Assembly (NCBI RefSeq): GCF_009831455.1
Contig: NZ_WOWO01000001.1
Location: 372,001-436,000, forward strand
Length of the DNA stretch: 64,000 nt
Direction of reading: 5' to 3'
Origin: Salinirussus salinus
GTDB taxonomy: Archaea > Halobacteriota > Halobacteria > Halobacteriales > Haloarculaceae
Shown here one piece after another: positions 1 through 64,000 of this stretch (within the stretch, counting starts at the first letter, position 1; the number at the start of each line of letters is the position of its first letter). A program made the translations under genes and the position numbers. The notes beneath the pieces were generated by a model. That model was given only the letters and a program-made list of their open reading frames with translations, was not told the DNA's origin and did no database searches.

Positions 1-1
1 A

Positions 2-196
2 GAGTTCAGCCTTCCCGACGGCTTGACCATCCAGCAGGCGATGGATCGTCTCGTCGACTCCACCGACGACCTCGACCCGGACGACCTCGACGATCTCGAT
101 GGCGGCGAACACACCGACACCGACGATACCGACCTCGCCCCCGATACCGAGCCCGATCCACCGAACCTGACCTCGGAGGCAACCGGCGATGACTGA
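2..196 (+). CDS. C-terminal end of an acidic protein (partial)
   Basis: An open frame enters from the left edge and ends at the TGA at 194-196, giving 64 visible residues. After a short folded-looking stretch (PDGLTIQQAMDRLVDSTDD) the rest is a low-complexity Asp/Thr/Pro-rich tail, as is common at the ends of haloarchaeal proteins. The stop overlaps the ATG of the next gene by eight bases, which suggests translational coupling with the ATPase downstream. No family is recognisable from the visible part. Its start and function lie outside the window. Confidence 0.7.
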   Translation, partial: EFSLPDGLTIQQAMDRLVDSTDDLDPDDLDDLDGGEHTDTDDTDLAPDTEPDPPNLTSEATGDD

Positions 197-1082
197 CGTA
201 GATGAACACCTCCTCACAGCTGCCAAGCTCGCCGAGGCCATCGACGGCGACCTCGACGCCCCCGCGCAGGCCACACCTCTATCCACTCTCGCTAACGACC
301 ACCGCGGCGCGATCAGCTTCCTAGAAGACACCGACACCCTCCGCGGTGAGCTGCAAACGCTCTTCGCTCAAGGCGTCCACAACCGCGCCGCGCGGGACGG
401 CCTCGATGGGCGCCCCGAACTCCTCTCCCACCTGGTCGGCATCACTGAACAGGACCTCGAAGCCGACGAGTTCTCATACACACTTGAGCTGATCAACCGC
501 GTCCGGAACAACGAAGCCCCACTTTTCCTCACCGGCTTCGGGTTGCCGAACACAGGGAAGACCGGCCACATCCTCCACGACTGGCACCGAGCGTGGCAAA
601 CCGTCTATCCCGACGGCGTCTCCATTTCGAACGCCGACGTTCGGACCTTCGACCACACCATCACCTCCCTCGAAGAGCTGGTCACGTTCTGCCTAGACAA
701 CCCGGATGTCCAGAAATTCGTCTTCGTCGACGAGGGGAGTACCCACTTCGATGCCCGGACGAACTCCCACGAGGTTGCATCCCAGTTCTCGCCGTTCTCG
801 AAGCGGTTTGCGAAACTCTCGGTCGACTTCGCTACTATTGGCCACACGGTGAAAGACGTCCATCCGGAGGTAAAGCGGCAGACGACAACGTTCTTCTACA
901 AGCAATCGAAAAAGCAGGTCCAGTTCTTCGAGGACTACGCCGACGATGATCTCGTCAGTCCTGTTTTCCCCGATCACGTCGACGGACTGGAGAAACCCCC
1001 TGCCGACCTCTATGATCCCGACGACTGGAGCCCTCTGAGTTGGGATTTAGAACCTCAACGATTGACTTCGGCTGTCCAATAA
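189..1082 (+). CDS. P-loop ATPase of the integrated element
   Basis: The 297-residue protein has a Walker A motif GLPNTGKT (about residues 118-125) and a Walker B strand ending KFVFVDE (about 176-182). A second conserved-looking segment with Arg, His and Lys follows (FSKRFAKL to KDVHPEVKR, about 204-230). This layout resembles single-domain viral or plasmid ATPases such as zot-like and pleolipovirus VP8-type proteins, but the family link is inferred from motif spacing only. The start overlaps the upstream stop, and a membrane protein follows 30 bp downstream. That gene order fits an ATPase acting with a membrane partner in DNA movement or virion assembly. No other enzymatic domain is visible. 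Confidence 0.72.
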   Translation: MTDVDEHLLTAAKLAEAIDGDLDAPAQATPLSTLANDHRGAISFLEDTDTLRGELQTLFAQGVHNRAARDGLDGRPELLSHLVGITEQDLEADEFSYTLELINRVRNNEAPLFLTGFGLPNTGKTGHILHDWHRAWQTVYPDGVSISNADVRTFDHTITSLEELVTFCLDNPDVQKFVFVDEGSTHFDARTNSHEVASQFSPFSKRFAKLSVDFATIGHTVKDVHPEVKRQTTTFFYKQSKKQVQFFEDYADDDLVSPVFPDHVDGLEKPPADLYDPDDWSPLSWDLEPQRLTSAVQ

Positions 1083-1112
1083 TCATATACTCCTCTTTTC
1101 CTATCGTGATCT

Positions 1113-1937
1113 ATGGTAAGTGGACTACCAGGGCCGTTCGCCAAATTAGGATACGGGACATTTTATTTACCAGCTCTATCCTTTGGATACCTTTACACAC
1201 AGCCTGATAGTGCCGCCTACTCACCCCAATTTCAGACCTTGGAGATATTTTCCTACAGTCTAAATATTGGATTCCAGTACTCTCTAACAGCGAGCGACTT
1301 CCTTCTCCTATTTTTAATCAGTCTGATTGGTGCTGTGCAAATACATGGACTCACTCGATCTATATACGGACCGGACGCTGAGGAAGGTGAGCGGAAGCTC
1401 AAATCGGTTACCAAACGTGAAATGCTAAGTATGACCACTTATCTCCGCGCCTATTTGCCCACTGGTAAAAAATTCAGGAGGATGGCCAATCCCACCCTCT
1501 ATGTAAGTGATGGGAACAATTCCAGTTTTTATCACGACTTGGAGAAACTAAGTAACGATGCTGGCATCCCAGTATTACTAATTAGCCTAATAAAATTGAT
1601 ATTCTTTATCCCGATGTTCATATTGAGGCTGTTATTTTGGATTTCGACGATCCTTCTGTGGTTTGCGGTCCTTTCCACCCCGACGTATATTTCACTCATT
1701 TTGTTCTCCGCGCAGTTTTCCTATCATTTTAAAGGAATTCTCTGGACCTCATTTCCAGAACCTACTGGTTCGTATGAGTATACAAATGTATCTACTCCAA
1801 CACATGATATTGACTCCAAACCCTATTCGAACCCTGCAGAAACACCTCGGATTAATAATTCCTCCAACCGCTCCAGGCCCGTCTTTCGAGGTCCGCCCTC
1901 ACGTCAAAAAGATTCTTCAAACCGGGATAATTCTTGA
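1113..1937 (+). CDS. AT-rich membrane protein, unknown function
   Basis: The predicted protein has 274 residues. Hydrophobic segments lie at about residues 60-80 and in a long block at about 150-205 that could hold two or three helices, followed by a polar Ser/Asn/Pro-rich tail of about 65 residues. The gene is clearly richer in A and T than chromosomal genes further right and uses codons such as ATA and TTA, a sign of foreign origin. It follows the ATPase by 30 bp on the same strand, so the two are probably co-transcribed. I recognise no family. A small viral envelope or conjugation-type membrane protein is possible but unproven. Confidence 0.62.
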   Translation: MVSGLPGPFAKLGYGTFYLPALSFGYLYTQPDSAAYSPQFQTLEIFSYSLNIGFQYSLTASDFLLLFLISLIGAVQIHGLTRSIYGPDAEEGERKLKSVTKREMLSMTTYLRAYLPTGKKFRRMANPTLYVSDGNNSSFYHDLEKLSNDAGIPVLLISLIKLIFFIPMFILRLLFWISTILLWFAVLSTPTYISLILFSAQFSYHFKGILWTSFPEPTGSYEYTNVSTPTHDIDSKPYSNPAETPRINNSSNRSRPVFRGPPSRQKDSSNRDNS

Positions 1938-2305
1938 TCTATTGATGGAGCTGGGCTAGGCTGCGTTCGCTGTTCTGGCTGGGCATCTGGTACCCGGGCG
2001 GCTACCCAATCGGAGTGGTCCCCTCCGATTTGTTGAGCGTGGTGAGCTGCTTGCCCCACTATCCCACATCGCCCACCCACCGACCGGGCCACCCAATACC
2101 TCGGTGGTGCAGTCCCCTCCGACTCGGGATCGAAGGCCGATTTCGTAGCCCGCCGCCACAATCGCCCCAAGCGAGGACCGCAACGATGGCCCCCTGCCAT
2201 GGGGGCCGGAGTGAGGACCGGAGCGCACGGGGCCGACCGGAGGGACGGCCCCCATCCCAACGCGAAAGCCCGCCCGCTACAGCAGGCAGGAACGTGGGTG
2301 CGGTC
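1938..2305. other. Intergenic region; possible IS200/IS605 right-end relic
   Basis: No convincing gene lies in these 368 bases between two convergent genes. The stretch is GC-rich, unlike the AT-rich gene to its left. It contains a perfect hairpin (2188-2207) and ends in a motif CGAAAGCCCGCCCGC followed by an imperfect complementary arm AGCAGGCAGG at about 2269-2294. From memory this resembles the right-end hairpin of haloarchaeal IS200/IS605-type elements, where the omega RNA scaffold overlaps the 3' end of tnpB. No tnpB coding remnant is recognisable, so it would be a solo end. The call is tentative. Confidence 0.3.
2188..2207. terminator. Perfect 7-bp hairpin between convergent genes
   Basis: Arms GGCCCCC (2188-2194) and GGGGGCC (2201-2207) flank a six-base loop. 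It lies between the convergent ends of the membrane protein gene and the nuclease gene, so it could terminate either. There is no T-run after it. It could equally be part of a structured RNA in the same region. Confidence 0.35.
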
Positions 2306-3094
2306 CTACGCGAACTCTAAATTGCTGTGCTTGTAGGTGTAGAGCTTGATATCCTGGTCGTCGCAGTAGGAGGAAAGAAGCGCCTCGTCTATATCCCGCC
2401 AGTCTCCTGGCCCGTCGTACAACGCGCTCGGGAAAGCCACTCGGACGGCCTCTCCGTCGAATTCCTGCCCGTAAATTTCTATCTGCGATTCAGGAGGTAA
2501 GACCTCGACGACCACCGCCTCAGATGCATCTTCGTCCCCTTTCCGAACCACCCGATCTCCTGGTTCGAATGGATTCTCAGGGGTTTGATTCATGTGAGCT
2601 GTATTCGGTCCAAGGTCGATCATTTCGTTCATCGGACGCATCGCCAAATGATCCAGCTTCTCCGGCTCTTGACCCGAGTACTGCTCTTCCATCTCCACTT
2701 TCGAGAGAAGTGCATCGACTCTCTCCCACCCCAGCAGGATCAGGCTATCCTCGTTGTCCCGGTGCCAAATCATCACAATAATCTCATCGTCGTCATCCTG
2801 TTCGATTATCTCCTCGGGACGGAAGGCCGACACGTCACGTGAAGTCTTCACGTCGACCTCGTGCTCGAACACCTGAAAGTCGTAGCCAGAGTAACTTTCG
2901 GGATTACATCTCCGCATCGCCTCCTCGTTCTCCCATTCCCACATCTCGGTGGGCAGATATTCTCGGCAGAAACTCTCGAATGCCATCTCGCCAAGGTTCC
3001 CGATCCGCTTCACATCCAGGTCGTCAGCATCCTGTTTCACCGCTTGATGATGAGCGCGTCGCCTGTCGATTTCGTCAGGCGTGAACTGGTACAC
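2306..3094 (-). CDS. PD-(D/E)XK-like nuclease domain protein
   Basis: The protein has 262 residues. Its N-terminal half shows the restriction-endonuclease-fold pattern: a helix with acidic residues (GNLGEMAFE, E36/E40), then GYDF (D72), then EVDVKT (D81 and K83 as the D-x-K pair). The C-terminal half is acidic, with a beta-rich stretch around residues 175-215 and no recognised family. The start is GTG at 3092-3094; an in-frame upstream ATG is followed immediately by a stop. It faces the same way as the two phiH1-like repressors upstream and may be transcribed with them. It could be a nuclease of the mobile element or a defence effector; the substrate is unknown. Confidence 0.6.
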   Translation of the reverse strand: MYQFTPDEIDRRRAHHQAVKQDADDLDVKRIGNLGEMAFESFCREYLPTEMWEWENEEAMRRCNPESYSGYDFQVFEHEVDVKTSRDVSAFRPEEIIEQDDDDEIIVMIWHRDNEDSLILLGWERVDALLSKVEMEEQYSGQEPEKLDHLAMRPMNEMIDLGPNTAHMNQTPENPFEPGDRVVRKGDEDASEAVVVEVLPPESQIEIYGQEFDGEAVRVAFPSALYDGPGDWRDIDEALLSSYCDDQDIKLYTYKHSNLEFA

Positions 3095-3125
3095 GCCAAT
3101 TTACATACATTCGGATTACTTGAAC

Positions 3126-3434
3126 TTATCTACCAGCAATATTCTCTAATACCTGCGGGTGTCGAGGAGGGGGATACAGTTCGACATCGATCTCCCCGTC
3201 GAGGTACTTTCTTCCCCATGTCGTCAACTCCACCAAGTCCATATCTTCGGTGAGAAAAGCGACCAAATCTACATCCGCCAGAACACGGCACCGTTCCCTA
3301 ACCTTCGCCTCGGTAGCGTAAACTTGTGGCAGGCTGGCGATGAACCGCGGTGTCGACCACGATTCCTCGCTCAGATGTTCCAGAATCCGGTCGTCCAGGG
3401 CTTGCTGCCATCTCGCTGTTCTTCGTATGGTCAT
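3126..3434 (-). CDS. Winged-helix protein, phiH1-repressor-like
   Basis: This 102-residue protein begins with a short region WQQALDDRILEHL, matching the opening of the neighbouring phiH1-type repressor (WQSVWDDRILEWM). A helix-turn-helix follows (about residues 25-60), then a wing and a GRKYLDGE segment equivalent to the GKAYLEEE of the neighbour. It is therefore a diverged paralogue of the gene at 3454-3774, 19 bp away and on the same strand. It probably binds DNA and regulates the element. The C-terminus is short and proline-containing. Confidence 0.68.
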   Translation of the reverse strand: MTIRRTARWQQALDDRILEHLSEESWSTPRFIASLPQVYATEAKVRERCRVLADVDLVAFLTEDMDLVELTTWGRKYLDGEIDVELYPPPRHPQVLENIAGR

Positions 3435-3453
3435 TATGGAGGGCGGTAAGCTA

Positions 3454-3774
3454 TTATGCGTCGTTCATTCCCTGGCTGGATTCAGGGCTGTTCTCTCCTG
3501 GAGTCTCTTGATTCACGTACACCCCTTCTTCGGCGTCGTACTCCTCCTCCAGGTATGCCTTCCCCTCGTCGGTGATCACATACGCGCCATTCCCGACGTG
3601 CCTGAGTAGGTCGTGCTCGGCAAGCTTCTTCATTCGTCTCCCGATCTGTGTCCGTGAGACTCTAATCAACCCACTATCGCTGATCTGCTTCGGCGTCCCG
3701 CTCCCGTCGTTCTCTCTCATCCACTCCAGAATGCGGTCGTCCCACACACTCTGCCAAGAACCAGATAGACGCAT
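3454..3774 (-). CDS. Winged-helix repressor, phiH1-repressor family
   Basis: This 106-residue protein has the haloarchaeal phiH1-repressor layout: N-terminal helix WQSVWDDRILEWM, helix-turn-helix with TPKQISDSGLIRVSRTQIGRRMKKLAEHDLL, wing GNGAYVITDEGKAYLEEEY, then an acidic tail. Its ATG (3772-3774) lies next to an AT-rich intergenic region shared with the divergent integrase operon. That position suits a repressor controlling its own promoter and the integrase operon, as for the phiH immunity repressor. The target operator is not proven here. Confidence 0.78.
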   Translation of the reverse strand: MRLSGSWQSVWDDRILEWMRENDGSGTPKQISDSGLIRVSRTQIGRRMKKLAEHDLLRHVGNGAYVITDEGKAYLEEEYDAEEGVYVNQETPGENSPESSQGMNDA

Positions 3775-3812
3775 TGACGATATCTATGCTCCCTGCCTCA
3801 CCTAATTCACTC

Positions 3813-3824
3813 TTTATATAATAT
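3813..3824. promoter_or_regulatory. AT-rich divergent promoter/operator region
   Basis: TTTATATAATAT at 3813-3824 contains the palindrome TTATATAA and sits about 44 bp before the repressor ATG and upstream of the divergent small-ORF/integrase operon. On the minus strand it is well placed as a TATA box giving a short leader for the repressor. A second T/A-rich box (about 3863-3869) could serve the rightward operon. Confidence 0.5.
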
Positions 3825-3972
3825 TGTTCCCGAAAAAGTAGGATATGGATGTTCGATACATTTATGCACTATACGGTTAATTGTGTTCACTGCGGGCCAC
3901 CGACTACTGGCTCGGCGTCGTCAGAAAGGGCCGTGTTACAGCACGGCCCGATGGTGGTCCCGTCCCCCAGCT

Positions 3973-4080
3973 ATGAACGACGGAACCGAATCGGGGCGTA
4001 CGCCCCACCGGCACGTAGCGGCGCTATCGAATAAAAATAGCCGGACTCCTCGCGCTTCCTGCTCTCGGAGGGATCGGTGA
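3973..4080 (+). CDS. Small basic protein at head of integrase operon
   Basis: A 35-residue ORF begins at the ATG in 3973-3975 and ends at TGA 4078-4080, whose last base is the first base of the next ATG. The protein is Arg/Ser-rich with no recognisable domain. The longer frame from 3883 and an overlapping frame from 3849 have no better support. The only evidence that it is real is the chained stop/start overlap with the next three genes, so confidence is low. Confidence 0.35.
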   Translation: MNDGTESGRTPHRHVAALSNKNSRTPRASCSRRDR

Positions 4081-4190
4081 TGGCCTGGCAGGCCACTATC
4101 ACCGACTATACGGACCCGACCCCGGCGCGAGCCATCGAACGCATTCAGCGGCAGACGCGCCAGGCGCTCCGAAAGGAGGGTCGCGCGTGA
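4080..4190 (+). CDS. Small protein of 36 residues in integrase operon
   Basis: ATG 4080-4082 overlaps the upstream TGA, and the stop 4188-4190 overlaps the GTG of the next gene (GTGA). The predicted protein begins MAWQATITDYTDPTPARAI and ends in a basic helix (ERIQRQTRQALRKEG). It belongs to a chain of at least four overlapping genes leading to the integrase. Short Arg-rich helical proteins in such positions are often DNA-binding accessory proteins, but no family is recognisable here. Confidence 0.45.
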   Translation: MAWQATITDYTDPTPARAIERIQRQTRQALRKEGRA

Positions 4191-4345
4191 CTCAGCTCGA
4201 CCACTACGAGCACGAGTGCTCGAACTGCCACCGCCGGACGATCCATCATACCTTCGACCACGAGGACCAGGGCGACGAGGTGGAATTCTGGTGTCGCTAC
4301 TGCGAGGAAGACGTGACCGGCACCATCAGGAGGTTCGTCGCGTGA
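4187..4345 (+). CDS. Small zinc-finger protein
   Basis: GTG start overlapping the upstream stop; 52 residues. Four cysteines form two pairs, CSNC (11-14) and CRYC (36-39), as in a zinc ribbon, with several histidines between them. The stop at 4343-4345 overlaps the GTG of the methyltransferase gene. Small zinc ribbons of this kind are frequent in haloarchaeal viruses and proviruses and usually bind nucleic acid or protein partners. The role here is inferred only from the operon. Confidence 0.62.
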   Translation: MTQLDHYEHECSNCHRRTIHHTFDHEDQGDEVEFWCRYCEEDVTGTIRRFVA

Positions 4346-4962
4346 CTCCTGATACTCAATCTCCGGACGCTATTGACCGGACCGAGGACAGCTCAAGGTG
4401 CGTCTCTGAGACAATACTCGACGCGACCTGTGGTGGTCGCAGCATCTGGCTCGACGAAAACAAGAACCGGGAGGATACGCTCTATATCGACCGCCGCGAA
4501 GAGCCAGCCGGATTTGTCGACGAGGCGGTAGCAGACCCGCCCAACAATCCGAACTACGAGGTCTCCCCCGACGAGGTGCAGGATTACAGGGACCTGCCAT
4601 ACCCAGATAGGACGTTCAACCTCGTGGTGTTTGACCCGCCCCACATCATCCGCGGCGATGGTATGAAAACGCTCACCGGGGTGATGACCAAGAAATACGG
4701 CGCGCTGAAAGCAGAAACCTGGCAATCGGACCTCCGCCAAGGATTCCTTGAGCTGTTCCGAGTTCTGAAATTCGGTGGAACCCTGGTGTTCAAATTCTCA
4801 GACGAGTCTGTCGATTTCCGGACCGTTGTTGACCTTGCACCCCAGCCACCGCTGTTCGGCACCACGGTTCGAGGTGGCGGTTCCAGCGTCGAAACAAGGT
4901 GGTTCGTGTTCCACAAAGACTGCTCAGTAAACACGGATACCGAACAGGGAGGGTCGTCATGA
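4342..4962 (+). CDS. SAM-dependent methyltransferase, probably DNA
   Basis: The 206-residue protein starts at a GTG overlapping the upstream stop. It shows a class I methyltransferase core: motif I LDATCGGRSIWLDE (about residues 26-39), motif IV VFDPPHI (96-102), and a beta strand GGTLVFKF after the helix LELFRVLKFGG. The DPP(H) motif is typical of amino-methylating DNA or RNA enzymes in viruses and mobile elements. An upstream ATG at 4216 is in frame but would overlap the zinc-finger gene, so the GTG is preferred. The stop overlaps the integrase ATG (ATGA). It may protect or mark element DNA; target specificity cannot be read from the sequence. Confidence 0.75.
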   Translation: MTPDTQSPDAIDRTEDSSRCVSETILDATCGGRSIWLDENKNREDTLYIDRREEPAGFVDEAVADPPNNPNYEVSPDEVQDYRDLPYPDRTFNLVVFDPPHIIRGDGMKTLTGVMTKKYGALKAETWQSDLRQGFLELFRVLKFGGTLVFKFSDESVDFRTVVDLAPQPPLFGTTVRGGGSSVETRWFVFHKDCSVNTDTEQGGSS

Positions 4963-5990
4963 CCGACGACCTCGACCCCATCACTCCGGATGCTGCGCTC
5001 GACTACTACCTCGATGCCCGCCGGTACGACCTCCGGGACAGCACCATGCGGAGCCACGAATCCCGCCTCCGGTCCTTCACGGACTGGCTAAAAGACCAGG
5101 AGGTCACCAACATGAACGACGTCGACCTCCAGACCCTCCACGCCTACCGGGTCTACAAACGGGAGGACAACGGCGACGACGACACCTGCAACGACGTGAC
5201 CATGCAGGGACAGGTGTCGACCATCCGCCGATTCCTCTCCCATCTCGTCGATATCGACGCTGTTCCCGAGGAACTCCCCGAACGCATCCGCCTCCCAAAC
5301 GTGAACGGTGACGGAAGCGACGACACCCGCCTCGAATCCGCACGGGCGAATGCCATCCTCGACTACCTCCGAGAATTCCGCTACGCATCCTCGGAACACG
5401 TCGCCATGCTCATCTTGTGGCGCACGTCAGCTCGTCGCGGCGGCGTTCGGGCGCTCGACCTCGACGACTTCGACCGTGACGAGCGCGCCCTTTGCTTCCG
5501 CCATCGTCCCGAGTCCGACACCGCGCTCAAGAACGGCGCAGCGGGCGAGCGCGACGTGTCGATCTCTCCGCCGGTCGCCTCGGTGATTCAGGACTATATT
5601 GACAGCCCGAACCGACATGAGGTGACCGACGACTTCGACCGGGCTCCCCTGATCACGACTCAGTACGGGCGTCCCTCTCTGACGACCTTCCAGAACTGGG
5701 CGTATCGGCTCACCCGACCCTGTGTCATCGGTGAGCCGTGCCCACACGACTACGAACCCGCCACCTGCGAGTACAACACCCACGACGGCGCCCCTGGCTG
5801 TCCGTCGTCTCTCTCGCCCCACGCCGTTAGGACCGGCTCGATCACCGCCCATCGTGACGCTGGAACTCCCCGTGCGGTCGTCAGCGACCGCGGCGACGTG
5901 AGCGAGAAGGTACTGGAGAAACACTACGACAAGGCGTCCAAGCGCCAGCGGATGCGTCGGCGCCGCGACCACCTCCCGGAGGACATCTGA
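4959..5990 (+). CDS. Tyrosine recombinase/integrase (first copy)
   Basis: The 343-residue protein has an N-terminal SAM-like core-binding domain (about residues 10-115) and a C-terminal catalytic domain. Visible active-site residues are Arg159 in TSARRGG, the hairpin Lys near LKNGAAGERDV, H288-x-x-R291 in SPHAVRTG and Tyr323 in EKHYDK. Four cysteines (C255, C261, C270, C281) in an insert before the HxxR motif could bind zinc; the second integrase has the same pattern. The ATG overlaps the methyltransferase stop. It should integrate or excise the element, most likely at a tRNA or other att site outside or near the window's left segment. Confidence 0.9.
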   Translation: MTDDLDPITPDAALDYYLDARRYDLRDSTMRSHESRLRSFTDWLKDQEVTNMNDVDLQTLHAYRVYKREDNGDDDTCNDVTMQGQVSTIRRFLSHLVDIDAVPEELPERIRLPNVNGDGSDDTRLESARANAILDYLREFRYASSEHVAMLILWRTSARRGGVRALDLDDFDRDERALCFRHRPESDTALKNGAAGERDVSISPPVASVIQDYIDSPNRHEVTDDFDRAPLITTQYGRPSLTTFQNWAYRLTRPCVIGEPCPHDYEPATCEYNTHDGAPGCPSSLSPHAVRTGSITAHRDAGTPRAVVSDRGDVSEKVLEKHYDKASKRQRMRRRRDHLPEDI

Positions 5991-6091
5991 TGACTCGCTA
6001 CGACCCCGACCGGGAACCTGTCTACCTCAGGCCGCGTTGGCCCATCCGATTTTCTCTCGATTCTTTGCTCGTAATCGAGAGGGATGTTTAG
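5990..6091 (+). CDS. Small ORF overlapping integrase stop
   Basis: The ATG shares its first base with the integrase TGA and the ORF ends at TAG 6089-6091, giving 33 residues beginning MTRYDPDREPVYLRPRWPIR. The first part is haloarchaeal-like in codon use, and the last third runs into AT-rich DNA. It may be a truncated gene cut by a recombination event at the end of the integrase operon. No function is recognisable. Confidence 0.35.
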   Translation: MTRYDPDREPVYLRPRWPIRFSLDSLLVIERDV

Positions 6092-6394
6092 CGGTACTAT
6101 CGACAAATTCCAATGAGAAAATAAGAGAAATAACTCCGATTTTTTGAGGGATTTGAACCGTATTTCTCCTGCACCTCTGCGCCTTCGGGGAGTTCAGATT
6201 AGCCGGCTTCTCCCCCTCCATGATGTGAAGTCTGAGGTCACCACTTGCGTCCCCGTAGACAGCCGAGATCTCTCATCATGCATGCACTCGTCCTTCTCCC
6301 ACATTTCTTGATAATTAAAAATGTTAAGCAGTGGTATGTTTCAACTGCCGTGCTGAATATAGGGCGCATGTTCAACACGCATATCCAAATGATC
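6092..6394. other. AT-rich intergenic region after integrase operon
   Basis: No credible gene. The stretch is AT-rich compared with the chromosome. At 6149-6160 it contains GGATTTGAACCG, a 12-base match to the T-arm complement of the tRNA-Phe at 49 kb (and of many other tRNAs), lying 58 bp after the small ORF that follows the integrase. This could be an att-site core, but the T-loop consensus makes a chance match plausible. Confidence 0.35.
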
Positions 6395-7321
6395 CTACAA
6401 TCCAATCATCCGAAGAATAGCAGGGCTCTGCTTATCAATGATTATGGTGAGATACAACAACAGCACGAGCGAAAATTGGCGCTTTGCTCCAATTGGTGTC
6501 TCAAATGATGAATTACCGTATCGTGCGTAAGTGAACGTCAATAGGGCGATGAGAAGTATGGAACCAAGCCCGAGTGACACGCTTAGCAGTACCGAAATCA
6601 AGACACTATCAGTCACAAAGTAGAGTAGAACAGGTGTCCCAACAGCAAGCATTAACAAAACCAGGACGACTCCAAGGATTGCTCCGATGCCAGATGCGAC
6701 CCTTATAATGAACGACTGCTGCTCAGTAGGGGTATCACTCAACCTCTGAAATAAATCAAGCGTATGTGAAAGATCGTATAGTGGTGATTTCACTGCTGAA
6801 GGTGCCAATTTGATCAGTGCATCGCCAAATGGATCCCCCCTGTGCTCAACATATTTGTTGTAATATAGAAGTACAAACCAGAGGGTGAGGTCTCGGTACA
6901 TTATTTCGTATACTACAACAGTTCCAATCGGAAACACCATCAAGAAAACAGAGAGATAAATGTACGGGCTAAGCGGTACTATCGTGGCAGTCTGCTCCGC
7001 TAACGATAGTAATACGTAGAGAATCCCGAAGAAGGTTCCAGCGAAGATTGGCCAGTTTGTCCCTGCGATTAGTCGTTCTTGATAGGCACGACGATTATCC
7101 AGTGACATCCGCCGCGCCAGTGTCAGTACCAACAGGGAGATAGCAACTAACTTCGAGATTGGATGTAGAATTGGGCTGACCTCCGTGGTTGTCAGTAGCA
7201 TCGACGAAATTAGCGCGGCAACGAGGATCTCGAAATTCACGGTTTGGCTGCTGTCCTTCTCAAAGAACTCATCAATGTCTATCTGCTTAAATTCATAATC
7301 GAAGGGTGGGATGTTACCCAT
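6395..7321 (-). CDS. AT-rich polytopic membrane protein, unknown function
   Basis: The 308-residue protein has about seven or eight hydrophobic segments (roughly residues 28-48, 55-75, 88-108, 118-140, 145-158, 205-228, 232-262 and 285-300) after a soluble N-terminus. Codon use is clearly AT-richer than in flanking chromosomal genes. It stands alone on the minus strand between two integrases and is not paired with a transporter ATPase. I recognise no family. Lone AT-rich membrane proteins in such hot spots are often cargo genes such as superinfection-exclusion or defence effectors, but nothing here proves that. Confidence 0.65.
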   Translation of the reverse strand: MGNIPPFDYEFKQIDIDEFFEKDSSQTVNFEILVAALISSMLLTTTEVSPILHPISKLVAISLLVLTLARRMSLDNRRAYQERLIAGTNWPIFAGTFFGILYVLLSLAEQTATIVPLSPYIYLSVFLMVFPIGTVVVYEIMYRDLTLWFVLLYYNKYVEHRGDPFGDALIKLAPSAVKSPLYDLSHTLDLFQRLSDTPTEQQSFIIRVASGIGAILGVVLVLLMLAVGTPVLLYFVTDSVLISVLLSVSLGLGSILLIALLTFTYARYGNSSFETPIGAKRQFSLVLLLYLTIIIDKQSPAILRMIGL

Positions 7322-7574
7322 CGATACAATCGATATGGCCAGCGTGTTGAAAAAGTCTCTCTGGTATAAATTCTGAGGGGGGTACCGTTTAGTTCAATTA
7401 AATAGATATACACTCAGTGCTGAATGTGTAGGGTGGCAACGAGAATAGTATCCATGCCCTTCAACTGATATGCGTGGGGTCGAAAGAGAGTGTTTCTCGT
7501 GGCTGGCCCACGCTCTGTATTCAGCACGCGGTGCCTATCAGTTCTGGGAGATTTCAACGAATTTTTTCACAATC

Positions 7575-8618
7575 CTATAATTCATCCAAATATTCTCTTC
7601 GTTGCGCCGCTCGTTCTTCCTCGGTTCGTCGGTCGTAGTGTTTCTCCAGAACGTCCAGACTCACGTTCATGCGGTCGCCAACGACTTTTTCCGGCACATC
7701 CTCAGAGAGATGGTTCGTGATTGAGCCCCGCCGGATTGCATGAGGGCTGACGCTCGACGGACACTTGCTCGCCTTGTTCCGGTCCATTGCTTCGCACGAT
7801 TCGATCTCGCGTCCATGTGGGCAATCTCCAGTGTAGACGCACGGACGGGATATTCGGTAAATACTGTCCCGTAGAGAGCTTTTGCCGGGCCGCCCGTATT
7901 TGCTTGTGAATAGTGGTTCTCTACCGCTATCATCCACCGCCTCAATGCGATTGTACTGAATGTACGCATCAAGAGCATCACAGACCTCAGCGGTGACCGC
8001 AACGTATCTCTCACCGTCTTTTTTGTTTTTCAGCCGCGTTCCACTATCCGGTCGGTGTCTGAGTTCAAGATACTGTTCCTCCGGATCGTAGTCGTCAAGA
8101 TCGAGGCTGTGGACCGCGCCGATACGCATCCCCGTATGCCACAGAACCTCAATAAGTGCGTGCGTCCGGGTTGCAGTCTCGAAGGTCCGGAGATACTGAA
8201 GAAGTTCTTCGGCTTCCTCGGCATTGAGCATCGCGTCCCGCTGGTCTTCGTGTTTCGAGAGGCTTGGGAGGAGTATCTTGTCGTGCAGACCGTCTTCCAT
8301 AGCATCGATCCGCTCACACCATTTGACGAACACCCTGAGCGTCGAGAGCTGTGTAACCAGCGTCACGTTGTTCAGGTCGCCATCGTCGCGCCGCCACGTC
8401 CGGTACTGGTGTAAGTCACGCCCTGTTAGCGTGTTCAGGTTATCAATATCTTCCTCTCCGCACCACCGAACAAAGTGCCTGAGTCGGTAGTCGTGTGCCT
8501 GAAGCGTACTCTCAGACACTTCACCACTCCGCTGATCGAGGTACATTCGTTTTGCCTCTGCTGGCTCGATGTCGATCAAATCTGAGTTGGGTTCCATTAG
8601 TCCGGGCCTCCAGTCCAA
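7575..8618 (-). CDS. Tyrosine recombinase/integrase (second copy)
   Basis: The 347-residue protein has an N-terminal core-binding domain (about residues 18-120) and a catalytic domain with Arg165 (HTGMRIGA), Lys in RLKNKKDGERY, H293-x-x-R296 (SPHAIRRG) and Tyr328 (EKHYDR). It shares with the first integrase the four-cysteine insert (C260, C266, C275, C286). Clear sequence divergence shows it is a different lineage rather than a recent duplicate. It points the opposite way to the first integrase. A second Met at residue 8 (MEPNSDL) is an alternative start. It may belong to a different element integrated at the same hot spot. Confidence 0.9.
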   Translation of the reverse strand: MDWRPGLMEPNSDLIDIEPAEAKRMYLDQRSGEVSESTLQAHDYRLRHFVRWCGEEDIDNLNTLTGRDLHQYRTWRRDDGDLNNVTLVTQLSTLRVFVKWCERIDAMEDGLHDKILLPSLSKHEDQRDAMLNAEEAEELLQYLRTFETATRTHALIEVLWHTGMRIGAVHSLDLDDYDPEEQYLELRHRPDSGTRLKNKKDGERYVAVTAEVCDALDAYIQYNRIEAVDDSGREPLFTSKYGRPGKSSLRDSIYRISRPCVYTGDCPHGREIESCEAMDRNKASKCPSSVSPHAIRRGSITNHLSEDVPEKVVGDRMNVSLDVLEKHYDRRTEEERAAQRREYLDEL

Positions 8619-8968
8619 TCGCCGTTGAGCCAGCAGGCTGATACAGGGCGTCGCGGGGCGCGAGCGGAGCGAGCGCGAGGTTCGCGCGTGAGAATCCGCG
8701 TTGGCCCACTACCACCTTTTTCTGCGTCGGGTTTCCTCGCGACCCTCCGGCTCGCTGCGGAACCACTCCTTGAAAAACGTGGGCCAAAAAGGCCGCTCGC
8801 GCCGGCGGCGCGAGCGGGGTCCTCGTGAGGGGACCGAACGAGAGCTCGTCAGAGCCTCGCTCTGACGGCGAACCGCGCGCCGCAGGCGCGCGGATGCTCA
8901 CCACAAACACCAGACACTCTCCGACGAGAGCGTTCTGCGGCCGCTGGACCGACAGACTGCCCGGTCGG
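8619..8968. other. GC-rich intergenic region with hairpin cluster
   Basis: No gene is credible in this 350-base stretch between the integrase and the EEP-fold gene. It contains a 9-bp inverted pair TTGGCCCAC (8701-8709) and GTGGGCCAA (8779-8787) and three perfect hairpins: 11 bp at 8793-8817, 8 bp at 8848-8866 and 9 bp at 8873-8893. The text around the TTGGCCCAC pair resembles a repeat I remember from other haloarchaeal intergenic regions. It may mark the edge of the mobile segment. Confidence 0.5.
8793..8893. repeat. Three consecutive perfect hairpins
   Basis: Arms: CCGCTCGCGCC/GGCGCGAGCGG with loop GGC (8793-8817); GTCAGAGC/GCTCTGAC with loop CTC (8848-8866); CCGCGCGCC/GGCGCGCGG with loop GCA (8873-8893). 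They follow the 3' end of the EEP-fold gene (minus strand) and precede the 5' end of the integrase gene, so one or more may act as a terminator for the former. Confidence 0.55.
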
Positions 8969-9742
8969 TCACCGGAAGCGAAGATCGACAAACACGGGCA
9001 GGTGGTCGGAGGGGTACCGGCCGTTCTCGCGGGCCCGGTCACAGACCCGGTATCGGTCGACCGCCAGCCCGTCGGTGACGAAGACGTGGTCGAGTTCCCG
9101 ACCCGGGTCCGGCGACTCGAAGTCGGTAACCGTCGTCTCCGGCCCCTCGACAGTCGTCGCGCGGACGCGGGCATCCGCGAGCGGGCGGTCGTAGCCCTCG
9201 CCGGTCAGCACGTCGTGGGGCTGGCTGCCGGGGCGAGCGTTGAAGTCCCCGAGGACGACCGCCTCGCAGTCCAGCGCGTCGACCCGGTCGCGCAGCAGCC
9301 GGGCGCTCTCGGCCCGGGCGGTCGGCCCCTGGTGGTCGAAGTGGGTGTTGAGCACCGCCAGCTCCCGGCCGGTCACGGCGTCGCGGAGGCGGAGCTGGGT
9401 GACGACGCGGGCGAAAGAGGCGTCCCAGCCGACGCTGCCCGAAACCGCAGGCGTCTCGGAGAGCCAGGCCGTCTCCGCCTCCTGGAGGGTGAACCGGTCG
9501 CAGACCCCGACGGGGTTGTGCGCCCCCGACCCCGGCTCGCCGACGCCTGCCCACTCGTAGCCCGACAGCCGCTGCTGGACCTCGGCGTGCTGGTCGCCGG
9601 TGCTCTCCTGCAGGCCGAGCACGTCCGGGTTCAGGTCCCCGAGCAGGTCGAACACCGCCGCCTTCCGCCGCGGCCAGGCGTCCCGCCCCTCGTCGAGCGT
9701 GGCGTGGCGGATGTTGTACGACACGACCGCGAAGGCCGACAT
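8969..9742 (-). CDS. Endonuclease/exonuclease/phosphatase family protein
   Basis: The 257-residue protein has all main EEP motifs: SYNIRHAT near the start, LGLQE with the metal-binding Glu46, NTHFDH, LGDFNARPGS and the C-terminal SDHLPV. Members hydrolyse phosphodiester or phosphomonoester bonds with Mg2+ in DNA, sugar-phosphate or lipid substrates. The start at MSAFAVV is chosen because residues before it in the long frame are antisense to the neighbouring permease. It is transcribed away from the small membrane protein gene and stands alone. The substrate cannot be predicted. Confidence 0.88.
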   Translation of the reverse strand: MSAFAVVSYNIRHATLDEGRDAWPRRKAAVFDLLGDLNPDVLGLQESTGDQHAEVQQRLSGYEWAGVGEPGSGAHNPVGVCDRFTLQEAETAWLSETPAVSGSVGWDASFARVVTQLRLRDAVTGRELAVLNTHFDHQGPTARAESARLLRDRVDALDCEAVVLGDFNARPGSQPHDVLTGEGYDRPLADARVRATTVEGPETTVTDFESPDPGRELDHVFVTDGLAVDRYRVCDRARENGRYPSDHLPVFVDLRFR

Positions 9743-9854
9743 CACCCCCCCCGTTGGACCGGACGGGATTGAATCTTGAGGTCCGCGGCGAGGACAGCCG
9801 CGACCGGACGGCCAGCCCCGACCGGCGCTCCCGGAACCGACCACGGAGTGAAAA

Positions 9855-9860
9855 TTTATA
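9855..9860 (+). promoter_or_regulatory. TATA box for gene at 9887
   Basis: TTTATA within AAAATTTATATG lies about 27-32 bp before the ATG at 9887, in a GC-rich surrounding. The spacing fits an archaeal TATA box giving a leaderless or nearly leaderless transcript. Confidence 0.6.
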
Positions 9861-9886
9861 TGCCACACCATTGTGGGTGCTAACGC

Positions 9887-10225
9887 ATGCCAGTCGGACG
9901 GTTCAGGACGGACCCCGCGGAACTCGACGACCTCGAGCGCCGGGTGTCCGCGCGCCAGTACCCCGAGGGCGCGCTCGTCGTCGGGATGGGAGTCGGGATC
10001 GCCGCACCGTTTCTCACCCAGCAGCTCTCGCTGTCGCTTCTGTTGCTCTCCGGGCCGGTCGGGATGGCGCTGGGTCCCGTCGCCGGCGGTGTGGGGGGAT
10101 ACCTCCTCGGCCACCGGTACAGACAGTGGAAACTCGCCGCCAGCCGGGCCGCCCGGGGGTCCGGCGACGACACGGACGGTGAGGTGGGAGCCGAGACCTC
10201 CGAGCGGGGCGGAGGCGGCTCGTAG
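9887..10225 (+). CDS. Small membrane protein with glycine-rich helices
   Basis: The 112-residue protein has a soluble N-terminus, two adjacent hydrophobic segments rich in Gly and Ala (about residues 29-50 and 53-76, with GPVGMALGPVAGGVGGYLLG) and an acidic/Gly-rich tail. No family is recognised. It precedes the amino-acid permease gene by 9 bp on the same strand, so both probably form one operon behind the TATA box at 9855. It could be an accessory subunit of the transporter, but this is inference from context. Confidence 0.7.
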   Translation: MPVGRFRTDPAELDDLERRVSARQYPEGALVVGMGVGIAAPFLTQQLSLSLLLLSGPVGMALGPVAGGVGGYLLGHRYRQWKLAASRAARGSGDDTDGEVGAETSERGGGGS

Positions 10226-10234
10226 GGAGAACCC

Positions 10235-11668
10235 GTGTCGGACGACCACTCGGTACTGACGGAGCGGGTCGGGCTCGTCGGCGTGATGGCGCTGGTCGTC
10301 GGCAACGCGATCAGTATCCCCATCTTCGTCCTGCCGGGGCCGCTGGCGGGCTCGGCCGGCCCGAGCGTCGTCCTCGCCGCCCTCGTGGCGGCTGTCCCCG
10401 CGGCCTTCGTCGTCCTCTATAACGCCCAGCTCGGGTCGGCGATGCCCGTCGCCGGCGGCCTCTACGTCTACATCTCCCGGCTCACTTCGCCCTTCTGGGG
10501 GTTTCTCGTCCCCTTCACGCTCTCGGTCGTCACGTGGGCCAGCCTGCTGTTTGCCGCCATCGGCTTCGCCGAGTACACCCGGTTTTTCGTCGGTCTCCCC
10601 GCCGACCTGCTGATCTACGGCTTCCTGGTCTTCGTGCTGGTGGTCAATCTGCTGGGCGTCAAGACCGTCGCCCGGCTGCAGGTCGTCTTCCTTGCCCTGC
10701 TCGTGGCCGCGCTCGCGACCTTCATCCTTCCCGGTGCCTTCGCCGTCGACACCGCGAACTACACGCCGCTTTTCCCCGAGGGTCCGGGCCCCTTCGCGGT
10801 CGCGGTCGTCGCCCTCTTCTATCCCTACCTGGGCTTTGGGCTGCTGACCGAACTCGGCGAGGAGATAGACGACCCCGGGCGGACGATCCCGATCGCCCTC
10901 CTGTCGGGGATCGTCATCGTCGCCGTCGTCTACCTGCTTCTGACCGTCGTGCTCGTCGGCGTGATGCCCTGGCAACAGCTGGGGGGGACGGAGGCGGCGG
11001 TCGCGGTGGCTGCCACCCGATTCTTGCCCTCGTGGGCGGCCGGATTCGTCGCGCTCGGAGCCATCTTCGCCGTGCTCTCGACGGTGAACACCACGCTGCT
11101 GGTCGGGTCGCGGACGGTCATGCGCGCCGCCCGCGACGGGATCCTCCCCGAAGAGTTCGCCCGCATCCACCCCACGCTCGGCACCCCGCACATTTCGGTG
11201 CTGGCGCTGGGCGTCCCGCCGGTCTTCCTCGCGACGGTCGTCCAGCAGGAGGTCGTCGAGCTCTCGGTGTTCATCGCGCTGGCGACGCTGACGGCGCTGT
11301 TTTTCGCCGCCATCGCGCTGTGGAATCTCCCGGTGGATTTCCCCGAACACTACCGGAACGCGACGCTGCGCTTCCGACGGTACCGTGGGTTGCTTTTCGT
11401 CGTCGTCGGCGGGATGACCGTCGCGGCCGGCTTCTGGCTGGTGACGCTGTTGCGGGTTCCAGAGGCGGGGCTGTTGCTCGTCGGCTGGTTCCTGCTCGGG
11501 TACGGCTACTACCGGTACCGCGTGACCCAGGTCGGCGAGGACAGCGAGGGGTTGTTCATGCGGATGGTCACGCTCGACAGCCACGAGGCCGCGTTCGCAC
11601 GCGAGCAGAGCTACGAGGGCGTCGAAGAGATGCGCGGCGAGGACGCCGAGACCGGGTCCGACGACTGA
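10235..11668 (+). CDS. APC-superfamily amino acid permease
   Basis: The 477-residue protein starts at GTG 10235, 9 bp after the upstream stop. It has about twelve hydrophobic helices and the first-helix signature of APC permeases (VMALVVGNAISIPIFVLPG), with helix 6 region FYPYLGFGLLTELGEEIDDPGRTIP typical of amino acid/polyamine transporters. It should import or exchange amino acids or related amines across the cytoplasmic membrane, driven by cation gradients. The soluble C-terminal tail of about 50 residues is acidic. Substrate is not predictable. Confidence 0.88.
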   Translation: MSDDHSVLTERVGLVGVMALVVGNAISIPIFVLPGPLAGSAGPSVVLAALVAAVPAAFVVLYNAQLGSAMPVAGGLYVYISRLTSPFWGFLVPFTLSVVTWASLLFAAIGFAEYTRFFVGLPADLLIYGFLVFVLVVNLLGVKTVARLQVVFLALLVAALATFILPGAFAVDTANYTPLFPEGPGPFAVAVVALFYPYLGFGLLTELGEEIDDPGRTIPIALLSGIVIVAVVYLLLTVVLVGVMPWQQLGGTEAAVAVAATRFLPSWAAGFVALGAIFAVLSTVNTTLLVGSRTVMRAARDGILPEEFARIHPTLGTPHISVLALGVPPVFLATVVQQEVVELSVFIALATLTALFFAAIALWNLPVDFPEHYRNATLRFRRYRGLLFVVVGGMTVAAGFWLVTLLRVPEAGLLLVGWFLLGYGYYRYRVTQVGEDSEGLFMRMVTLDSHEAAFAREQSYEGVEEMRGEDAETGSDD

Positions 11669-11680
11669 ACGACGGCCGGT

Positions 11681-12829
11681 TTAGACCCGCTCGATGATCG
11701 TGGCGATCCCCTGGCCGAAGCCGATGCACATCGCCGAGAGGCCGTAGTCGAGGTTGTCCCGCTCGAGCTGGTAGGCGAGCTTGGTCAGCAGCGCGGAGCC
11801 GGTCGCACCCAGCGGGTGGCCGTGGGCGATGGCGCCGCCGTCGACGTTCGTCCGCTCCCAGGAGGCACCGGTCTCCTCGAGCCACGCGGCCACGACGGAG
11901 GCGAAGGCCTCGTTGACCTCGAAGCGGTCGATGTCGTCGACGCTCATGTCGGCCTGCTCGAGGACGTTCTGCGTCGCGGGGATCGGCCCCTTCAGCATCG
12001 TGATCGGGTCGACGCCGACGACCTCGGTGGCGACGACGCGGGCCATCGGGTCCCAGCCGTGCTCCTCGGCGGCCTCCTCGCTCGTCACGAGTAGCCCCGC
12101 CGAGCCGTCGACGATCCCCGAAGAGTTACCGGGGTGGTGGAAGCCGTTGCCCTCCTCGCGGAAGGAAAGCGGGAGGTTGGAGAGCGTCTCCACGTCGGTG
12201 CTCGGCCGGGGGTGTTCGTCCTGCTCGACGGTGACCGTCTCGCCGTCGACCTCGGTCTCGACGGGGGTGAGCTGCTCGTCGTAGTGGCCCGCTTCCTGGG
12301 CCTCGCCCCAGCGCTGCTGGGAGTCGGCGGCGATCTCGTCGAGTTCCTCGCGGGTGAAGCCGTACTCCTCGGCGATCCGCTCGGCGCCCTCGCCCTGCGT
12401 GGTCAGCTCGTCGAAGTGCTCGAAGTACGTGTCCGTCAGGCCGTCGCCGTCGCTGCCCATCGGGACGCGGGTCATGTGCTCGACGCCGCCGCCGATCATC
12501 GCGTCGTGCTGGCCGGACATGACCATACTGGCGGCGAAGTTGACCGCCTGCTGGCCGGAGCCACACATCCGGTTGAGCTGGACGCCGGGGACGCCGTCGC
12601 CCCAGCCGGCGACCATCGGAGCCAGCCGCGCGATGTTCATCCCCTGCTCGTCGACCGGGGAGACACAGCCGTAGACGACGTCCTCTATCGTCTCGGGGTC
12701 GAAGCCGTTGCGCTCCTGCAGCGCGAGCAGCGGCTCGGCCGCCAGGTCCTGCGGGTGGGTGTCACGGAACGAGCCGTCGCGCTTGCCGAAGGGTGTGCGA
12801 ACCGCGTCAACAATTACAGCGTTTTGCAT
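11681..12829 (-). CDS. Acetyl-CoA acetyltransferase (thiolase)
   Basis: The 382-residue protein matches the thiolase family end to end: IVDAVRTPFGKRDG at the start, catalytic Cys89 in NRMCGSGQQA, GGAIAHGHPLGATGSA with the active-site His, and C-terminal CIGFGQGIATIIE with the second Cys. It catalyses thiolytic cleavage of 3-ketoacyl-CoA or its reverse condensation. The following genes to the right encode an LLM-class oxidoreductase and an acyl-CoA dehydrogenase, so a degradative role is more likely than a biosynthetic one. The stop is 12 bp from the convergent permease stop. Confidence 0.93.
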   Translation of the reverse strand: MQNAVIVDAVRTPFGKRDGSFRDTHPQDLAAEPLLALQERNGFDPETIEDVVYGCVSPVDEQGMNIARLAPMVAGWGDGVPGVQLNRMCGSGQQAVNFAASMVMSGQHDAMIGGGVEHMTRVPMGSDGDGLTDTYFEHFDELTTQGEGAERIAEEYGFTREELDEIAADSQQRWGEAQEAGHYDEQLTPVETEVDGETVTVEQDEHPRPSTDVETLSNLPLSFREEGNGFHHPGNSSGIVDGSAGLLVTSEEAAEEHGWDPMARVVATEVVGVDPITMLKGPIPATQNVLEQADMSVDDIDRFEVNEAFASVVAAWLEETGASWERTNVDGGAIAHGHPLGATGSALLTKLAYQLERDNLDYGLSAMCIGFGQGIATIIERV

Positions 12830-12922
12830 AGCCGTGGTGTTCGATACCCGGACACATAGCTCTTTACTTGTCGCCGCTCCCCCGACCCCGGCGTGTGGCG
12901 ATGCGACGCGGGGGGGACCCGT

Positions 12923-13927
12923 TCAGGCGTCGGGTGCCATGACCTCCATCGTCCGCATGACTTCCTCGACCTCCGCGCCGCGGGGGAAGGAGACGTTGAC
13001 CGCGTCGACGCCCTCGACGTCGAGGAACGACTGCAGCTCCTCGCGAGCTTCCTCGGGCGTACCGGCCGCCCCCATCTGGTCGCGCAGCTCCTCCCGGACG
13101 AGCGTCATGGCGTGCTCGCGGTCGTCCTCCTGCCAGGCGTCGTAGACCTCGTGGGCGACGTCCTCGTAGCCCTGCCGGGCGAGGTTGTCCCGGTAGTAGG
13201 TCCCCATCCCGCCGATGTAGAAGGCGGTGTGCTGGACGAGCAGCTCCCGGGCGCGGTCGCCGTCCTCCAGAGCACAGCAGCCCACCGACAGCGTCACCCG
13301 GAGGTCGTCGACCGACCGGTCGCCGAGTTCGGCACCCCGCTCCAGGTCCGCGAGCCGCTCCCGGAGGCCCTCGCGGGTGTAGTTGACGGCGTGCCAGCCG
13401 TCGGCAAAGCGGCCCGCCAGTTCGACGGCCTTGGGACCCAGGGCGGCGGCGTCGACCGCCGGGGCCGGCTCGGGCGGGTCACACCGCAGCCGAAAGCCCT
13501 CCAGGTCGTGGTACTCGCCGTCGTAGTCGACGACCTCCCCCGAGAGCACCTGTTTGACGACCTCGATGGTCTCGCGGGTGTGTCGCAGCGGGTTGCCGAA
13601 GTCGCGGCCGTGCCAGTTCTCGATGACGATGGGGCCGGAGGGGCCGACGCCCAGCCGGAACCGGCCGTCCGAGGCCTCCTGCTGGCTGGCCGCGAGCTGG
13701 CCCAGAAGCGACGGCGACCGCGAGTAGACGTTCAGGATGCTCGTTCCGAGCCCGATCTCGTCGGTCCGTTCGGCCGCCGTCGCGAGCACGGTCGCGGCCT
13801 CCCGGCCCCAGGACTCGGGGAGCCAGGCGCGGTCGTACCCCAGCTCCTCTGCCCGTTCGATCTGGTCGACCAGCGCGTCCAGCGAGGGCTGGGCGCCGAC
13901 CGGCAGGAACACGTCACGCTCCGTCAT
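12923..13927 (-). CDS. LLM-class (F420-dependent-type) oxidoreductase
   Basis: This is a luciferase-like monooxygenase-fold protein of about 334 residues. The N-terminal TIM-barrel strand (VFLPVGAQPSLDALVDQIERAEELGYDRAWLPE), LGTSILNVYSRSP and FRLGVGPSGP are typical of the coenzyme F420-dependent branch. Haloarchaea make F420, so it or FMN is the likely cofactor. ATG 13925-13927 is preferred; an in-frame GTG at 13954 lies almost at the transcription start expected from the box TTTATTTC at 13973-13980. It is transcribed divergently from the acyl-CoA dehydrogenase. Substrate unknown; oxidation of a CoA ester, alcohol or aldehyde intermediate is possible. Confidence 0.85.
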   Translation of the reverse strand: MTERDVFLPVGAQPSLDALVDQIERAEELGYDRAWLPESWGREAATVLATAAERTDEIGLGTSILNVYSRSPSLLGQLAASQQEASDGRFRLGVGPSGPIVIENWHGRDFGNPLRHTRETIEVVKQVLSGEVVDYDGEYHDLEGFRLRCDPPEPAPAVDAAALGPKAVELAGRFADGWHAVNYTREGLRERLADLERGAELGDRSVDDLRVTLSVGCCALEDGDRARELLVQHTAFYIGGMGTYYRDNLARQGYEDVAHEVYDAWQEDDREHAMTLVREELRDQMGAAGTPEEAREELQSFLDVEGVDAVNVSFPRGAEVEEVMRTMEVMAPDA

Positions 13928-14081
13928 GCGGACCACCCGGTGTGTGTCATGCACTCGCGTATGGACGGGGGTGAAATAAAGACCGGTGACGCCCCGGGCT
14001 GTCGGCTGGCAGGATACCCTTGACCGGGCGCCGTCCGCCGGGGCAAAGCATACGGACGCCAGCCACCTACGCGGGACAACG

Positions 14082-15248
14082 ATGGACTTCAGCGAGAGCC
14101 CCGAACGGGAGATGGTCCGGTCGACGGCCGCGGAGGTCGCCGAGCAGTTCGGGCCCGAGCACTGGCGCGAGAAGGAGGAGGCCGGCGAGTTCTCCCAGGC
14201 CTTCTGGGACGAACTCGGCGAGGCGGGCTTTCACGGCCTGCTCGTCCCCGAGGAGTACGGCGGCGCCGGCATGGGCCTGGGGGAGATGGGGACGGCCATG
14301 GAGACGCTGTGTGCCGAGGGGACCGGCATGGCCGGGACGTGGTATCTCGTCCTCACCGCCGGGATGGCCGCGGTCGGCATCCGCGAGTACGGCACCGAGG
14401 CCCAGAAGGAGCGATACCTGCCCGGGATAGCCAGCGGCGAGCGGATGTTCTCCATCGGGATCACCGAGCCCGACGCCGGAACGAACACGCTCAACGTCGC
14501 CACCCGCGCCGAACGCGACGGCGACGAGTTCGTTCTGAATGGCCGGAAGGCGTGGATCACCTTCTCCGACATCGCCGACAACATGGTGCTGGTCACGCGC
14601 ACGACCCCCCGGGAGGAGGCCGACCGGTCCACCGACGGGATCAGCCTGGTCGTCGTCGACATGGACGACCCCGGCATCGAGGTCTCGCCCATCGAGAAAC
14701 ACGCGATCAACTACTCCAACTCCTGTGAGGTGTTCGTCGAGGACGTCCGCGTCCCCGCCGAGAACGTGCTCGGGGAGGTCGACGGTGGCTGGCCCGCGCT
14801 GCTGGAGATGCTCAACCCCGAGCGAGTCGCCTTCGCCGCCGCCGCGACCGGGATCGGCAAGCTCGCCGCCCGGACGGCCATCGACTACGCCGGCGAGCGG
14901 GAGGTGTTCGGCCAGCCGGTCGGGGCCCACCAGGGCGTCTCCTTCCCGGTGACGAAACCCTACGCACGCATGGAGGCCGCGGTCCAGATGCGCAAGAAAG
15001 CGGAGTGGCTCTACGACCGCGGCGAGCCCTGTGGCTACGAGGCAAACGTCGCCAAGGCGACCGCCGTCGAGGCGGGCATCGAGACCGTCAAACAGTCGAT
15101 GCAGGCCTTCGGCGGGTGGGGGTACGCGAAGGAGTACGACGTCGAGCGGTGGTGGCGCGAGGTCAACCTCACGCGGCTGGCCCCGGTCACCCAGCAGATG
15201 GCCTACAACCACATCAGCCAGGAGATCGGCTTCCCGAAGTCCTACTGA
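14082..15248 (+). CDS. Acyl-CoA dehydrogenase
   Basis: The 388-residue flavoenzyme has the acyl-CoA dehydrogenase architecture: helical N-terminus (FSESPEREMVRSTAAEVAEQF), FAD-binding FSIGITEPDAGTN and WITFSD, and C-terminal helices with the QAFGGWGYAKEYDVERWWREV signature. It oxidises an acyl-CoA to the 2,3-enoyl-CoA and passes electrons to an ETF or similar acceptor. The ATG at 14082 gives the usual family length; the frame stays open 32 codons upstream but that part has no similarity. It lies divergent from the LLM oxidoreductase and is part of the acyl-CoA cluster. Confidence 0.92.
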   Translation: MDFSESPEREMVRSTAAEVAEQFGPEHWREKEEAGEFSQAFWDELGEAGFHGLLVPEEYGGAGMGLGEMGTAMETLCAEGTGMAGTWYLVLTAGMAAVGIREYGTEAQKERYLPGIASGERMFSIGITEPDAGTNTLNVATRAERDGDEFVLNGRKAWITFSDIADNMVLVTRTTPREEADRSTDGISLVVVDMDDPGIEVSPIEKHAINYSNSCEVFVEDVRVPAENVLGEVDGGWPALLEMLNPERVAFAAAATGIGKLAARTAIDYAGEREVFGQPVGAHQGVSFPVTKPYARMEAAVQMRKKAEWLYDRGEPCGYEANVAKATAVEAGIETVKQSMQAFGGWGYAKEYDVERWWREVNLTRLAPVTQQMAYNHISQEIGFPKSY

Positions 15249-15311
15249 CCGGACGGACCGCGGACCGCCCCGGGCCCGCACGCCGGAACGGTGTCTGTCG
15301 CCCGTAGCCGC

Positions 15312-16400
15312 CTACGGCTCGACGAGCAGGTCGAGGCCGTCCGCGGCGCAGGACTGGCTGACCTCGGGCGAGGTCGCTGCGAGTTCCCGGAGCCGGGACT
15401 CCCCGCCGACCGGAGTGAACGCGAAGACGAGATACCGCCCCGCAACGGTGCCGACCGCCGTCAGGTCCTCCTGTGACTGCGAGAGTGCTGCCTCCAGCGT
15501 CCGCAACCGCCGTGTGGCCTGGTCCCCCGACTCGTACAGCTCGACCGCCATGATGTATTCGCCGTCCGGCCCGGCGTACCTGCCAACGGCACCGGACTGG
15601 AAGCCGTCGGCGCTGGCGTCGACGTCGTCGACTGTCTGCCGGGCGAACCGCTCCGTATCGGGCGCCAGCACCTCCTCGGGAGCACCCGTCGGCTCGGCAC
15701 ACGGTCCCGACCCGCCGCCCTCCGGCGTCGGTGTCTCCGTCTCGGCCGCCGGCTCCGCCTCGACGAGCAACTCGAGTTCGGTAGCGCAGGACCGGCTGAC
15801 CCCGGGGGAGGCCGCAGCGAGCTCCCGGATACGCCCCTCCCGGCCGGGCGGACCGCCGACGAGGACGACGTACCGCCCGATGCTGGCGCCGACGGCGGTG
15901 ACTTCCTCCGTCGAGGAGATGAGGCTGGCGGCGTTTTCGAACCGCCGGGTGGCCCGGTCCTCGTCGTCGTAGCGTTCGAGCGCGATGTTGTACTCCTCGC
16001 CATCGGCGGTGTAGGTGGCGCTGACGCCGGACTCGAGCCCCTCGACGCCGGCCTGGGTGTCCCGGACGGTCTCCCGGGTCAGCGGTCCCGCCTCCGGGGG
16101 GAGCAACTCCCGGGGTGTACCGGAGGGCTCGGTACACGCCCCCGACCCGCCGCCGTCCGGCCGCTCGGTCGCCGTCTCGGTTTCTGTCTCCGCGGGTGTC
16201 GGCGTCGCGTCCGCTTCGGCCCCGGTCCCGGCGTCCGTCGCCGTCTCCGTCCCGAACAGACCGCCGCCGTCGTCCGTCGAAGCGTTGCCGCCCCCGCCCA
16301 GCGCGCTCTCCAGGTCGGAACACCCCGCGAGACCGGCGGCACCGCCGACGACAGCCAGCCGGAGATACTCCCGGCGAGTCGTCCCCTGTTCCCGTGCCAT
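15312..16400 (-). CDS. Tat-exported lipoprotein with two internal repeats
   Basis: The 362-residue protein starts with a twin-arginine motif (TRREYLRLA) and a lipobox LAGC (Cys27), so it is exported by Tat and lipid-anchored. A Thr/Glu/Gly-rich linker follows. The rest is two homologous units, about residues 89-217 and 232-362. Each has a CxEPxGxP start, an EYxxAxExY strand, ATRR, TAVG-x-GRY, RIRELAAxSPxVSxSCA-like and a closing LLVEx. The paired cysteines in each repeat (start and near end) may form disulfides. No family is recognised. It stands on the minus strand within the acyl-CoA cluster with no functional link visible. Confidence 0.8.
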   Translation of the reverse strand: MAREQGTTRREYLRLAVVGGAAGLAGCSDLESALGGGGNASTDDGGGLFGTETATDAGTGAEADATPTPAETETETATERPDGGGSGACTEPSGTPRELLPPEAGPLTRETVRDTQAGVEGLESGVSATYTADGEEYNIALERYDDEDRATRRFENAASLISSTEEVTAVGASIGRYVVLVGGPPGREGRIRELAAASPGVSRSCATELELLVEAEPAAETETPTPEGGGSGPCAEPTGAPEEVLAPDTERFARQTVDDVDASADGFQSGAVGRYAGPDGEYIMAVELYESGDQATRRLRTLEAALSQSQEDLTAVGTVAGRYLVFAFTPVGGESRLRELAATSPEVSQSCAADGLDLLVEP

Positions 16401-16502
16401 GCCGCGGACATGTGCGACTGGTATTATAAAGACGGTGAAAGGCACGGGATTTCGGACGGTGGGACACGGGCAGGCTCCCGGCACTCCGGGACAGGGGGGT
16501 GT

Positions 16503-16985
16503 TCAGACGTACACCACCACGACGTCGTGCTCGACCTCGACGTCGTAGGTGTCGACCGGGGGTTCCTCGCCCGCCAGTTCGGTCCCGTACTCGCAGGTCT
16601 GTGAACACCCGCCGGTGTCCGGCTGCGACGGCTCGACCGCCACGTCGTAGGTTCCGGCCCGGACGTGGGGGTTGAACACCGACTCCCCGGTCTCGAGGTC
16701 GAACTTCCAGCCGTGCCAGGGACACCGGAGTACCCTGTTCTCGCGGGTGAGCTCGTACTCCCCGACCGCGGGGGCTGTCACCTCGCCGGTGAGCTGGCCC
16801 TCACAGAGCGGGGCGAGCTGGTGGGGACACGCGTTCGCGATGGCGAAGAGGTCACCCTCGACGTTGAAGACACCGACCTCGCGGCCGTCGACCGCCACGA
16901 CGGTTCGTGACCCGGGCGGGAACTCGGTGGCCGGGCAGACCTCGACACGCTCCCGGTCGCGGCCTGTCCCCTCGCCGGCGGTCAT
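16503..16985 (-). CDS. Rieske [2Fe-2S] ferredoxin-type protein
   Basis: The 160-residue protein has a complete Rieske cluster motif: C53-x-H55 (ACPHQLAP) and C88-x-x-H91 (RCPWHGWKFDLETG). These ligate a [2Fe-2S] cluster as in oxygenase ferredoxins. The C-terminal extension carries an unusual CSQTC (127-131). The ATG overlaps the stop of the amidohydrolase gene (ATGA), so they form a two-gene operon. It probably delivers electrons to an oxygenase, or acts with the amidohydrolase in the same catabolic step; no catalytic alpha subunit is present nearby. Confidence 0.88.
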   Translation of the reverse strand: MTAGEGTGRDRERVEVCPATEFPPGSRTVVAVDGREVGVFNVEGDLFAIANACPHQLAPLCEGQLTGEVTAPAVGEYELTRENRVLRCPWHGWKFDLETGESVFNPHVRAGTYDVAVEPSQPDTGGCSQTCEYGTELAGEEPPVDTYDVEVEHDVVVVYV

Positions 16986-18052
16986 AGCCCGTACAGCTCC
17001 GCGGCGTTCTCCCGGAAGATGCGACGCTCGAGGTCCCCGGGGAGCGACGGGAACGCGAGGCGGGGGTCGTCGGCGTCCCAGTGGGGGTAATCGGAGGCGA
17101 ACATCACCGTCTCGCGGGCGTCGACCATGTCGAACATCTGGCGGAGGTGGTCGGGGTCGTCGGGCTCCGGGAGCGGCTGCGTCGTGACGCGGACGTGGTC
17201 GGTTATGTACTCGCTCGGCGGGCGCTCCAGCCAGGGTGTCTGTTCGCGGAGGCCCCGCCAGTCCTTGTCCAGACGCCACCGGAGGTACGGCAGCCAGGAG
17301 AACCCTCCCTCGGTCAACACCAGGTCGAGGTCGAACTCCTCGAAAACGCCCTCGAGGAGCATACTCGTCAGCTGTCCCATCAGGCTCGTACTCGTGAGCG
17401 CGTGGCGCTCGAAGTAACTCGACGGATAGCCCGCCGGTGTGTGGGGCGGGCTCGTCCCCATCCCCTCCGGCCCGATGTGGAGCGCGACCGGCAGGTCGTG
17501 TCTGGCTGCCGCCTCGTAGATGGGCCAGTGCTCGCGGCGGCCGTAGGGGGTCCTGCCGACGCTCGACATCTGGACCTGGACGATGTCGGGGTGGTCGCCC
17601 AGCCGGTCGATCTCGTCGGCCGCACGCCGGGGTGCCTGGGGCGGGACCACGAGCCCGCCCTTGAAGCAGTCGTCGCGCTCGAGCCAGCGCTCGACCAGCC
17701 AGTCGTTCTGTGCGCTGGCCAGCGCGGCGGCGTAGTCCTCGTTGGGCGTCACTCCGAGCGTGAGCATCCCCGTCGCGTTGAGGACGACGTACTCCACGTC
17801 GTAGGGCTCGATGTGTTGCTCGAGCATCAAGTCGGGGTCGGAGCCGGCCGGGCCGCCGGCCGCGTTGGCGTCGTCGCGCATCAGCCCGACTGGACTCGGC
17901 CACGGGTTCGTCGGCACGTCGATCCCCCGTCCCTGCCAGTGGGCGGGGAGATGCTGGACGACCTCCCCGGGGTCGGCCCACATCTGGTGGACGTCACAGT
18001 CGATGAGCGAGAGGTCCGTCGTCCCGCGCCCCGGAGTGGTGTGTGAACTCAT
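16982..18052 (-). CDS. Amidohydrolase family 2 protein (ACMSD-like)
   Basis: The 356-residue protein fits the amidohydrolase-2 TIM-barrel family: N-terminal metal motif IDCDVHQMW (D-x-H), LHIGPEG in mid-protein with a His on a barrel strand, and the C-terminal SDYPHWDADDP with the catalytic Asp. Members act as decarboxylases or hydratases of aromatic breakdown products and often lie beside Rieske proteins. It is translationally coupled to the Rieske gene and divergent from the CoA transferase gene 84 bp away. The natural substrate is unknown; an aromatic or ring-derived carboxylate is plausible. Confidence 0.85.
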   Translation of the reverse strand: MSSHTTPGRGTTDLSLIDCDVHQMWADPGEVVQHLPAHWQGRGIDVPTNPWPSPVGLMRDDANAAGGPAGSDPDLMLEQHIEPYDVEYVVLNATGMLTLGVTPNEDYAAALASAQNDWLVERWLERDDCFKGGLVVPPQAPRRAADEIDRLGDHPDIVQVQMSSVGRTPYGRREHWPIYEAAARHDLPVALHIGPEGMGTSPPHTPAGYPSSYFERHALTSTSLMGQLTSMLLEGVFEEFDLDLVLTEGGFSWLPYLRWRLDKDWRGLREQTPWLERPPSEYITDHVRVTTQPLPEPDDPDHLRQMFDMVDARETVMFASDYPHWDADDPRLAFPSLPGDLERRIFRENAAELYGL

Positions 18053-18135
18053 ACCGGCCCTACCGGCGAGGTAGTCATTAAACTGGCCCCGGCCTGCACC
18101 AACCTACAAGAGCACCGGGGGTGTCAGTCGCTGGC

Positions 18136-19842
18136 ATGGACGTCACCACCGACCTGTCGACCGCAGTCGACGAGCACATCGAGCCGGGCGACACGCTCCA
18201 CTTCCGGGGCGGCTACCAGTTCTCCTACGCGACCGTCCACGAGCTGGTCAGACAGTGCTGGAACTCCGGCGTCGAGGAGGACTTCACGCTGGTGGCCATC
18301 GGCGCGGGCACCTGGGCCGGCCCGCTCGTGCTGGCCGACGCCGTCGACCGGCTGGAAGTCGCCTTCGCGGGCCTCGGCTACCCCGCGCCGGGCCCACACG
18401 CCGTGCTCCGCGAGCGGGCCGCCGGGGGCGAGCTGGAGGTCGAGAGCTGGACGTACCTCACGGTCATCGAGCGGCTGCGCGCCGCGGCACTCGACCACCC
18501 CTTCGTCCCGACGAACTCTCTCGAGGGGAGTTCGGTCGGGCCGGCCGAGAAGACCGCGACGGTCGAGAGCCCCTTCAGCGACGACGAGAGTCTCGTCATC
18601 CCGCCGCTGTCCCCCGACGTCTCGGTCGTCCACGGGGTCGCCGGCGACCGCGACGGGAACATCGTCGTCTCACCGATCCAGTCGGAGGGACACTGGGGGG
18701 CTTACGCTGCCGACACCGTCATCGCGACCGTCGAAGAGGTCGTCGATGGCGACACGATACGGGAGTACGGCGACCAGACCGGCGTCCCGAGCTACGCCGT
18801 CGACGCCGTCGTCGAGGCGCCCTTCGGCGCCCACCCCGGCCCAGTCTTCAACCCCCACGGCGTCGGCGACGTCTCGGGCTACGGCTACGACAGGGAGTTC
18901 TACATGGACTTCCGGGAGGCCAGCGGGAGCGCCGACGCCCTCGAGGCGTGGACCGAGCAGTGGGTTCTGGGAACCGACTGGGCGGGGTACCTGGAGCGGC
19001 TCGGGACCGACCGGCTGCGCGGGCTGTCGACCCAGACCTGGCCGACGGGGAGCCAGCGGACCGCGCTGGACAGCCCCGACGTTCCCGACACCGACGCCGA
19101 GCCGCCGGCCGAGCGCGAGCGGATGGTCGTCTGGACGGCCCGGGAGATCGCCGACCGCATCGCGGCCGGCGGCCACGAGGTGGTCTTCGGCGGCATCGGC
19201 GTCTCACATCTGGCTTCCTGGCTCTACCGCGACCTCTGCGAGCGGGAGGGTATCGAGCCCCGCCCCCTGCTCGTCGAGTCGGGCACCTACGACTTCGAGG
19301 TGCCCCGCAACGACGCCTACATCTTCACCCCGCGGGCGCTGCCGACCGCGAAGGTCGTCGACACCTCGACGTTCGCGCTCGGGCTGGTGATGAGCACGGC
19401 CCGGAACCTCTCGGTGCTGACCGGTGCCCAGGTCGACCGCCGGGGCAACGTCAACTCGACACAGCTGGCCGGCCAGCACTTCGTGGGCTCCGGCGGGGCC
19501 AACGACGCGCTCTCGAACTCCGACGAGGTGGTCCTCGCGGTGGAGGCCAGCCCGCACCGCCTGGTCGACGAGGTGGAGTACGTCACCGGCCCCGGCCGGA
19601 ACGTGACAACGGTGGTCACCCAGTACGGCACCCTCCGGAAGGTCGACGGCGAACTCGAGGTCGATGCGGTTCACGTCCCGCCCGGCACCTCGGCCGACGA
19701 GCGCCTGGCGGCCCTCGAGGAGGCAGTCGGCTGGGACGTCGACCGGGCCGGGACGGTCGACGAACGCGGCTGGAGCGAGCGCGACTCGGAACTGGTCGAC
19801 GTGCTCCGGTCGGTCGACCCGCGCGGCGACTTCAGGGTGTAG
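18136..19842 (+). CDS. Fused alpha/beta CoA transferase (IpdAB/glutaconate type)
   Basis: The protein has about 568 residues and joins both subunits of a class I CoA-transferase-fold enzyme. The alpha half has HFRGGYQFSYATVHELVRQ and VSVVHGVAGDRDGNIVV (about residues 20-170). The beta half (about 330-568) has VVFGGIGVSHLASWL, LLVESGTYDFEV and FVGSGGANDALSNSDEVV. The GSGGAND motif recalls IpdB, which with IpdA hydrolyses a ring CoA intermediate in steroid degradation; glutaconate CoA transferases are the other close type. ATG 18136 is preferred over the GTG at 18121. Separate genes are usual, so the fusion is noteworthy. Confidence 0.8.
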   Translation: MDVTTDLSTAVDEHIEPGDTLHFRGGYQFSYATVHELVRQCWNSGVEEDFTLVAIGAGTWAGPLVLADAVDRLEVAFAGLGYPAPGPHAVLRERAAGGELEVESWTYLTVIERLRAAALDHPFVPTNSLEGSSVGPAEKTATVESPFSDDESLVIPPLSPDVSVVHGVAGDRDGNIVVSPIQSEGHWGAYAADTVIATVEEVVDGDTIREYGDQTGVPSYAVDAVVEAPFGAHPGPVFNPHGVGDVSGYGYDREFYMDFREASGSADALEAWTEQWVLGTDWAGYLERLGTDRLRGLSTQTWPTGSQRTALDSPDVPDTDAEPPAERERMVVWTAREIADRIAAGGHEVVFGGIGVSHLASWLYRDLCEREGIEPRPLLVESGTYDFEVPRNDAYIFTPRALPTAKVVDTSTFALGLVMSTARNLSVLTGAQVDRRGNVNSTQLAGQHFVGSGGANDALSNSDEVVLAVEASPHRLVDEVEYVTGPGRNVTTVVTQYGTLRKVDGELEVDAVHVPPGTSADERLAALEEAVGWDVDRAGTVDERGWSERDSELVDVLRSVDPRGDFRV

Positions 19843-19928
19843 CCGCTGCAGAAATCAGATACCCGAATCCACGAATTGATGCGGCACTTAGTATACGATT
19901 TACCAGCTATATTCGCGAAAGCAATTCG

Positions 19929-19936
19929 TTTATTTA
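19929..19936 (+). promoter_or_regulatory. TATA-like box before gene at 19972
   Basis: TTTATTTA lies in an AT-rich 110-bp stretch after the CoA transferase gene. Transcription would start near 19958, shortly before the GTG at 19972. Confidence 0.45.
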
Positions 19937-19971
19937 CTTCGAGCGTGGTTTCTTTCCAAGAGGAACCAACT

Positions 19972-20481
19972 GTGGCAGAGAAGACAGCCGACCCGGAGAC
20001 GGGTCGGAGACGTGGGGAACGAACCGGCCCCGCGCCCGCCGCGTGTGAGGTCTCCCTGTACCTGCGGGCGTCGCCGACGGCGGTGGGAAAGCGCCGACAG
20101 GAGCGGGTGGAAGAACGGCTCACGGCGCTCGCCGACGACGGCGGGGTCGGGTCGCTGTCGGTCGAGCGGTGGCCGGGACAGCTCCGGGTCGGACCCGACG
20201 AGGACCCCGAAGCCGCGGCCCGCTACGAGGAACTCGCCGCCGCCGCCGACGAGGCCGGCGCCCGGCTGGCACCCTTCTTCGAGGACCGGGGCGGCATCGA
20301 CGGGTTCATCGAGAGCTACGCCGACACCCGGGTGCTCACCTTCCCCGTGATCGCCGTCGTCCTCAAGCACGACGGCGAGGTCGTCGGGCTGTACCCCTGT
20401 CGCCGCGACGGCGTCCACGACCGCGTCGAAGAGGCCGTGGACGCCCTTGACGCGGGCGAGAGTGCCGCCAACCTCCGGTGA
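19972..20481 (+). CDS. Conserved haloarchaeal protein, unknown function
   Basis: The 169-residue protein starts at GTG 19972, chosen because the AT-rich upstream part of the frame looks like promoter DNA. The central part is LYLRASPTAVGKRRQERVEERL, then a helix pair (ARYEELAAAADEAGARLAPFF) and a beta segment TFPVIAVVLKHDGEVVGLYPC. The pattern matches a haloarchaeal HTH-containing hypothetical family that I recognise only vaguely. It precedes a small two-helix membrane protein gene by 91 bp. Function is unknown; a regulatory role is possible. Confidence 0.6.
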   Translation: MAEKTADPETGRRRGERTGPAPAACEVSLYLRASPTAVGKRRQERVEERLTALADDGGVGSLSVERWPGQLRVGPDEDPEAAARYEELAAAADEAGARLAPFFEDRGGIDGFIESYADTRVLTFPVIAVVLKHDGEVVGLYPCRRDGVHDRVEEAVDALDAGESAANLR

Positions 20482-20572
20482 GGCGGCGACTCCCGGCAGC
20501 CGGATGCCGGCGACCGGTGCCGGCCCTGTCGCTACGCACAAGTAGGAGGACTCTGTAGCCCCGGGTGAACCC

Positions 20573-20854
20573 ATGTCAGAGAAGACAGCGACCGACCCCG
20601 ACGTCGACGTCCACGGCTCGGAAGAGCAGGTAGACCAGCTCGGTACGGAGTTCACTGACGCGCTCGGTGTCTCCTGGATCTACTGGTTCGGCGGGGTCCT
20701 CATGGCCGCGGCCGCGTGGTACGAGATCACGAACAACGTCAGCCCCTCGTTCGTCGGGGAGCTCGTCTTCGGAGTCTCGGCGATCCTCCTTTTCGTTCTC
20801 GCGGCGATCAAGTTCCTCGGCCGCTGGGCCGCCGTCGACATCATCCAGCTGTAG
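20573..20854 (+). CDS. Small two-helix membrane protein
   Basis: The 93-residue protein has an acidic N-terminus and two transmembrane segments (about residues 35-50 and 58-82: YWFGGVLMAAAAWYEI and GELVFGVSAILLFVLAAIKFLG). No domain is recognised. It stands between the gene at 19972 on the same strand and a convergent DUF3179 gene. Start ATG 20573 follows a GC-rich region with no clear promoter. Confidence 0.68.
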   Translation: MSEKTATDPDVDVHGSEEQVDQLGTEFTDALGVSWIYWFGGVLMAAAAWYEITNNVSPSFVGELVFGVSAILLFVLAAIKFLGRWAAVDIIQL

Positions 20855-20953
20855 CCCGGCCGCCGCCGGCTCGCCGCCGTCCGGACGTCGTGGCCGGTCA
20901 CCGCCGCCTGGGCCCGGAATTCCGCCCGAGAACGGGTGGACGCCTGCCACATC

Positions 20954-22105
20954 TCACTCCCCGTAGATGTCCGTCTCGGGGTGGAAGTTCGACCACCCCT
21001 CCCAGAACATCGGCGGCTCGTCGTTGGCCCGCTCTAGCGTCGTCCCCTCGTGTGGCCCGTCGACCGCTCGCCCGGTCGCCCGCTCCCAGCGCGAGCCGCC
21101 GGCCGCCAGCAGCTCCCCGTCGGCCGCCTCGAACTCCGTGGTCGTCCCGCCGACCCGGCGGACGTATGCCGCCATGCCCCCGGCCGGAGTCGTCGTCACG
21201 ACCACCGGGAGGCCGCCGACCCGGTCGTTGACGACGCCCGCGTTCCGGACGTCGTCGAAGGGGTAGGCCCGGGCGGCCCCGCCGTGTCGCACGCTGACGA
21301 CGAACGTCCGGCTGTAGAGGCCGTCCTCGGTCTCGTGGTCGTAGCCGATCAGCTGCCCCTCCGAGCTCGACCGCGGATTGAAGTAGTTCCGCGTCGCCTC
21401 CCGGCCCCTGACGGTGTTCGAGTGCGGCGGCGGGAGCAGGACTTCGGTTCCGGGGTTGCGGTCCCGCCACTCCCCCCAGGAGGTAAACGCCGAGGGGAGA
21501 AGCGACAGCCGGTCGCCGGTCCGCGGGCCCTGGATGGCCGCCGCGAGCAACTGGCTCCACAGCGACCCCGTCGCCCGGTCGTACATGACCAGGTCGTTGC
21601 GCCAGAGCTTCCCGGAGACGCCGAAGACGGTCGGCTCGCCGCCGACGGTCCGCTCGGCGACGATGCTGCTGCCACAGAGCGGGCAGTAGGTGACCAGCAG
21701 CGGGCCACCGAGGTCGCCGTTGACCACCTCGTGCCAGTTCAGCACGCGGAGCGGGTACGCCCGGGCCGTCCCGCCGCGCTCGACGCCGACGACCGGCGCG
21801 TCGTCGGGCAACAGCGGCCGGTCGACGCCCTCGGGCGCGTCGAGGCCCGACCAGTCGGGGGCGAAGGCCGGCTCGACGATGGCGGCGATGCGGTCCTTCG
21901 GGAGCGGCTGGCGCAGCTCCGAGCCCGAGACCGGCAGGTCGACGTCGCGGACGGTTGCGGTCGGCGTCGCAGTGGCCGTCGCGTCGACAGGCCCGCCGTC
22001 CGGCTGGCCCCCGCTGTTCGCGGGCGTCCCGTCGTCGCCCCCGGCACAGCCGGCCAGGACCGTCGCCCCGGCCGCGAGCGTCGCGAGGAGCCGGCGCCGT
22101 CGCAT
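20954..22105 (-). CDS. DUF3179 lipoprotein
   Basis: The 383-residue protein starts with MRRRRLLATLAAGATVLAGCAG, a Tat-like signal with lipobox Cys, followed by a Thr/Pro/Gly linker. The main domain has the DUF3179 motif LLVTYCPLCGSSIV plus GVSGKLWRNDLVMYDRATGSLWSQ, with paired cysteines. The family is extracellular, its biochemical role is unknown, and it is common in haloarchaea. The protein is therefore expected on the outer face of the membrane. It lies 126 bp from the end of the CcdA gene, which is suggestive of thiol redox chemistry but not proof. Confidence 0.85.
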   Translation of the reverse strand: MRRRRLLATLAAGATVLAGCAGGDDGTPANSGGQPDGGPVDATATATPTATVRDVDLPVSGSELRQPLPKDRIAAIVEPAFAPDWSGLDAPEGVDRPLLPDDAPVVGVERGGTARAYPLRVLNWHEVVNGDLGGPLLVTYCPLCGSSIVAERTVGGEPTVFGVSGKLWRNDLVMYDRATGSLWSQLLAAAIQGPRTGDRLSLLPSAFTSWGEWRDRNPGTEVLLPPPHSNTVRGREATRNYFNPRSSSEGQLIGYDHETEDGLYSRTFVVSVRHGGAARAYPFDDVRNAGVVNDRVGGLPVVVTTTPAGGMAAYVRRVGGTTTEFEAADGELLAAGGSRWERATGRAVDGPHEGTTLERANDEPPMFWEGWSNFHPETDIYGE

Positions 22106-22231
22106 ACCGGGTTCGTGGCACCGAGCGAACAAAAGTGTAGACGGCGGGTGCACGGGACCCGCACGACCGGGCCCGCGCGGCCGTCAGTGTGGGCAGCTGA
22201 CGGGATAGCGGTGGGGAGCGGACGCGGCCGG

Positions 22232-22921
22232 TCAGGCGAGCCCGAGCAGCCGGAGCCCGTCGAACTCGAACAGGAACAGGTACACCTGCGCCAGGCCGGC
22301 GACCGCGAGCAGGAGGCCGGCGACGCGTTCGATCCGGCCGGTGTGGGCAGAGAGCCGCCGGAGCAGCGCCCCCCGGCCGAGGCCGGCGGCGACCGAGACC
22401 GCGACCATCACGAGGCTCATGCCCGCGACGTAGGCCAGAAGCGTCCACAGGCCGAGCACGGGGTCGACCGCGAGCGCCCCGGCCACTACGGAGAAGGAGA
22501 GCAGGGCGGTGCAGCCGGCGGCGGCCACGGCGTACACCACGCCGAAGAGCACGAAGCCCAGTGCCGAGCGGCGGCGCTCGGGCAGCGGGATCCGCACCGA
22601 CGGCGACCGTCCGAGCGCCATCGCCCCGCCCAGCACCACGAGCAGCGGCCCGACCAGCAGTTCGACGAGGACGATATCCCGGAGCGCGGCCGTCCCGACG
22701 GCGAGGACGACCCCGCCGAGGGTCGCGTAGACCAGCCAGAAGCCCGCACTGACGAGCAGGCCGACACCGGCGGCTCGGGTGGCGGTCCCCAGCCGGGAGT
22801 TCGCGGACTCCGCGTTCCCCAGAAAGTAGGCAAGATAGCCGGGGAGCAAGGGGTACGCGCAGGGGGCGAAAAACGTCGACCCGCCGAGGACGAGCGCGAA
22901 CCAGAGCTGTGCAGCGGCCAT
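22232..22921 (-). CDS. ccdA: CcdA-family membrane thiol-disulfide transporter
   Basis: The 229-residue membrane protein has about six hydrophobic helices and the two conserved cysteines of CcdA/DsbD: Cys21 in FFAPCAYPLLPGY and one in AVAAAGCTALLSF (about 136). The family moves reducing equivalents from cytoplasmic thioredoxin across the membrane to extracytoplasmic thiol proteins. The ATG lies two bases after the stop of the TlpA-like gene, so the pair is co-transcribed; that protein is the obvious partner. A GTG overlapping the stop is a less likely start. Confidence 0.85.
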   Translation of the reverse strand: MAAAQLWFALVLGGSTFFAPCAYPLLPGYLAYFLGNAESANSRLGTATRAAGVGLLVSAGFWLVYATLGGVVLAVGTAALRDIVLVELLVGPLLVVLGGAMALGRSPSVRIPLPERRRSALGFVLFGVVYAVAAAGCTALLSFSVVAGALAVDPVLGLWTLLAYVAGMSLVMVAVSVAAGLGRGALLRRLSAHTGRIERVAGLLLAVAGLAQVYLFLFEFDGLRLLGLA

Positions 22922-22923
22922 GG

Positions 22924-23499
22924 TCACCCGACTACCCGCTCGACCTGTTCGAGGAGCGTCTCTCGCCCCGCCAGCCCGGTGTGTCGCCAGGTGACGGTGC
23001 CGTCCGGCAAGACGACCAGCAGCGTCGGCACGCCCGTCACGGAGTGCTCGCGGACCGCGCGGCTCCGCGGGTCGGTCGCGACGGGCCAGGTCCCGTCGTG
23101 TCGCCGCCAGAACTCCCTGACGGCCGTCTCGTCGGCCTCGCTGGTGACCGACACCATGTGCAGCTCCTCGGGGGTGAACGTCGACCGGACCTCCCGGAGC
23201 GTCTCCATCTGGGGGACGCACGGGGCACACCAGGTGGCGAAGAAATCAAGCAGCGCAGGCCGGTCCGGCGGCCGGAGCGCGACCTGCCCGCCCGGCGACC
23301 CGCCGACGGCGACCGTCTCCAGCCTGATGACGTCCCGGCCGCCGGTGGCTCCGGCCGTCGAGGGGTCGCCGCTCCCCTCCGCCCCGCTACCGGGCAGCGA
23401 CGTGCAGCCGGCGAGTCCGACCGCTCCCGCGGCGGCGATCCCCCGGAGAAGCTGCCGCCGGGCGCGACCGGTCGGTGTGGCGTCGCCGCGCTCTCCCAT
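22924..23499 (-). CDS. TlpA/ResA-like thioredoxin lipoprotein
   Basis: The 191-residue protein has a signal with RRQLLRGIAAAG and lipobox LAGC (Cys32), then a thioredoxin-fold domain with the active site WCAPC (C91-C94), VSVTSEADETAVREFWRRHD and the cis-Pro region GVPTLLVVLPDG. It should be an exported, membrane-anchored thiol-disulfide oxidoreductase that receives electrons from the adjacent CcdA protein. Typical roles are cytochrome c or copper-protein maturation or repair of oxidised exoproteins. Confidence 0.88.
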   Translation of the reverse strand: MGERGDATPTGRARRQLLRGIAAAGAVGLAGCTSLPGSGAEGSGDPSTAGATGGRDVIRLETVAVGGSPGGQVALRPPDRPALLDFFATWCAPCVPQMETLREVRSTFTPEELHMVSVTSEADETAVREFWRRHDGTWPVATDPRSRAVREHSVTGVPTLLVVLPDGTVTWRHTGLAGRETLLEQVERVVG

Positions 23500-23586
23500 G
23501 TGCGAACAGTGGGCACAGACCAGTGAAAAGCTGCTGCCGGTTGGACGCCACGTCGCACAACCGCCGGGAGCGCGGCGCGCGACCGC

Positions 23587-24084
23587 CTATCCGAGGTCGT
23601 GGAAGTCGACCTCGCCGGCCTCGGTGTCGAGGACGACCGCCGCCGGGGGCTCGCCGCCCGCGGGGTCCAGCGGGATCCCGCCGGGATTGACGTGGACGGT
23701 TCCGTTCCGGCGCTCGTGGACCTGTTCGTGCGTGTGCCCGCGCAGGACGTAGTCGTAGGTCCCGGCGTCGACGAGCGCGCCGACGACGGCCTCGCTGGTG
23801 CCGTGGTAGACGGCGACGTGAGCGCTCTCCAGTTCGAGTTCGCCCATCTCGCCGAGGTAGACGCCGAAGTCGTCGACCAGCGATTGCAGGGCCCACTCGC
23901 CGTCGTTGTTCCCCCGGACGGCGTAGAACTCGAACGCGTCGGTGTCGAACAGCCGCGCGGTGAAGGGGGCGACGATGTCGCCACAGTGGACGACGATATC
24001 CACGTCCTCGGCGAGAAAGCGGTCGACTGCGGCCTGTGCGATGTCGAGGTTGTCGTGCGTGTCCGAGACGATACCGACCTGCAT
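23587..24084 (-). CDS. YfcE/MJ0936-type metallophosphoesterase
   Basis: The 165-residue protein has the calcineurin-like metal motifs: GIVSDTHDN (residues 4-12), VVHCGDIV (31-38), VRGNND (57-62), VYHGTS and GHTHEQV. This is the minimal YfcE/MJ0936 family, which hydrolyses phosphodiester bonds with Mn2+ or Ni2+. It is complete at the usual length. Neighbours (TlpA-like gene, KatG) give no functional hint. Confidence 0.9.
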   Translation of the reverse strand: MQVGIVSDTHDNLDIAQAAVDRFLAEDVDIVVHCGDIVAPFTARLFDTDAFEFYAVRGNNDGEWALQSLVDDFGVYLGEMGELELESAHVAVYHGTSEAVVGALVDAGTYDYVLRGHTHEQVHERRNGTVHVNPGGIPLDPAGGEPPAAVVLDTEAGEVDFHDLG

Positions 24085-24170
24085 ACCCCAGGTTTCGGGC
24101 GGCGGGGGTTTAACTGTGCCCGGCGGCGGTCGGGGAGACGTCCCCGTACCGTCCGGGGCCGGGTCCCGGG

Positions 24171-27561
<3,391 letters not shown>

Positions 27562-27565
<4 letters not shown>

Positions 27566-27837
27566 GCCTGCGCGCGCTCGACGCCCAGCGTGACCGCACC
27601 CGAGAGGGCGACGACCAGCAACAGAAACCCGACCGCGAGCGTGGCAACCACGCCGAGCAGGTGGAATATCGGGTCCGGTACGCCGGTGGTGTACGCCCCG
27701 TAACTGTCCACGCCATTCAGGAGGGCGAGCGTGCCGCCGGTCGCCGCGAGCGCGTAGGTCACCGTCGCCAGCGAGACGAGCGCGGGGCCGCTGTTCTCCG
27801 CAGTACCGGCCGCCGAATCGGGCTGTTCTGCCGCCAT
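27562..27837 (-). CDS. Small membrane protein between gap and pgk
   Basis: The 91-residue protein has two hydrophobic segments (about residues 19-40 and 57-82) and a polar Ala/Ser/Gly-rich N-terminus. It converges with gap, sharing four bases at the stops, and lies on the same strand as pgk with 68 bp between. The pgk stop is upstream of it only in the sense of map order; it is transcribed towards gap. Haloarchaea encode many such short membrane proteins of unknown role. Confidence 0.68.
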
Positions 27838-27905
27838 ACCCGGGACGTCGACCGGCCCTGTGAAAAAAGCCCGCGAGAGGCAAACCGCGGTTTGTGCTTT
27901 GTCGG

Positions 27906-29138
27906 CTACGCCTGCGTCTCCGGCTCCCCGTCGACCTGGCGGAGCGCCTCGACGCCAGCCAGCGGCTCGCCGGTGAGGGCGTTGATGTAGGCACCGCCGG
28001 CGATGGAGACGTGCGAGAAGTCGGCCTCGTCCATCCCGTACATCTCGATGGCGCGGGAGGTGTCACCGCCGCCGACGACCGAGAAGCAGTCACACCGGGC
28101 GACCGCTTCCAGCACGCGGACCGTCCCGTCGCTGAACCGCTCGTCCTCGAAGACGCCGAGCGCGCCCTTGACGAACACCGCCTCGGAGTTGGCAGCGATG
28201 TCGGCGTAGCGCTCGATGGTGTCGGTACCGACGTCGAGGTAGTCGTCGTCCTTGTTCTTGACGTCGGCGACGGTGTCCTCGTGGCGCCGGCCGTCGTCGC
28301 CCTCGTAGGCCAGGTCCGTCGGGAAGACGAGTTCGCTGGGGTGGGCCTCGATCAGGCGCTGGATCCGCTCGCGGTTCTGTTCGTACTGTGTGTCGTACAG
28401 GTCCATGTCGCCGATGTCGCGGCCGACCTCGTACCCCACCGCGCGCAGGAAGAGTTCGCCGGCGATCCCGCCCAGAAGGAAGTTGTCGACCTTGTCCTCG
28501 AGGGCGGTCATCACCTCGATGACGTCGGTGGCTTTCTTCCCGCCGGCGACCATCGTCACCTCGCCCTCGAAGTCGCGGGTGGCGATCGCGGAGTTGGCCT
28601 CGTACTCGGCGACCATCACGCGGCCGGCGTATGCCTCCATCACAGTCGGCAGGCCGACGATGGAGGCGTGGCTGCGGTGGGCCGTCGAGTAGGCGTCGCC
28701 GACGTAGGCGTCGAACTCCGGGGCCAGCGTCCGCACGAGGTCGCTCTCGGCGTGTTCCTCGGGGGGCTTTTCCGGGAGTTCGTCCTCCGTCATCCGGACG
28801 TTCTCGAGCACGACGACGTCGCCGCCTTCCAGGTCCCGGATGGCCGCGAGCGCCTCCGCGCCGTAGGTGTCGGGGACGTACTCGACCGGGTGGTCGACGT
28901 GACCGGCGAGGATGTCGGCGTGCTGTTCGAGCGGGAGGAACGTGTCGCGGCCGGGACGGCCCTGGTGGGCGAGGACGGCGACTCCGTGGTCGGCGTCGAC
29001 GAGGTCGCGGACGGTCCTGGCGTGCCGGGAGAACCGACGGTTGTCCCGCACCCGGCCGTCCTCGACCGGGGAGTTCAGGTCCAGCCGGACGACGACCCGC
29101 TGGCCCCCCGCGAGGTCGTCCAGCGTCCTGTAGTTCAT
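27906..29138 (-). CDS. pgk: Phosphoglycerate kinase
   Basis: The protein has about 410 residues and the PGK signature from end to end: VVVRLDLNSPVEDGRVRDNRR, LAHQGRPGR, GDAYSTAHRSHAS, and the C-terminal nucleotide site FVKGALGVFED and SVVGGGDTSRAIE. It transfers phosphate from 1,3-bisphosphoglycerate to ADP in the cytoplasm. ATG 29138 (MNYRTLDDL) is preferred over 29150 because it leaves the TATA-like TACTAAA (29164-29170, minus strand) at the usual leaderless distance. Confidence 0.94.
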   Translation of the reverse strand: MNYRTLDDLAGGQRVVVRLDLNSPVEDGRVRDNRRFSRHARTVRDLVDADHGVAVLAHQGRPGRDTFLPLEQHADILAGHVDHPVEYVPDTYGAEALAAIRDLEGGDVVVLENVRMTEDELPEKPPEEHAESDLVRTLAPEFDAYVGDAYSTAHRSHASIVGLPTVMEAYAGRVMVAEYEANSAIATRDFEGEVTMVAGGKKATDVIEVMTALEDKVDNFLLGGIAGELFLRAVGYEVGRDIGDMDLYDTQYEQNRERIQRLIEAHPSELVFPTDLAYEGDDGRRHEDTVADVKNKDDDYLDVGTDTIERYADIAANSEAVFVKGALGVFEDERFSDGTVRVLEAVARCDCFSVVGGGDTSRAIEMYGMDEADFSHVSIAGGAYINALTGEPLAGVEALRQVDGEPETQA

Positions 29139-29163
29139 CGGTCCGAACATCGACGACCAGGGG

Positions 29164-29170
29164 TTTAGTA
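29164..29170 (-). promoter_or_regulatory. pgk: TATA-like box for pgk
   Basis: TACTAAA on the minus strand lies about 29 bp from ATG 29138, fitting a leaderless start. The box supports the shorter pgk reading frame. Confidence 0.5.
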
Positions 29171-29204
29171 CCCGGCGATGTTCGACGGGCCGTAGCGGGT
29201 GGCT

Positions 29205-29263
29205 ACCCCCTGTCAGGGGGGTGCTGACAGGCCGGGCCGGGCCGCTTGAACTGCCGGCCCGGC
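29205..29263. repeat. Nested inverted repeats in pgk-hsp20 intergenic region
   Basis: ACCCCC (29205-29210) pairs with GGGGGT (29217-29222); alternatively CTGTCAG (29210-29216) pairs with CTGACAG (29224-29230). A 9-bp pair GCCGGGCCG (29236-29244) and CGGCCCGGC (29255-29263) follows. They lie between divergent promoters, so an operator role is as likely as an RNA hairpin. Confidence 0.4.
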
Positions 29264-29323
29264 AGCGCCGAGCGGCGGGCCGTCGCCGAAGCCTTTTCCC
29301 GGATTCCGCCCCTACGCTCGTGT

Positions 29324-29737
29324 ATGCGAGACGACCGCGACGACCGGGACGACCCGTTCGACGAGTTCTTCGAGGAGATCGAGCGCATGATGAACGAGAT
29401 GATGGGCGGGAACGCCGACTTCCGCGTCCAGCAGGGCGGCCCCTCCGGAACCGGCGCCGACCGCGGCGGGCACGACGCCCACCTCGACGTCCACGAGACC
29501 GACGAGGAGGTGCGCGTCGTCGCCGACATCCCCGGCGTCGAGAAGGAGGACATCGACCTCCGGTGTGACGGCGAGACGCTCACGCTCCGGGCCAGCGGCG
29601 AGACCCGCGAGTACGAGGAGCGGGTCTCGCTGCCGACCGCCGTCGACGAACACTCCGCGAGCGCCACCTACAACAACGGCATTCTGGAGGTCACCTTCGA
29701 CCCCGCCGAGGAGACCTCCACCAGCATCGATATCTGA
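29324..29737 (+). CDS. Hsp20/alpha-crystallin small heat-shock protein
   Basis: The 137-residue protein has an acidic N-terminus (RDDRDDRDDPFDEFFEEIERMMNEMM) and a complete alpha-crystallin domain: HLDVHETDEEVRVVADIPGVEKEDIDLRC, LTLRASGETREYEERVSLP and NGILEVTF near the end. Members form oligomers that hold unfolding proteins. The start MRDDRDD is at 29324; the upstream part of the frame is not conserved-looking. It is divergent from pgk, with inverted repeats between that could be regulatory. Confidence 0.92.
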   Translation: MRDDRDDRDDPFDEFFEEIERMMNEMMGGNADFRVQQGGPSGTGADRGGHDAHLDVHETDEEVRVVADIPGVEKEDIDLRCDGETLTLRASGETREYEERVSLPTAVDEHSASATYNNGILEVTFDPAEETSTSIDI

Positions 29738-29766
29738 CCCGCCCGGGGGCGCGGCGAGCCGTACCG

Positions 29767-30633
29767 TTATGGTGACTCCGCCGCCGTCCGTTTGACGAGC
29801 CCCGCGAGTTCGTCGTAGAAGCCGTCCTCGTACTTCGTCGCCGCGTCGACCGTCGGGCGGGCGTTGGTCTCGTTGACGACCGCCCGCTCGTCGGTGACCA
29901 GAAGGTCGACGCCGAGCCAGTCGATACCCATCGCGTCGGCGGCGTCCTCGGCCAGCTCGCGAAGCTCGGGGGCGAGGTCGACGCCGGTCGCCTCGGCCCC
30001 GCGGTGGACGTTGTGTTTCCACTGCCCGGCCGCCAGCGCTCCGTCGGGCAGTCGGCGTTCCACGGCGCCGACGTACTCCCCGTCGACGAGCATCGCCCGG
30101 TAGTCCCGCGCGTCGGGGAGGTACTCCTGGACGAGAAAGGACTTGTCGCCGGTGGCCTGGTAGTCGTGGACCAGGTCGAGGTAGTCACAGACGCCCAGGA
30201 AGGAGTCCAGGTCGGTCGCCTTCGCCACTCCGATCCCCCGGGTGGCGGCGTTTGGCTTGACCACGACGGGCGGGTCGAACCGCTCGAAGGCCGCCGCGAG
30301 GTCGGCCTCGCTCACGGGGTCGGAGACGACGACGGACTCGGGGACCGGCAGCCCCGCTCCCTGCAGGCGGGCAAGCGCCTCGCCCTTGTGTCGCGAGCGG
30401 AGGACGGCCTCGCGGCCGTTGACCCACGGCACGTCGAGCAGTTCGCTGGCCACGCCGCCCTCGGCCATCCGCGGGGGGAAGACGAAGCCACAGTCGAACT
30501 CGCCCAGGTCCGCGTCCAGGGGGAGCGTGCGTTCGGCAGTCTGGACGTACGCCACGTCGACCCCGCGCTCGGCGAGGGGGTCGGCGACCCGCTCGCGGGT
30601 CTCGGCGTCGGTGGCGACCGCAAGCCGGAGCAT
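29767..30633 (-). CDS. RimK-type ATP-grasp ligase
   Basis: The 288-residue protein has the ATP-grasp arrangement: HKGEALARLQGAGLPVPESV, the P-loop-like strand PPVVVKPNAATRGIGVAKA, a middle SFLVQEYLP-DARDYRAMLVDGEYVGAVERR and the metal site LLVTDERAVVNETNARPTV. RimK-type ligases attach amino acids (often Glu or Lys) to proteins or small molecules. Start MLRLAVATD at 30633; upstream frame is Arg/Pro-rich shadow. No amino-group carrier gene (LysW type) lies next to it, so the substrate is not predictable. Confidence 0.85.
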   Translation of the reverse strand: MLRLAVATDAETRERVADPLAERGVDVAYVQTAERTLPLDADLGEFDCGFVFPPRMAEGGVASELLDVPWVNGREAVLRSRHKGEALARLQGAGLPVPESVVVSDPVSEADLAAAFERFDPPVVVKPNAATRGIGVAKATDLDSFLGVCDYLDLVHDYQATGDKSFLVQEYLPDARDYRAMLVDGEYVGAVERRLPDGALAAGQWKHNVHRGAEATGVDLAPELRELAEDAADAMGIDWLGVDLLVTDERAVVNETNARPTVDAATKYEDGFYDELAGLVKRTAAESP

Positions 30634-30754
30634 ACCCGGACGTGGGCGGCGACCGGAATAAGTCCCCGCGGTCCCGGCGGCGCTGTTCGGAGGGCCCCCG
30701 TGGCCTCCGGCGTGACACACAGCCGTTTAGCCCCCCGGGTGCGGATCCGGGAGC

Positions 30755-31438
30755 ATGAACGCCGCACGCGAGTTCGATGCCTGGGCCGCCGACGGCCGCG
30801 ACCGGGGGATGGAAGACCGGCACTGGCACACCGCAAAGCACGCGCTGGCGCGGATGCCCGTCGAGGCCGGCGAGACGGTGTTGGACCTGGGCACGGGGTC
30901 GGGCTACGCGCTGCGGGCGCTGCGCGAGACCGCCGACATCGGTCGCGGCTACGGGCTGGACGCCTCCCCGGAGATGCTGCGCAACGCCCGGTCGTACACC
31001 GATGACCCCGCGGTCGGCTTCCTCCGGGGCGATTTCGGCTCGCTTCCGCTGGCCGGGAACAGCGTCGACCACGTGTGGTCGATGGAGGCCTTCTACTACG
31101 CGCAGGACCCGGGCCGAACCCTGCGGGAGGTCCGTCGTGTGCTCCGGCCCGGCGGGACCTTCTACTGCGCGGTCAACTACTTCGAGGAGAACGAACACAG
31201 CCACGGCTGGCAGGACAACATCGACGTGGAGATGGTCCGCTGGAGCGGCCCGGAGTACCGCGAAGCCTTCCGGGAGGCCGGGCTGTCCGTCGCCGCCCAG
31301 GACACCATCCCAGACGAGGAGACGGAGATCCCGCCCGCCGAGGCGTTCCCCACCGAGGACTGGGAGACCCGCGAGGCGATGGTCGAGCGCTACCGGGAGT
31401 ACGGGACGCTCCTGACGGTGGGCGTCGCGCCGGAGTGA
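30755..31438 (+). CDS. Class I SAM-dependent methyltransferase
   Basis: The 227-residue protein has motif I VLDLGTGSGYALRAL, an acidic loop GYGLDASPEML, motif around DFGSLPLAGNSVDHVWSMEAFYYAQDP and LREVRRVLRPGGTFYCAVNYF. This is the UbiE/methyltransferase-11 type acting on small molecules or lipids. It converges with the L10e gene with a 289-bp hairpin-rich spacer between. Its substrate is unknown. Confidence 0.86.
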   Translation: MNAAREFDAWAADGRDRGMEDRHWHTAKHALARMPVEAGETVLDLGTGSGYALRALRETADIGRGYGLDASPEMLRNARSYTDDPAVGFLRGDFGSLPLAGNSVDHVWSMEAFYYAQDPGRTLREVRRVLRPGGTFYCAVNYFEENEHSHGWQDNIDVEMVRWSGPEYREAFREAGLSVAAQDTIPDEETEIPPAEAFPTEDWETREAMVERYREYGTLLTVGVAPE

Positions 31439-31727
31439 CCCTCTACGCCTGGACACGACTGTACCGGGAGAGCTCCGGCCGAGCACGGGAGAACATGAGC
31501 TCCGGCCGAGCACGGGAGACATGAGCTCCGGCCGAGCGCGCGTGTTCTCGCGCGCTCACGGGGAAGGGCAGGTGCGCGGAGAGCGACGGGCGCGCCGTCG
31601 CGCTCGGGCTCCGTCCCGAGCGCAGCGGTGCAGACTCTGAGGGTGCCGCGCCGACCGGCGCGGCTCCTGATGTGGCGCCTGGCGGATAACTAAGGGCGAA
31701 CGGGTCGCGCCAGCGGCCCGTGAGGGC
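31439..31727. other. Convergent intergenic region with repeats and hairpins
   Basis: No gene is visible in this spacer between two convergent genes. It starts with two complete and one partial tandem copies of a 26-27-bp unit beginning GAGCTCCGGCCGAGC (31470, 31497, 31523). Four strong hairpins follow: 9 bp at 31534-31557, 7 bp at 31583-31601, 7 bp at 31602-31621 and 8 bp at 31645-31664. Termination from both sides is the simplest function. I looked for RNase P and SRP RNA signatures and found none. Confidence 0.55.
31470..31542. repeat. Tandem 26-27-bp repeats
   Basis: Three starts of GAGCTCCGGCCGAGC at 31470, 31497 and 31523. The first two units continue with ACGGGAGA and the third diverges into a hairpin arm GAGCGCGCG. 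The spacing of 27 then 26 bp indicates tandem duplication. Confidence 0.75.
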
Positions 31728-32258
31728 TTAGGCGATGAGCAGTTCCTGCCCGCGCTCGACCTTGACCCGGCAGGAGGGGGTGATCTTGTTGTACGCCCGG
31801 CGGAAGGCTTCCTTGACGGCGTCGGCCTGGTCGACGTCGCAGTAGGCGGTAAAGAGGCGCTCGCCGGCCTGGACCCGGGCCGCGGTGCCGACGATCTTCC
31901 CGAAGGACTGGCGCATGCCGTCGGAGACACGGTCCGCGCCCGCGCCGGTGGCCTGCTTGTTCTCCCGGATGACCTGGTGGGGGAACTTCCGGAGCACCAT
32001 CTTGTAGTTTTCCTCGCCGAGCTCCTGGATCAGGTACCGGTTGGCCGACAGGCGGGAGGCCTCCATCGAGCCGTGGCGGAGCTGGACGGACTCCTCGACG
32101 AGAAGCGATATCTGGACGGGATAGTCGTCGCCCTCGGTCTGTTTGTCACCCATCTGGTGCTGTGCGATCTTCGAGCCGGGAATGCCGGTGATGTACTCCC
32201 GGCGCGTGTAGGCGGGCTTGTCGATGTCTCGGTACATCGACGCTGGCTTGTCCGACAT
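31728..32258 (-). CDS. rpl10e: Ribosomal protein L10e (uL16)
   Basis: The 176-residue protein is a complete archaeal L10e: [24 protein letters not shown], then [12 protein letters not shown], the loop [43 protein letters not shown] and a basic-hydrophobic C-terminus. It sits in the large ribosomal subunit near the peptidyl transferase centre. Start [12 protein letters not shown] at 32258. It is not within a large ribosomal operon here, as is often the case for L10e in haloarchaea. Confidence 0.96.
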
Positions 32259-32397
32259 AGTCCTTGCCCGTACCTGGCCGAGCCGACAATTAAGCGCTTC
32301 GAAGGTGAGCCGGGCAGTTTCGACGGCCCCGGGAGGGGGCCTCCGCGTCGCGCGAGTCACCGCCAGGGGTGGTGACGTGAATGTTATTTCACGTCGT

Positions 32398-32404
32398 GCT
32401 TATG
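32398..32404 (+). promoter_or_regulatory. TATA-like box for gene at 32432
   Basis: GCTTATG lies about 28-34 bp before the ATG at 32432, in GC-rich flanking DNA, and supports this start over the frame opening at 32381. Confidence 0.5.
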
Positions 32405-32431
32405 CCACTGGAGCCCCTGTTTTCGGCCGCC

Positions 32432-33439
32432 ATGAACATGCTCGTAGACGGCGAGTGGGTGACCGACGCCTACCAGGAGACCGACGACGACGGCGAGTTC
32501 CAGCGCCAGGAGACGATGTTCCGGGACCGAGTCGAGGACGACCCCGACGCCCGCTTCCGGCCCGAGGCCGGCCGCTATCACCTGTATGTCAGCTACGCCT
32601 GCCCGTGGGCCCACCGGACGCTGCTCGTGCGGGCGCTGAAGGGGCTGGAGGACGCCATCACCGTCGACGTGGTCGGCCCCTACCGCGACGAGGGCGGCTG
32701 GCAGTTCACCCCCGAGAAGGAGGGCTGTACCCCCGACACCCTCAACGGCAGCGACTACCTCCGGGAGGTCTACCAGGCCGCCGACGACGACGTGACGGGG
32801 CGGGTGACCGTTCCCGTACTCTGGGACAAACAGGAGGGGACCATCGTCAACAACGAGTCCAAGGAGATCCTCCGGATGCTCGACACCGAGTTCGGCGAGG
32901 TCGCGACCCGGGACGTCGACCTCTACCCCGAGGGCTACCGCGAGGAGGTCGACCGGGTCATCGAAGCGATCTACGAGCCGATCAACAACGGCGTCTACCG
33001 GTGTGGCTTCGCCAACAGCCAGGGGGCCTACGACGAGGCCGCCGAGGAGCTGTTCGGCGCACTCGACCACTGGGATTCGGTGCTCGAAGACCAGCGCTAT
33101 CTCGCCGGCGACCGGCTGACCGAGGCGGACATCTGCATGTTCACCACGCTGGTCCGGTTCGACGAGGTCTACCACACACACTTCATGTGCAACCACAAGC
33201 TCGTCCGGGAGTACGACAACCTCTGGCCGTATCTGCGTGACCTTTACCAGACTCCCGGCGTCGCCGAGACGGTGCACATGGACCATATCACGGAACACTA
33301 CTACACCACCCACCCCGACGTCAGCCCCAAGCGGATCGTTCCGGTGGGGCCGGATCCGGACTTCGAGGCGCCTCACGACCGGGACGAGCTGCCGGGCGAG
33401 CCGCCGGCGGCGCTTGGCGAGCCGGCCGCGGCCGACTGA
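32432..33439 (+). CDS. Xi-class glutathione S-transferase-like protein
   Basis: The protein has about 335 residues and the full ECM4/YqjG (Xi-class) layout: active-site Cys57 in VSYACPWAHRTLLVRALKGLE, a thioredoxin-like strand VPVLWDKQEGTIVNNESKEILRML, and the helical domain with EPINNGVYRCGFANSQGAYD and RYLAGDRLTEADICMFTTLVRFD. The family reduces glutathionyl-hydroquinones. Haloarchaea use gamma-glutamylcysteine in place of glutathione, so that thiol is the likely partner. Start ATG 32432 (MNMLVDGEW) has a well-placed promoter; the frame extension from 32381 is probably not translated. Confidence 0.88.
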   Translation: MNMLVDGEWVTDAYQETDDDGEFQRQETMFRDRVEDDPDARFRPEAGRYHLYVSYACPWAHRTLLVRALKGLEDAITVDVVGPYRDEGGWQFTPEKEGCTPDTLNGSDYLREVYQAADDDVTGRVTVPVLWDKQEGTIVNNESKEILRMLDTEFGEVATRDVDLYPEGYREEVDRVIEAIYEPINNGVYRCGFANSQGAYDEAAEELFGALDHWDSVLEDQRYLAGDRLTEADICMFTTLVRFDEVYHTHFMCNHKLVREYDNLWPYLRDLYQTPGVAETVHMDHITEHYYTTHPDVSPKRIVPVGPDPDFEAPHDRDELPGEPPAALGEPAAAD

Positions 33440-33463
33440 GGGGCCGAAGTTCCGACACGTGAC

Positions 33464-33631
33464 ATGACCGGGCCCGACGACACCTACACCTGTGACGCCT
33501 GTGGGTCGACGACCGACCGCTCGGAGGCACTCCGCCGGGAGACGATGGGCGGGCTCGACCCGGACCGCTGGCAGACGCTGTGCTGTCCCGACTGCGGTGC
33601 GCGGCTGAAGACTGTCCTCGTCGGGGAGTAG
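33464..33631 (+). CDS. Small zinc-ribbon protein
   Basis: A 55-residue ORF starting at the ATG in 33464-33466, 24 bp after the GST-like gene. Cysteine pairs CDAC (10-13) and CPDC (41-44, preceded by another Cys) are typical of a zinc ribbon. Codon use and acidity match haloarchaeal coding sequence. It may be co-transcribed with the GST-like gene. Such short zinc ribbons are abundant in haloarchaea and mostly uncharacterised. Confidence 0.7.
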   Translation: MTGPDDTYTCDACGSTTDRSEALRRETMGGLDPDRWQTLCCPDCGARLKTVLVGE

Positions 33632-33701
33632 CCCGGCCGTCTGCTCATCCTCGTCGCCTGTGACCGCGGGACGTTTTTGTGCCGGCGGTCGAAGAGGTGG
33701 T

Positions 33702-34451
33702 ATGGCCGGTGAGTTCTACGTCGGTGTGGACTGGAGTTCGGGGTCGTGGTTCGCCGTCGTCTTCGACCGCGAGGGGTTCGACCACGCCGGCGTCTTCGAG
33801 GAGGTGGGCGCGCTCTGGGAGCGGTACGAGGACCGCGCCGAGCGGGTGTTCATCGACATGCCGGTCGGGCTCGTCGAGGAGGGCGACCCGGTCCGGGCGT
33901 GTGACCGCCAGGCCCGCGCCGTGCTGGGGCCGCGCAGCCGGTCGGTGTTCACGCCGCCGGTCCGCGAGGCCACCCGCAAGCGCCGGTACCCCGCGGCCAA
34001 GCGGGTCAACGAGCGCAAGGCCGACCGCGGGCTCTCGAAGCAGGCGTTCAACATCTCGGACGGCATCGCGGCCGTCGACCAGTTACTCCAGAACGTCCCC
34101 GAGGCCCGGGCGGCCTTCCGGGAGTGTCACCCGGAGGTGTGTTTCCGGGCGCTCGCCGGCGAGCCGCTCGCTCACTCCAAGCGGAAGGCGGGGGGGTACG
34201 CCGAGCGGATGCGGGCGCTGGCGGGCTTCGACAGCGAGGCCGCCCCCACCGTCCAGGCTGCCGCCGAGGCCGCCGGCGGGGCCGAGGTAGCCGTCGATGA
34301 CGTCCTCGACGCGGTCGCGCTGGCGTACACGGCCCGTCCGGGGCCGGGCGAGCTGTTCACGCTCCCGCCCGAGCCGCCGACCGACGCCGCCGGCCTCCCG
34401 ATGGAGATGGTCTACCGCGCCCCGGAACCGCTGGACCCCGGCGTGGAGTGA
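33702..34451 (+). CDS. DUF429 family protein
   Basis: The protein has about 249 residues. The N-terminal strand FYVGVDWSSGSWFAVVFDREG, the segment RVFIDMPVGLVEEG, and VFTPPVREA followed by LSKQAFNISDGIAAVD are hallmarks of the DUF429 family. The family has an RNase H-like fold and is suspected to act as a nuclease. ATG 33702 is preferred; the in-frame ATG at 33660 adds a short unconserved stretch. Function unknown. Confidence 0.82.
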   Translation: MAGEFYVGVDWSSGSWFAVVFDREGFDHAGVFEEVGALWERYEDRAERVFIDMPVGLVEEGDPVRACDRQARAVLGPRSRSVFTPPVREATRKRRYPAAKRVNERKADRGLSKQAFNISDGIAAVDQLLQNVPEARAAFRECHPEVCFRALAGEPLAHSKRKAGGYAERMRALAGFDSEAAPTVQAAAEAAGGAEVAVDDVLDAVALAYTARPGPGELFTLPPEPPTDAAGLPMEMVYRAPEPLDPGVE

Positions 34452-34499
34452 GTTCGGACGGCGGGCGCCGCCGCGGCGCGCGCCCGCCCCGAGGGCCAG

Positions 34500-34895
34500 T
34501 CAGTTCTCCCGCAGCGTCGCCGACCCGACCTCGACGTCGACCAGCGCCCCCTGCGGGTCGCCGTCGGCGTCGCGGTAGGCCGCGCCGCCGTCGTCGAGAT
34601 ACTGCTCGAACAGCCGGTCGGCGACCTCCCGGCGGAGTTCCCCGTCCTCGCGGACCGTCGCCGTCCCGCGGACGAGGGCGAGCCACGCGGCCTCCTCGCC
34701 CTCGATAGCGAGCGCGACGCGAGGGTTGCGCCGGACGTTGGCCAGCTTCCGGCCCTGCGTGAAGAAGTAGACGCGGCCGTCGTCGTAGAGGTACCAGACC
34801 GGCGCGACGTGCGGGCGGTCGTCGACCGCGGTGGCGAGAAACGCGGAGTACGGCTGGCCGGCGACCCGGTCGACGACCTCGTCGGGGACGCTCAT
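34500..34895 (-). CDS. Pyridoxamine 5'-phosphate oxidase-like FMN-binding protein
   Basis: The 131-residue split-barrel protein has AFLATAVDDRPHVAPVWYLYDDGRVYFFTQGRKLANVRRNPRVALAIEGE, the flavin- or F420-binding core of the PNPOx-like family, and a C-terminal strand VDVEVGSATLRE. Such haloarchaeal proteins may bind FMN or F420. Start MSVPDEVVD at 34895; it is divergent from the winged-helix gene at 35019. Confidence 0.85.
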   Translation of the reverse strand: MSVPDEVVDRVAGQPYSAFLATAVDDRPHVAPVWYLYDDGRVYFFTQGRKLANVRRNPRVALAIEGEEAAWLALVRGTATVREDGELRREVADRLFEQYLDDGGAAYRDADGDPQGALVDVEVGSATLREN

Positions 34896-35018
34896 GCTTC
34901 CTCTCGCGTTCCGTCCGACATGAGCCTGCCGCTGCGGGTCGACCTCGAAGCGGTGCCGGCCACGGGCCCGTCCCTCGCACCCCCGGGAGTTTTGTGCTCC
35001 CGTGCCCCACATTCGAGC

Positions 35019-35381
35019 ATGAGTGACGAACTCGAGACCCGGACGCTGGCGGACTGTGTGGTCCTGCTGGCGCTCGCGGAACTCTCGGCCGGCGGCGACA
35101 CTCCGGCCCACACCGGCGAGGTGTGCCGCGCGTGCAACGAGACAGTCGAGGAGGTCGACGGCGACGTGCTCGGCTCGGTCTCGGAGGCGGAGGTCAACCG
35201 CGCCCTGAACCGGCTGGAGGCCGACGGTCACGTCGTCGCCGAACCCAGCGACGGAACCTCGGCGGTCGGGAAGGGCCGCCCCCAGTTCGTCCTCGAAGAC
35301 GACCTGCCGGCAGTCGTCGACGCCCTCTCCCGGGACGACCGGGTCGCCGACCTCGCCGGCGAACTCGAGGAGTCGCTGTAG
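35019..35381 (+). CDS. Putative winged-helix DNA-binding protein
   Basis: The 120-residue protein starts at ATG 35019 after a long unconserved open frame. The region LADCVVLLALAELSAGGDTPAHTGEVCRACNE, then VSEAEVNRALNRLEADGHVVAEPSDG, fits helix-turn-helix plus wing; a short helical C-terminus follows. Two cysteines (CRAC) lie in the first helix pair. It is likely a transcription regulator; its target may be the divergent PNPOx-like gene. Family not certain. Confidence 0.65.
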   Translation: MSDELETRTLADCVVLLALAELSAGGDTPAHTGEVCRACNETVEEVDGDVLGSVSEAEVNRALNRLEADGHVVAEPSDGTSAVGKGRPQFVLEDDLPAVVDALSRDDRVADLAGELEESL

Positions 35382-35431
35382 GCCCCGTCTCGCTCCGGTC
35401 GCGCCGCCGCCGGCGGGCGCCCAGTCCGCCG

Positions 35432-36757
35432 CTACACGGTCCCCAGGGCGTCGGCGAGCCCGGCGACCCGCGCAAGCAGCCGCTCGTCGCTCCCGAACCG
35501 GCCGACACACTGGAGCCCGACCGGCAGCCCGTCGACCCGGCCCGCCGGGACCGTCACCGCCGGCAGCCCGGCGTAGGTCCAGGGTCTGTTCATCACGCTG
35601 TCTCCCGTGGTCGCGATGCTCCCGGGTGCGGGTCCGGGGGCGGCCGGACAGACCCAGAGGTCCACGCCCGCCGCGTCCATCCGCCCGTGAACCCGCTCGC
35701 GCGTCCGCTCGCGGCCCGCCCGTGTCCCGGCGAGTCGCTCGTCGCTCACGCTCAGTCCCTCCCGTATCGTCTCGGCGGTCGTCGTCCGGTAGAAGGGTTC
35801 GTACTCCGCGAACCACGCCTCGTGCTCGCGGGCGACCTCCCCGGTCGTGAGGTCGAGATGCTGGCGGTCGACCCGCTCGTACGCTTCGAAGGGCCGTGCT
35901 CGAACGACCTCGTAGCCGGCGTCGGCGAGGGCAGCCACTTGCTCGCGGAACGCGGCGAGTCCCTCGGGGTCGGCCCGGTCGAGGTAGGGTCCCTCGGGGA
36001 CGCCGAGCGTGGGGCGCCCGCCGGTGTCGCCGCTGCGGTCCCCGGGGCCGCCGGCGCGCTCCCAGCCGTCACAGAGGGCGCTGGCGGCCAGCCGGGCCCC
36101 GGCCACGTCCTGTGTGAACAGCCCGACGTGGTCGACGCTCGCCGACCGCGTGAGCACGCCGTCGGTCGGGACCCGGTCGAAGCTCGGTTTGAACCCCACT
36201 ATCCCGCAGAAGGCCGCAGGCCGGACGACGGAGCCGCCGGTCTGGGTCCCGAGCGCCAGCGGAGTCATTCCGGCGGCGACCGCCGCTGCGGAGCCGCTGG
36301 AGGAGCCGCCCGGCGTGTGGTCGGTGTTGTGTGGATTGCGGGTCAGCCCGGGCGCGAAGCCGGCGAACTCCGTGGTGACGGTCTTGCCCAGCACCACCGC
36401 GCCGGCCTCGCGGAGCCGCTCGACGACGGCGGCCTCCGGGGCGCCGTCGCCGCCGAACAGCTCCGGCGGGAGCGCCGACCCGGCCCGGGTCGTGAAGCCG
36501 TCGACGTGGACGATGTCCTTCACGCCGACCGGGACGCCGAACAGCGGCGGGCGCCCGTCGGGGTCGTAGCTGTCGGCCACTCCCTCGGCCGCCGACTGCA
36601 CCCGCCCGCGGCGGTCACACTCCTCGTAAAACGCCCGTATCTCGGGGTCGCGCTCGTCGACGCGGTCACACAGCCGCCCGGCGTACGCGACGGGGTCGTG
36701 CTCGCCGGCCCGGAGCGCGGCCGCGACCTCCGCCAGCGGGGTCTCGGTGACAGTCAT
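35432..36757 (-). CDS. Amidase signature family enzyme
   Basis: The 441-residue enzyme has the amidase Ser-Ser-Lys catalytic arrangement: Lys80 in VGVKDIVHV, GGSSSGSAAAVAAG (150-163) with the cis-Ser, and the nucleophile Ser176 in TQTGGSVVRPA. Downstream text VGFKPSFDRVP and ALCDGW is also typical. It hydrolyses a carboxamide. The GatA role is unlikely because no gatB or gatC lies next to it and the C-terminus lacks GatA features, but it cannot be excluded. Start MTVTETP at 36757. Confidence 0.88.
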   Translation of the reverse strand: MTVTETPLAEVAAALRAGEHDPVAYAGRLCDRVDERDPEIRAFYEECDRRGRVQSAAEGVADSYDPDGRPPLFGVPVGVKDIVHVDGFTTRAGSALPPELFGGDGAPEAAVVERLREAGAVVLGKTVTTEFAGFAPGLTRNPHNTDHTPGGSSSGSAAAVAAGMTPLALGTQTGGSVVRPAAFCGIVGFKPSFDRVPTDGVLTRSASVDHVGLFTQDVAGARLAASALCDGWERAGGPGDRSGDTGGRPTLGVPEGPYLDRADPEGLAAFREQVAALADAGYEVVRARPFEAYERVDRQHLDLTTGEVAREHEAWFAEYEPFYRTTTAETIREGLSVSDERLAGTRAGRERTRERVHGRMDAAGVDLWVCPAAPGPAPGSIATTGDSVMNRPWTYAGLPAVTVPAGRVDGLPVGLQCVGRFGSDERLLARVAGLADALGTV

Positions 36758-36862
36758 AGCCGGGCTTCGTCCCGCCCCCATCTAACTCCCCGGGGCGACA
36801 GGGCGAGACGCGAGGCGTGCCGTGACCACAACGCTCAGGTGGGTCGCGCCGCAGACTGAGGT

Positions 36863-37006
36863 ATGCGCTACTACGCGTCAGTGCCGGACTGGGAGGAGTT
36901 TCAGGAGCGCGAGACGGACGACGACCCGGGGGACCCGTCGTTCCTGCGCGAGGAGTCGACGACCGACACGGACATCCTGACCGACGGCGGGGCCGACGGG
37001 GACTGA
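36863..37006 (+). CDS. Small acidic protein
   Basis: A 47-residue ORF with strong haloarchaeal codon bias and a highly acidic tail (about a third Asp/Glu) starts with MRYYASVPDWEEFQERE. It stands in the divergent gap next to the amidase gene. No domain is recognised. The composition and aromatic N-terminus suggest a real small protein rather than a chance frame. Confidence 0.5.
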   Translation: MRYYASVPDWEEFQERETDDDPGDPSFLREESTTDTDILTDGGADGD

Positions 37007-37058
37007 CGGCGCAGCCGGCCGGCCCGCCCCGATGGTGCCGCGGCGGTCGTCCTGTCAA

Positions 37059-37670
37059 TTACCGCGAGACGACGCTCGTGCGCTGTGTCACCGGGTCGAC
37101 GTAGACCACGAGCGTCCGGTCGCCGGTCGCCGCCTCGACGACCCAGACGTTTCGCTGTCGTTCGGTCCCGGTGACGTCGGCGTCGTAGCCCGCCTCCTCG
37201 AGGGCGTCGGCGGCGAGTTCCGCAGCGTGGTCGGCGTCGTCGACGGTCTCGTCGGTCTCGGGGAGCCGGACGGTCATCACCGGGCAGTTGGCGTGTCTGA
37301 CCAGCCGCTCGGCGACGCTCCCGATGACGCGGCGCTCGACCCCCGAGCGGCCGTGGGTGCCGGCGACGATGACGTTGGCGCCGACCTCCCCGGCGTAGTC
37401 GAGGATCGTCCCCGCGGGGTCGCCCTCCCGGATCTCCGTGATAGTCTCGACGTCGTGTGATTCCGCGAGCTTGGCCACCCGGTCGACCGCGCGCCGGCCG
37501 CGGTCGCGGAGCTCGTCGCCGCCACCGGGCAGCAGCGACCTGGTGTCGTCGTTGACGACATAGAGGGTGTACAGCGTCGCGTCGTACTGCTCGGCGAGGT
37601 CGATCGCCTGGAGCGCGACGTGGGTCGTGCCGGCGCTGCCGTCGGTCGGGACCAGGATCCGCTCGTACAT
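37059..37670 (-). CDS. UspA-type universal stress protein with C-terminal extension
   Basis: The 203-residue protein begins with YERILVPTDGSAGTTHVALQAIDLA and carries the nucleotide-binding motif GTHGRSGVERRVIGSVAERLVRHANCPVMTVR, so it should bind ATP. Unlike typical USPs of about 140 residues, it has about 60 extra residues (VDDADHAAELAADALEEAGYDA to VYVDPVTQR) that look like a small alpha/beta domain. Start MYERIL at 37670. The neighbours give no further clue. Confidence 0.87.
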   Translation of the reverse strand: MYERILVPTDGSAGTTHVALQAIDLAEQYDATLYTLYVVNDDTRSLLPGGGDELRDRGRRAVDRVAKLAESHDVETITEIREGDPAGTILDYAGEVGANVIVAGTHGRSGVERRVIGSVAERLVRHANCPVMTVRLPETDETVDDADHAAELAADALEEAGYDADVTGTERQRNVWVVEAATGDRTLVVYVDPVTQRTSVVSR

Positions 37671-37775
37671 ACCTGCTGGTTCGACTGGTGGCGGTATAAC
37701 CGCACTGTTCGGTTCCCGCGGCCTGGGAACGCTCGGCCGCCGCCGGCAGCCGCGGCCCACCAAGCTGGGGGGCGC

Positions 37776-38507
37776 TCAGAACGTGTAGGCCATCATCACC
37801 TCGTCGACCAGCTCGTCGCCGATGGTGTAGTGGTCCCGGCGGACGCCCTCGGTCTCCCAGCCGTGCGATTCCAGGAACGCCAGCGCGCCGTCGTTGGTCG
37901 CGGGGACGCTGTTGTACACCTTCTGGTAGCCGTTGGCCTCAGCCCAGTCGAGCGCCCGGCCCAAAAGCTGGCTCCCGATCCCGTTGCCCCGGCAGGACCC
38001 GCGGACGCCGACGGTCAGCTTGGCGGTGTTCTGCATCTTGTCGACCTGGGGGAGGCTGAGGTGGGTCCAGCCCACCACCTCGCCGTCGACGGTCGCGACG
38101 AAGAAGACGCGGGATTCGACGGTGTTGTGCCGGGTGACGGTATCCTCATAGAGCAGCCGCTCGGCGACGCTCTCGGCGACGACGTAGGTCCGCTCCGAGG
38201 TGACGTCGCGGATCGTCTCGACCAGCCCCTCGAAATCCTCCTGGCGGGCCGGCCGGATGGTGTAGGTCACGTCGGGACCGACGTACTCCTCGACCGAGCC
38301 CGCGTTGAGATCGATCCTGAGCGTTCCGCCGTCGTCGTCCAGGTAGCCCTTCGTCATCAGCCACTCGAGTTCCTCCTCGAACTCCCGGGGCGGAATGTCC
38401 AGCGCCGTCCGGGTCCGGTGGCGCGCAGCCGTCCCGTGGCGCTCGACGTACTGGTAGATCTGCTTGCTGGCCTCGCTTTTGAACGTGGGCCGGTCGAGGG
38501 TGTCCAT
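37776..38507 (-). CDS. Winged-helix/GNAT fusion N-acetyltransferase
   Basis: The 243-residue protein joins an N-terminal winged-helix-like domain (about residues 8-65: KQIYQYVERHGTAARHRTRTALDIPPREFEEELEWL) to a GNAT acetyltransferase domain (about 82-243) with the acetyl-CoA loop motif VRGSCRGNGIGSQLLGRALDWA and YTIGDEL at the end. It should acetylate a protein or small-molecule amine using acetyl-CoA. The start MDTLDRPTFKSEASK follows an AT-rich sequence upstream. A possible role is regulated protein acetylation. Confidence 0.85.
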   Translation of the reverse strand: MDTLDRPTFKSEASKQIYQYVERHGTAARHRTRTALDIPPREFEEELEWLMTKGYLDDDGGTLRIDLNAGSVEEYVGPDVTYTIRPARQEDFEGLVETIRDVTSERTYVVAESVAERLLYEDTVTRHNTVESRVFFVATVDGEVVGWTHLSLPQVDKMQNTAKLTVGVRGSCRGNGIGSQLLGRALDWAEANGYQKVYNSVPATNDGALAFLESHGWETEGVRRDHYTIGDELVDEVMMAYTF

Positions 38508-38641
38508 GCACTGAATAGAGCGAGCGGTTAGATATGCTTGGGGGCAGGCCCCGGGCTGTCGCCGCCGGACGCGGCGCGCCCGGGATTCGCGTCCGCTGCC
38601 GGCGGTAGAAACCTCCTACTCCGGTGAACGGTAAGCCGGGA

Positions 38642-38648
38642 TTATATA
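38642..38648 (+). promoter_or_regulatory. TATA box before hairpin
   Basis: TTATATA within a GC-rich region. Transcription would be expected to begin near 38667-38672, exactly where a perfect hairpin begins. Confidence 0.6.
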
Positions 38649-38667
38649 CGCGTTCGACGTAGGTCAG

Positions 38668-38687
38668 GTGCCGCCGTCGGGCGGCAC
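38668..38687 (+). ncRNA. Hairpin at predicted transcription start; possible small RNA or leader
   Basis: GTGCCGCC, loop GTCG, GGCGGCAC: an 8-bp perfect stem with a four-base loop. It begins 20 bp after the TATA box, so it would form the 5' end of the transcript. No ORF begins soon after it. It could stabilise the leader of the downstream transglutaminase mRNA or belong to a short RNA. No termination site is evident. Confidence 0.35.
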
Positions 38688-38828
38688 AGCCTCTGACATT
38701 CCGGCGACGACCGCCGCGTTGTCGCGTGCTTCTTCATGGACACCGCCGGGGCGGGACGGAGCCCTCGGGCGGCCTCCGCCCCGCCCTGCCGTTGCACCTG
38801 CCCCGCTGCCGGCGGGAGCTACTTGTGA

Positions 38829-41177
38829 GTGCGGCCCCTACGCCGGAGAACTGTGGGAACGGAGGAGGCCGCGCCCGGGGAACACGCCGAGACCGGAACC
38901 GGGGAGCGTGGCGTCCGGCGCCGGCAGACGAGCGGCGCCGACTGGCTCCCCGCGCCCGACCCGTACCGCCTGCTCGCCACCGCCGGCGTCGGGCTGGTGG
39001 TCGCGGCGTACGTCCGGGTGCTCCACGGCGTCGCGCGGGTCGCCGGCGACCCGACGGCGCTGCTCGCGGTGGTGGCGGCCGCAGTCCTCGCGGGGACGCT
39101 TTTCGCCCGGTACCCGTCCCGCCGGCTGGCCGCGCTCGCGGCCGGCGTCGCGCTCGCCGGGGGTGGCTACGCCTACCTCCAGTCGCTGCCCCCGGAGTGG
39201 ACGCCGGCCGCCGTCGCCGTCTCCAGCCTGGGGATGGCACTCGCCTTCGCGACCGGCGGGTCGGTGCTGGAGGTGGTCAACGCCGGCGTCTGGCTGCTCG
39301 TGGCGACGCCGGTGCCGACCTTCCTCGCGTGGTACCTGGCCGTCCGCGGGGCGTTCGTCCGCGCGACGGTCGTCGCCGGGAGCGTGCTGGGGCTGCTGGT
39401 GCTCACCGGCGACGCCGGGGTCGCGACGACGACCCTCGGTGTGGTGGGCGCGCTCGCAGCGGTCGGGTTCGGGGACATCGCCGCCGGAGCCGACGCCGCC
39501 GGCGTCGACCGGGCGCGCCGGACGCTACTGATGGAACTCGGCGGGGTGGTCGCGGTCACGCAGGTCCTGACGGTCGTGCCCGACGGGGAGGGCGAACCGG
39601 TGTCGGTCCTCGGCGGGCCGGACGACGACACGCTGGAGGCGACCCTCACCCGGGCCGGCGACGAGGTGACCGTCTCCGGCAGCCTCTCGCTGTCCGCGCG
39701 GGTCCGCTTTGTCGTCACCGCCGACGAGCCGGCGTACTGGCGGGTGGGTGCCTACGACCGGTACACCGGACGGGGCTGGGAGCGGACCGGCGAGGACCGC
39801 GCCTACGCGGGCCGGCTCCCCGCACCGGAGGGTCCGAGCCGGGACTTGGCCCAGCAGGTCAGGGTCGAGTCGGAGCTGTCGGTCCTGCCGGCGGCCTGGA
39901 AACCCCGGTCGGTGGCGGGCGTCGACGGCGTGCGGGTCGAGGGCGGTGACGGGCTGGCTCCCGACCAGTCGCTGTCGCCGGGAGACACCTACGCCGTCCG
40001 GAGCAGCGTCCCCGCGGCGAGCCCGGCGGTGCTGCGGGCCGGCGGCGGGGAGTATCCCGGGCCAGTGCTGGAGGCGTACACGCAGGTGCCCGAGGGCACA
40101 CCCGACCGCGTGGGCCAGCGCGCGCGGCAGGTGACGGCCACGGTGTCGGCCCCCTACGACGCCGCCCGGACCGTCGAGGCGTGGCTGGCGGAGAGCAAGG
40201 AGTACTCGCTCGACGTCGACCGGCCCGAAGGGGACATCGCCGACGCCTTCATCTTCGAGATGGAGGCGGGCTACTGCACCTACTACGCGACGGCGATGGT
40301 GACGATGCTCCGGACGCTCGACATCCCAGCCCGCTTCGTCGTGGGCTACACCCCCGGCCAGTCCGTCGGGGACCGGTGGGTCGTCCGGGGGCTCGACGCC
40401 CACGCCTGGGTGGAGGTGTACGTCCGCGGACAGGGGTGGGTCCGCTTCGACCCGACGCCCGCGGCCCCGCGCCGGCGCGCCGAGCGCGAGCGGCTGGCCA
40501 TGGCCCGCGAGCGCGGGGACGGCGGGGTCGACGCCGCCGGGAGCGGCGGGGAGCCGCTGGAGCTGGCGACGCCCGCGCCGACACCGACCCCCGTTACCGA
40601 CGACGCGCCGGGCGGGCCGGACGGCGAGTCGACTCCGGACGCGGACGCGCCCGACTTCGGGTCCGAAACGCCGCCCGGAGCGCCGGGCGCCGGCGAGGTG
40701 GGACTCGACGCCGGCGACGGCGGGAGCGGGACGGCAACCGACCCCGGGCTGACCTTCGAGGGGCCAGCGACGGGTGCGGGGCCGGGGTCGGATGCGGGCT
40801 CGGAGCGGGGGTCGGGGTTGCCCTCCCCCGAGCAGGTCGGGCTGGGGGCGGTGCTTCTGGCCGGGCTGGGAGCGGGCGCGCGGTCGACGGGCGTGGGCGA
40901 GCGGGCCTGGCGGGCGGTCTGGCTGCGCGTCCAGCCCCGGGCCGACCCCGAGACGGACGTCGAGCGGGCCTACGAGCGCCTGGAGTACGTGCTGACCCGG
41001 CGGCGGGAGCCACGGCGGACCGGCGAGACCGTCGGCCAGTACCTCGAGCGCGTGGGCGACCCCCGGGCCCGCCGCGTCGGGGCCCTCTACGAGCGGGCCC
41101 GCTACGGCGAGGGGGTCGGGCAGGAGGAGGCCGACGAGGCCGTCGCGCTGGTCCGGGAAGTCGTGCGCGACTCCTGA
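38829..41177 (+). CDS. Membrane transglutaminase-like protein (DUF3488 type)
   Basis: The 782-residue protein has an N-terminal membrane domain with five to six hydrophobic segments (about residues 45-200), an extracytoplasmic beta-rich part, and a transglutaminase core. The triad is visible as Cys in MEAGYCTYYATAM (about 483), His in LDAHAWVEV (about 523) and Asp in RFDPTPAAP (about 540). A Gly/Thr/Pro-rich linker, a C-terminal hydrophobic helix (about 675-695) and a DUF4129-like cytoplasmic tail follow. Such proteins usually lie beside MoxR and DUF58 genes, which are absent here. The start GTG 38829 is tentative; GTG 38853 is an alternative. Confidence 0.86.
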   Translation: MRPLRRRTVGTEEAAPGEHAETGTGERGVRRRQTSGADWLPAPDPYRLLATAGVGLVVAAYVRVLHGVARVAGDPTALLAVVAAAVLAGTLFARYPSRRLAALAAGVALAGGGYAYLQSLPPEWTPAAVAVSSLGMALAFATGGSVLEVVNAGVWLLVATPVPTFLAWYLAVRGAFVRATVVAGSVLGLLVLTGDAGVATTTLGVVGALAAVGFGDIAAGADAAGVDRARRTLLMELGGVVAVTQVLTVVPDGEGEPVSVLGGPDDDTLEATLTRAGDEVTVSGSLSLSARVRFVVTADEPAYWRVGAYDRYTGRGWERTGEDRAYAGRLPAPEGPSRDLAQQVRVESELSVLPAAWKPRSVAGVDGVRVEGGDGLAPDQSLSPGDTYAVRSSVPAASPAVLRAGGGEYPGPVLEAYTQVPEGTPDRVGQRARQVTATVSAPYDAARTVEAWLAESKEYSLDVDRPEGDIADAFIFEMEAGYCTYYATAMVTMLRTLDIPARFVVGYTPGQSVGDRWVVRGLDAHAWVEVYVRGQGWVRFDPTPAAPRRRAERERLAMARERGDGGVDAAGSGGEPLELATPAPTPTPVTDDAPGGPDGESTPDADAPDFGSETPPGAPGAGEVGLDAGDGGSGTATDPGLTFEGPATGAGPGSDAGSERGSGLPSPEQVGLGAVLLAGLGAGARSTGVGERAWRAVWLRVQPRADPETDVERAYERLEYVLTRRREPRRTGETVGQYLERVGDPRARRVGALYERARYGEGVGQEEADEAVALVREVVRDS

Positions 41178-41267
41178 TACACTACAGTCGGCGAGGCACG
41201 CCCGGGGAGGCTCCGGGCGCCAGTCTACGAGTGGTCCCCGAGCGAGGCTCACGACGCCGCCCGAAAC

Positions 41268-41275
41268 TTATTAAG
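41268..41275 (+). promoter_or_regulatory. TATA box of toxin-antitoxin operon
   Basis: TTATTAAG lies 24-31 bp before the antitoxin ATG at 41299, in an AT-rich pocket. The spacing fits a leaderless transcript. Confidence 0.6.
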
Positions 41276-41298
41276 CGATAAATTCATTCTAAATTTAC

Positions 41299-41496
41299 AT
41301 GAGCCGAACGTCAATCCCGGTCGACGAGGCCACGAAGGACCGGCTCGACGAACTGAAACGCGACGACGAGACCTGGGACGAGTTCCTATGCCGGGTGACG
41401 TCCGACGAGGAGCCGATCGAAGCGGGGGCCTGGTCGGACGAGACCGCCGACCGGGCCAAGGAGAAGATCCGCGAGTCACGAGAGAACTGGGGATGA
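41299..41496 (+). CDS. VapB-like antitoxin
   Basis: The 65-residue protein begins MSRTSIPVDEATKDRLDELKRDDETWDEFLCRV, fitting a ribbon-helix-helix DNA-binding antitoxin, with an acidic/basic C-terminal helix that would block the toxin. The stop overlaps the ATG of the PIN-domain gene (ATGA), the standard arrangement of VapBC pairs. It probably represses its own promoter. Confidence 0.83.
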   Translation: MSRTSIPVDEATKDRLDELKRDDETWDEFLCRVTSDEEPIEAGAWSDETADRAKEKIRESRENWG

Positions 41497-41882
41497 CTTT
41501 TCTCGACAGTTCGGTCATCATCGAGTATCTGCGCGACGACCCGGTAGTTATCGACTACCTCGACGAGCGCCGGCCCTGGTGGACGTCGACGGTCTGTGTG
41601 TTCGAGGTACTCAACGGGCCGGCAGGGGCGGCGGACTTCGATCCCGTCGAGGTCCGCCAGCAGTTCGGTGGCGTCGAAGCGCTAGGGTTCACCGAACAGA
41701 TCGCCCTGGAGGCAGCGCGGCTGCAGCACGCGGCCGTTCGCGACGGGAGCGAACTGTCCGCCCGCGACGCGATGATCGCGGCGACGGCCCGCTCGACCGG
41801 GGACGAGTACGTAGTCTCCGACGGTGACTTCGAGACCGACCCGCTGGAAGCCCACATGACCGTCACGAACCTGGCGGACTGA
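41493..41882 (+). CDS. VapC-like PIN-domain toxin
   Basis: The 129-residue protein has the PIN active-site acids: Asp5 (FLDSSVIIEYL), Glu38 (VCVFEVLNG), Asp92 (LSARDAMIAATA) and Asp110 (VVSDGDFE). VapC toxins are Mg2+-dependent ribonucleases that often cut tRNA or rRNA. The ATG overlaps the antitoxin stop. The pair stands at the left edge of a small accessory patch with a pilin and repeats, consistent with horizontal transfer. Confidence 0.86.
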   Translation: MTFLDSSVIIEYLRDDPVVIDYLDERRPWWTSTVCVFEVLNGPAGAADFDPVEVRQQFGGVEALGFTEQIALEAARLQHAAVRDGSELSARDAMIAATARSTGDEYVVSDGDFETDPLEAHMTVTNLAD

Positions 41883-41995
41883 ACGGAATTCTCCCGAAAT
41901 CATGAACGGGTGCTTCTCCCAGGATCCGCCGCTTTCGGGCGGTCCGGCTGGCATAACCCCCCGCCGATTACAGATTCTGAAAATTGCCCCGCGCG

Positions 41996-42108
41996 CTTAA
42001 GTATACAGCGGGGTAATTACTGCTTAAGCACTCACGCAACGGGGCTCGGGCGGCGGCGCGGCACCCTTCAGTGTACCCTGGCGGTGCACCGCAAGGGGGT
42101 GCTTGCGG
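41996..42108 (+). promoter_or_regulatory. Pilin upstream region with CTTAAG palindromes and leader hairpin
   Basis: Two CTTAAG palindromes (41996-42001 and 42023-42028, the latter within TGCTTAAGCA) are spaced 27 bp apart; AT-rich text between them may include the promoter. Downstream, before the pilin ATG, lie a 12-bp perfect palindrome GCGGTGCACCGC (42081-42092) and a hairpin CCGCAAG/CTTGCGG (42089-42108). If transcription starts near 42050, the mRNA would have a leader of about 90 bases containing these structures. Confidence 0.45.
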
Positions 42109-42141
42109 CAGTCCGGTTCTGTTGCGAGTGCGTTCACAACC

Positions 42142-42639
42142 ATGGAACTGATACAGACACTCCGGGCGACGATATCGGGCGACGACGACCGCGGGGTGAG
42201 CCCCGTTATCGGGGTCATCCTGATGGTCGCGATCACGGTCATCCTGGCCGCAGTTATTGCGACGTTCGTGCTCGGGCTAGGCCCGGGCGGGGCAGCACCG
42301 ACAGTGAACTTCGATAGCGACTTTGAATCTGGATCAATTGGTGGATCTTCAACGGGGGCTCTCACGGTTAGCGTGACAGGTGGTGACTCGGTACCATACG
42401 ATCAGCTGTCATTCAGTGGTGATGTAGATGGTGTCGTTGATGATGCTGGCACTTACCAACAGGGAGATACCCAGTGGGTTGCTGGGAACGCCACCGGCAG
42501 TGCTGACGGCGAGTCAGCCATTTCAGCGGGTGACGAAATGACCGTTGGTGTGAGCACCACCCCATACGAGGTCAACGTAGTCTGGGAATCCGAAGACGGC
42601 GGCACAACACAGACGCTGACGACCTTCGAAGGCGAGTAA
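42142..42639 (+). CDS. Type IV pilin-like protein (PilA family)
   Basis: The 165-residue protein has the haloarchaeal class III signal peptide: basic/acidic start, then DDRG-VSPVIGVILMVAITVILAAVIATFVLG, the prepilin peptidase site followed by the conserved hydrophobic core helix. The rest is a Gly/Ser/Asp-rich beta head. The DNA of the head region from about 42301 is visibly AT-richer than the N-terminal part, suggesting a mosaic. Start ATG 42142 is preferred to 42103. It would assemble in adhesion pili. No other pil genes lie nearby. Confidence 0.88.
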   Translation: MELIQTLRATISGDDDRGVSPVIGVILMVAITVILAAVIATFVLGLGPGGAAPTVNFDSDFESGSIGGSSTGALTVSVTGGDSVPYDQLSFSGDVDGVVDDAGTYQQGDTQWVAGNATGSADGESAISAGDEMTVGVSTTPYEVNVVWESEDGGTTQTLTTFEGE

Positions 42640-42763
42640 TTTCTACTCACCCTCCGACATTTTCGTGCGCGAATGAACCGTCAGCATCAGTGTTCTTGAA
42701 GTATACAAGAACATCGAGACCTGCGGTACGAGTAGTTTTACCACAACCCACCGTACTCCCACC

Positions 42764-43189
42764 ATGCTCACACCTGACATCCGCGAACTGACCACCAAAC
42801 AAGAGTCCCGCGAAGCCTTCCCGGTCATGCGCCAGCTTCGGGACCACCTGACCGAGTCGGAGTACCTCGACTACCTCGCTGAGATGCGCGAGGAGGGGTA
42901 TCACCTGTTCGGGCTGTACGACGACGGGCTGGTCACCGTCGCGGGCGTGGCGCTCCGGACGAACTTCTACAACGGCCGGCACCTGTTCGTCTACGACCTG
43001 GTCACCCGCGAGTCCCGCCGCTCGGAGGGCCACGGCGCGGCGATGATGGAATTTCTGGACGAGTGGGCCGAAGAACGGGGCTGTGAGAGCATCACCCTGG
43101 AGTCGGGGCTCTGGCGCGAGGACGCCCATCGGTTCTACGAGGACCTGGACATGGAGAAGTTCTGCTATACATTTAAGAAGGAGTTCTAG
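42764..43189 (+). CDS. GNAT family N-acetyltransferase
   Basis: The 141-residue protein has the GNAT fold order: MRQLRDHLTESEYLDYLAEM, GYHLFGLYDDGLVTVAGVALR, YDLVTRESRRSEGHGAAMMEFLDEWAEERG (acetyl-CoA loop, slightly altered from Q/RxxGxG/A) and LWREDAHRFYEDLDMEK. Substrate not predictable. It follows the pilin gene by 124 bp on the same strand. A TATA-like AGTTTTAC stretch lies about 30 bp upstream. Confidence 0.85.
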   Translation: MLTPDIRELTTKQESREAFPVMRQLRDHLTESEYLDYLAEMREEGYHLFGLYDDGLVTVAGVALRTNFYNGRHLFVYDLVTRESRRSEGHGAAMMEFLDEWAEERGCESITLESGLWREDAHRFYEDLDMEKFCYTFKKEF

Positions 43190-43232
43190 GGGAGGGGTTG
43201 TGTGCTCGCGCTGGAACGGCTGACGAGGGCCG

Positions 43233-43330
43233 GAAAGCCCCCGCGCTGTCGGCGGCTGCGACTCGCTGCGCTCCAGTAGGTGCTTGCGTCGTCTCGCTCG
43301 CCGACAGCGCGGCCCCTTTCATTCCCACCC
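43233..43330 (-). repeat. Structured repeat element, copy 1
   Basis: Read on the minus strand: GAAAGGGGCC, arm GCGCTGTCGGCG (rc of 43299-43310), core with CGACGCAAGCACC and GAGCGCAGCGAG, second arm CGCCGACAGCGC (rc of 43243-43254), closing GGGGGCTTTC. The twelve-base arms are perfectly complementary. The conserved blocks are shared with copy 2, but the arms are different in sequence. Confidence 0.8.
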
Positions 43331-43453
43331 GGCGCCACACCCCTCCCCAGCCGATTCGCTCCCTCTCTGCGGTCGGTCGCTCATCCCTCGCACAGTATTG
43401 TCGCGGCACAAGGCCGCGACAGCGCGCGCCACATACTTAACATTCCACACGGG

Positions 43454-43567
43454 CGGGACTGAAAGGGGCCGTCGCGCTCCGGGAGCCCCGGCGACGCAAG
43501 CACCACAACGAGCGTAGCGAGTGAGGAGCGCAGCGAGCCGCGGGACCGGAGCGCGACGGGGGCTTTC
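43454..43567 (+). repeat. Structured repeat element, copy 2
   Basis: Read on the plus strand: GGGACT-GAAAGGGGCC (to 43470), arm GTCGCGCTCCGG (43471-43482), core with CGACGCAAGCACC (43492-43504) and GAGCGCAGCGAG (about 43526-43537), second arm CCGGAGCGCGAC (43546-43557), closing GGGGGCTTTC (43558-43567). Arms are perfectly complementary. A box resembling TATA (ACATACTTAAC) lies about 20 bp before the element. Confidence 0.8.
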
Positions 43568-43677
43568 GATGTCACTGCCGTTCTGTTCTCGACTGCAGTG
43601 CCGTAGAGGAAGTGAACTTTCCACACGGTTCGTCGTCAAAATCCCGGCGTGCAGTGTCCGTGAGTTTCCAGTCCCAC

Positions 43678-43965
43678 TCACTCATCACTATCGCGTGGGG
43701 TGTCACCGAGACCGTAGTCGGCCTTCACATCGTCGCTACCGTGGGTGCGTCCTTCACGGATCTCCGCTTCGCTGGTGAGCATCGCCCTCAGGTCTGCACG
43801 GTTAAATTCGGGGTGTTTGAGCGCATCTCGAAGGACAAATCGGATGAACTCGCTTCGACTGTTGAATCCCTGTTCTTCCCACGTCGCGTCGATATCCTCC
43901 AGAAACGTCTCGGTCATCCGGATATTTACTGTCGTCTTGTCGGGTGGGGACTCCGCTTCTGTCAT
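43678..43965 (-). CDS. Ribbon-helix-helix regulator, antitoxin-like
   Basis: The 95-residue protein has a ribbon-helix-helix core: TTVNIRMTETFLEDIDATWEEQGFNSRSEFIRFVLRDAL (about residues 11-49), as in CopG/ParD-type DNA-binding proteins and antitoxins. A polar C-terminal tail follows. No toxin gene is next to it. ATG 43963-43965 has a TATA-like box at 43986-43994. It may regulate its own promoter or the nearby elements. Confidence 0.75.
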   Translation of the reverse strand: MTEAESPPDKTTVNIRMTETFLEDIDATWEEQGFNSRSEFIRFVLRDALKHPEFNRADLRAMLTSEAEIREGRTHGSDDVKADYGLGDTPRDSDE

Positions 43966-43985
43966 GTTTTGTGTTGAAATTGTGT

Positions 43986-43994
43986 ATGAATAAG
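43986..43994 (-). promoter_or_regulatory. TATA-like box for ribbon-helix-helix gene
   Basis: CTTATTCAT on the minus strand lies about 21-29 bp before the start codon at 43965, fitting a leaderless transcript. Confidence 0.5.
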
Positions 43995-44089
43995 CGTTAC
44001 GGCAGTCGGGACTTCGTACTGAACGACCGCGGTCGTAACGGACCGGGTATGCAAACTCTTTCGAGACCTCCTACAGGCGCGACACGGGG

Positions 44090-44096
44090 TTTTATT
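44090..44096 (+). promoter_or_regulatory. TATA-like box for gene at 44128
   Basis: TTTTATT within GGGGTTTTATTCTCC, about 32-38 bp before the ATG at 44128. A short leader is likely. Confidence 0.45.
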
Positions 44097-44127
44097 CTCC
44101 CTTCGATGTCCATGCTAGAGGATACCA

Positions 44128-45444
44128 ATGAAAATCCCAGAAACAGGCCGCGACGGCGAGGAAGTCCTCGCGGAGATGGAAGCCCGCCGCGAGGATGACG
44201 CCGACTGGCAGTCGGGGCGGACCTGGAGCCTCGTCTATCACGTCGACGAGCCCCACAAGCAGTTCAAGGACGAGGCCCACGCGCTGTACTCCACACAGAA
44301 CGCCCTCTCGCCCTCGGCGTTCCCCTCGCTGGTGGGCTTCGAGAACGAGGTCGTCGGGATGCTCGCGGACTGGCTGGGCGGGGACGAGGGGACCGTCGGC
44401 AACATGAGTTCGGGCGGGACCGAGAGCATCCTGCTGGCGGTCAAGACCGCCCGGGACTGGGCCCGCGCCGAGCGGGGGGTCGACCGTCCCCACGTCGTCC
44501 TGCCCGAGACCGCCCACCCTGCGTTCTCGAAGGGTGTCCACTACTTCGGGCTCGAGGAGACCCGCGTCCCCTGCGGCGAGGACTGGCGCGCGGACCCCGA
44601 GGCGATGGCCGAGGCCGTCCGCGAGGAGACCGCGCTGGTGGTCGCCTCGGCGCCCTCCTACCCCCACGGCGTGGTCGACCCCGTCGAGGAGGTCGCGGCC
44701 GTCGCCAGGGAAGCGGGGGCGATGTGTCACGTCGACGCCTGTATCGGGGGGATCATGCTCGCCTCGCTGCGCGACCTGGGCCGGGACGTCCCCCCCTTCG
44801 ACCTCTCTGTCGAGGGCGTCACCTCGCTGTCGGTCGACCCCCACAAGTACGGCTACACGGCCAAGGGTGCCTCGGCGCTTCTGTGGGCCGACGACGACCA
44901 CCGCGAGCACCAGTACTTCGCCTTCGACGGCTGGCCGGGCGGGGTCTACGCCGGACCGACGATGGCCGGCACGCGCCCGGGCGGTCCCATCGCCGCCGCG
45001 TGGGGCGTGATGCAGAAGCTGGGCCACGAGGGGTACCTCGACCTCGCGGCGACGACGATGGAGACCACCGAGGCGCTGCTCGACGGGGTGGCCGACATCG
45101 ACGGGCTCGGCGTCGTCGCCGAGCCCGACATGACGATCTTCGCGGTGGAGTCGACGGACCCGGAGCTGGACGCCTACGGGGTCCACGCCGAGATGACCGA
45201 GCGGGATTGGGGGCTCGGCCGTCAGCAGCGCCCCGAGAGCATCCACGCGAGCGTGATGTACCACCACCGCGACTGCGTCGAGGACTTCCTCGCGGACCTG
45301 CGGGAATCGGTGGCCGTCGCCCGCGAGGCCGACGGCGGGGACGACCGCGCGCCGATGTACGGGATGAACGCCGAGATGGCCGAGGACGGCGACTACGCCA
45401 ACCTGGCGAAGACGATGCTCAACGACGCCGTCTACCGCCCCTGA
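44128..45444 (+). CDS. PLP-dependent group II decarboxylase, S1P-lyase-like
   Basis: The 438-residue protein is a fold-type I PLP enzyme. GTVGNMSSGGTESILLAVKTARDWA, CHVDACIGGIMLASL and the Schiff-base Lys in SVDPHKYGYTAKGASALLW are clear. GGVYAGPTMAGTRPGGPIAAAWGVM closely resembles sphingosine-1-phosphate lyase rather than glutamate decarboxylase. Archaea lack sphingolipids, so the natural substrate is likely different, for example a phospho-amino alcohol or amino acid. The active site and length are complete. It stands alone after the accessory patch. Confidence 0.88.
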   Translation: MKIPETGRDGEEVLAEMEARREDDADWQSGRTWSLVYHVDEPHKQFKDEAHALYSTQNALSPSAFPSLVGFENEVVGMLADWLGGDEGTVGNMSSGGTESILLAVKTARDWARAERGVDRPHVVLPETAHPAFSKGVHYFGLEETRVPCGEDWRADPEAMAEAVREETALVVASAPSYPHGVVDPVEEVAAVAREAGAMCHVDACIGGIMLASLRDLGRDVPPFDLSVEGVTSLSVDPHKYGYTAKGASALLWADDDHREHQYFAFDGWPGGVYAGPTMAGTRPGGPIAAAWGVMQKLGHEGYLDLAATTMETTEALLDGVADIDGLGVVAEPDMTIFAVESTDPELDAYGVHAEMTERDWGLGRQQRPESIHASVMYHHRDCVEDFLADLRESVAVAREADGGDDRAPMYGMNAEMAEDGDYANLAKTMLNDAVYRP

Positions 45445-45501
45445 CCGGGCGCGGCCTGCCTCTCCGGTCCCGGTGCGGTCCGGCCGGCCAGCCCCCGGCA
45501 G

Positions 45502-45669
45502 TCACCGCGGCCAGTTGCAGTTCCCACAGCGCTCGCCCGAGTCGCGGTCCACGCGGTCGCGGATCTGTGCCCAGGTCCCCTCCACGACCTCCCCGTCGGG
45601 CTCGGCCCCGCAGCCGCGCGCCCCGACCAGGTGCCACGTTCCGCTCTGTCCGTTCTTGATGGCCTCCAT
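45502..45669 (-). CDS. Small cysteine-containing protein
   Basis: The 55-residue protein MEAIKNGQSGTWHLVGARGC... ends with GERCGNCNWPR; its three Cys (one internal, CGNC at the end) and His could bind zinc. The preferred start is ATG 45669; the open frame extends upstream without similarity. It is a typical haloarchaeal small protein, function unknown. The convergent decarboxylase gene ends 57 bp away. Confidence 0.65.
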   Translation of the reverse strand: MEAIKNGQSGTWHLVGARGCGAEPDGEVVEGTWAQIRDRVDRDSGERCGNCNWPR

Positions 45670-45769
45670 ACCGGCCGGTCGACCTGTTCCCCCGAGAACC
45701 TGACGGGTGCGGCCCCCGGTGGCACGCGGCGGCACGCATCCCCGGGGCGCGCGCTGTCGTGCTCTCCGC

Positions 45770-46210
45770 TCAGCCCCGCGGGGAGAGGTCCTCGCAGGGC
45801 GTCCCGGCCACGACGACTCCGGCGAGGTCCCTGAGTTCCTCCGCCAGCAACACGAGTAGGTCGTCCAGCGCGACGATCCCCACGAGCGCGCCCACGTCGT
45901 CGACGACCGGGAGCCGTCTGACCGCGGCCCGCGCCATCAGTTCGGTGGTCTCGATGACGCTGGCGTCCTCGTGGACCGTCTCCGGGTTCGAAGTCATGAT
46001 CTCCCCGACAGTCACCTCCCCCGGGTCGCGGTGGGGTTCGAGGACTCCCATCACGAGGTCGCGGTCGGTGACGACCCCCACCGGGCGCCCCTCCTCCTCG
46101 ACGACAGCACACCCGATGCCGTGCTCTTTCAGCAGTGCGGTCAGCTCGTCGGCCGACTGGTCGCGCCGTATCGTGACCACGTCACGCTGTGCGAACTCGA
46201 TCACTGTCAT
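45770..46210 (-). CDS. CBS-domain pair protein
   Basis: The 146-residue protein consists of two CBS domains (about residues 8-62 and 70-125), with GCAVVEEEGRPVGVVTDRDLVMGVLEP and VRRLPVVDDVGALVGIVALDDLLVLLAEEL. Stand-alone CBS pairs bind adenosyl nucleotides or DNA/RNA and act as energy sensors. The sequence GTGTTATCACAC next to its start (46211-46222) is an inverted repeat that might be an operator. Confidence 0.88.
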   Translation of the reverse strand: MTVIEFAQRDVVTIRRDQSADELTALLKEHGIGCAVVEEEGRPVGVVTDRDLVMGVLEPHRDPGEVTVGEIMTSNPETVHEDASVIETTELMARAAVRRLPVVDDVGALVGIVALDDLLVLLAEELRDLAGVVVAGTPCEDLSPRG

Positions 46211-46400
46211 GTGTTATCACACGTAGACTGCGGGCGGCGGGAGGCATTAAACTGTGTGGCGGGACCCAGGAAGCGTGCTGTATCCGTCGATGACTGTCGA
46301 CTCCCGCCGCCAGGGTCGACGCGTCGCGAGGTCCGTCCCCGGGATGTTCCGGAAACCGGGGCGGATCCCATCCCCGGCCACTGTTGTGAACGGAACAATG

Positions 46401-46407
46401 CTTATGA
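46401..46407 (+). promoter_or_regulatory. TATA-like box for gene at 46432
   Basis: CTTATGA, about 25-31 bp upstream of ATG 46432, fits a leaderless transcript. Confidence 0.5.
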
Positions 46408-46431
46408 CTTACTCACCAGTTCGTCCCGACG

Positions 46432-47178
46432 ATGAACTGTCCGAACTGCAGGGCAGCGGTTGCGGGCGACGCCCGGTTCTGCCCGGAGTGCGGGGCGGCT
46501 CTCGGGGAGCCCGCAGGAAGCCAGGGTGGGGACCAGAAAGGGGGCGACACGTCGGGGGGACAGCCGGACCAGGATCGACGTCAGCCGGCGTCGGGGCCGG
46601 CCGACGCCGAGCGCACCCGGCCCGCGGCCGACGCCCGTCCGGACCAGCAGAGCCAGCAGCCCGGCGCAGAGGTCCAGCGGGGGCAGACCCCGTCGGCACA
46701 GCCACGGCAGGCTGCCCCCGAAGGCGGCCGGGACGGTGGGGGATCGGGCGGAGTCTCCCGGCGGGCGCTGCTGGCCGGCAGTGCCGGCGTGCTCGGGGTC
46801 GCCGCCGCAGGCGGGTGGTATCTCTTCCTCCGGGAGGCCGGCCCGGTCGCGGCTGCCCGGCAAAGCTGGGAGGCCTGGACCGACGGCAACTTCGACGCCT
46901 ACGAGCAGGTGGTCCACTCGGATTCGCCGTTGCGGGAGAACTGGCCACAGGACTTCGGGGAGAACTTCGGCCCCCGCGAGGGGACGGAGCTGACGATGGA
47001 GTCCCGGGAGCTACTCGAGCAGGGGGAGACCGAAGCCGTGGTCCGCGAGGTGTACGTCTGGGACCCGCCCGACGGGAGTCCGCGGAGGGTGACCGACCGT
47101 CTCACGCTCCGGACCGAGGAGGGGGCCTGGAAGCTCTGGGACGTCCGGAACACGGGCGACCAGCCGGTCGAGGGCTGA
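46432..47178 (+). CDS. Zinc-ribbon protein with one transmembrane helix
   Basis: The 248-residue protein has an N-terminal zinc ribbon (CPNC at 3-6 and CPEC at 17-20), a long Gln/Gly/Pro-rich linker (about 25-105), a single hydrophobic helix (RRALLAGSAGVLGVAAAGGWYLFL, about 109-132), and a C-terminal domain of about 110 residues resembling SnoaL/NTF2-like folds in length and order. Zinc-ribbon plus membrane helix plus outside domain is a common haloarchaeal layout. Function is unknown. Confidence 0.78.
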   Translation: MNCPNCRAAVAGDARFCPECGAALGEPAGSQGGDQKGGDTSGGQPDQDRRQPASGPADAERTRPAADARPDQQSQQPGAEVQRGQTPSAQPRQAAPEGGRDGGGSGGVSRRALLAGSAGVLGVAAAGGWYLFLREAGPVAAARQSWEAWTDGNFDAYEQVVHSDSPLRENWPQDFGENFGPREGTELTMESRELLEQGETEAVVREVYVWDPPDGSPRRVTDRLTLRTEEGAWKLWDVRNTGDQPVEG

Positions 47179-47261
47179 CCCCGGCGCCGCCGAGCCCGCG
47201 TGTCGAGTGGAGGCCGGCCCCTTCCCGACGCGGCGTCTACCGGTCCCGCGGCTGGCGGCAG

Positions 47262-48899
47262 TCACCCCCCGAAGACCCGGTCGAACTCGGTGGTGCTCTC
47301 GTCGGTGCCGGCGACGACGACCTCGTCGCCCTCCCGGAGCTCGAACGTCGCGGGGTCGAAGTCGGTGACCGTCTCCCCCTCTCTGACGACGGCCACGACC
47401 GTGCTCCCGGTTCTCGACCGGACGTCAGCGTCGGCGACCGTCGTCCCGGCCAGTCCCGCCGCCGGGAGGCGGACGACGCTTATCTGCTTGCTGTAGGAGA
47501 GCACGTCCTCGTCCTCGAAGACCGTCGAGACCAGCATCCGCCCGCTGGTCGTGGCCAGCGACTGGACGTAGTCCGCGCCCGCGCGGTAGAGTTTCTGGAT
47601 GTTCTCCTCCTCGTTCGCCCGCACGACGACCTGGACGTCGGGGTTCAGCTCCTTGGCGATCAGCGTCGACAGCGTCGCCGCGGTGTCGTCACCAACCATC
47701 AGCAACAGCGCCGACGCCTCCTCGATCCCGGCGGCCGCCAGCACGTCGGGGTCGCGGGCGTCCCCGACCACGTCGACACCCGGCTTCTCCTCCGCATCGA
47801 GGACGGTCACGTCCGAACTGGTCCCGGTGAGCGCGTCGTGGGCGGCCTGTCCCGAGTCGCCGTGCCCGGCGACGATGACCCGCTGTGGGGAGAGCGGGCG
47901 GACCGTCGAGGCGGTGGCCTCACGCAGCTCCGCCAGCCGGTCGGGGTCGCCGGCCGCGAGCAGCCGCGTCCCCGCCCCGAGGTCGGTGTCGGGGTCGACC
48001 GGCGCCTCGAACTCGCTGCCGACCCACGCCCCGAGGACGTTCACCCCGAACCGCTCGCGGAGCCGGGCCTCCCCGAAGGTGTGTCGGCAGAGCTCGCTGC
48101 CCTCCTCGACGGTGAGTTCGACGAGTTCGAAGGCGTCGCCGATGACGACGCCCTCGTCGACGCTTGTCGTCACCGCCGTGGGGAGCTCGGCAGCCAGACT
48201 CTCGCCCAGCAACTGTCGCGGGGACAGCACCGCGTCGGCGCCGGCCACACGGTGGTACTGTGCGAGTTCGGCGTCCTCGACGAGAGTCACCACCTGCACC
48301 TCCGGGGCGACGTCGAGCGCCGCGAGCACGATGCTCGCGTTCGCGTCGTCGTCGGCGTCCGCGACGACCGCACGCGCGGCCCCGACGCCCGCACGTTCCA
48401 GCGCGTCCGTCGATTCGGGGTCGCCGTGGATGACGTCGTAGCCGTCCTCGTGGAGGCGCTGGGCCCGCCCCTCGTCGGCCTCGACGAGGACGTACGGCTG
48501 GTCTCTCGCCTCCAGTTCGGCGATGAACGCGTCGGTCCGCGGGGTGTGTGCACAGACGACGACGTGGTCTTCCCTGTCGGGGAGGGTCGCGGGGGCCGTC
48601 GGCGAGAGCGTCTTCCGAAGCCAGGGCACCGCGAAGACGTCGACGGCGGTGAGGATGAGCCCGATGCCCGTGACCTGCATCAGGATGACGAGGACGTTCA
48701 TCTGCGGGGTCTGCCAGGGGGCGTCTTCGCCGTAGCCGGTCGTCGTGAAACTCTGGACGACGACCTCCAGCGAGCGATACAACGGCTGTGGCTGCCCCTC
48801 CCAGACCGCCATCCCGGCGCTGTACGCAAGCGTCAGGACGACAGTCGCTGCGGCCACCAGCGCGAGATAGTAGACCGTCCGGCGTTCGAGAAGCGGCAT
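47262..48899 (-). CDS. Potassium channel with two TrkA (RCK) modules
   Basis: The 545-residue protein has two N-terminal helices flanking a pore loop with the K+ selectivity filter TTTGYG (52-57). Two tandem RCK units follow: TrkA-N at about residues 112-225 (VVVCAHTPRTDAFIAELEA) and 345-455 (VIVAGHGDSGQAAHDAL), each with a TrkA-C-like domain after it. The channel would pass K+ under cytoplasmic ligand or redox control. The second RCK has a glycine-rich nucleotide motif GHGDSGQ; the first is altered (AHTPRT). Confidence 0.9.
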   Translation of the reverse strand: MPLLERRTVYYLALVAAATVVLTLAYSAGMAVWEGQPQPLYRSLEVVVQSFTTTGYGEDAPWQTPQMNVLVILMQVTGIGLILTAVDVFAVPWLRKTLSPTAPATLPDREDHVVVCAHTPRTDAFIAELEARDQPYVLVEADEGRAQRLHEDGYDVIHGDPESTDALERAGVGAARAVVADADDDANASIVLAALDVAPEVQVVTLVEDAELAQYHRVAGADAVLSPRQLLGESLAAELPTAVTTSVDEGVVIGDAFELVELTVEEGSELCRHTFGEARLRERFGVNVLGAWVGSEFEAPVDPDTDLGAGTRLLAAGDPDRLAELREATASTVRPLSPQRVIVAGHGDSGQAAHDALTGTSSDVTVLDAEEKPGVDVVGDARDPDVLAAAGIEEASALLLMVGDDTAATLSTLIAKELNPDVQVVVRANEEENIQKLYRAGADYVQSLATTSGRMLVSTVFEDEDVLSYSKQISVVRLPAAGLAGTTVADADVRSRTGSTVVAVVREGETVTDFDPATFELREGDEVVVAGTDESTTEFDRVFGG

Positions 48900-49058
48900 A
48901 CGGGGACGTGACCCGGACCCGTATTTACTTCCGGGGGTGAGGACTCGGACGCCCGGATACGGGCCCCGGCGGACGCTCTCCGGGTCGACCGTGAGCGACG
49001 CGAAGGGGACTCGGGCAGGTGCGGAACGCTCTCGAATGTCGATCGTCTAGAAACCGGA

Positions 49059-49075
49059 TGCCGCCTCCCGGATTG
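49059..49075. repeat. Duplicated 3' end of tRNA-Phe; possible att scar
   Basis: ATGCCGCCTCCCGGATT (49059-49075) repeats the 3'-terminal 17 bases of the tRNA-Phe complement region found at 49182-49198, 123 bp away. After the repeat the match continues with one extra base (GTGAAC for TGAAC). A direct repeat of the tRNA 3' end is what integration of an element leaves behind. Confidence 0.7.
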
Positions 49076-49182
49076 TGAACCACGGGAAGACGATCGCCTC
49101 GCTTCGCTCGGCGCTGCGACTCCCCTGGTTCAAATCGCGGTCGGGAGCATTTTCACTGCTCACTTCGTTCGCGGAAAAGGAA

Positions 49183-49256
49183 TGCCGCCTCCCGGATTTG
49201 AACCGGGGACAGCTCGATCTTCAGTCGAGTGCTCTCCCAGTCTGAGCTAAGGCGGC
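49183..49256 (-). tRNA. tRNA-Phe (anticodon GAA)
   Basis: Read on the minus strand the 74 bases fold as a cloverleaf: acceptor GCCGCCT/AGGCGGC (7 bp), D-arm GCTC/GAGC, anticodon stem CTCGA/TCGAG with loop CTGAAGA (anticodon GAA), T-stem CCCGG/CCGGG with loop TTCAAAT, discriminator A. No CCA is encoded and no intron is present. It lies between the potassium channel gene and the first MDR oxidoreductase. Confidence 0.95.
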
Positions 49257-49341
49257 GCACTCGGGGAGTCGGACAGTGCGGAAAAAAGGGTTACGAACCG
49301 CGGCCGAGCGGCGTGCCGCGACCGGAACGACCTTCCGACAC

Positions 49342-49436
49342 CCCGTCGAAGGCGGGTGCATGTCAGACTCAGACACGAACCGCGTGTTCCTGCTGGCCGA
49401 GCGACCGACCGGGCGACCCGACGAGGACACCTTCGA
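49342..49436 (+). repeat. 95-bp identical block, first copy
   Basis: Identical in all 95 positions to 50461-50555, covering 18 bases upstream of the start and the first 25 codons of the MDR gene. It shows recent tandem duplication or gene conversion. Confidence 0.85.
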
Positions 49437-50382
49437 ACTGGCCGAACGCGAGGTCCCCGAGCCGGGGCCGGGGGAGGCGCTGGTCCGCACACTCTACATG
49501 TCAGTCGACCCGTACATGCGCGGCCGGATGCGGGCGGCGGACTCCTACGCCGAGTCCTGGGACGTCGGCGACCCGCTCCGGGCCGGTGTCGTCGGCGAGG
49601 TCGTCGAGAGCAACGGCGCCGGCTTCGAGCCCGGCGACGTCGTCACCGGCGACATGCAGTGGGCCGACTACGCGACCGTGGCGGGTCCCGAACTCACCCA
49701 GGTCGACCCCGACCGCGCACCCATCTCGACGTACCTGGGCGTGCTCGGGATGCCCGGCAACACCGCCTACTTCGGGGTACAGGACGTGACCGAACCGAAG
49801 GCCGGCGAGACGTTCGTCGTCACTGGGGCTGCCGGAGCCGTCGGGTCCGTGGCCGGCCAGATCGCGAAGCTGAACGGGGCCCGCGTGGTCGGCTTCGCGG
49901 GCTCGGACGAGAAAGTCGAGTTCCTGGAGGAGATCGGTTTCGACGTCGGGATCAACTACAAGACGACCGACGACTACGGCGCCGCGCTGGACGAGGCCGC
50001 GCCGGACGGCATCGACGCGTACTTCGACAACGTGGGCGGGGAGATCACCGACGCGGTCTTCCCCAGACTCAACGTCGACGCCCGGGTTGGTGTCTGCGGG
50101 CAGATCGCGCTGTACAACGCCACGGAGGTCCCCACTGGACCGCGGAAGCTGGCGATGCTCATCGAGAGCCGCGCCACGGTCGAGGGCTTTCTGGTCAGTG
50201 ACTTCAGCGAGCGCTTCGACCAGTCGGTCCCCCAACTGGGAGAGTGGGTCCAGTCCGGCGACCTCCAGTACCGCGAGACGGTCACCGAGGGCCTGGAGAA
50301 CGCCCCGGACGCCTTCCTCGGCCTCTTCGACGGCGACAACATCGGCAAACAGCTCGTGAAAGTGAGCGAGTACAGCGGCTGA
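49360..50382 (+). CDS. MDR-family NADPH-dependent oxidoreductase, copy 1
   Basis: The 340-residue protein is a zinc-free medium-chain dehydrogenase/reductase of the leukotriene B4 dehydrogenase/PTGR type: SVDPYMRGRM, Rossmann TGAAGAVGSVAGQIAKLNGARVVGFAGSDEKVEFLEE, YFDNVGGEITDAVFPRL. It should reduce the double bond of enones or ketones with NADPH. Start MSDSDTNRVFLLA at 49360, 104 bp from the tRNA gene. A second copy follows 96 bp downstream with very similar sequence. Confidence 0.92.
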   Translation: MSDSDTNRVFLLAERPTGRPDEDTFELAEREVPEPGPGEALVRTLYMSVDPYMRGRMRAADSYAESWDVGDPLRAGVVGEVVESNGAGFEPGDVVTGDMQWADYATVAGPELTQVDPDRAPISTYLGVLGMPGNTAYFGVQDVTEPKAGETFVVTGAAGAVGSVAGQIAKLNGARVVGFAGSDEKVEFLEEIGFDVGINYKTTDDYGAALDEAAPDGIDAYFDNVGGEITDAVFPRLNVDARVGVCGQIALYNATEVPTGPRKLAMLIESRATVEGFLVSDFSERFDQSVPQLGEWVQSGDLQYRETVTEGLENAPDAFLGLFDGDNIGKQLVKVSEYSG

Positions 50383-50460
50383 CGCGGCGTACGGGACGCC
50401 ACGTCACGCTGGACCCGGATCCCGCCCCGCCGTCGTCACGCCCGAACCCTCTTGCCGTGG

Positions 50461-50555
50461 CCCGTCGAAGGCGGGTGCATGTCAGACTCAGACACGAACC
50501 GCGTGTTCCTGCTGGCCGAGCGACCGACCGGGCGACCCGACGAGGACACCTTCGA
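50461..50555 (+). repeat. 95-bp identical block, second copy
   Basis: Identical to 49342-49436. Before this block the two upstream sequences are unrelated, marking the duplication boundary. Confidence 0.85.
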
Positions 50556-51504
50556 TCTGGCCGAACGCGAGATCCCCGAGCCGGGGCCGGGGGAGGCGCT
50601 GGTCCGCACGCTGTATCTGTCCGTCGACCCGGGGATGCGCGGCCGGATGCGAGCGGGCGAGTCCTACGCCGAACCCTGGGGGGTCGGCGACCCGCTCCAG
50701 GCCCGTGCCGTGGGCGAGGTCGTCGAGAGCAACGGCGCCGGCTTCGAGCCCGGCGACGTCGTCGCCGGCCGCTTCCAGTGGGCCGATTACACGACCGTCC
50801 GCGGGGCCGACCTCACTGCGGTCGACCCCGACGTCGCTCCCATCTCCACGTACGTCGGTGTCCTCGGCGCGCCGGGACTCACAGCCTATTTCGGAGTGCA
50901 GGACGTGACCGAACCGAAGGCCGGCGAGACGTTCGTCGTCACGGGAGCCGCGGGCGCGGTGGGCTCGGTCGCGGGGCAGATCGCCAAACTCGACGGCGCC
51001 CGCGTGGTCGGCTTTGCCGGCTCCGACGAGAAAGTCGAGTTTCTCGAGGAGGATCTCGGCTTCGACGCCGGGATCAACTACAAGACGACCGACGACTACG
51101 GCGCCGCGCTGGACGAGGCCGCCCCCGGTGGTGTGGACGCGTACTTCGACAACGTGGGCGGGGAGATCACCGACGCGGTCTTCCCGCGGCTGAACGTCGA
51201 CGCCCGGGTGGGTGTCTGCGGGCAGATCGCGCTGTACAACGCCACGGAGGTCCCCACGGGGCCCCGGAAACTGACGACGCTCATCGAGACGCGCGCCACG
51301 GTTGAGGGCTTTCTCGTCTACGACTACAGCCAGCGGTTCGAGGAGGCCACCCGAAAGCTCGGCGAGTGGGTCCAGTCCGGCGACCTCCAGTACCGCGAGA
51401 CGGTCACCGAGGGCCTGGAGAACGCCCCGGACGCCTTCCTGGGACTGTTCGACGGGGAGAACATCGGCAAGCAACTCGTGAAGGTGGGCGACCGCCGGGC
51501 GTAG
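50479..51504 (+). CDS. MDR-family NADPH-dependent oxidoreductase, copy 2
   Basis: The 341-residue protein is a close paralogue of the gene at 49360, with the first 25 codons identical at DNA level. Differences concentrate in SVDPGMRGRM, the mid region VRGADLTAVDPDVAPISTYVGVLGAPGL and one extra residue near EEDLGFDAG. The NADPH motif TGAAGAVGSVAGQIAKL is unchanged. Substrate ranges may differ. The stop is 64 bp from the convergent geranylgeranyl-reductase-like gene. Confidence 0.92.
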   Translation: MSDSDTNRVFLLAERPTGRPDEDTFDLAEREIPEPGPGEALVRTLYLSVDPGMRGRMRAGESYAEPWGVGDPLQARAVGEVVESNGAGFEPGDVVAGRFQWADYTTVRGADLTAVDPDVAPISTYVGVLGAPGLTAYFGVQDVTEPKAGETFVVTGAAGAVGSVAGQIAKLDGARVVGFAGSDEKVEFLEEDLGFDAGINYKTTDDYGAALDEAAPGGVDAYFDNVGGEITDAVFPRLNVDARVGVCGQIALYNATEVPTGPRKLTTLIETRATVEGFLVYDYSQRFEEATRKLGEWVQSGDLQYRETVTEGLENAPDAFLGLFDGENIGKQLVKVGDRRA

Positions 51505-51568
51505 TGTCGCGCTCGCCGTGGTCGGTGGCGGACTGGCCTTCCGGCTCCCCTGGCCGATCGACCTGCGG

Positions 51569-52651
51569 CTATCGCAACAGCGCCGCCAGCTGCTCCCGGG
51601 AGAACAGCGAGGTCGGCCGGTCCATGTGGACGCCGATCTCCCCTTCGAACACCGCCATCCCCGCCCGCTGGAGGGGTTCGGGCAGCGAGTAGGCCGCCCG
51701 GACGGCGTGGCCCAGCCGGATCTCCCGGCGCAGGTCGGCGCGCCAGGCCCGCTCGTAGTCGCCGAGCGTCCCGGGGTCGGTCGGGTCGACCTCGCGGGCG
51801 GCGTGGTCCGCGGCAGTCATCCCGTACCTGATGCCGCCGCCGGTGAACGGCTTGGTCTGGGCGGCGGCGTCTCCGACCAGGAAGGAACGCCGGCCGGTCA
51901 CCCGCCGGGGCGGGCCGACGGGGATCAGCCCCGAACACCGCCGCTCGGTCTCGACGCCGTACGCTCGGGTAAAGGCCTCGAAGCGCTCGCGGGCGTCGGC
52001 GCTGTCCGCGGCCACGCCCAGACCGTACTCGACGCCGGCGTCTCCCCGGGGGATCCGCCACGCGAAAAAGCGGGGGACGGTCAGGTGGACGTCGACGAAG
52101 TCGCCGCCGTCGGGTTCCTCGGCGAACCCGAGCACGCCGTGCAGGAGCTCGTCGGGTTCGGGCAGGCCGAGTTCGCGGCGCACGCGGGAGGTGGGGCCGT
52201 CACAGCCCGCGACCATCCGGGCGCGGTGGGTCTCCAGTCCGTCCGGGCCGCGCACCTCGACGGTGACGCCGTCGCGGTCCTCGCCCACCCCGACGACGGT
52301 GTGGCCCTCACGGACCTCCGCGCCCGCCTCGCGCGCCGCGTCCGCGAGCGCGCGGTCGAGTCCGACTCTGTCGATGACGTTCGAGACGACCGAGTCCTTG
52401 TGAAAGCGGTAGGCGTCGCTGTCGGGGCCGCCGGTGTGAAACCGGGCGCCGTAGACCTCGTTCTGGAGGAGGCGCTCGCGGGCTCCTGGGGGAGTGAACT
52501 CCCAGATGTCGGTGCTGACGTGGCCGGAGCAGGCGAGCGGTTTCCCGACCTCGCCCTGCTCGAAGGCGACGACGTCGTGCCCGGCCTCGGCGGCCCGGCG
52601 GGCAAAGCGCGAGCCGGCGGGGCCGGCCCCGACCACGACGAAATCGTGCAT
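51569..52651 (-). CDS. Geranylgeranyl reductase family flavoprotein
   Basis: The 360-residue protein has a GG-reductase layout: FAD motif FVVVGAGPAGSRFARRAAEAGHDV, PLACSGHVS with a conserved Cys, GCDGPTSRVRRELGL, and FLVGDAAAQTKPFTGGGIRYGM near the middle. Members saturate isoprenoid chains of archaeal lipids or quinones; menaquinone side-chain reduction is possible here because the adjacent divergent operon is Nuo. The ATG at 52651 lies 177 bp from nuoJ1. Exact substrate uncertain. Confidence 0.86.
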   Translation of the reverse strand: MHDFVVVGAGPAGSRFARRAAEAGHDVVAFEQGEVGKPLACSGHVSTDIWEFTPPGARERLLQNEVYGARFHTGGPDSDAYRFHKDSVVSNVIDRVGLDRALADAAREAGAEVREGHTVVGVGEDRDGVTVEVRGPDGLETHRARMVAGCDGPTSRVRRELGLPEPDELLHGVLGFAEEPDGGDFVDVHLTVPRFFAWRIPRGDAGVEYGLGVAADSADARERFEAFTRAYGVETERRCSGLIPVGPPRRVTGRRSFLVGDAAAQTKPFTGGGIRYGMTAADHAAREVDPTDPGTLGDYERAWRADLRREIRLGHAVRAAYSLPEPLQRAGMAVFEGEIGVHMDRPTSLFSREQLAALLR

Positions 52652-52828
52652 ACGACGACTGCGGGCTGACGGGGCAAATGACTCACGGTCCTCCACACCC
52701 CACCCGCCGCGGCTGACGCCGGCTCGCGCCCTCACCGGTCGCGTCCGGTCCCGGTCACTCCCCGTTAGTGGCTCGCGCGGGAGAGCAAAAGAGGAATCTT
52801 GAAAAGTGCCCCGCGTAGAAGTCCGAGT

Positions 52829-53107
52829 ATGGCTACGTTCGTATCGTTGGAGGCAATCGCGTTCGCGCTGTTCGCCGTCGTGACCCTGGGAAGCAGCGTC
52901 GGCGTGGTCCTGGTGCGGGACATCTGGCACGCGGCGCTGCTTCTGGGCGTTGCGCTGGTGAGTGTCGCGGCGCACTACATCATGCTCAACGCCGGGTTCG
53001 TCGCCGCGATGCAGATCCTGGTGTACATCGGCGGCGTGCTCATCCTGATCACGTTCGCGGTGATGCTCACCCGCGAGGAGGGCGTCGACGCGGAGGTGAC
53101 CCCATGA
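52829..53107 (+). CDS. nuoJ1: NADH dehydrogenase-like complex subunit J, N-terminal part
   Basis: The 92-residue membrane protein corresponds to the first three helices of NuoJ (LEAIAFALFAVVTLGSSVGVVLVRDIWHAALLLG and AAMQILVYIGGVLILITFAVML). The rest is encoded separately by the next gene. In haloarchaea NuoJ is commonly split. The stop overlaps the next ATG by four bases. It starts an operon whose first gene faces the geranylgeranyl-reductase-like gene; nuoA-I are not here. Confidence 0.9.
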   Translation: MATFVSLEAIAFALFAVVTLGSSVGVVLVRDIWHAALLLGVALVSVAAHYIMLNAGFVAAMQILVYIGGVLILITFAVMLTREEGVDAEVTP

Positions 53108-53406
53108 CGACCCGCCCGCGCCTGGCGGAGTTCGACCGGAGCGTCGTCACGGGGCTGGCGGCCGTCGTGCTCTTCGGGCTGATGGCTGCGGTCTTCCTGA
53201 CCGCGCAGTTCGACCAGCCCGACGGCTTCCCGGCGGGGCTCAGCGTCGTCAAGAGCATCGGCTTCGCCATGTTCGACATCTCCGCCGAGGACGTCATCGT
53301 CGGCGAGGGCTTCCTGGCGGCGTTTCTGATCATCGCCATCGTCCTTGACGCCGCACTCGACGGCTCGCTGATGCTCGCCGAGCGCGACGAGGGGGGTGAG
53401 GAGTAG
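53104..53406 (+). CDS. nuoJ2: NuoJ C-terminal part
   Basis: The 100-residue membrane protein has two helices (about residues 15-35 and 65-88) and the acidic loop ISAEDVIVGEGFLAAFLI that corresponds to the second half of NuoJ. Its start overlaps nuoJ1 (ATGA), and its stop is immediately followed by the nuoK ATG. The split confirms the haloarchaeal-type gene arrangement. It forms part of the membrane arm of complex I. Confidence 0.88.
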   Translation: MTTRPRLAEFDRSVVTGLAAVVLFGLMAAVFLTAQFDQPDGFPAGLSVVKSIGFAMFDISAEDVIVGEGFLAAFLIIAIVLDAALDGSLMLAERDEGGEE

Positions 53407-53712
53407 ATGGCCATCCAGCCGGAGTTCTACCTCCTGCTCTCGGCCGGCGTCTTCTGTGCCGGGCTGTTCGGCGTGCTCGCCCGCAGCAGCGCCCTGATGT
53501 TCCTGATGTCCGTCGAACTCATGCTCAACGCTGCCAACATCAACTTCGTCGCGTTCTCGTTTTACTACGGCAACGTTACCGGGCAGGTGTTCAGCCTGTT
53601 CGTGATAGGGCTTGCCGCCGCCGAGGTGGCCGTCGGGATCGGCATCATCCTCGTCCTGTACCGCAACTTCGGCGACATCGACGTGACCGAACCGGTCACG
53701 ATGAGGTGGTAA
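53407..53712 (+). CDS. nuoK: Complex I subunit K
   Basis: The 101-residue protein has three helices and the conserved NuoK acids in VELMLNAANINFVAFSFY (helix 2) and GLAAAEVAVGIGIILVLYR (helix 3), which take part in proton movement. The usual length is met. It directly follows nuoJ2 without spacing and is followed by nuoL after one base. Confidence 0.94.
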   Translation: MAIQPEFYLLLSAGVFCAGLFGVLARSSALMFLMSVELMLNAANINFVAFSFYYGNVTGQVFSLFVIGLAAAEVAVGIGIILVLYRNFGDIDVTEPVTMRW

Positions 53713-53713
53713 C

Positions 53714-55764
<2,051 letters not shown>

Positions 55765-55765
<1 letters not shown>

Positions 55766-57291
55766 TGGTGCTGATCGAGGGGATCCTCGCGGTCACGCTC
55801 GTGAGCGCCTTCGTCGTCTTCTTCGCGCCCGACCGCTACGCGGGCAAGCTGGCGACGGGGCTGAGCCTCATTCCGGTAGCCGGCAGCCTCTACATGTACG
55901 CCAACTTCGCCGGCAGCGGCAACGCCCTGCTCGGCGACGACCTGGCCTACGAGACCATGACCACGTGGTTCGAGGTCGGCGGCTACGCGCTCAACTGGCA
56001 CGTCGGCGTCGACGGGATCAGCCTCCCGCTTCTGGTGTTGACGACCGTCCTCACGACGCTGGCGCTGGTCTCCTCCTGGACCCCCATCGACGACCGGGAG
56101 TCGCAGTTCTACGGCCTCATGCTGCTGATGGAGGTCGCGCTCATCGGCGTCTTTACCGCACTGGACTTCTTCGTCTGGTTCGTCTTCTGGGAGGGCGTCC
56201 TGATCCCGATGTACTTCCTCATCGGCATCTGGGGCGGCCCGCGCCGGAAGTACGCCGCCATCAAGTTCCTGGTCTACACCAACGTCGCCTCCCTGATCAT
56301 GTTCATCGGGCTGTTCGCGCTGGTCTTCGGGCTGGGCGACTCGCTCACATCGCTGGACATCCCGGCCATCGCCCAGGGCGTGCGCGGGGGTGAACTCGGT
56401 GCCCTCGCGGGGATCCAGCCGGACACGCTGAAGCTGGTCGCCTTCCTCGCGATGTTCGCCGGCTTCGCGGTCAAGGTGCCCGTCGTCCCCTTCCACACCT
56501 GGCTGCCCGACGCCCACGTCGAGGCACCCACGCCGGTGTCGGTCGTGCTGGCCGGCGTCCTGCTGAAGATGGGGACCTACGCCCTGCTGCGGTTCAACTT
56601 CACCATGCTGGCGGACGTGGCCCGCGCCCTCGCCCTGCCCATCGCCGCGCTGGGTGTGGTCTCGGTCATCTACGGCGCCATGCTCGCGCTCGCCCAGCGG
56701 GACCTCAAGCGGATCGTCGCCTACTCCTCTATCTCCTCGATGGGCTACGTCATTCTCGGGCTGGTCGCCTTCACCCCACACGGCATGGGCGGGGCGACCT
56801 TCCAGATGATCTCCCACGGCCTCATCTCCGGGCTGATGTTCATGGCAGTCGGCGTCATCTACAACGCCACCCACACCCGGATGGTCGGGGACATGTCCGG
56901 GATGGCGGACCGGATGCCCTGGACGGTCGGCATCTTCGTGGCCGCCGCCTTCGGCTACATGGGGCTGCCGCTGATGTCCGGCTTCGCCGCGGAGGTGCTG
57001 GTCTTCATCGGCTCCTTCCAGTCCACCGTCATCCCCTTCGCGACGGTGCTGACCGCACTCGCGATGTTCGGCATCGTCGTCGTCGCGGGCTACCTGCTGT
57101 GGGCGATGCAGCGCACCCTCTTCGGGCCCTACTCCCTGGAGACCGACTACGATGTGGGGCGCGCACCGTTCCACGACGTCGCACCGCTCGCGGTCCTGCT
57201 GGTGCTCGTCATCGCGCTGGGGGTCGCGCCGGACCTGTTCTACGCGATGATACAGGACGCGGTTGACCCGCTCCTGGGAGGTGGTGTCTGA
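55765..57291 (+). CDS. nuoM: Complex I subunit M, antiporter-like
   Basis: The 508-residue protein has WHVGVDGISLPLLVLTTVLTTL, FWEGVLIPMYFLIGIWGGPRRKYAAIKF and VPFHTWLPDAHVEAPTPVSVVLAGVLLKMGTYALLRF, typical of NuoM. ATG 55765 overlaps the nuoL stop (TGATG). A GTG further upstream is in frame but not needed. It is one of three antiporter-like subunits that translocate protons. Confidence 0.95.
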
Positions 57292-58778
57292 TGACCCAGC
57301 TCCCCCTCTGGACCGCGATCGCCCCGGCCGCCATCCTGGCGGTGACGGCGCTGCTGTTGCTGGTGGTCGACGCGGTCGACCCCGACACCGACAGCAGCAA
57401 CCTGCTCGCGGGGCTGGCCGTCCTCGGGACGCTCGCCTCCATCGGTGTCACCGGCTGGTACCTCCTCTCGGGGACGGGCCAGCCCCCGACCGACCCGATC
57501 ACGCTGTTCCGGGGCGCGCTCGTGGTCGACGGGATGAGCCTGTTCTTCACGGCGCTGGTGGGCAGCGTCGTGGTGCTGATCGTCCTCGCCAGCTACGACT
57601 ACCTCGCCGACCACCCCTACCAGGCCGAGTACTACACCCTCGTGATGCTGGCGGCGACGGGGATGTCGCTGATGGCCTCCGCCAACTCGCTGGCGACGGC
57701 CTTCATCAGCCTCGAGCTCGCCAGCCTGCCCTCCTACGCGCTGGTCGCTTCCCTCAAGCACAACCGCGGCAGCGTCGAGGCCGGGCTGAAGTACTTCCTG
57801 ATCGGCGCGCTCTCCTCGGCGGTGTTCGCCTACGGGATCTCGCTGGTCTACGCCGCCAGCGGGAGCCTCCGCTTCGCGGACGTGGCTACGGCCGCCGCCG
57901 GGACGCCGCTCGTGGGCATCCTCGGGCTGGGGATCGTCTTCGTGGCGGGCGGCTTCGCGTTCAAGACCGCAAGCGTCCCGTTCCACTTCTGGGCACCCGA
58001 AGCGTACGAGGGGGCACCCTCGCCCGTTTCGGCCTTCCTCTCGTCGGCGTCGAAGGCCGCCGGGTTCGTCCTCCTCTTCCGGGTGTTCGTGGAGGCGTTC
58101 CCGCAGACCGCGGTCGCGGGCGCCATCGACTGGGCCGTGGCCTTCCAGGTGCTTGCGGTCGTCACGATGACCGTCGGCAACTTCGCCGCCGCCACCCAGG
58201 ACAAGGTCAAGCGGATGCTGGCGTACTCCTCGATCGGCCACGCCGGCTACGTCCTCATCGCCGTCGCGGCCCTGACCGGCGACGCCAACCAGAGCTTCGT
58301 CCTCGGGTCGGGGATGGCTCACCTGCTGGTCTACGGCTTCATGAACACCGGCGCGTTCCTGTTCATCGCGCTCACGGAGTACTGGGACGTCGGCCGGACC
58401 TTCGAGGACTTCAACGGCCTCGCGAAACAGGCTCCCTTCGCGTGTGCGGCGATGACCATCTTCCTGTTCTCGCTCGCTGGCCTGCCCTTCGGCGGCGGCT
58501 TCCTCTCGAAGTTCTACCTCCTGATGGCCTCGGTCAACGGCGGCGTGGCCATCCTCGCGGTCGCGCTCGTCGTCAACAGCGCGCTGTCGCTGTACTACTA
58601 CACCCGGGTCGTCCGGGCGATGTGGATCGAGGAGCCCAACGGCGACCTCGAGGTCGAGGGCTACCCCACGGGGCTGTACGCGGCCATCGCGGTCGCGGCG
58701 GTGATGACCGTCCTCCTGCTGCCGGCCTTCGGGCCGGTCGCGGAGATCGCCAACACCGCCGCCTCCGCCCTCGTCTAG
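57291..58778 (+). CDS. nuoN: Complex I subunit N, antiporter-like
   Basis: The 495-residue protein has VPFHFWAPEAYEGAPSPVSAFLSSASKAAGFVLLFRV, KRMLAYSSIGHAGYVLIAVAAL and GLPFGGGFLSKFYLLMASVNGG, typical of NuoN. Its ATG overlaps the nuoM stop (TGATG). It ends the operon, and the downstream gene at 58825 is of a different family. With nuoJ-M it completes the distal membrane arm. Confidence 0.95.
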   Translation: MTQLPLWTAIAPAAILAVTALLLLVVDAVDPDTDSSNLLAGLAVLGTLASIGVTGWYLLSGTGQPPTDPITLFRGALVVDGMSLFFTALVGSVVVLIVLASYDYLADHPYQAEYYTLVMLAATGMSLMASANSLATAFISLELASLPSYALVASLKHNRGSVEAGLKYFLIGALSSAVFAYGISLVYAASGSLRFADVATAAAGTPLVGILGLGIVFVAGGFAFKTASVPFHFWAPEAYEGAPSPVSAFLSSASKAAGFVLLFRVFVEAFPQTAVAGAIDWAVAFQVLAVVTMTVGNFAAATQDKVKRMLAYSSIGHAGYVLIAVAALTGDANQSFVLGSGMAHLLVYGFMNTGAFLFIALTEYWDVGRTFEDFNGLAKQAPFACAAMTIFLFSLAGLPFGGGFLSKFYLLMASVNGGVAILAVALVVNSALSLYYYTRVVRAMWIEEPNGDLEVEGYPTGLYAAIAVAAVMTVLLLPAFGPVAEIANTAASALV

Positions 58779-58824
58779 TGAGCGACCGCGACCTGTCCGT
58801 CCCGGCCCCGCTCTCCCCGCCCCG

Positions 58825-59886
58825 ATGACCCCCTCACTCGGCGACCGCCTCCGTGCTGCGCTTCTCGACTCCGGCCGCGCCTGGCCGCTCGTCTTCCTCC
58901 TGGCCGGCGTCGGACTCGGCGTCGGCCGGTACAACGACCTGGTCTGGGGGAACGCGGCCGTCAACCCCGACATGCGCCGGATGTTCCGGCCGATAGCCGA
59001 GGGGGTGGCTGCGGGCGGACAGCTCTACGGGCCGGGGCTGGCCGACAACAAGCCCCCCGGGTGGCAGCTTGTCAACGTCGCCGCCGAACTGACCGGCGAG
59101 TACACCCTCGCGATGCTGCTGGTCGTCGGCCTCGCCAACGGGCTGGCGGCGACGCTTCTGTACCGCTGGCTCGACCGCGCCGGCCCCCGCTTCGTCGCGG
59201 TCGCCGCCGCAACGCTGTTCCTGCTCGCGCTCCCGCTGCTGGGCGGGAACACGGTCAACAGCCGCCCGCTCGCGGTCCCCTTCCTCCTGGCGGCTCTCGC
59301 CGCGTCCAGGCCCGTGCTGCGCGGCGCGGCCGTCGCCGTCGCCGCCCTGGTCAACGCCTACGCCGGGACCTTCGTCCCCCTGCTCCTGTGGCTGGTCTGG
59401 CGCGGCTCCCCGCAGCCACGGCGCGACGCCGTCACGTACCTCGCTGGCGGGGCCGCCGTCGCCGCCTTCGCCTTCGGCGCCGTCGCCGCGGGCTGGGGAT
59501 TCGACGCGATGCTCGCGGCGCTGCACTGGAGCTACGGGGTCCCGCTCGCCGACGGCGTCGCGACCGGAGCGGTCCACCCCGCCGCGGTCGCGCCGGGCTC
59601 GTATCTGACCGCGACCTGGCTCCTGACCGAGCCCGCGACCTGGGCCGGTTACGTCACCAGCGTCGTCTGGCAGCTGTTCCCGCTGCTCGCGCTCGCCGCC
59701 CTGGGCGTGTTCGCCCGCGACCGGCTCCCGTGGCCGCCCGCGCTGGCGGGCGTGCTCGCGCTCGCGCTCGCCACCGGGCTCGTCCCGTTTCTGGTGCGCG
59801 CCTACGAGCAGTACTGGCAGCTCGTCCTTCCCTTTCTGGCGGCCTTCGCCGCCGGCGGGCTGGCGGTCCTGCTGGACGCCGAGTGA
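58825..59886 (+). CDS. GT-C-like polytopic membrane protein
   Basis: The 353-residue protein has about nine to ten hydrophobic segments. The first periplasmic-type loop is enriched in VNPDMRRMFRPIAEGVAAGGQLYGPGLADNKPPGWQLV, reminiscent of the acidic loop of dolichyl-phosphate-using (GT-C) glycosyltransferases, with D then K-P-P motifs. Such proteins glycosylate lipids or S-layer proteins outside. Family assignment is tentative. It lies 46 bp after nuoN on the same strand. Confidence 0.62.
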   Translation: MTPSLGDRLRAALLDSGRAWPLVFLLAGVGLGVGRYNDLVWGNAAVNPDMRRMFRPIAEGVAAGGQLYGPGLADNKPPGWQLVNVAAELTGEYTLAMLLVVGLANGLAATLLYRWLDRAGPRFVAVAAATLFLLALPLLGGNTVNSRPLAVPFLLAALAASRPVLRGAAVAVAALVNAYAGTFVPLLLWLVWRGSPQPRRDAVTYLAGGAAVAAFAFGAVAAGWGFDAMLAALHWSYGVPLADGVATGAVHPAAVAPGSYLTATWLLTEPATWAGYVTSVVWQLFPLLALAALGVFARDRLPWPPALAGVLALALATGLVPFLVRAYEQYWQLVLPFLAAFAAGGLAVLLDAE

Positions 59887-59934
59887 CGCCGGCGCGTTCG
59901 CAACTGCCAAGTGGACCCCCCGGAACCTACGCGT

Positions 59935-60939
59935 ATGAGCGGCGCCACGGGGTCGACGGAGATGAAGGCCACCGCGCGGGCCCACCCGATCCAGGGGCTC
60001 GTGAAGTACCACGGGATGCGCGACGAACAGTTACGGTTCCCTTACCACGACTCGATCAGCCTCTGTACCGCCCCCAGCGCCACCACCACGACGGCCGCCT
60101 TCGAGCCCGACCGCGCCGGGGACCGCTACGTCGTCGACGGCGAGGTCGTCGAGGGGCGGGGCGCAGAGCGGATCCGGGCGGTCGTCGACCGGGTGCGCGA
60201 GCTCGCGGGGTTCGACCACCGCGTCCGCTTCGAGTCCGAGAACTCCTTTCCCACCAACATCGGCTTCGGCTCCTCCTCGTCGGGGTTCGCGGCGGCCGCG
60301 GTGGCGCTGGTCGAGGCCGCCGGGCTCGACATGACCCGCCCGGAAGTCTCGGCGGTGGCCCGGCGGGGCTCTTCCTCGGCCGCCCGGGCGGTCACCGGCG
60401 GCTTCTCGCACCTGCGTGCGGGTGCGAACGACGAAGACTGCCGCTCCGAGCGCATCCCGGTCCCCGACGACTTCGCCGAGGACGTTCGCGTCGTGGCGGC
60501 GATGGTGCCCGCTTACAAGGAGACCGAACAGGCCCACCGGGAGGCCGCCGAGAGCCACATGTTCCAGGCCCGGCTCGCGCACATTCACGACCAGGTCGTC
60601 GACATGCGCGACGCGCTCCGGGACGGCGACTTCGACCGCGTCTTCGAGCTTGCCGAACACGACTCCCTGTCGCTGGCGGCGGCGACGATGACCGGCCCCG
60701 CGGGCTGGGTCTACTGGCAGCCGCGGACCATCGAGGTGTTCAACACGGTTCGCGAACTCCGCGAGGACGGGGTCCCGGTCTACTTCTCGGTGGACACCGG
60801 CGCGAGCGTCTACGTCAACACCACGGCAGAGCACGTCGACCGCGTGGAGAGCGCCGTCGCCGACTGCGGCGTCGACACCCGCGTCTGGGAGGTCGGCGGC
60901 CCCGCGCGCGTGCTCGACCCCGACGAGGCGCTGTTCTGA
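59935..60939 (+). CDS. mvaD: Phosphomevalonate decarboxylase
   Basis: The 334-residue protein has GHMP-family features: KATARAHPIQGLVKYHGMRD with the substrate-binding K/YHG motif, SENSFPTNIGFGSSSSGFAAAAVAL (P-loop-like), RRGSSSAARAVTGGFSHL and CCD-like VYFSVDTGASVYVNTT. Haloarchaea use a mevalonate-5-phosphate decarboxylase with isopentenyl phosphate kinase in an alternative mevalonate pathway, and this protein matches that type. ATG 59935 is used; ATG 59962 (MKATARAHP) is an alternative start. Confidence 0.9.
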   Translation: MSGATGSTEMKATARAHPIQGLVKYHGMRDEQLRFPYHDSISLCTAPSATTTTAAFEPDRAGDRYVVDGEVVEGRGAERIRAVVDRVRELAGFDHRVRFESENSFPTNIGFGSSSSGFAAAAVALVEAAGLDMTRPEVSAVARRGSSSAARAVTGGFSHLRAGANDEDCRSERIPVPDDFAEDVRVVAAMVPAYKETEQAHREAAESHMFQARLAHIHDQVVDMRDALRDGDFDRVFELAEHDSLSLAAATMTGPAGWVYWQPRTIEVFNTVRELREDGVPVYFSVDTGASVYVNTTAEHVDRVESAVADCGVDTRVWEVGGPARVLDPDEALF

Positions 60940-61000
60940 GCCTCCTCGCGGCCCGCCGCCGAGCCGGCGCCCCTTTGTCCGTCCAGCCCCACGATAGGGT

Positions 61001-62113
61001 ATGCACGTCGCCGTCCTGGGCGCCGGCTACGCCGGCGTCGCACTCGCGCGGAAACTCGAGGACCGCCTCCCCGACGCCGACCTCACCGTCGTCGACGAGC
61101 GCGACACCCACCTCGTCCAGCACCTCGTCCACCGGGCGGTCCGCTACCCCGGGGTCGCCGACGAGCTGACCGTCCCGTTCGGGGAGCTGCTCGACCGCGC
61201 GACCCACCGGCAGGCCCGCGTCACCGGCCTCGACCCCGACGCCGGCCGCGCCGAACTCTCCGACGGCGACCTGGAGTTCGATATCGGCGCGGTCGCACTC
61301 GGCGCCCGGACGAACTTCTACGGGATCCCCGGACTCGAGGCAAATTCGACGCCGCTCAAGCGGCTGGAACACGCCGAGCGGATCCGCGAGCGATTCTTGG
61401 AGGTCTGTGCCGACGGCGGGCGGACCGTCGTCGGCGGTGCCGGGCTCTCGGGGGTCCAGGTGGCGGGCGAACTCGCCGCCCTCGCCGACGAGGAAGGCAG
61501 CGACGCCGAGGTGACGCTGCTCGAACAGGAGCCGACCGTCGCGCCCAGCTTTCCCGACCGGTTCCGGCGGGCCGTCCGCGAGGAACTGGACGACGCTGGC
61601 GTCGACGTCCGGACGGGCCGGACCGTGACGGGCGTCGACGAGGACGCCGTCACGTTCGAGGGCCACGGGGAGCTGACCCACGACCAGATCGTCTGGACCG
61701 GCGGGATCACCGGCAGCGAGCCGCTGGGCGAGCGTCCGGTCGTCCGCGCGACCCTGCGGCTGGGGGACAGCACCTTCGCGGTGGGTGACGCCGCTCGCGT
61801 CGTCGACGAGGACGGCGAGGCGGTGCCGGCGAGCGCGCAGACCGCCGTCCGGGAGGCCGACGTGGCCGCAACCAACATCGACCGGCTGGTCGCTCACCGC
61901 CGGGACGGCGACGGCTTCGAGCCCCGGCTGGCCCGCTACGGCTACACCTCGCTCGGCTGGCTGGTCAGCGTCGGCGACGGCGCGGTCGCGCAGGTCGGCC
62001 CGACGGTTCTCCGTGGGCGCGCGGCCGAGACGGCCAAAGAGACCGTCGCGGCTGGCTATCTCGGGAGCCTGGGAGCCGTCGACCGGGCGATGGCCTACGT
62101 TCAGGAACACTGA
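61001..62113 (+). CDS. NDH-2-like FAD/NAD(P)-binding oxidoreductase
   Basis: The 370-residue protein starts with VAVLGAGYAGVALARKLEDRL, the FAD motif, has a second dinucleotide motif VVGGAGLSGVQVAGELAAL around residue 144, and TFAVGDAARVVDEDGEAVPASAQTAVREA near the end. This is the arrangement of type II NADH dehydrogenases and sulfide:quinone reductases. The absence of the conserved catalytic cysteines argues against SQR. It may feed electrons into menaquinone. It stands after mvaD with 61 bp between. Confidence 0.86.
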   Translation: MHVAVLGAGYAGVALARKLEDRLPDADLTVVDERDTHLVQHLVHRAVRYPGVADELTVPFGELLDRATHRQARVTGLDPDAGRAELSDGDLEFDIGAVALGARTNFYGIPGLEANSTPLKRLEHAERIRERFLEVCADGGRTVVGGAGLSGVQVAGELAALADEEGSDAEVTLLEQEPTVAPSFPDRFRRAVREELDDAGVDVRTGRTVTGVDEDAVTFEGHGELTHDQIVWTGGITGSEPLGERPVVRATLRLGDSTFAVGDAARVVDEDGEAVPASAQTAVREADVAATNIDRLVAHRRDGDGFEPRLARYGYTSLGWLVSVGDGAVAQVGPTVLRGRAAETAKETVAAGYLGSLGAVDRAMAYVQEH

Positions 62114-62164
62114 CGACGGACACAGCGACGGGGACGGCCGCCGCGCGTCGACCCGGGCCCTACA

Positions 62165-62170
62165 CTTATT
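62165..62170 (+). promoter_or_regulatory. TATA-like box for gene at 62197
   Basis: CTTATT, 27-32 bp before ATG 62197, fits a leaderless transcript. Confidence 0.5.
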
Positions 62171-62196
62171 CCACCCGGCCGTCTCTGTCGTGGGTG

Positions 62197-63426
62197 ATGA
62201 TACCGCACCACGACTCCGACCGTGCGCTCGAGGTCACAGAACAGGTCAGGGAGTTCATCGACGAGGAGGTCCTGCCGGTCGAGCGGGCGCTCCCGCCGGG
62301 CGAGGAAGTGCCGGAGGACCTCGTCGAAGACCTCCGTACCGAGGCCCGCGAGCGGGGGATCTACGCCCCCCAGATGCCGGAGGACCTGGGCGGGCTCGGG
62401 CTCGACCTGCGGGACGCGCTGCCGGTCTACGAGCAGTCGGGCCGCAGCTACCTCGCCCAGCCCGCGATGCGGGTGGACGCGCCCGACGAGGGGACGATGC
62501 ACCTGCTGGAACGGCTCGCCACCGACGCCCAGCGCGAGGAGTGGCTCCGCCCGCTGGTCGACGCCGAGGTCAGCTCCGCCTTCGCGATGACCGAGCCGAT
62601 GCAGGGCGGCGGCGCGGACCCGACGATGGTCAAGACCCGCGCCGAGCGCGACGGCGACGGGTGGGTCATCGACGGCCACAAGTGGTGGATCACCAACGGC
62701 AGCGAGGCCGCCTTCTTCGTGGTGATGGCCCGGACCGACCCCGACGTCCACCCCTACGAGGGCTCCTCGATGTTCATCGTCCCCGCGGACACGCCGGGGA
62801 TCGAGGTGGTCCGCGACCTCCCACATCTCGGCGAGGCCACCCTCGGGACGGTCCACTCGGAGGTCCTCTTCGAGAACGTCCGCGTCCCCGAGGAGAACCT
62901 GCTGGGCGAGGAGGGAGAGGGATTCGCCCACGCCCAGAAGCGGATGGTCCCGGCCCGGCTCACCCAGTGTATGCGCCACTCCGGGAAGGCCCGCCGGGCG
63001 CTTGACGTCGCTGAAGCGTTCATGAGCGAGCGGGAGGTCTTTGGCGACACGGTCGCCGAGAAGCAGGCCCCGCGGTTCGACATCGCCGACGCCGAGACGA
63101 AGCTGCGGGCCGCGCGCCTGCTGGCCCGCGACGCCGCTCGCGCCCACGCCGCCGGCAGCGACGCCCGCGTCGAAGCGTCGATGGCCAAGTACTTCACCAC
63201 CAACGTCTCCCAGGAGGTCGTCGACACTGCCCTCCAGGTCTGTGGCGCGAACGGGATCGGGATGGACCTGCCGCTCTCGCAGCTGTTCGCCGACGCGCGG
63301 ATCATCCGCATCGCCGACGGCCCCGACGAGGTCCAGAAGCGAGTGATCGCCCGCGACGCCTTCGAGAACGTCGACGAGCGGGAGGTCGAACACCTCTCGC
63401 GCTTTGGCGACCCCCGTCGCCCCTGA
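62197..63426 (+). CDS. Acyl-CoA dehydrogenase family protein
   Basis: The 409-residue protein belongs to the acyl-CoA dehydrogenase family: FAMTEPMQGGGADPTMVKTRAER, WITNGSEAAFFVVMARTD, VPARLTQCMRHSGKARRALDVAEAFMSEREVFGDTVAEKQAPRFDIADAETKLRAARLL and the end VCGANGIGMDLPLSQLFADARIIRIADGPDEVQKRVIARDAF. It dehydrogenates an acyl-CoA with FAD. ATG 62197 is preferred to the GTG at 62194. It is not the closest homologue of the enzyme at 14082, so substrates probably differ. Confidence 0.93.
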   Translation: MIPHHDSDRALEVTEQVREFIDEEVLPVERALPPGEEVPEDLVEDLRTEARERGIYAPQMPEDLGGLGLDLRDALPVYEQSGRSYLAQPAMRVDAPDEGTMHLLERLATDAQREEWLRPLVDAEVSSAFAMTEPMQGGGADPTMVKTRAERDGDGWVIDGHKWWITNGSEAAFFVVMARTDPDVHPYEGSSMFIVPADTPGIEVVRDLPHLGEATLGTVHSEVLFENVRVPEENLLGEEGEGFAHAQKRMVPARLTQCMRHSGKARRALDVAEAFMSEREVFGDTVAEKQAPRFDIADAETKLRAARLLARDAARAHAAGSDARVEASMAKYFTTNVSQEVVDTALQVCGANGIGMDLPLSQLFADARIIRIADGPDEVQKRVIARDAFENVDEREVEHLSRFGDPRRP

Positions 63427-63500
63427 CCGCCCGCACACCGGACGGGCCGGCGGGGCGTCGCTGTCGGGGGACCGCTCCGACCCTCGCAGAAACCATAATG

Positions 63501-63509
63501 ATTAATAAT
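63501..63509 (+). promoter_or_regulatory. TATA-like box for small zinc ribbon gene
   Basis: ATTAATAAT, 22-30 bp before the ATG at 63531, in a locally AT-rich stretch. A leaderless transcript fits. Confidence 0.55.
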
Positions 63510-63530
63510 GCCCGCGATAGAGAGGGTATC

Positions 63531-63662
63531 ATGACACGGTGCCCCCAGTGTGGCACGCGGATGAACTACAACGACGAGACCACGAAGCTGACGGAGTACG
63601 CCTGTCCGCGCTGCCACGCCACCGAGATCGTCAAAAAGCAGTCCTACCACAGCACTGCGTGA
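63531..63662 (+). CDS. Small zinc-ribbon protein
   Basis: The 43-residue ORF has two Cys pairs, CPQC (4-7) and CPRC (25-28), spaced as in a zinc ribbon, with a Lys/His-rich end. It has a well-placed promoter and good haloarchaeal codon use. Function unknown. Confidence 0.72.
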   Translation: MTRCPQCGTRMNYNDETTKLTEYACPRCHATEIVKKQSYHSTA

Positions 63663-63766
63663 GGATGGCCGCCCGCTCCTTTCCCCTCCAGCCAGTACGC
63701 GGGCGCTTGCCCGCCACGCTTCTCGACTGAGTCACACCGTTTTCCGGAGGTTCGCCCGCCGTCGAG

Positions 63767-64000
63767 TCACTCGAGCTGGTGGTAGTCCAGCTCGTGGTCG
63801 GCGTCGAGGGCTTCCTGGACTGCCTCGCTGGGCGTCCCGACCGACTCCGTCGTGAGTCGCATCCCGCCGACGCTGCCGCGCTCGACGACGATGTTTCGCT
63901 TCCAGTCGGGGTCGGTCCCGGGATAATCCGTCCGGGCGTGGGCGCCCCGGGATTCGGTCCGCTCCTGTGCACCCCGGAGGAGTGCCTCGGCGACAACGAG
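63767..64000 (-). CDS. sdhA: Succinate dehydrogenase flavoprotein subunit, C-terminal part (partial)
   Basis: The frame enters from the right edge and ends at the TGA complement 63767-63769, giving 77 residues. ERTESRGAHARTDYPGTDPDWKRNIVVERG is the C-terminal signature of succinate dehydrogenase/fumarate reductase flavoproteins (the RGAH and HARTDYP segments), and the end LDYHQLE fits haloarchaeal SdhA. L-aspartate oxidase has similar text (ESRGAHFR), but the end favours SdhA. The rest lies outside the window. Confidence 0.82.
   Translation of the reverse strand, partial: LVVAEALLRGAQERTESRGAHARTDYPGTDPDWKRNIVVERGSVGGMRLTTESVGTPSEAVQEALDADHELDYHQLE

Follow-up and report, generated by a model that had tools for sequence, protein, structure and literature searches.

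The gap between a GNAT gene and a ribbon-helix-helix (RHH) gene of Salinirussus salinus holds two inverted copies of a hairpin-forming element, and the question raised by this locus is what kind of element they belong to. The initial annotation of the window (the whole stretch of 64,000 nucleotides that was analysed) had described two inverted copies with shared ends and core, left open the choice between a structured RNA and a mobile hairpin family, and knew of no named family to which they could be assigned. The positions of the copies, their mutual inversion and the shared strings quoted were all verified in the sequence, and the gene coordinates confirmed their place between the two genes, which converge on the pair (Table 1).

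The observation is thus real, and it was understated. In the hairpin element, H, a 3 × 3 GGG/GGG internal loop, absent from the initial annotation, separates the outer GAAAG/CTTTC stem from a variable stem, P2. The arms of P2 do differ between the copies and are perfectly complementary within each, as claimed, the stem being 14 bp long when the constant CC/GG is counted rather than the 12 bp given. Two other features had been overlooked: an 11-nt conserved leader, CGGGYGGGACT, 5′ of each hairpin, and a further structured module, U, upstream of copy 1. The two window copies adopt one and the same interrupted hairpin, and each folds far more stably than dinucleotide shuffles, with z scores of −5.3 and −5.9 for RNA and of −3.8 and −5.8 for DNA. 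A covariance model of H built from 13 other copies found both copies in the window, where the next best match had an E-value of 0.19.

Table 1 Features of the locus, in positions of the window
Feature	Positions	Strand	Length or sequence	Basis or remark
GNAT gene flanking the pair	42764-43189	plus
Copy 1, hairpin element H	43233-43320	minus	88 nt	covariance model, E 2e-13 in the window
Layout of copy 1			GAAAG / GGG-GGG loop / 14-bp variable stem / conserved core GACGCAAGCACC..GGAGCGCAGCGAG / CTTTC
Copy 1, variable stem P2, 3′ arm	43241-43254	minus	CGCCGACAGCGCGG	fold
Copy 1, variable stem P2, 5′ arm	43299-43312	minus	CCGCGCTGTCGGCG	fold
Conserved leader directly 5′ of copy 1	43321-43331	minus	CGGGTGGGAAT
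U module upstream of copy 1	43332-43432	minus	GTGGCGCGCGC..GTCGCGGC..GCCGCGAC..GTGCGAGGGATGAGCGA..GAATCGGCTGGGGAGGGGTGTGGC
Conserved leader directly 5′ of copy 2	43450-43460	plus	CGGGCGGGACT
Copy 2, hairpin element H	43461-43567	plus	107 nt	covariance model, E 2e-21 in the window
Copy 2, variable stem P2, 5′ arm	43469-43482	plus	CCGTCGCGCTCCGG	fold
Copy 2, extra apical hairpin			CGAGCGTAGCGAG	tandem GA and GNA triloop
Copy 2, variable stem P2, 3′ arm	43546-43559	plus	CCGGAGCGCGACGG	fold
RHH gene flanking the pair	43678-43965	minus

A search of haloarchaeal genomes with this model, a kind of search that had been proposed as a check, revealed a large family: there were 42 matches in the S. salinus genome itself and H was matched in 41 of 58 relatives. 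The two copies are members of a Halobacteria-wide family of mosaic intergenic repeats. In a phylum-wide sample, among the genomes listed, H was found in 45 of the 53 from the same order and in none of those from the remainder of the phylum. The copy number ranges from 0 to 87 across related genomes, and the named genera that carry H include Haloarcula, Halosimplex, Halorussus, Halobaculum, Natronococcus, Natrinema, Halopiger and Halonotius. With a loose pattern, 24 sites were located in the S. salinus genome, 12 on each strand (the reversed control gave one), and 33 of the 58 relatives had sites as well; most of its matches outside Halobacteria lacked the core and were taken as chance. No match to H was seen in phage records. 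The family is uncatalogued: Rfam 15 has no covariance-model match near the element, even at a relaxed E-value, and no name for it was found in the literature searched, which included a search for the sequence text, so to that extent the earlier statement that there is no named family holds.

The claim that the stem sequence is free to change while pairing is kept was examined across 124 aligned copies, in an independent genus (g25) and at orthologous sites, and it was borne out in all three. In the 124-copy alignment, which was fitted to the model and so is biased towards structure, though the fold was first seen in unfitted single-sequence folds, pairing occurs in 96.5% of cells and both-sided changes are found at 32 of the 35 pairs. 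The statistical test of covariation that had been suggested gave a score of 0.552, compared with 0.144 for shuffles and at most 0.063 for slid versions, a signal to which intramolecular palindrome correction could add. Further copies with non-complementary arms, which had been named as grounds for dropping the claim, did not turn up. In genus g25 the outer stem covaries too, CGAAG/CTTCG or CAAAG/CTTTG replacing GAAAG/CTTTC.

The H unit is 88-111 nt long, and its stems covary freely while its internal loops are the best conserved part. These loops are purine-rich and invariant or nearly so (GGG/GGG, GAA/GA, GA/A, AA/GCA, A/A, tandem GA and the GNA triloop). The apical tips are mostly GNA-type triloops, which are particularly stable in DNA, and very few are GNRA tetraloops. 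Wobble pairs are scarce (2.75% of cells), and the mismatches are asymmetric: 115 G.T against 24 A.C in the 124-copy family (18 against 4 pairs), and 42 against 9 in the separate replicate, genus g25. As copies lie equally on both strands of the S. salinus genome (12 and 12), the asymmetry belongs to the element and not to the replication strand, and the excess of G.T over A.C means that the fold maintained is that of the GAAAGGGG strand. Supported covariation and strand-specific wobble, the marks of a structured noncoding RNA, are thus both present in H.

The family is a mosaic. A leader, CGGGYGGGACT/AAT, precedes nearly all of the H copies listed, many of which stand head-to-head around a spacer of 38-46 nt. 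In others, such as copy 1, U lies on the 5′ side and the head-to-head units are grouped around it; U precedes some copies of H and not all. U has stems of its own and the conserved strings GCGAGGGA and GGCTGGGGAGG (in the window and at loci L266-L331); in 16 copies from genus g25, stems A2, A3 and B covary beyond all 500 shuffles, and stem A1 scarcely varies. Paired composites carry inverted outer ends, GAACAGCNNGAAAGCCCC, which single H copies lack. Two other arrangements were noted. At G022:C1 801200-801441 and 919838-920075 the H pairs are tail-to-tail with spacers of about 30 nt, the reverse of the usual head-to-head order, and downstream of the hairpin at L267 (G036:C1 near 738400-739075) a unit of about 51 bp, GTGGTTTCTGTCGGAACAGTGACTGCGTGTAGCCGAGCGGCTGGGGCTTCG, which duplicates the 3′ end of H, recurs in tandem.

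Orthologous sites were then compared. At L286/L277, a site shared by two congeneric species, the composite has been inverted in place: once it is turned, 300 of 342 positions agree, and the agreement is much lower when it is read in the same direction as the flanks. Inversion in place was also found at L254/L261 and at L234/L273, where half of the composite has been lost. Within the H units of L286/L277 only 3 of the 212 positions differ, none of them paired (a base of a triloop and two at the 1x1 mismatch), compared with 8 of 46 in the spacer and 11-13.5% in the flanks. The intact H of L254/L261, read by hand, has two changes, one unpaired and one from G.T to G-C. No pair-breaking substitution was found in the two orthologous composites checked, a pattern of purifying selection that recent gene conversion could mimic there. 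Compensatory changes were seen at L234/L273 (GACGCG/CGCGTC to GACCCG/CGGGTC) and, in P1, at L308/L316 (CGAAG/CTTCG and CAAAG/CTTTG). A tandem 15-bp repeat, GGTCGTGGAGTTGGC, directly past the H of L234 (G031:C1 near 2437940-2438040) is largely missing from the ortholog in G013.

At other orthologous sites the entire stem has been exchanged and the flanks are unchanged, and recent duplicates within a genome have the leader and H in common and little else. The cassettes have therefore been exchanged between sites. No target-site duplication was evident around the duplicates. A clean empty site was not found in two genus comparisons, in which the flanks were located with deletions or another gene between them, so that the mobility of H is deduced solely from its copy number and its duplicates.

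H is intergenic. In 111 of 112 H clusters there was no overlap with genes predicted by a purpose-made caller validated on the window, and the tandem, divergent and convergent gaps are occupied roughly in proportion to their occurrence. The next gene is about 100 nt away on the CTTTC side and farther off on the GAAAG side. Orientation relative to the neighbouring genes is close to random (upstream, 21 the same and 22 opposite; downstream, 17 and 25), and a UTR element or terminator was rejected for this lack of preference. No TATA-like word was found at a fixed distance from U, and no TATA-like sequence in the 38-46 nt spacers of head-to-head pairs; a promoter belonging to U or H was rejected as no fixed TATA position exists. 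The random orientation and the lack of a fixed TATA distance therefore disfavour a UTR element or a stand-alone RNA, conceivable as either is.

In haloarchaeal plasmids a single H, whether full, variant or truncated, lies about 450-650 bp upstream of a gene whose product (about 290-300 aa, on 168 plasmid records) has a C-terminal RPA-like OB fold. The noncoding DNA upstream of this gene is conserved and structured over about 500 bp and usually includes one H (L200-L205, L243, L338-L347), and the plasmid H adjoins a conserved block, CCCGGAATGGTCGGTCGCGAGCGACGCGGAGGGCGG. By eye and with the model, H or a remnant was found at this locus in 15 of the 17 plasmids examined, the exceptions being pHalomarina BND7 and Haloprofundus unnamed2; the plasmids were partly selected by their H match, so that 7 of the 17 do not count as independent support for the association. 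In the orthologous pair L252/L257 (G002 and G021) the apex of one H has gained several extra perfect hairpins on an unchanged outer stem, much like the variants on pNRC100 and other plasmids.

Several known repeats resemble H in part. The BOX and ERIC-type repeats of bacteria are modular structured intergenic elements of about 100-300 bp, present in around a hundred copies, with modules variously combined; they belong to another domain of life and differ in sequence, and to our knowledge neither covariation of stems around fixed loops as in H nor inversion of composites in place is known for them. The REP/BIME repeats of Proteobacteria (REPINs with RAYT transposases) are, like H, multi-copy extragenic palindromes in alternating orientation with defined motifs between the palindromes: H has 42 matches in the S. 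salinus genome, lies clear of coding sequence in all but one of the 112 clusters, and forms head-to-head pairs joined by spacers or accompanied by U. Variable complementary stem residues and G-T pairs are also reported for REP/BIME (PMC2817692, PMC3733652). They differ in being 20-40 bp long, in having a terminal GTAG/GGAG or CGTC tag and in having a cognate Y1 transposase, whereas H, with its greater length, has GAAAG/CTTTC ends (or their g25 counterparts) and a conserved multi-loop core. As a search for PF01797 (Y1 transposase) gave no match in the S. salinus genome and did give matches in control genomes, and as length and tag fail too, a RAYT-driven REP was rejected. In kind, H probably works like BIME or BOX repeats.

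Integron attC sites are likewise imperfect, strand-specific hairpins in which the bulges are conserved and the apex varies. Their core, GTTRRRY/RYYYAAC, does not occur in H, which has GAAAG/CTTTC ends in the aligned copies, and no gene cassettes were seen between H copies. PATEs and the subterminal palindromes of IS200-IS605 elements are haloarchaeal noncoding hairpin repeats whose single-stranded DNA hairpins are recognised by Y1 transposases; PATEs have no inverted ends and derive from IS605-type transposons, a relation not found for H as far as tested. The nearest haloarchaeal precedent is provided by the small mobile repeats (SMRs) and "SwitchRepeats" of Haloquadratum, which, compared by description only, may be related to H. 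SMR-A of Haloquadratum walsbyi is a noncoding repeat of about 110 bp with inverted ends; it reaches 54 copies, and its mobilisation is unexplained. The copies are >95% identical and have PATEs and IS605-type elements as their targets, and their description includes no structural covariation (PMC3119063). "SwitchRepeats", in which the same or another repeat occupies the same position in opposite orientation (PMC3119063), resemble the inversion in place seen at orthologous H sites.

We lean towards reading H as a structured intergenic DNA repeat of the BIME/BOX kind, spread by recombination and kept as a strand-specific hairpin. Recombination between the conserved ends would both spread the copies and homogenise them. 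H would be kept for acting as a hairpin of the GAAAGGGG strand, most probably as DNA at times when that strand is single, in replication, recombination or transfer. A protein may bind or process it, as BIME/REP or BOX serve as protein-binding repeats. DNA is preferred to RNA because of the freedom from gene overlap, the random orientation, the lack of a fixed TATA, the low wobble and the GNA triloops. Judged from sequence, the strict upkeep of H suggests that it does something. A larger proposal is offered tentatively: U plus H (about 300 nt) may represent a new Halobacteria-wide class of large structured element. Purifying selection would then act on its one-strand fold at dozens of sites in the chromosome and at the fixed plasmid site next to the OB-fold (RPA-like) gene, and the element would either serve replication, recombination or transfer as a hairpin signal in single-stranded DNA or be an abundant RNA that has gone unrecognised. 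The main rival to the DNA reading, in which H alone or together with U is transcribed as a structured noncoding RNA, free-standing or in UTRs, with its fold under selection, seems somewhat unlikely. Conserved loops within a covarying multi-stem architecture are the usual mark of such an RNA; covariation is seen across H and, in U, in stems A2, A3 and B, alongside conserved single-stranded blocks; one strand accepts G.T about five times as often as A.C, as RNA would give; and the substitutions at L286/L277 fall only in loops. These points have to be set against the near-random orientation to both neighbouring genes, head-to-head spacers devoid of TATA-like sequence, TATA-like words at no fixed distance before U, entire composites that flip in place, a copy number between 0 and 87 in related genomes and the lack of an Rfam match.

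Of the two possibilities in the initial annotation, a free-standing RNA is disfavoured by the lack of a fixed promoter and of an orientation preference, and a repeat family fits in so far as copies duplicate, swap and invert. A decaying transposon does not fit, since H is conserved more strictly than its surroundings. It is improbable that H consists of remnants of non-autonomous transposons (MITE or SMR-like) that have inverted ends, are moved in trans and play no part for the host, even if there are dozens of copies, near-identical recent duplicates with only the element in common, inverted outer ends and a likeness to the Haloquadratum SMRs (PMC3119063). Old orthologous stems are still complementary, H stems differ almost completely where SMRs are >95% identical within a type (PMC3119063), and neither a Y1 transposase in the S. 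salinus genome nor a target duplication or clean empty site was found. The covariation might also be mutational, template switching within the hairpin at replication copying one arm from the other and so keeping the palindromes perfect. The very few wobble pairs and the nested extra hairpins in the apical regions of L252/L257 are in keeping with this, which we nevertheless regard as highly improbable: it predicts unconserved internal loops and no orientation-tied asymmetry of G.T and A.C, the reverse of what was observed, and stems at orthologous sites are unchanged where spacers have changed.

A strongly covarying element is thus present in most of the haloarchaeal genomes sampled, with up to 87 copies in one, and a covariance model is at hand for annotating haloarchaeal intergenic DNA. 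H offers markers that flip and swap in place. It also points to a protein or process that would read the hairpin of one defined strand, and the plasmid locus beside the OB-fold gene makes such a process testable. Part of the GAGCGNAGCGAG-rich text of intergenic DNA is accounted for by H. Isolated words of this kind, with the same mini-hairpin text as the apex of H, also occur outside any H, at positions 8662 and 49098 of the window.
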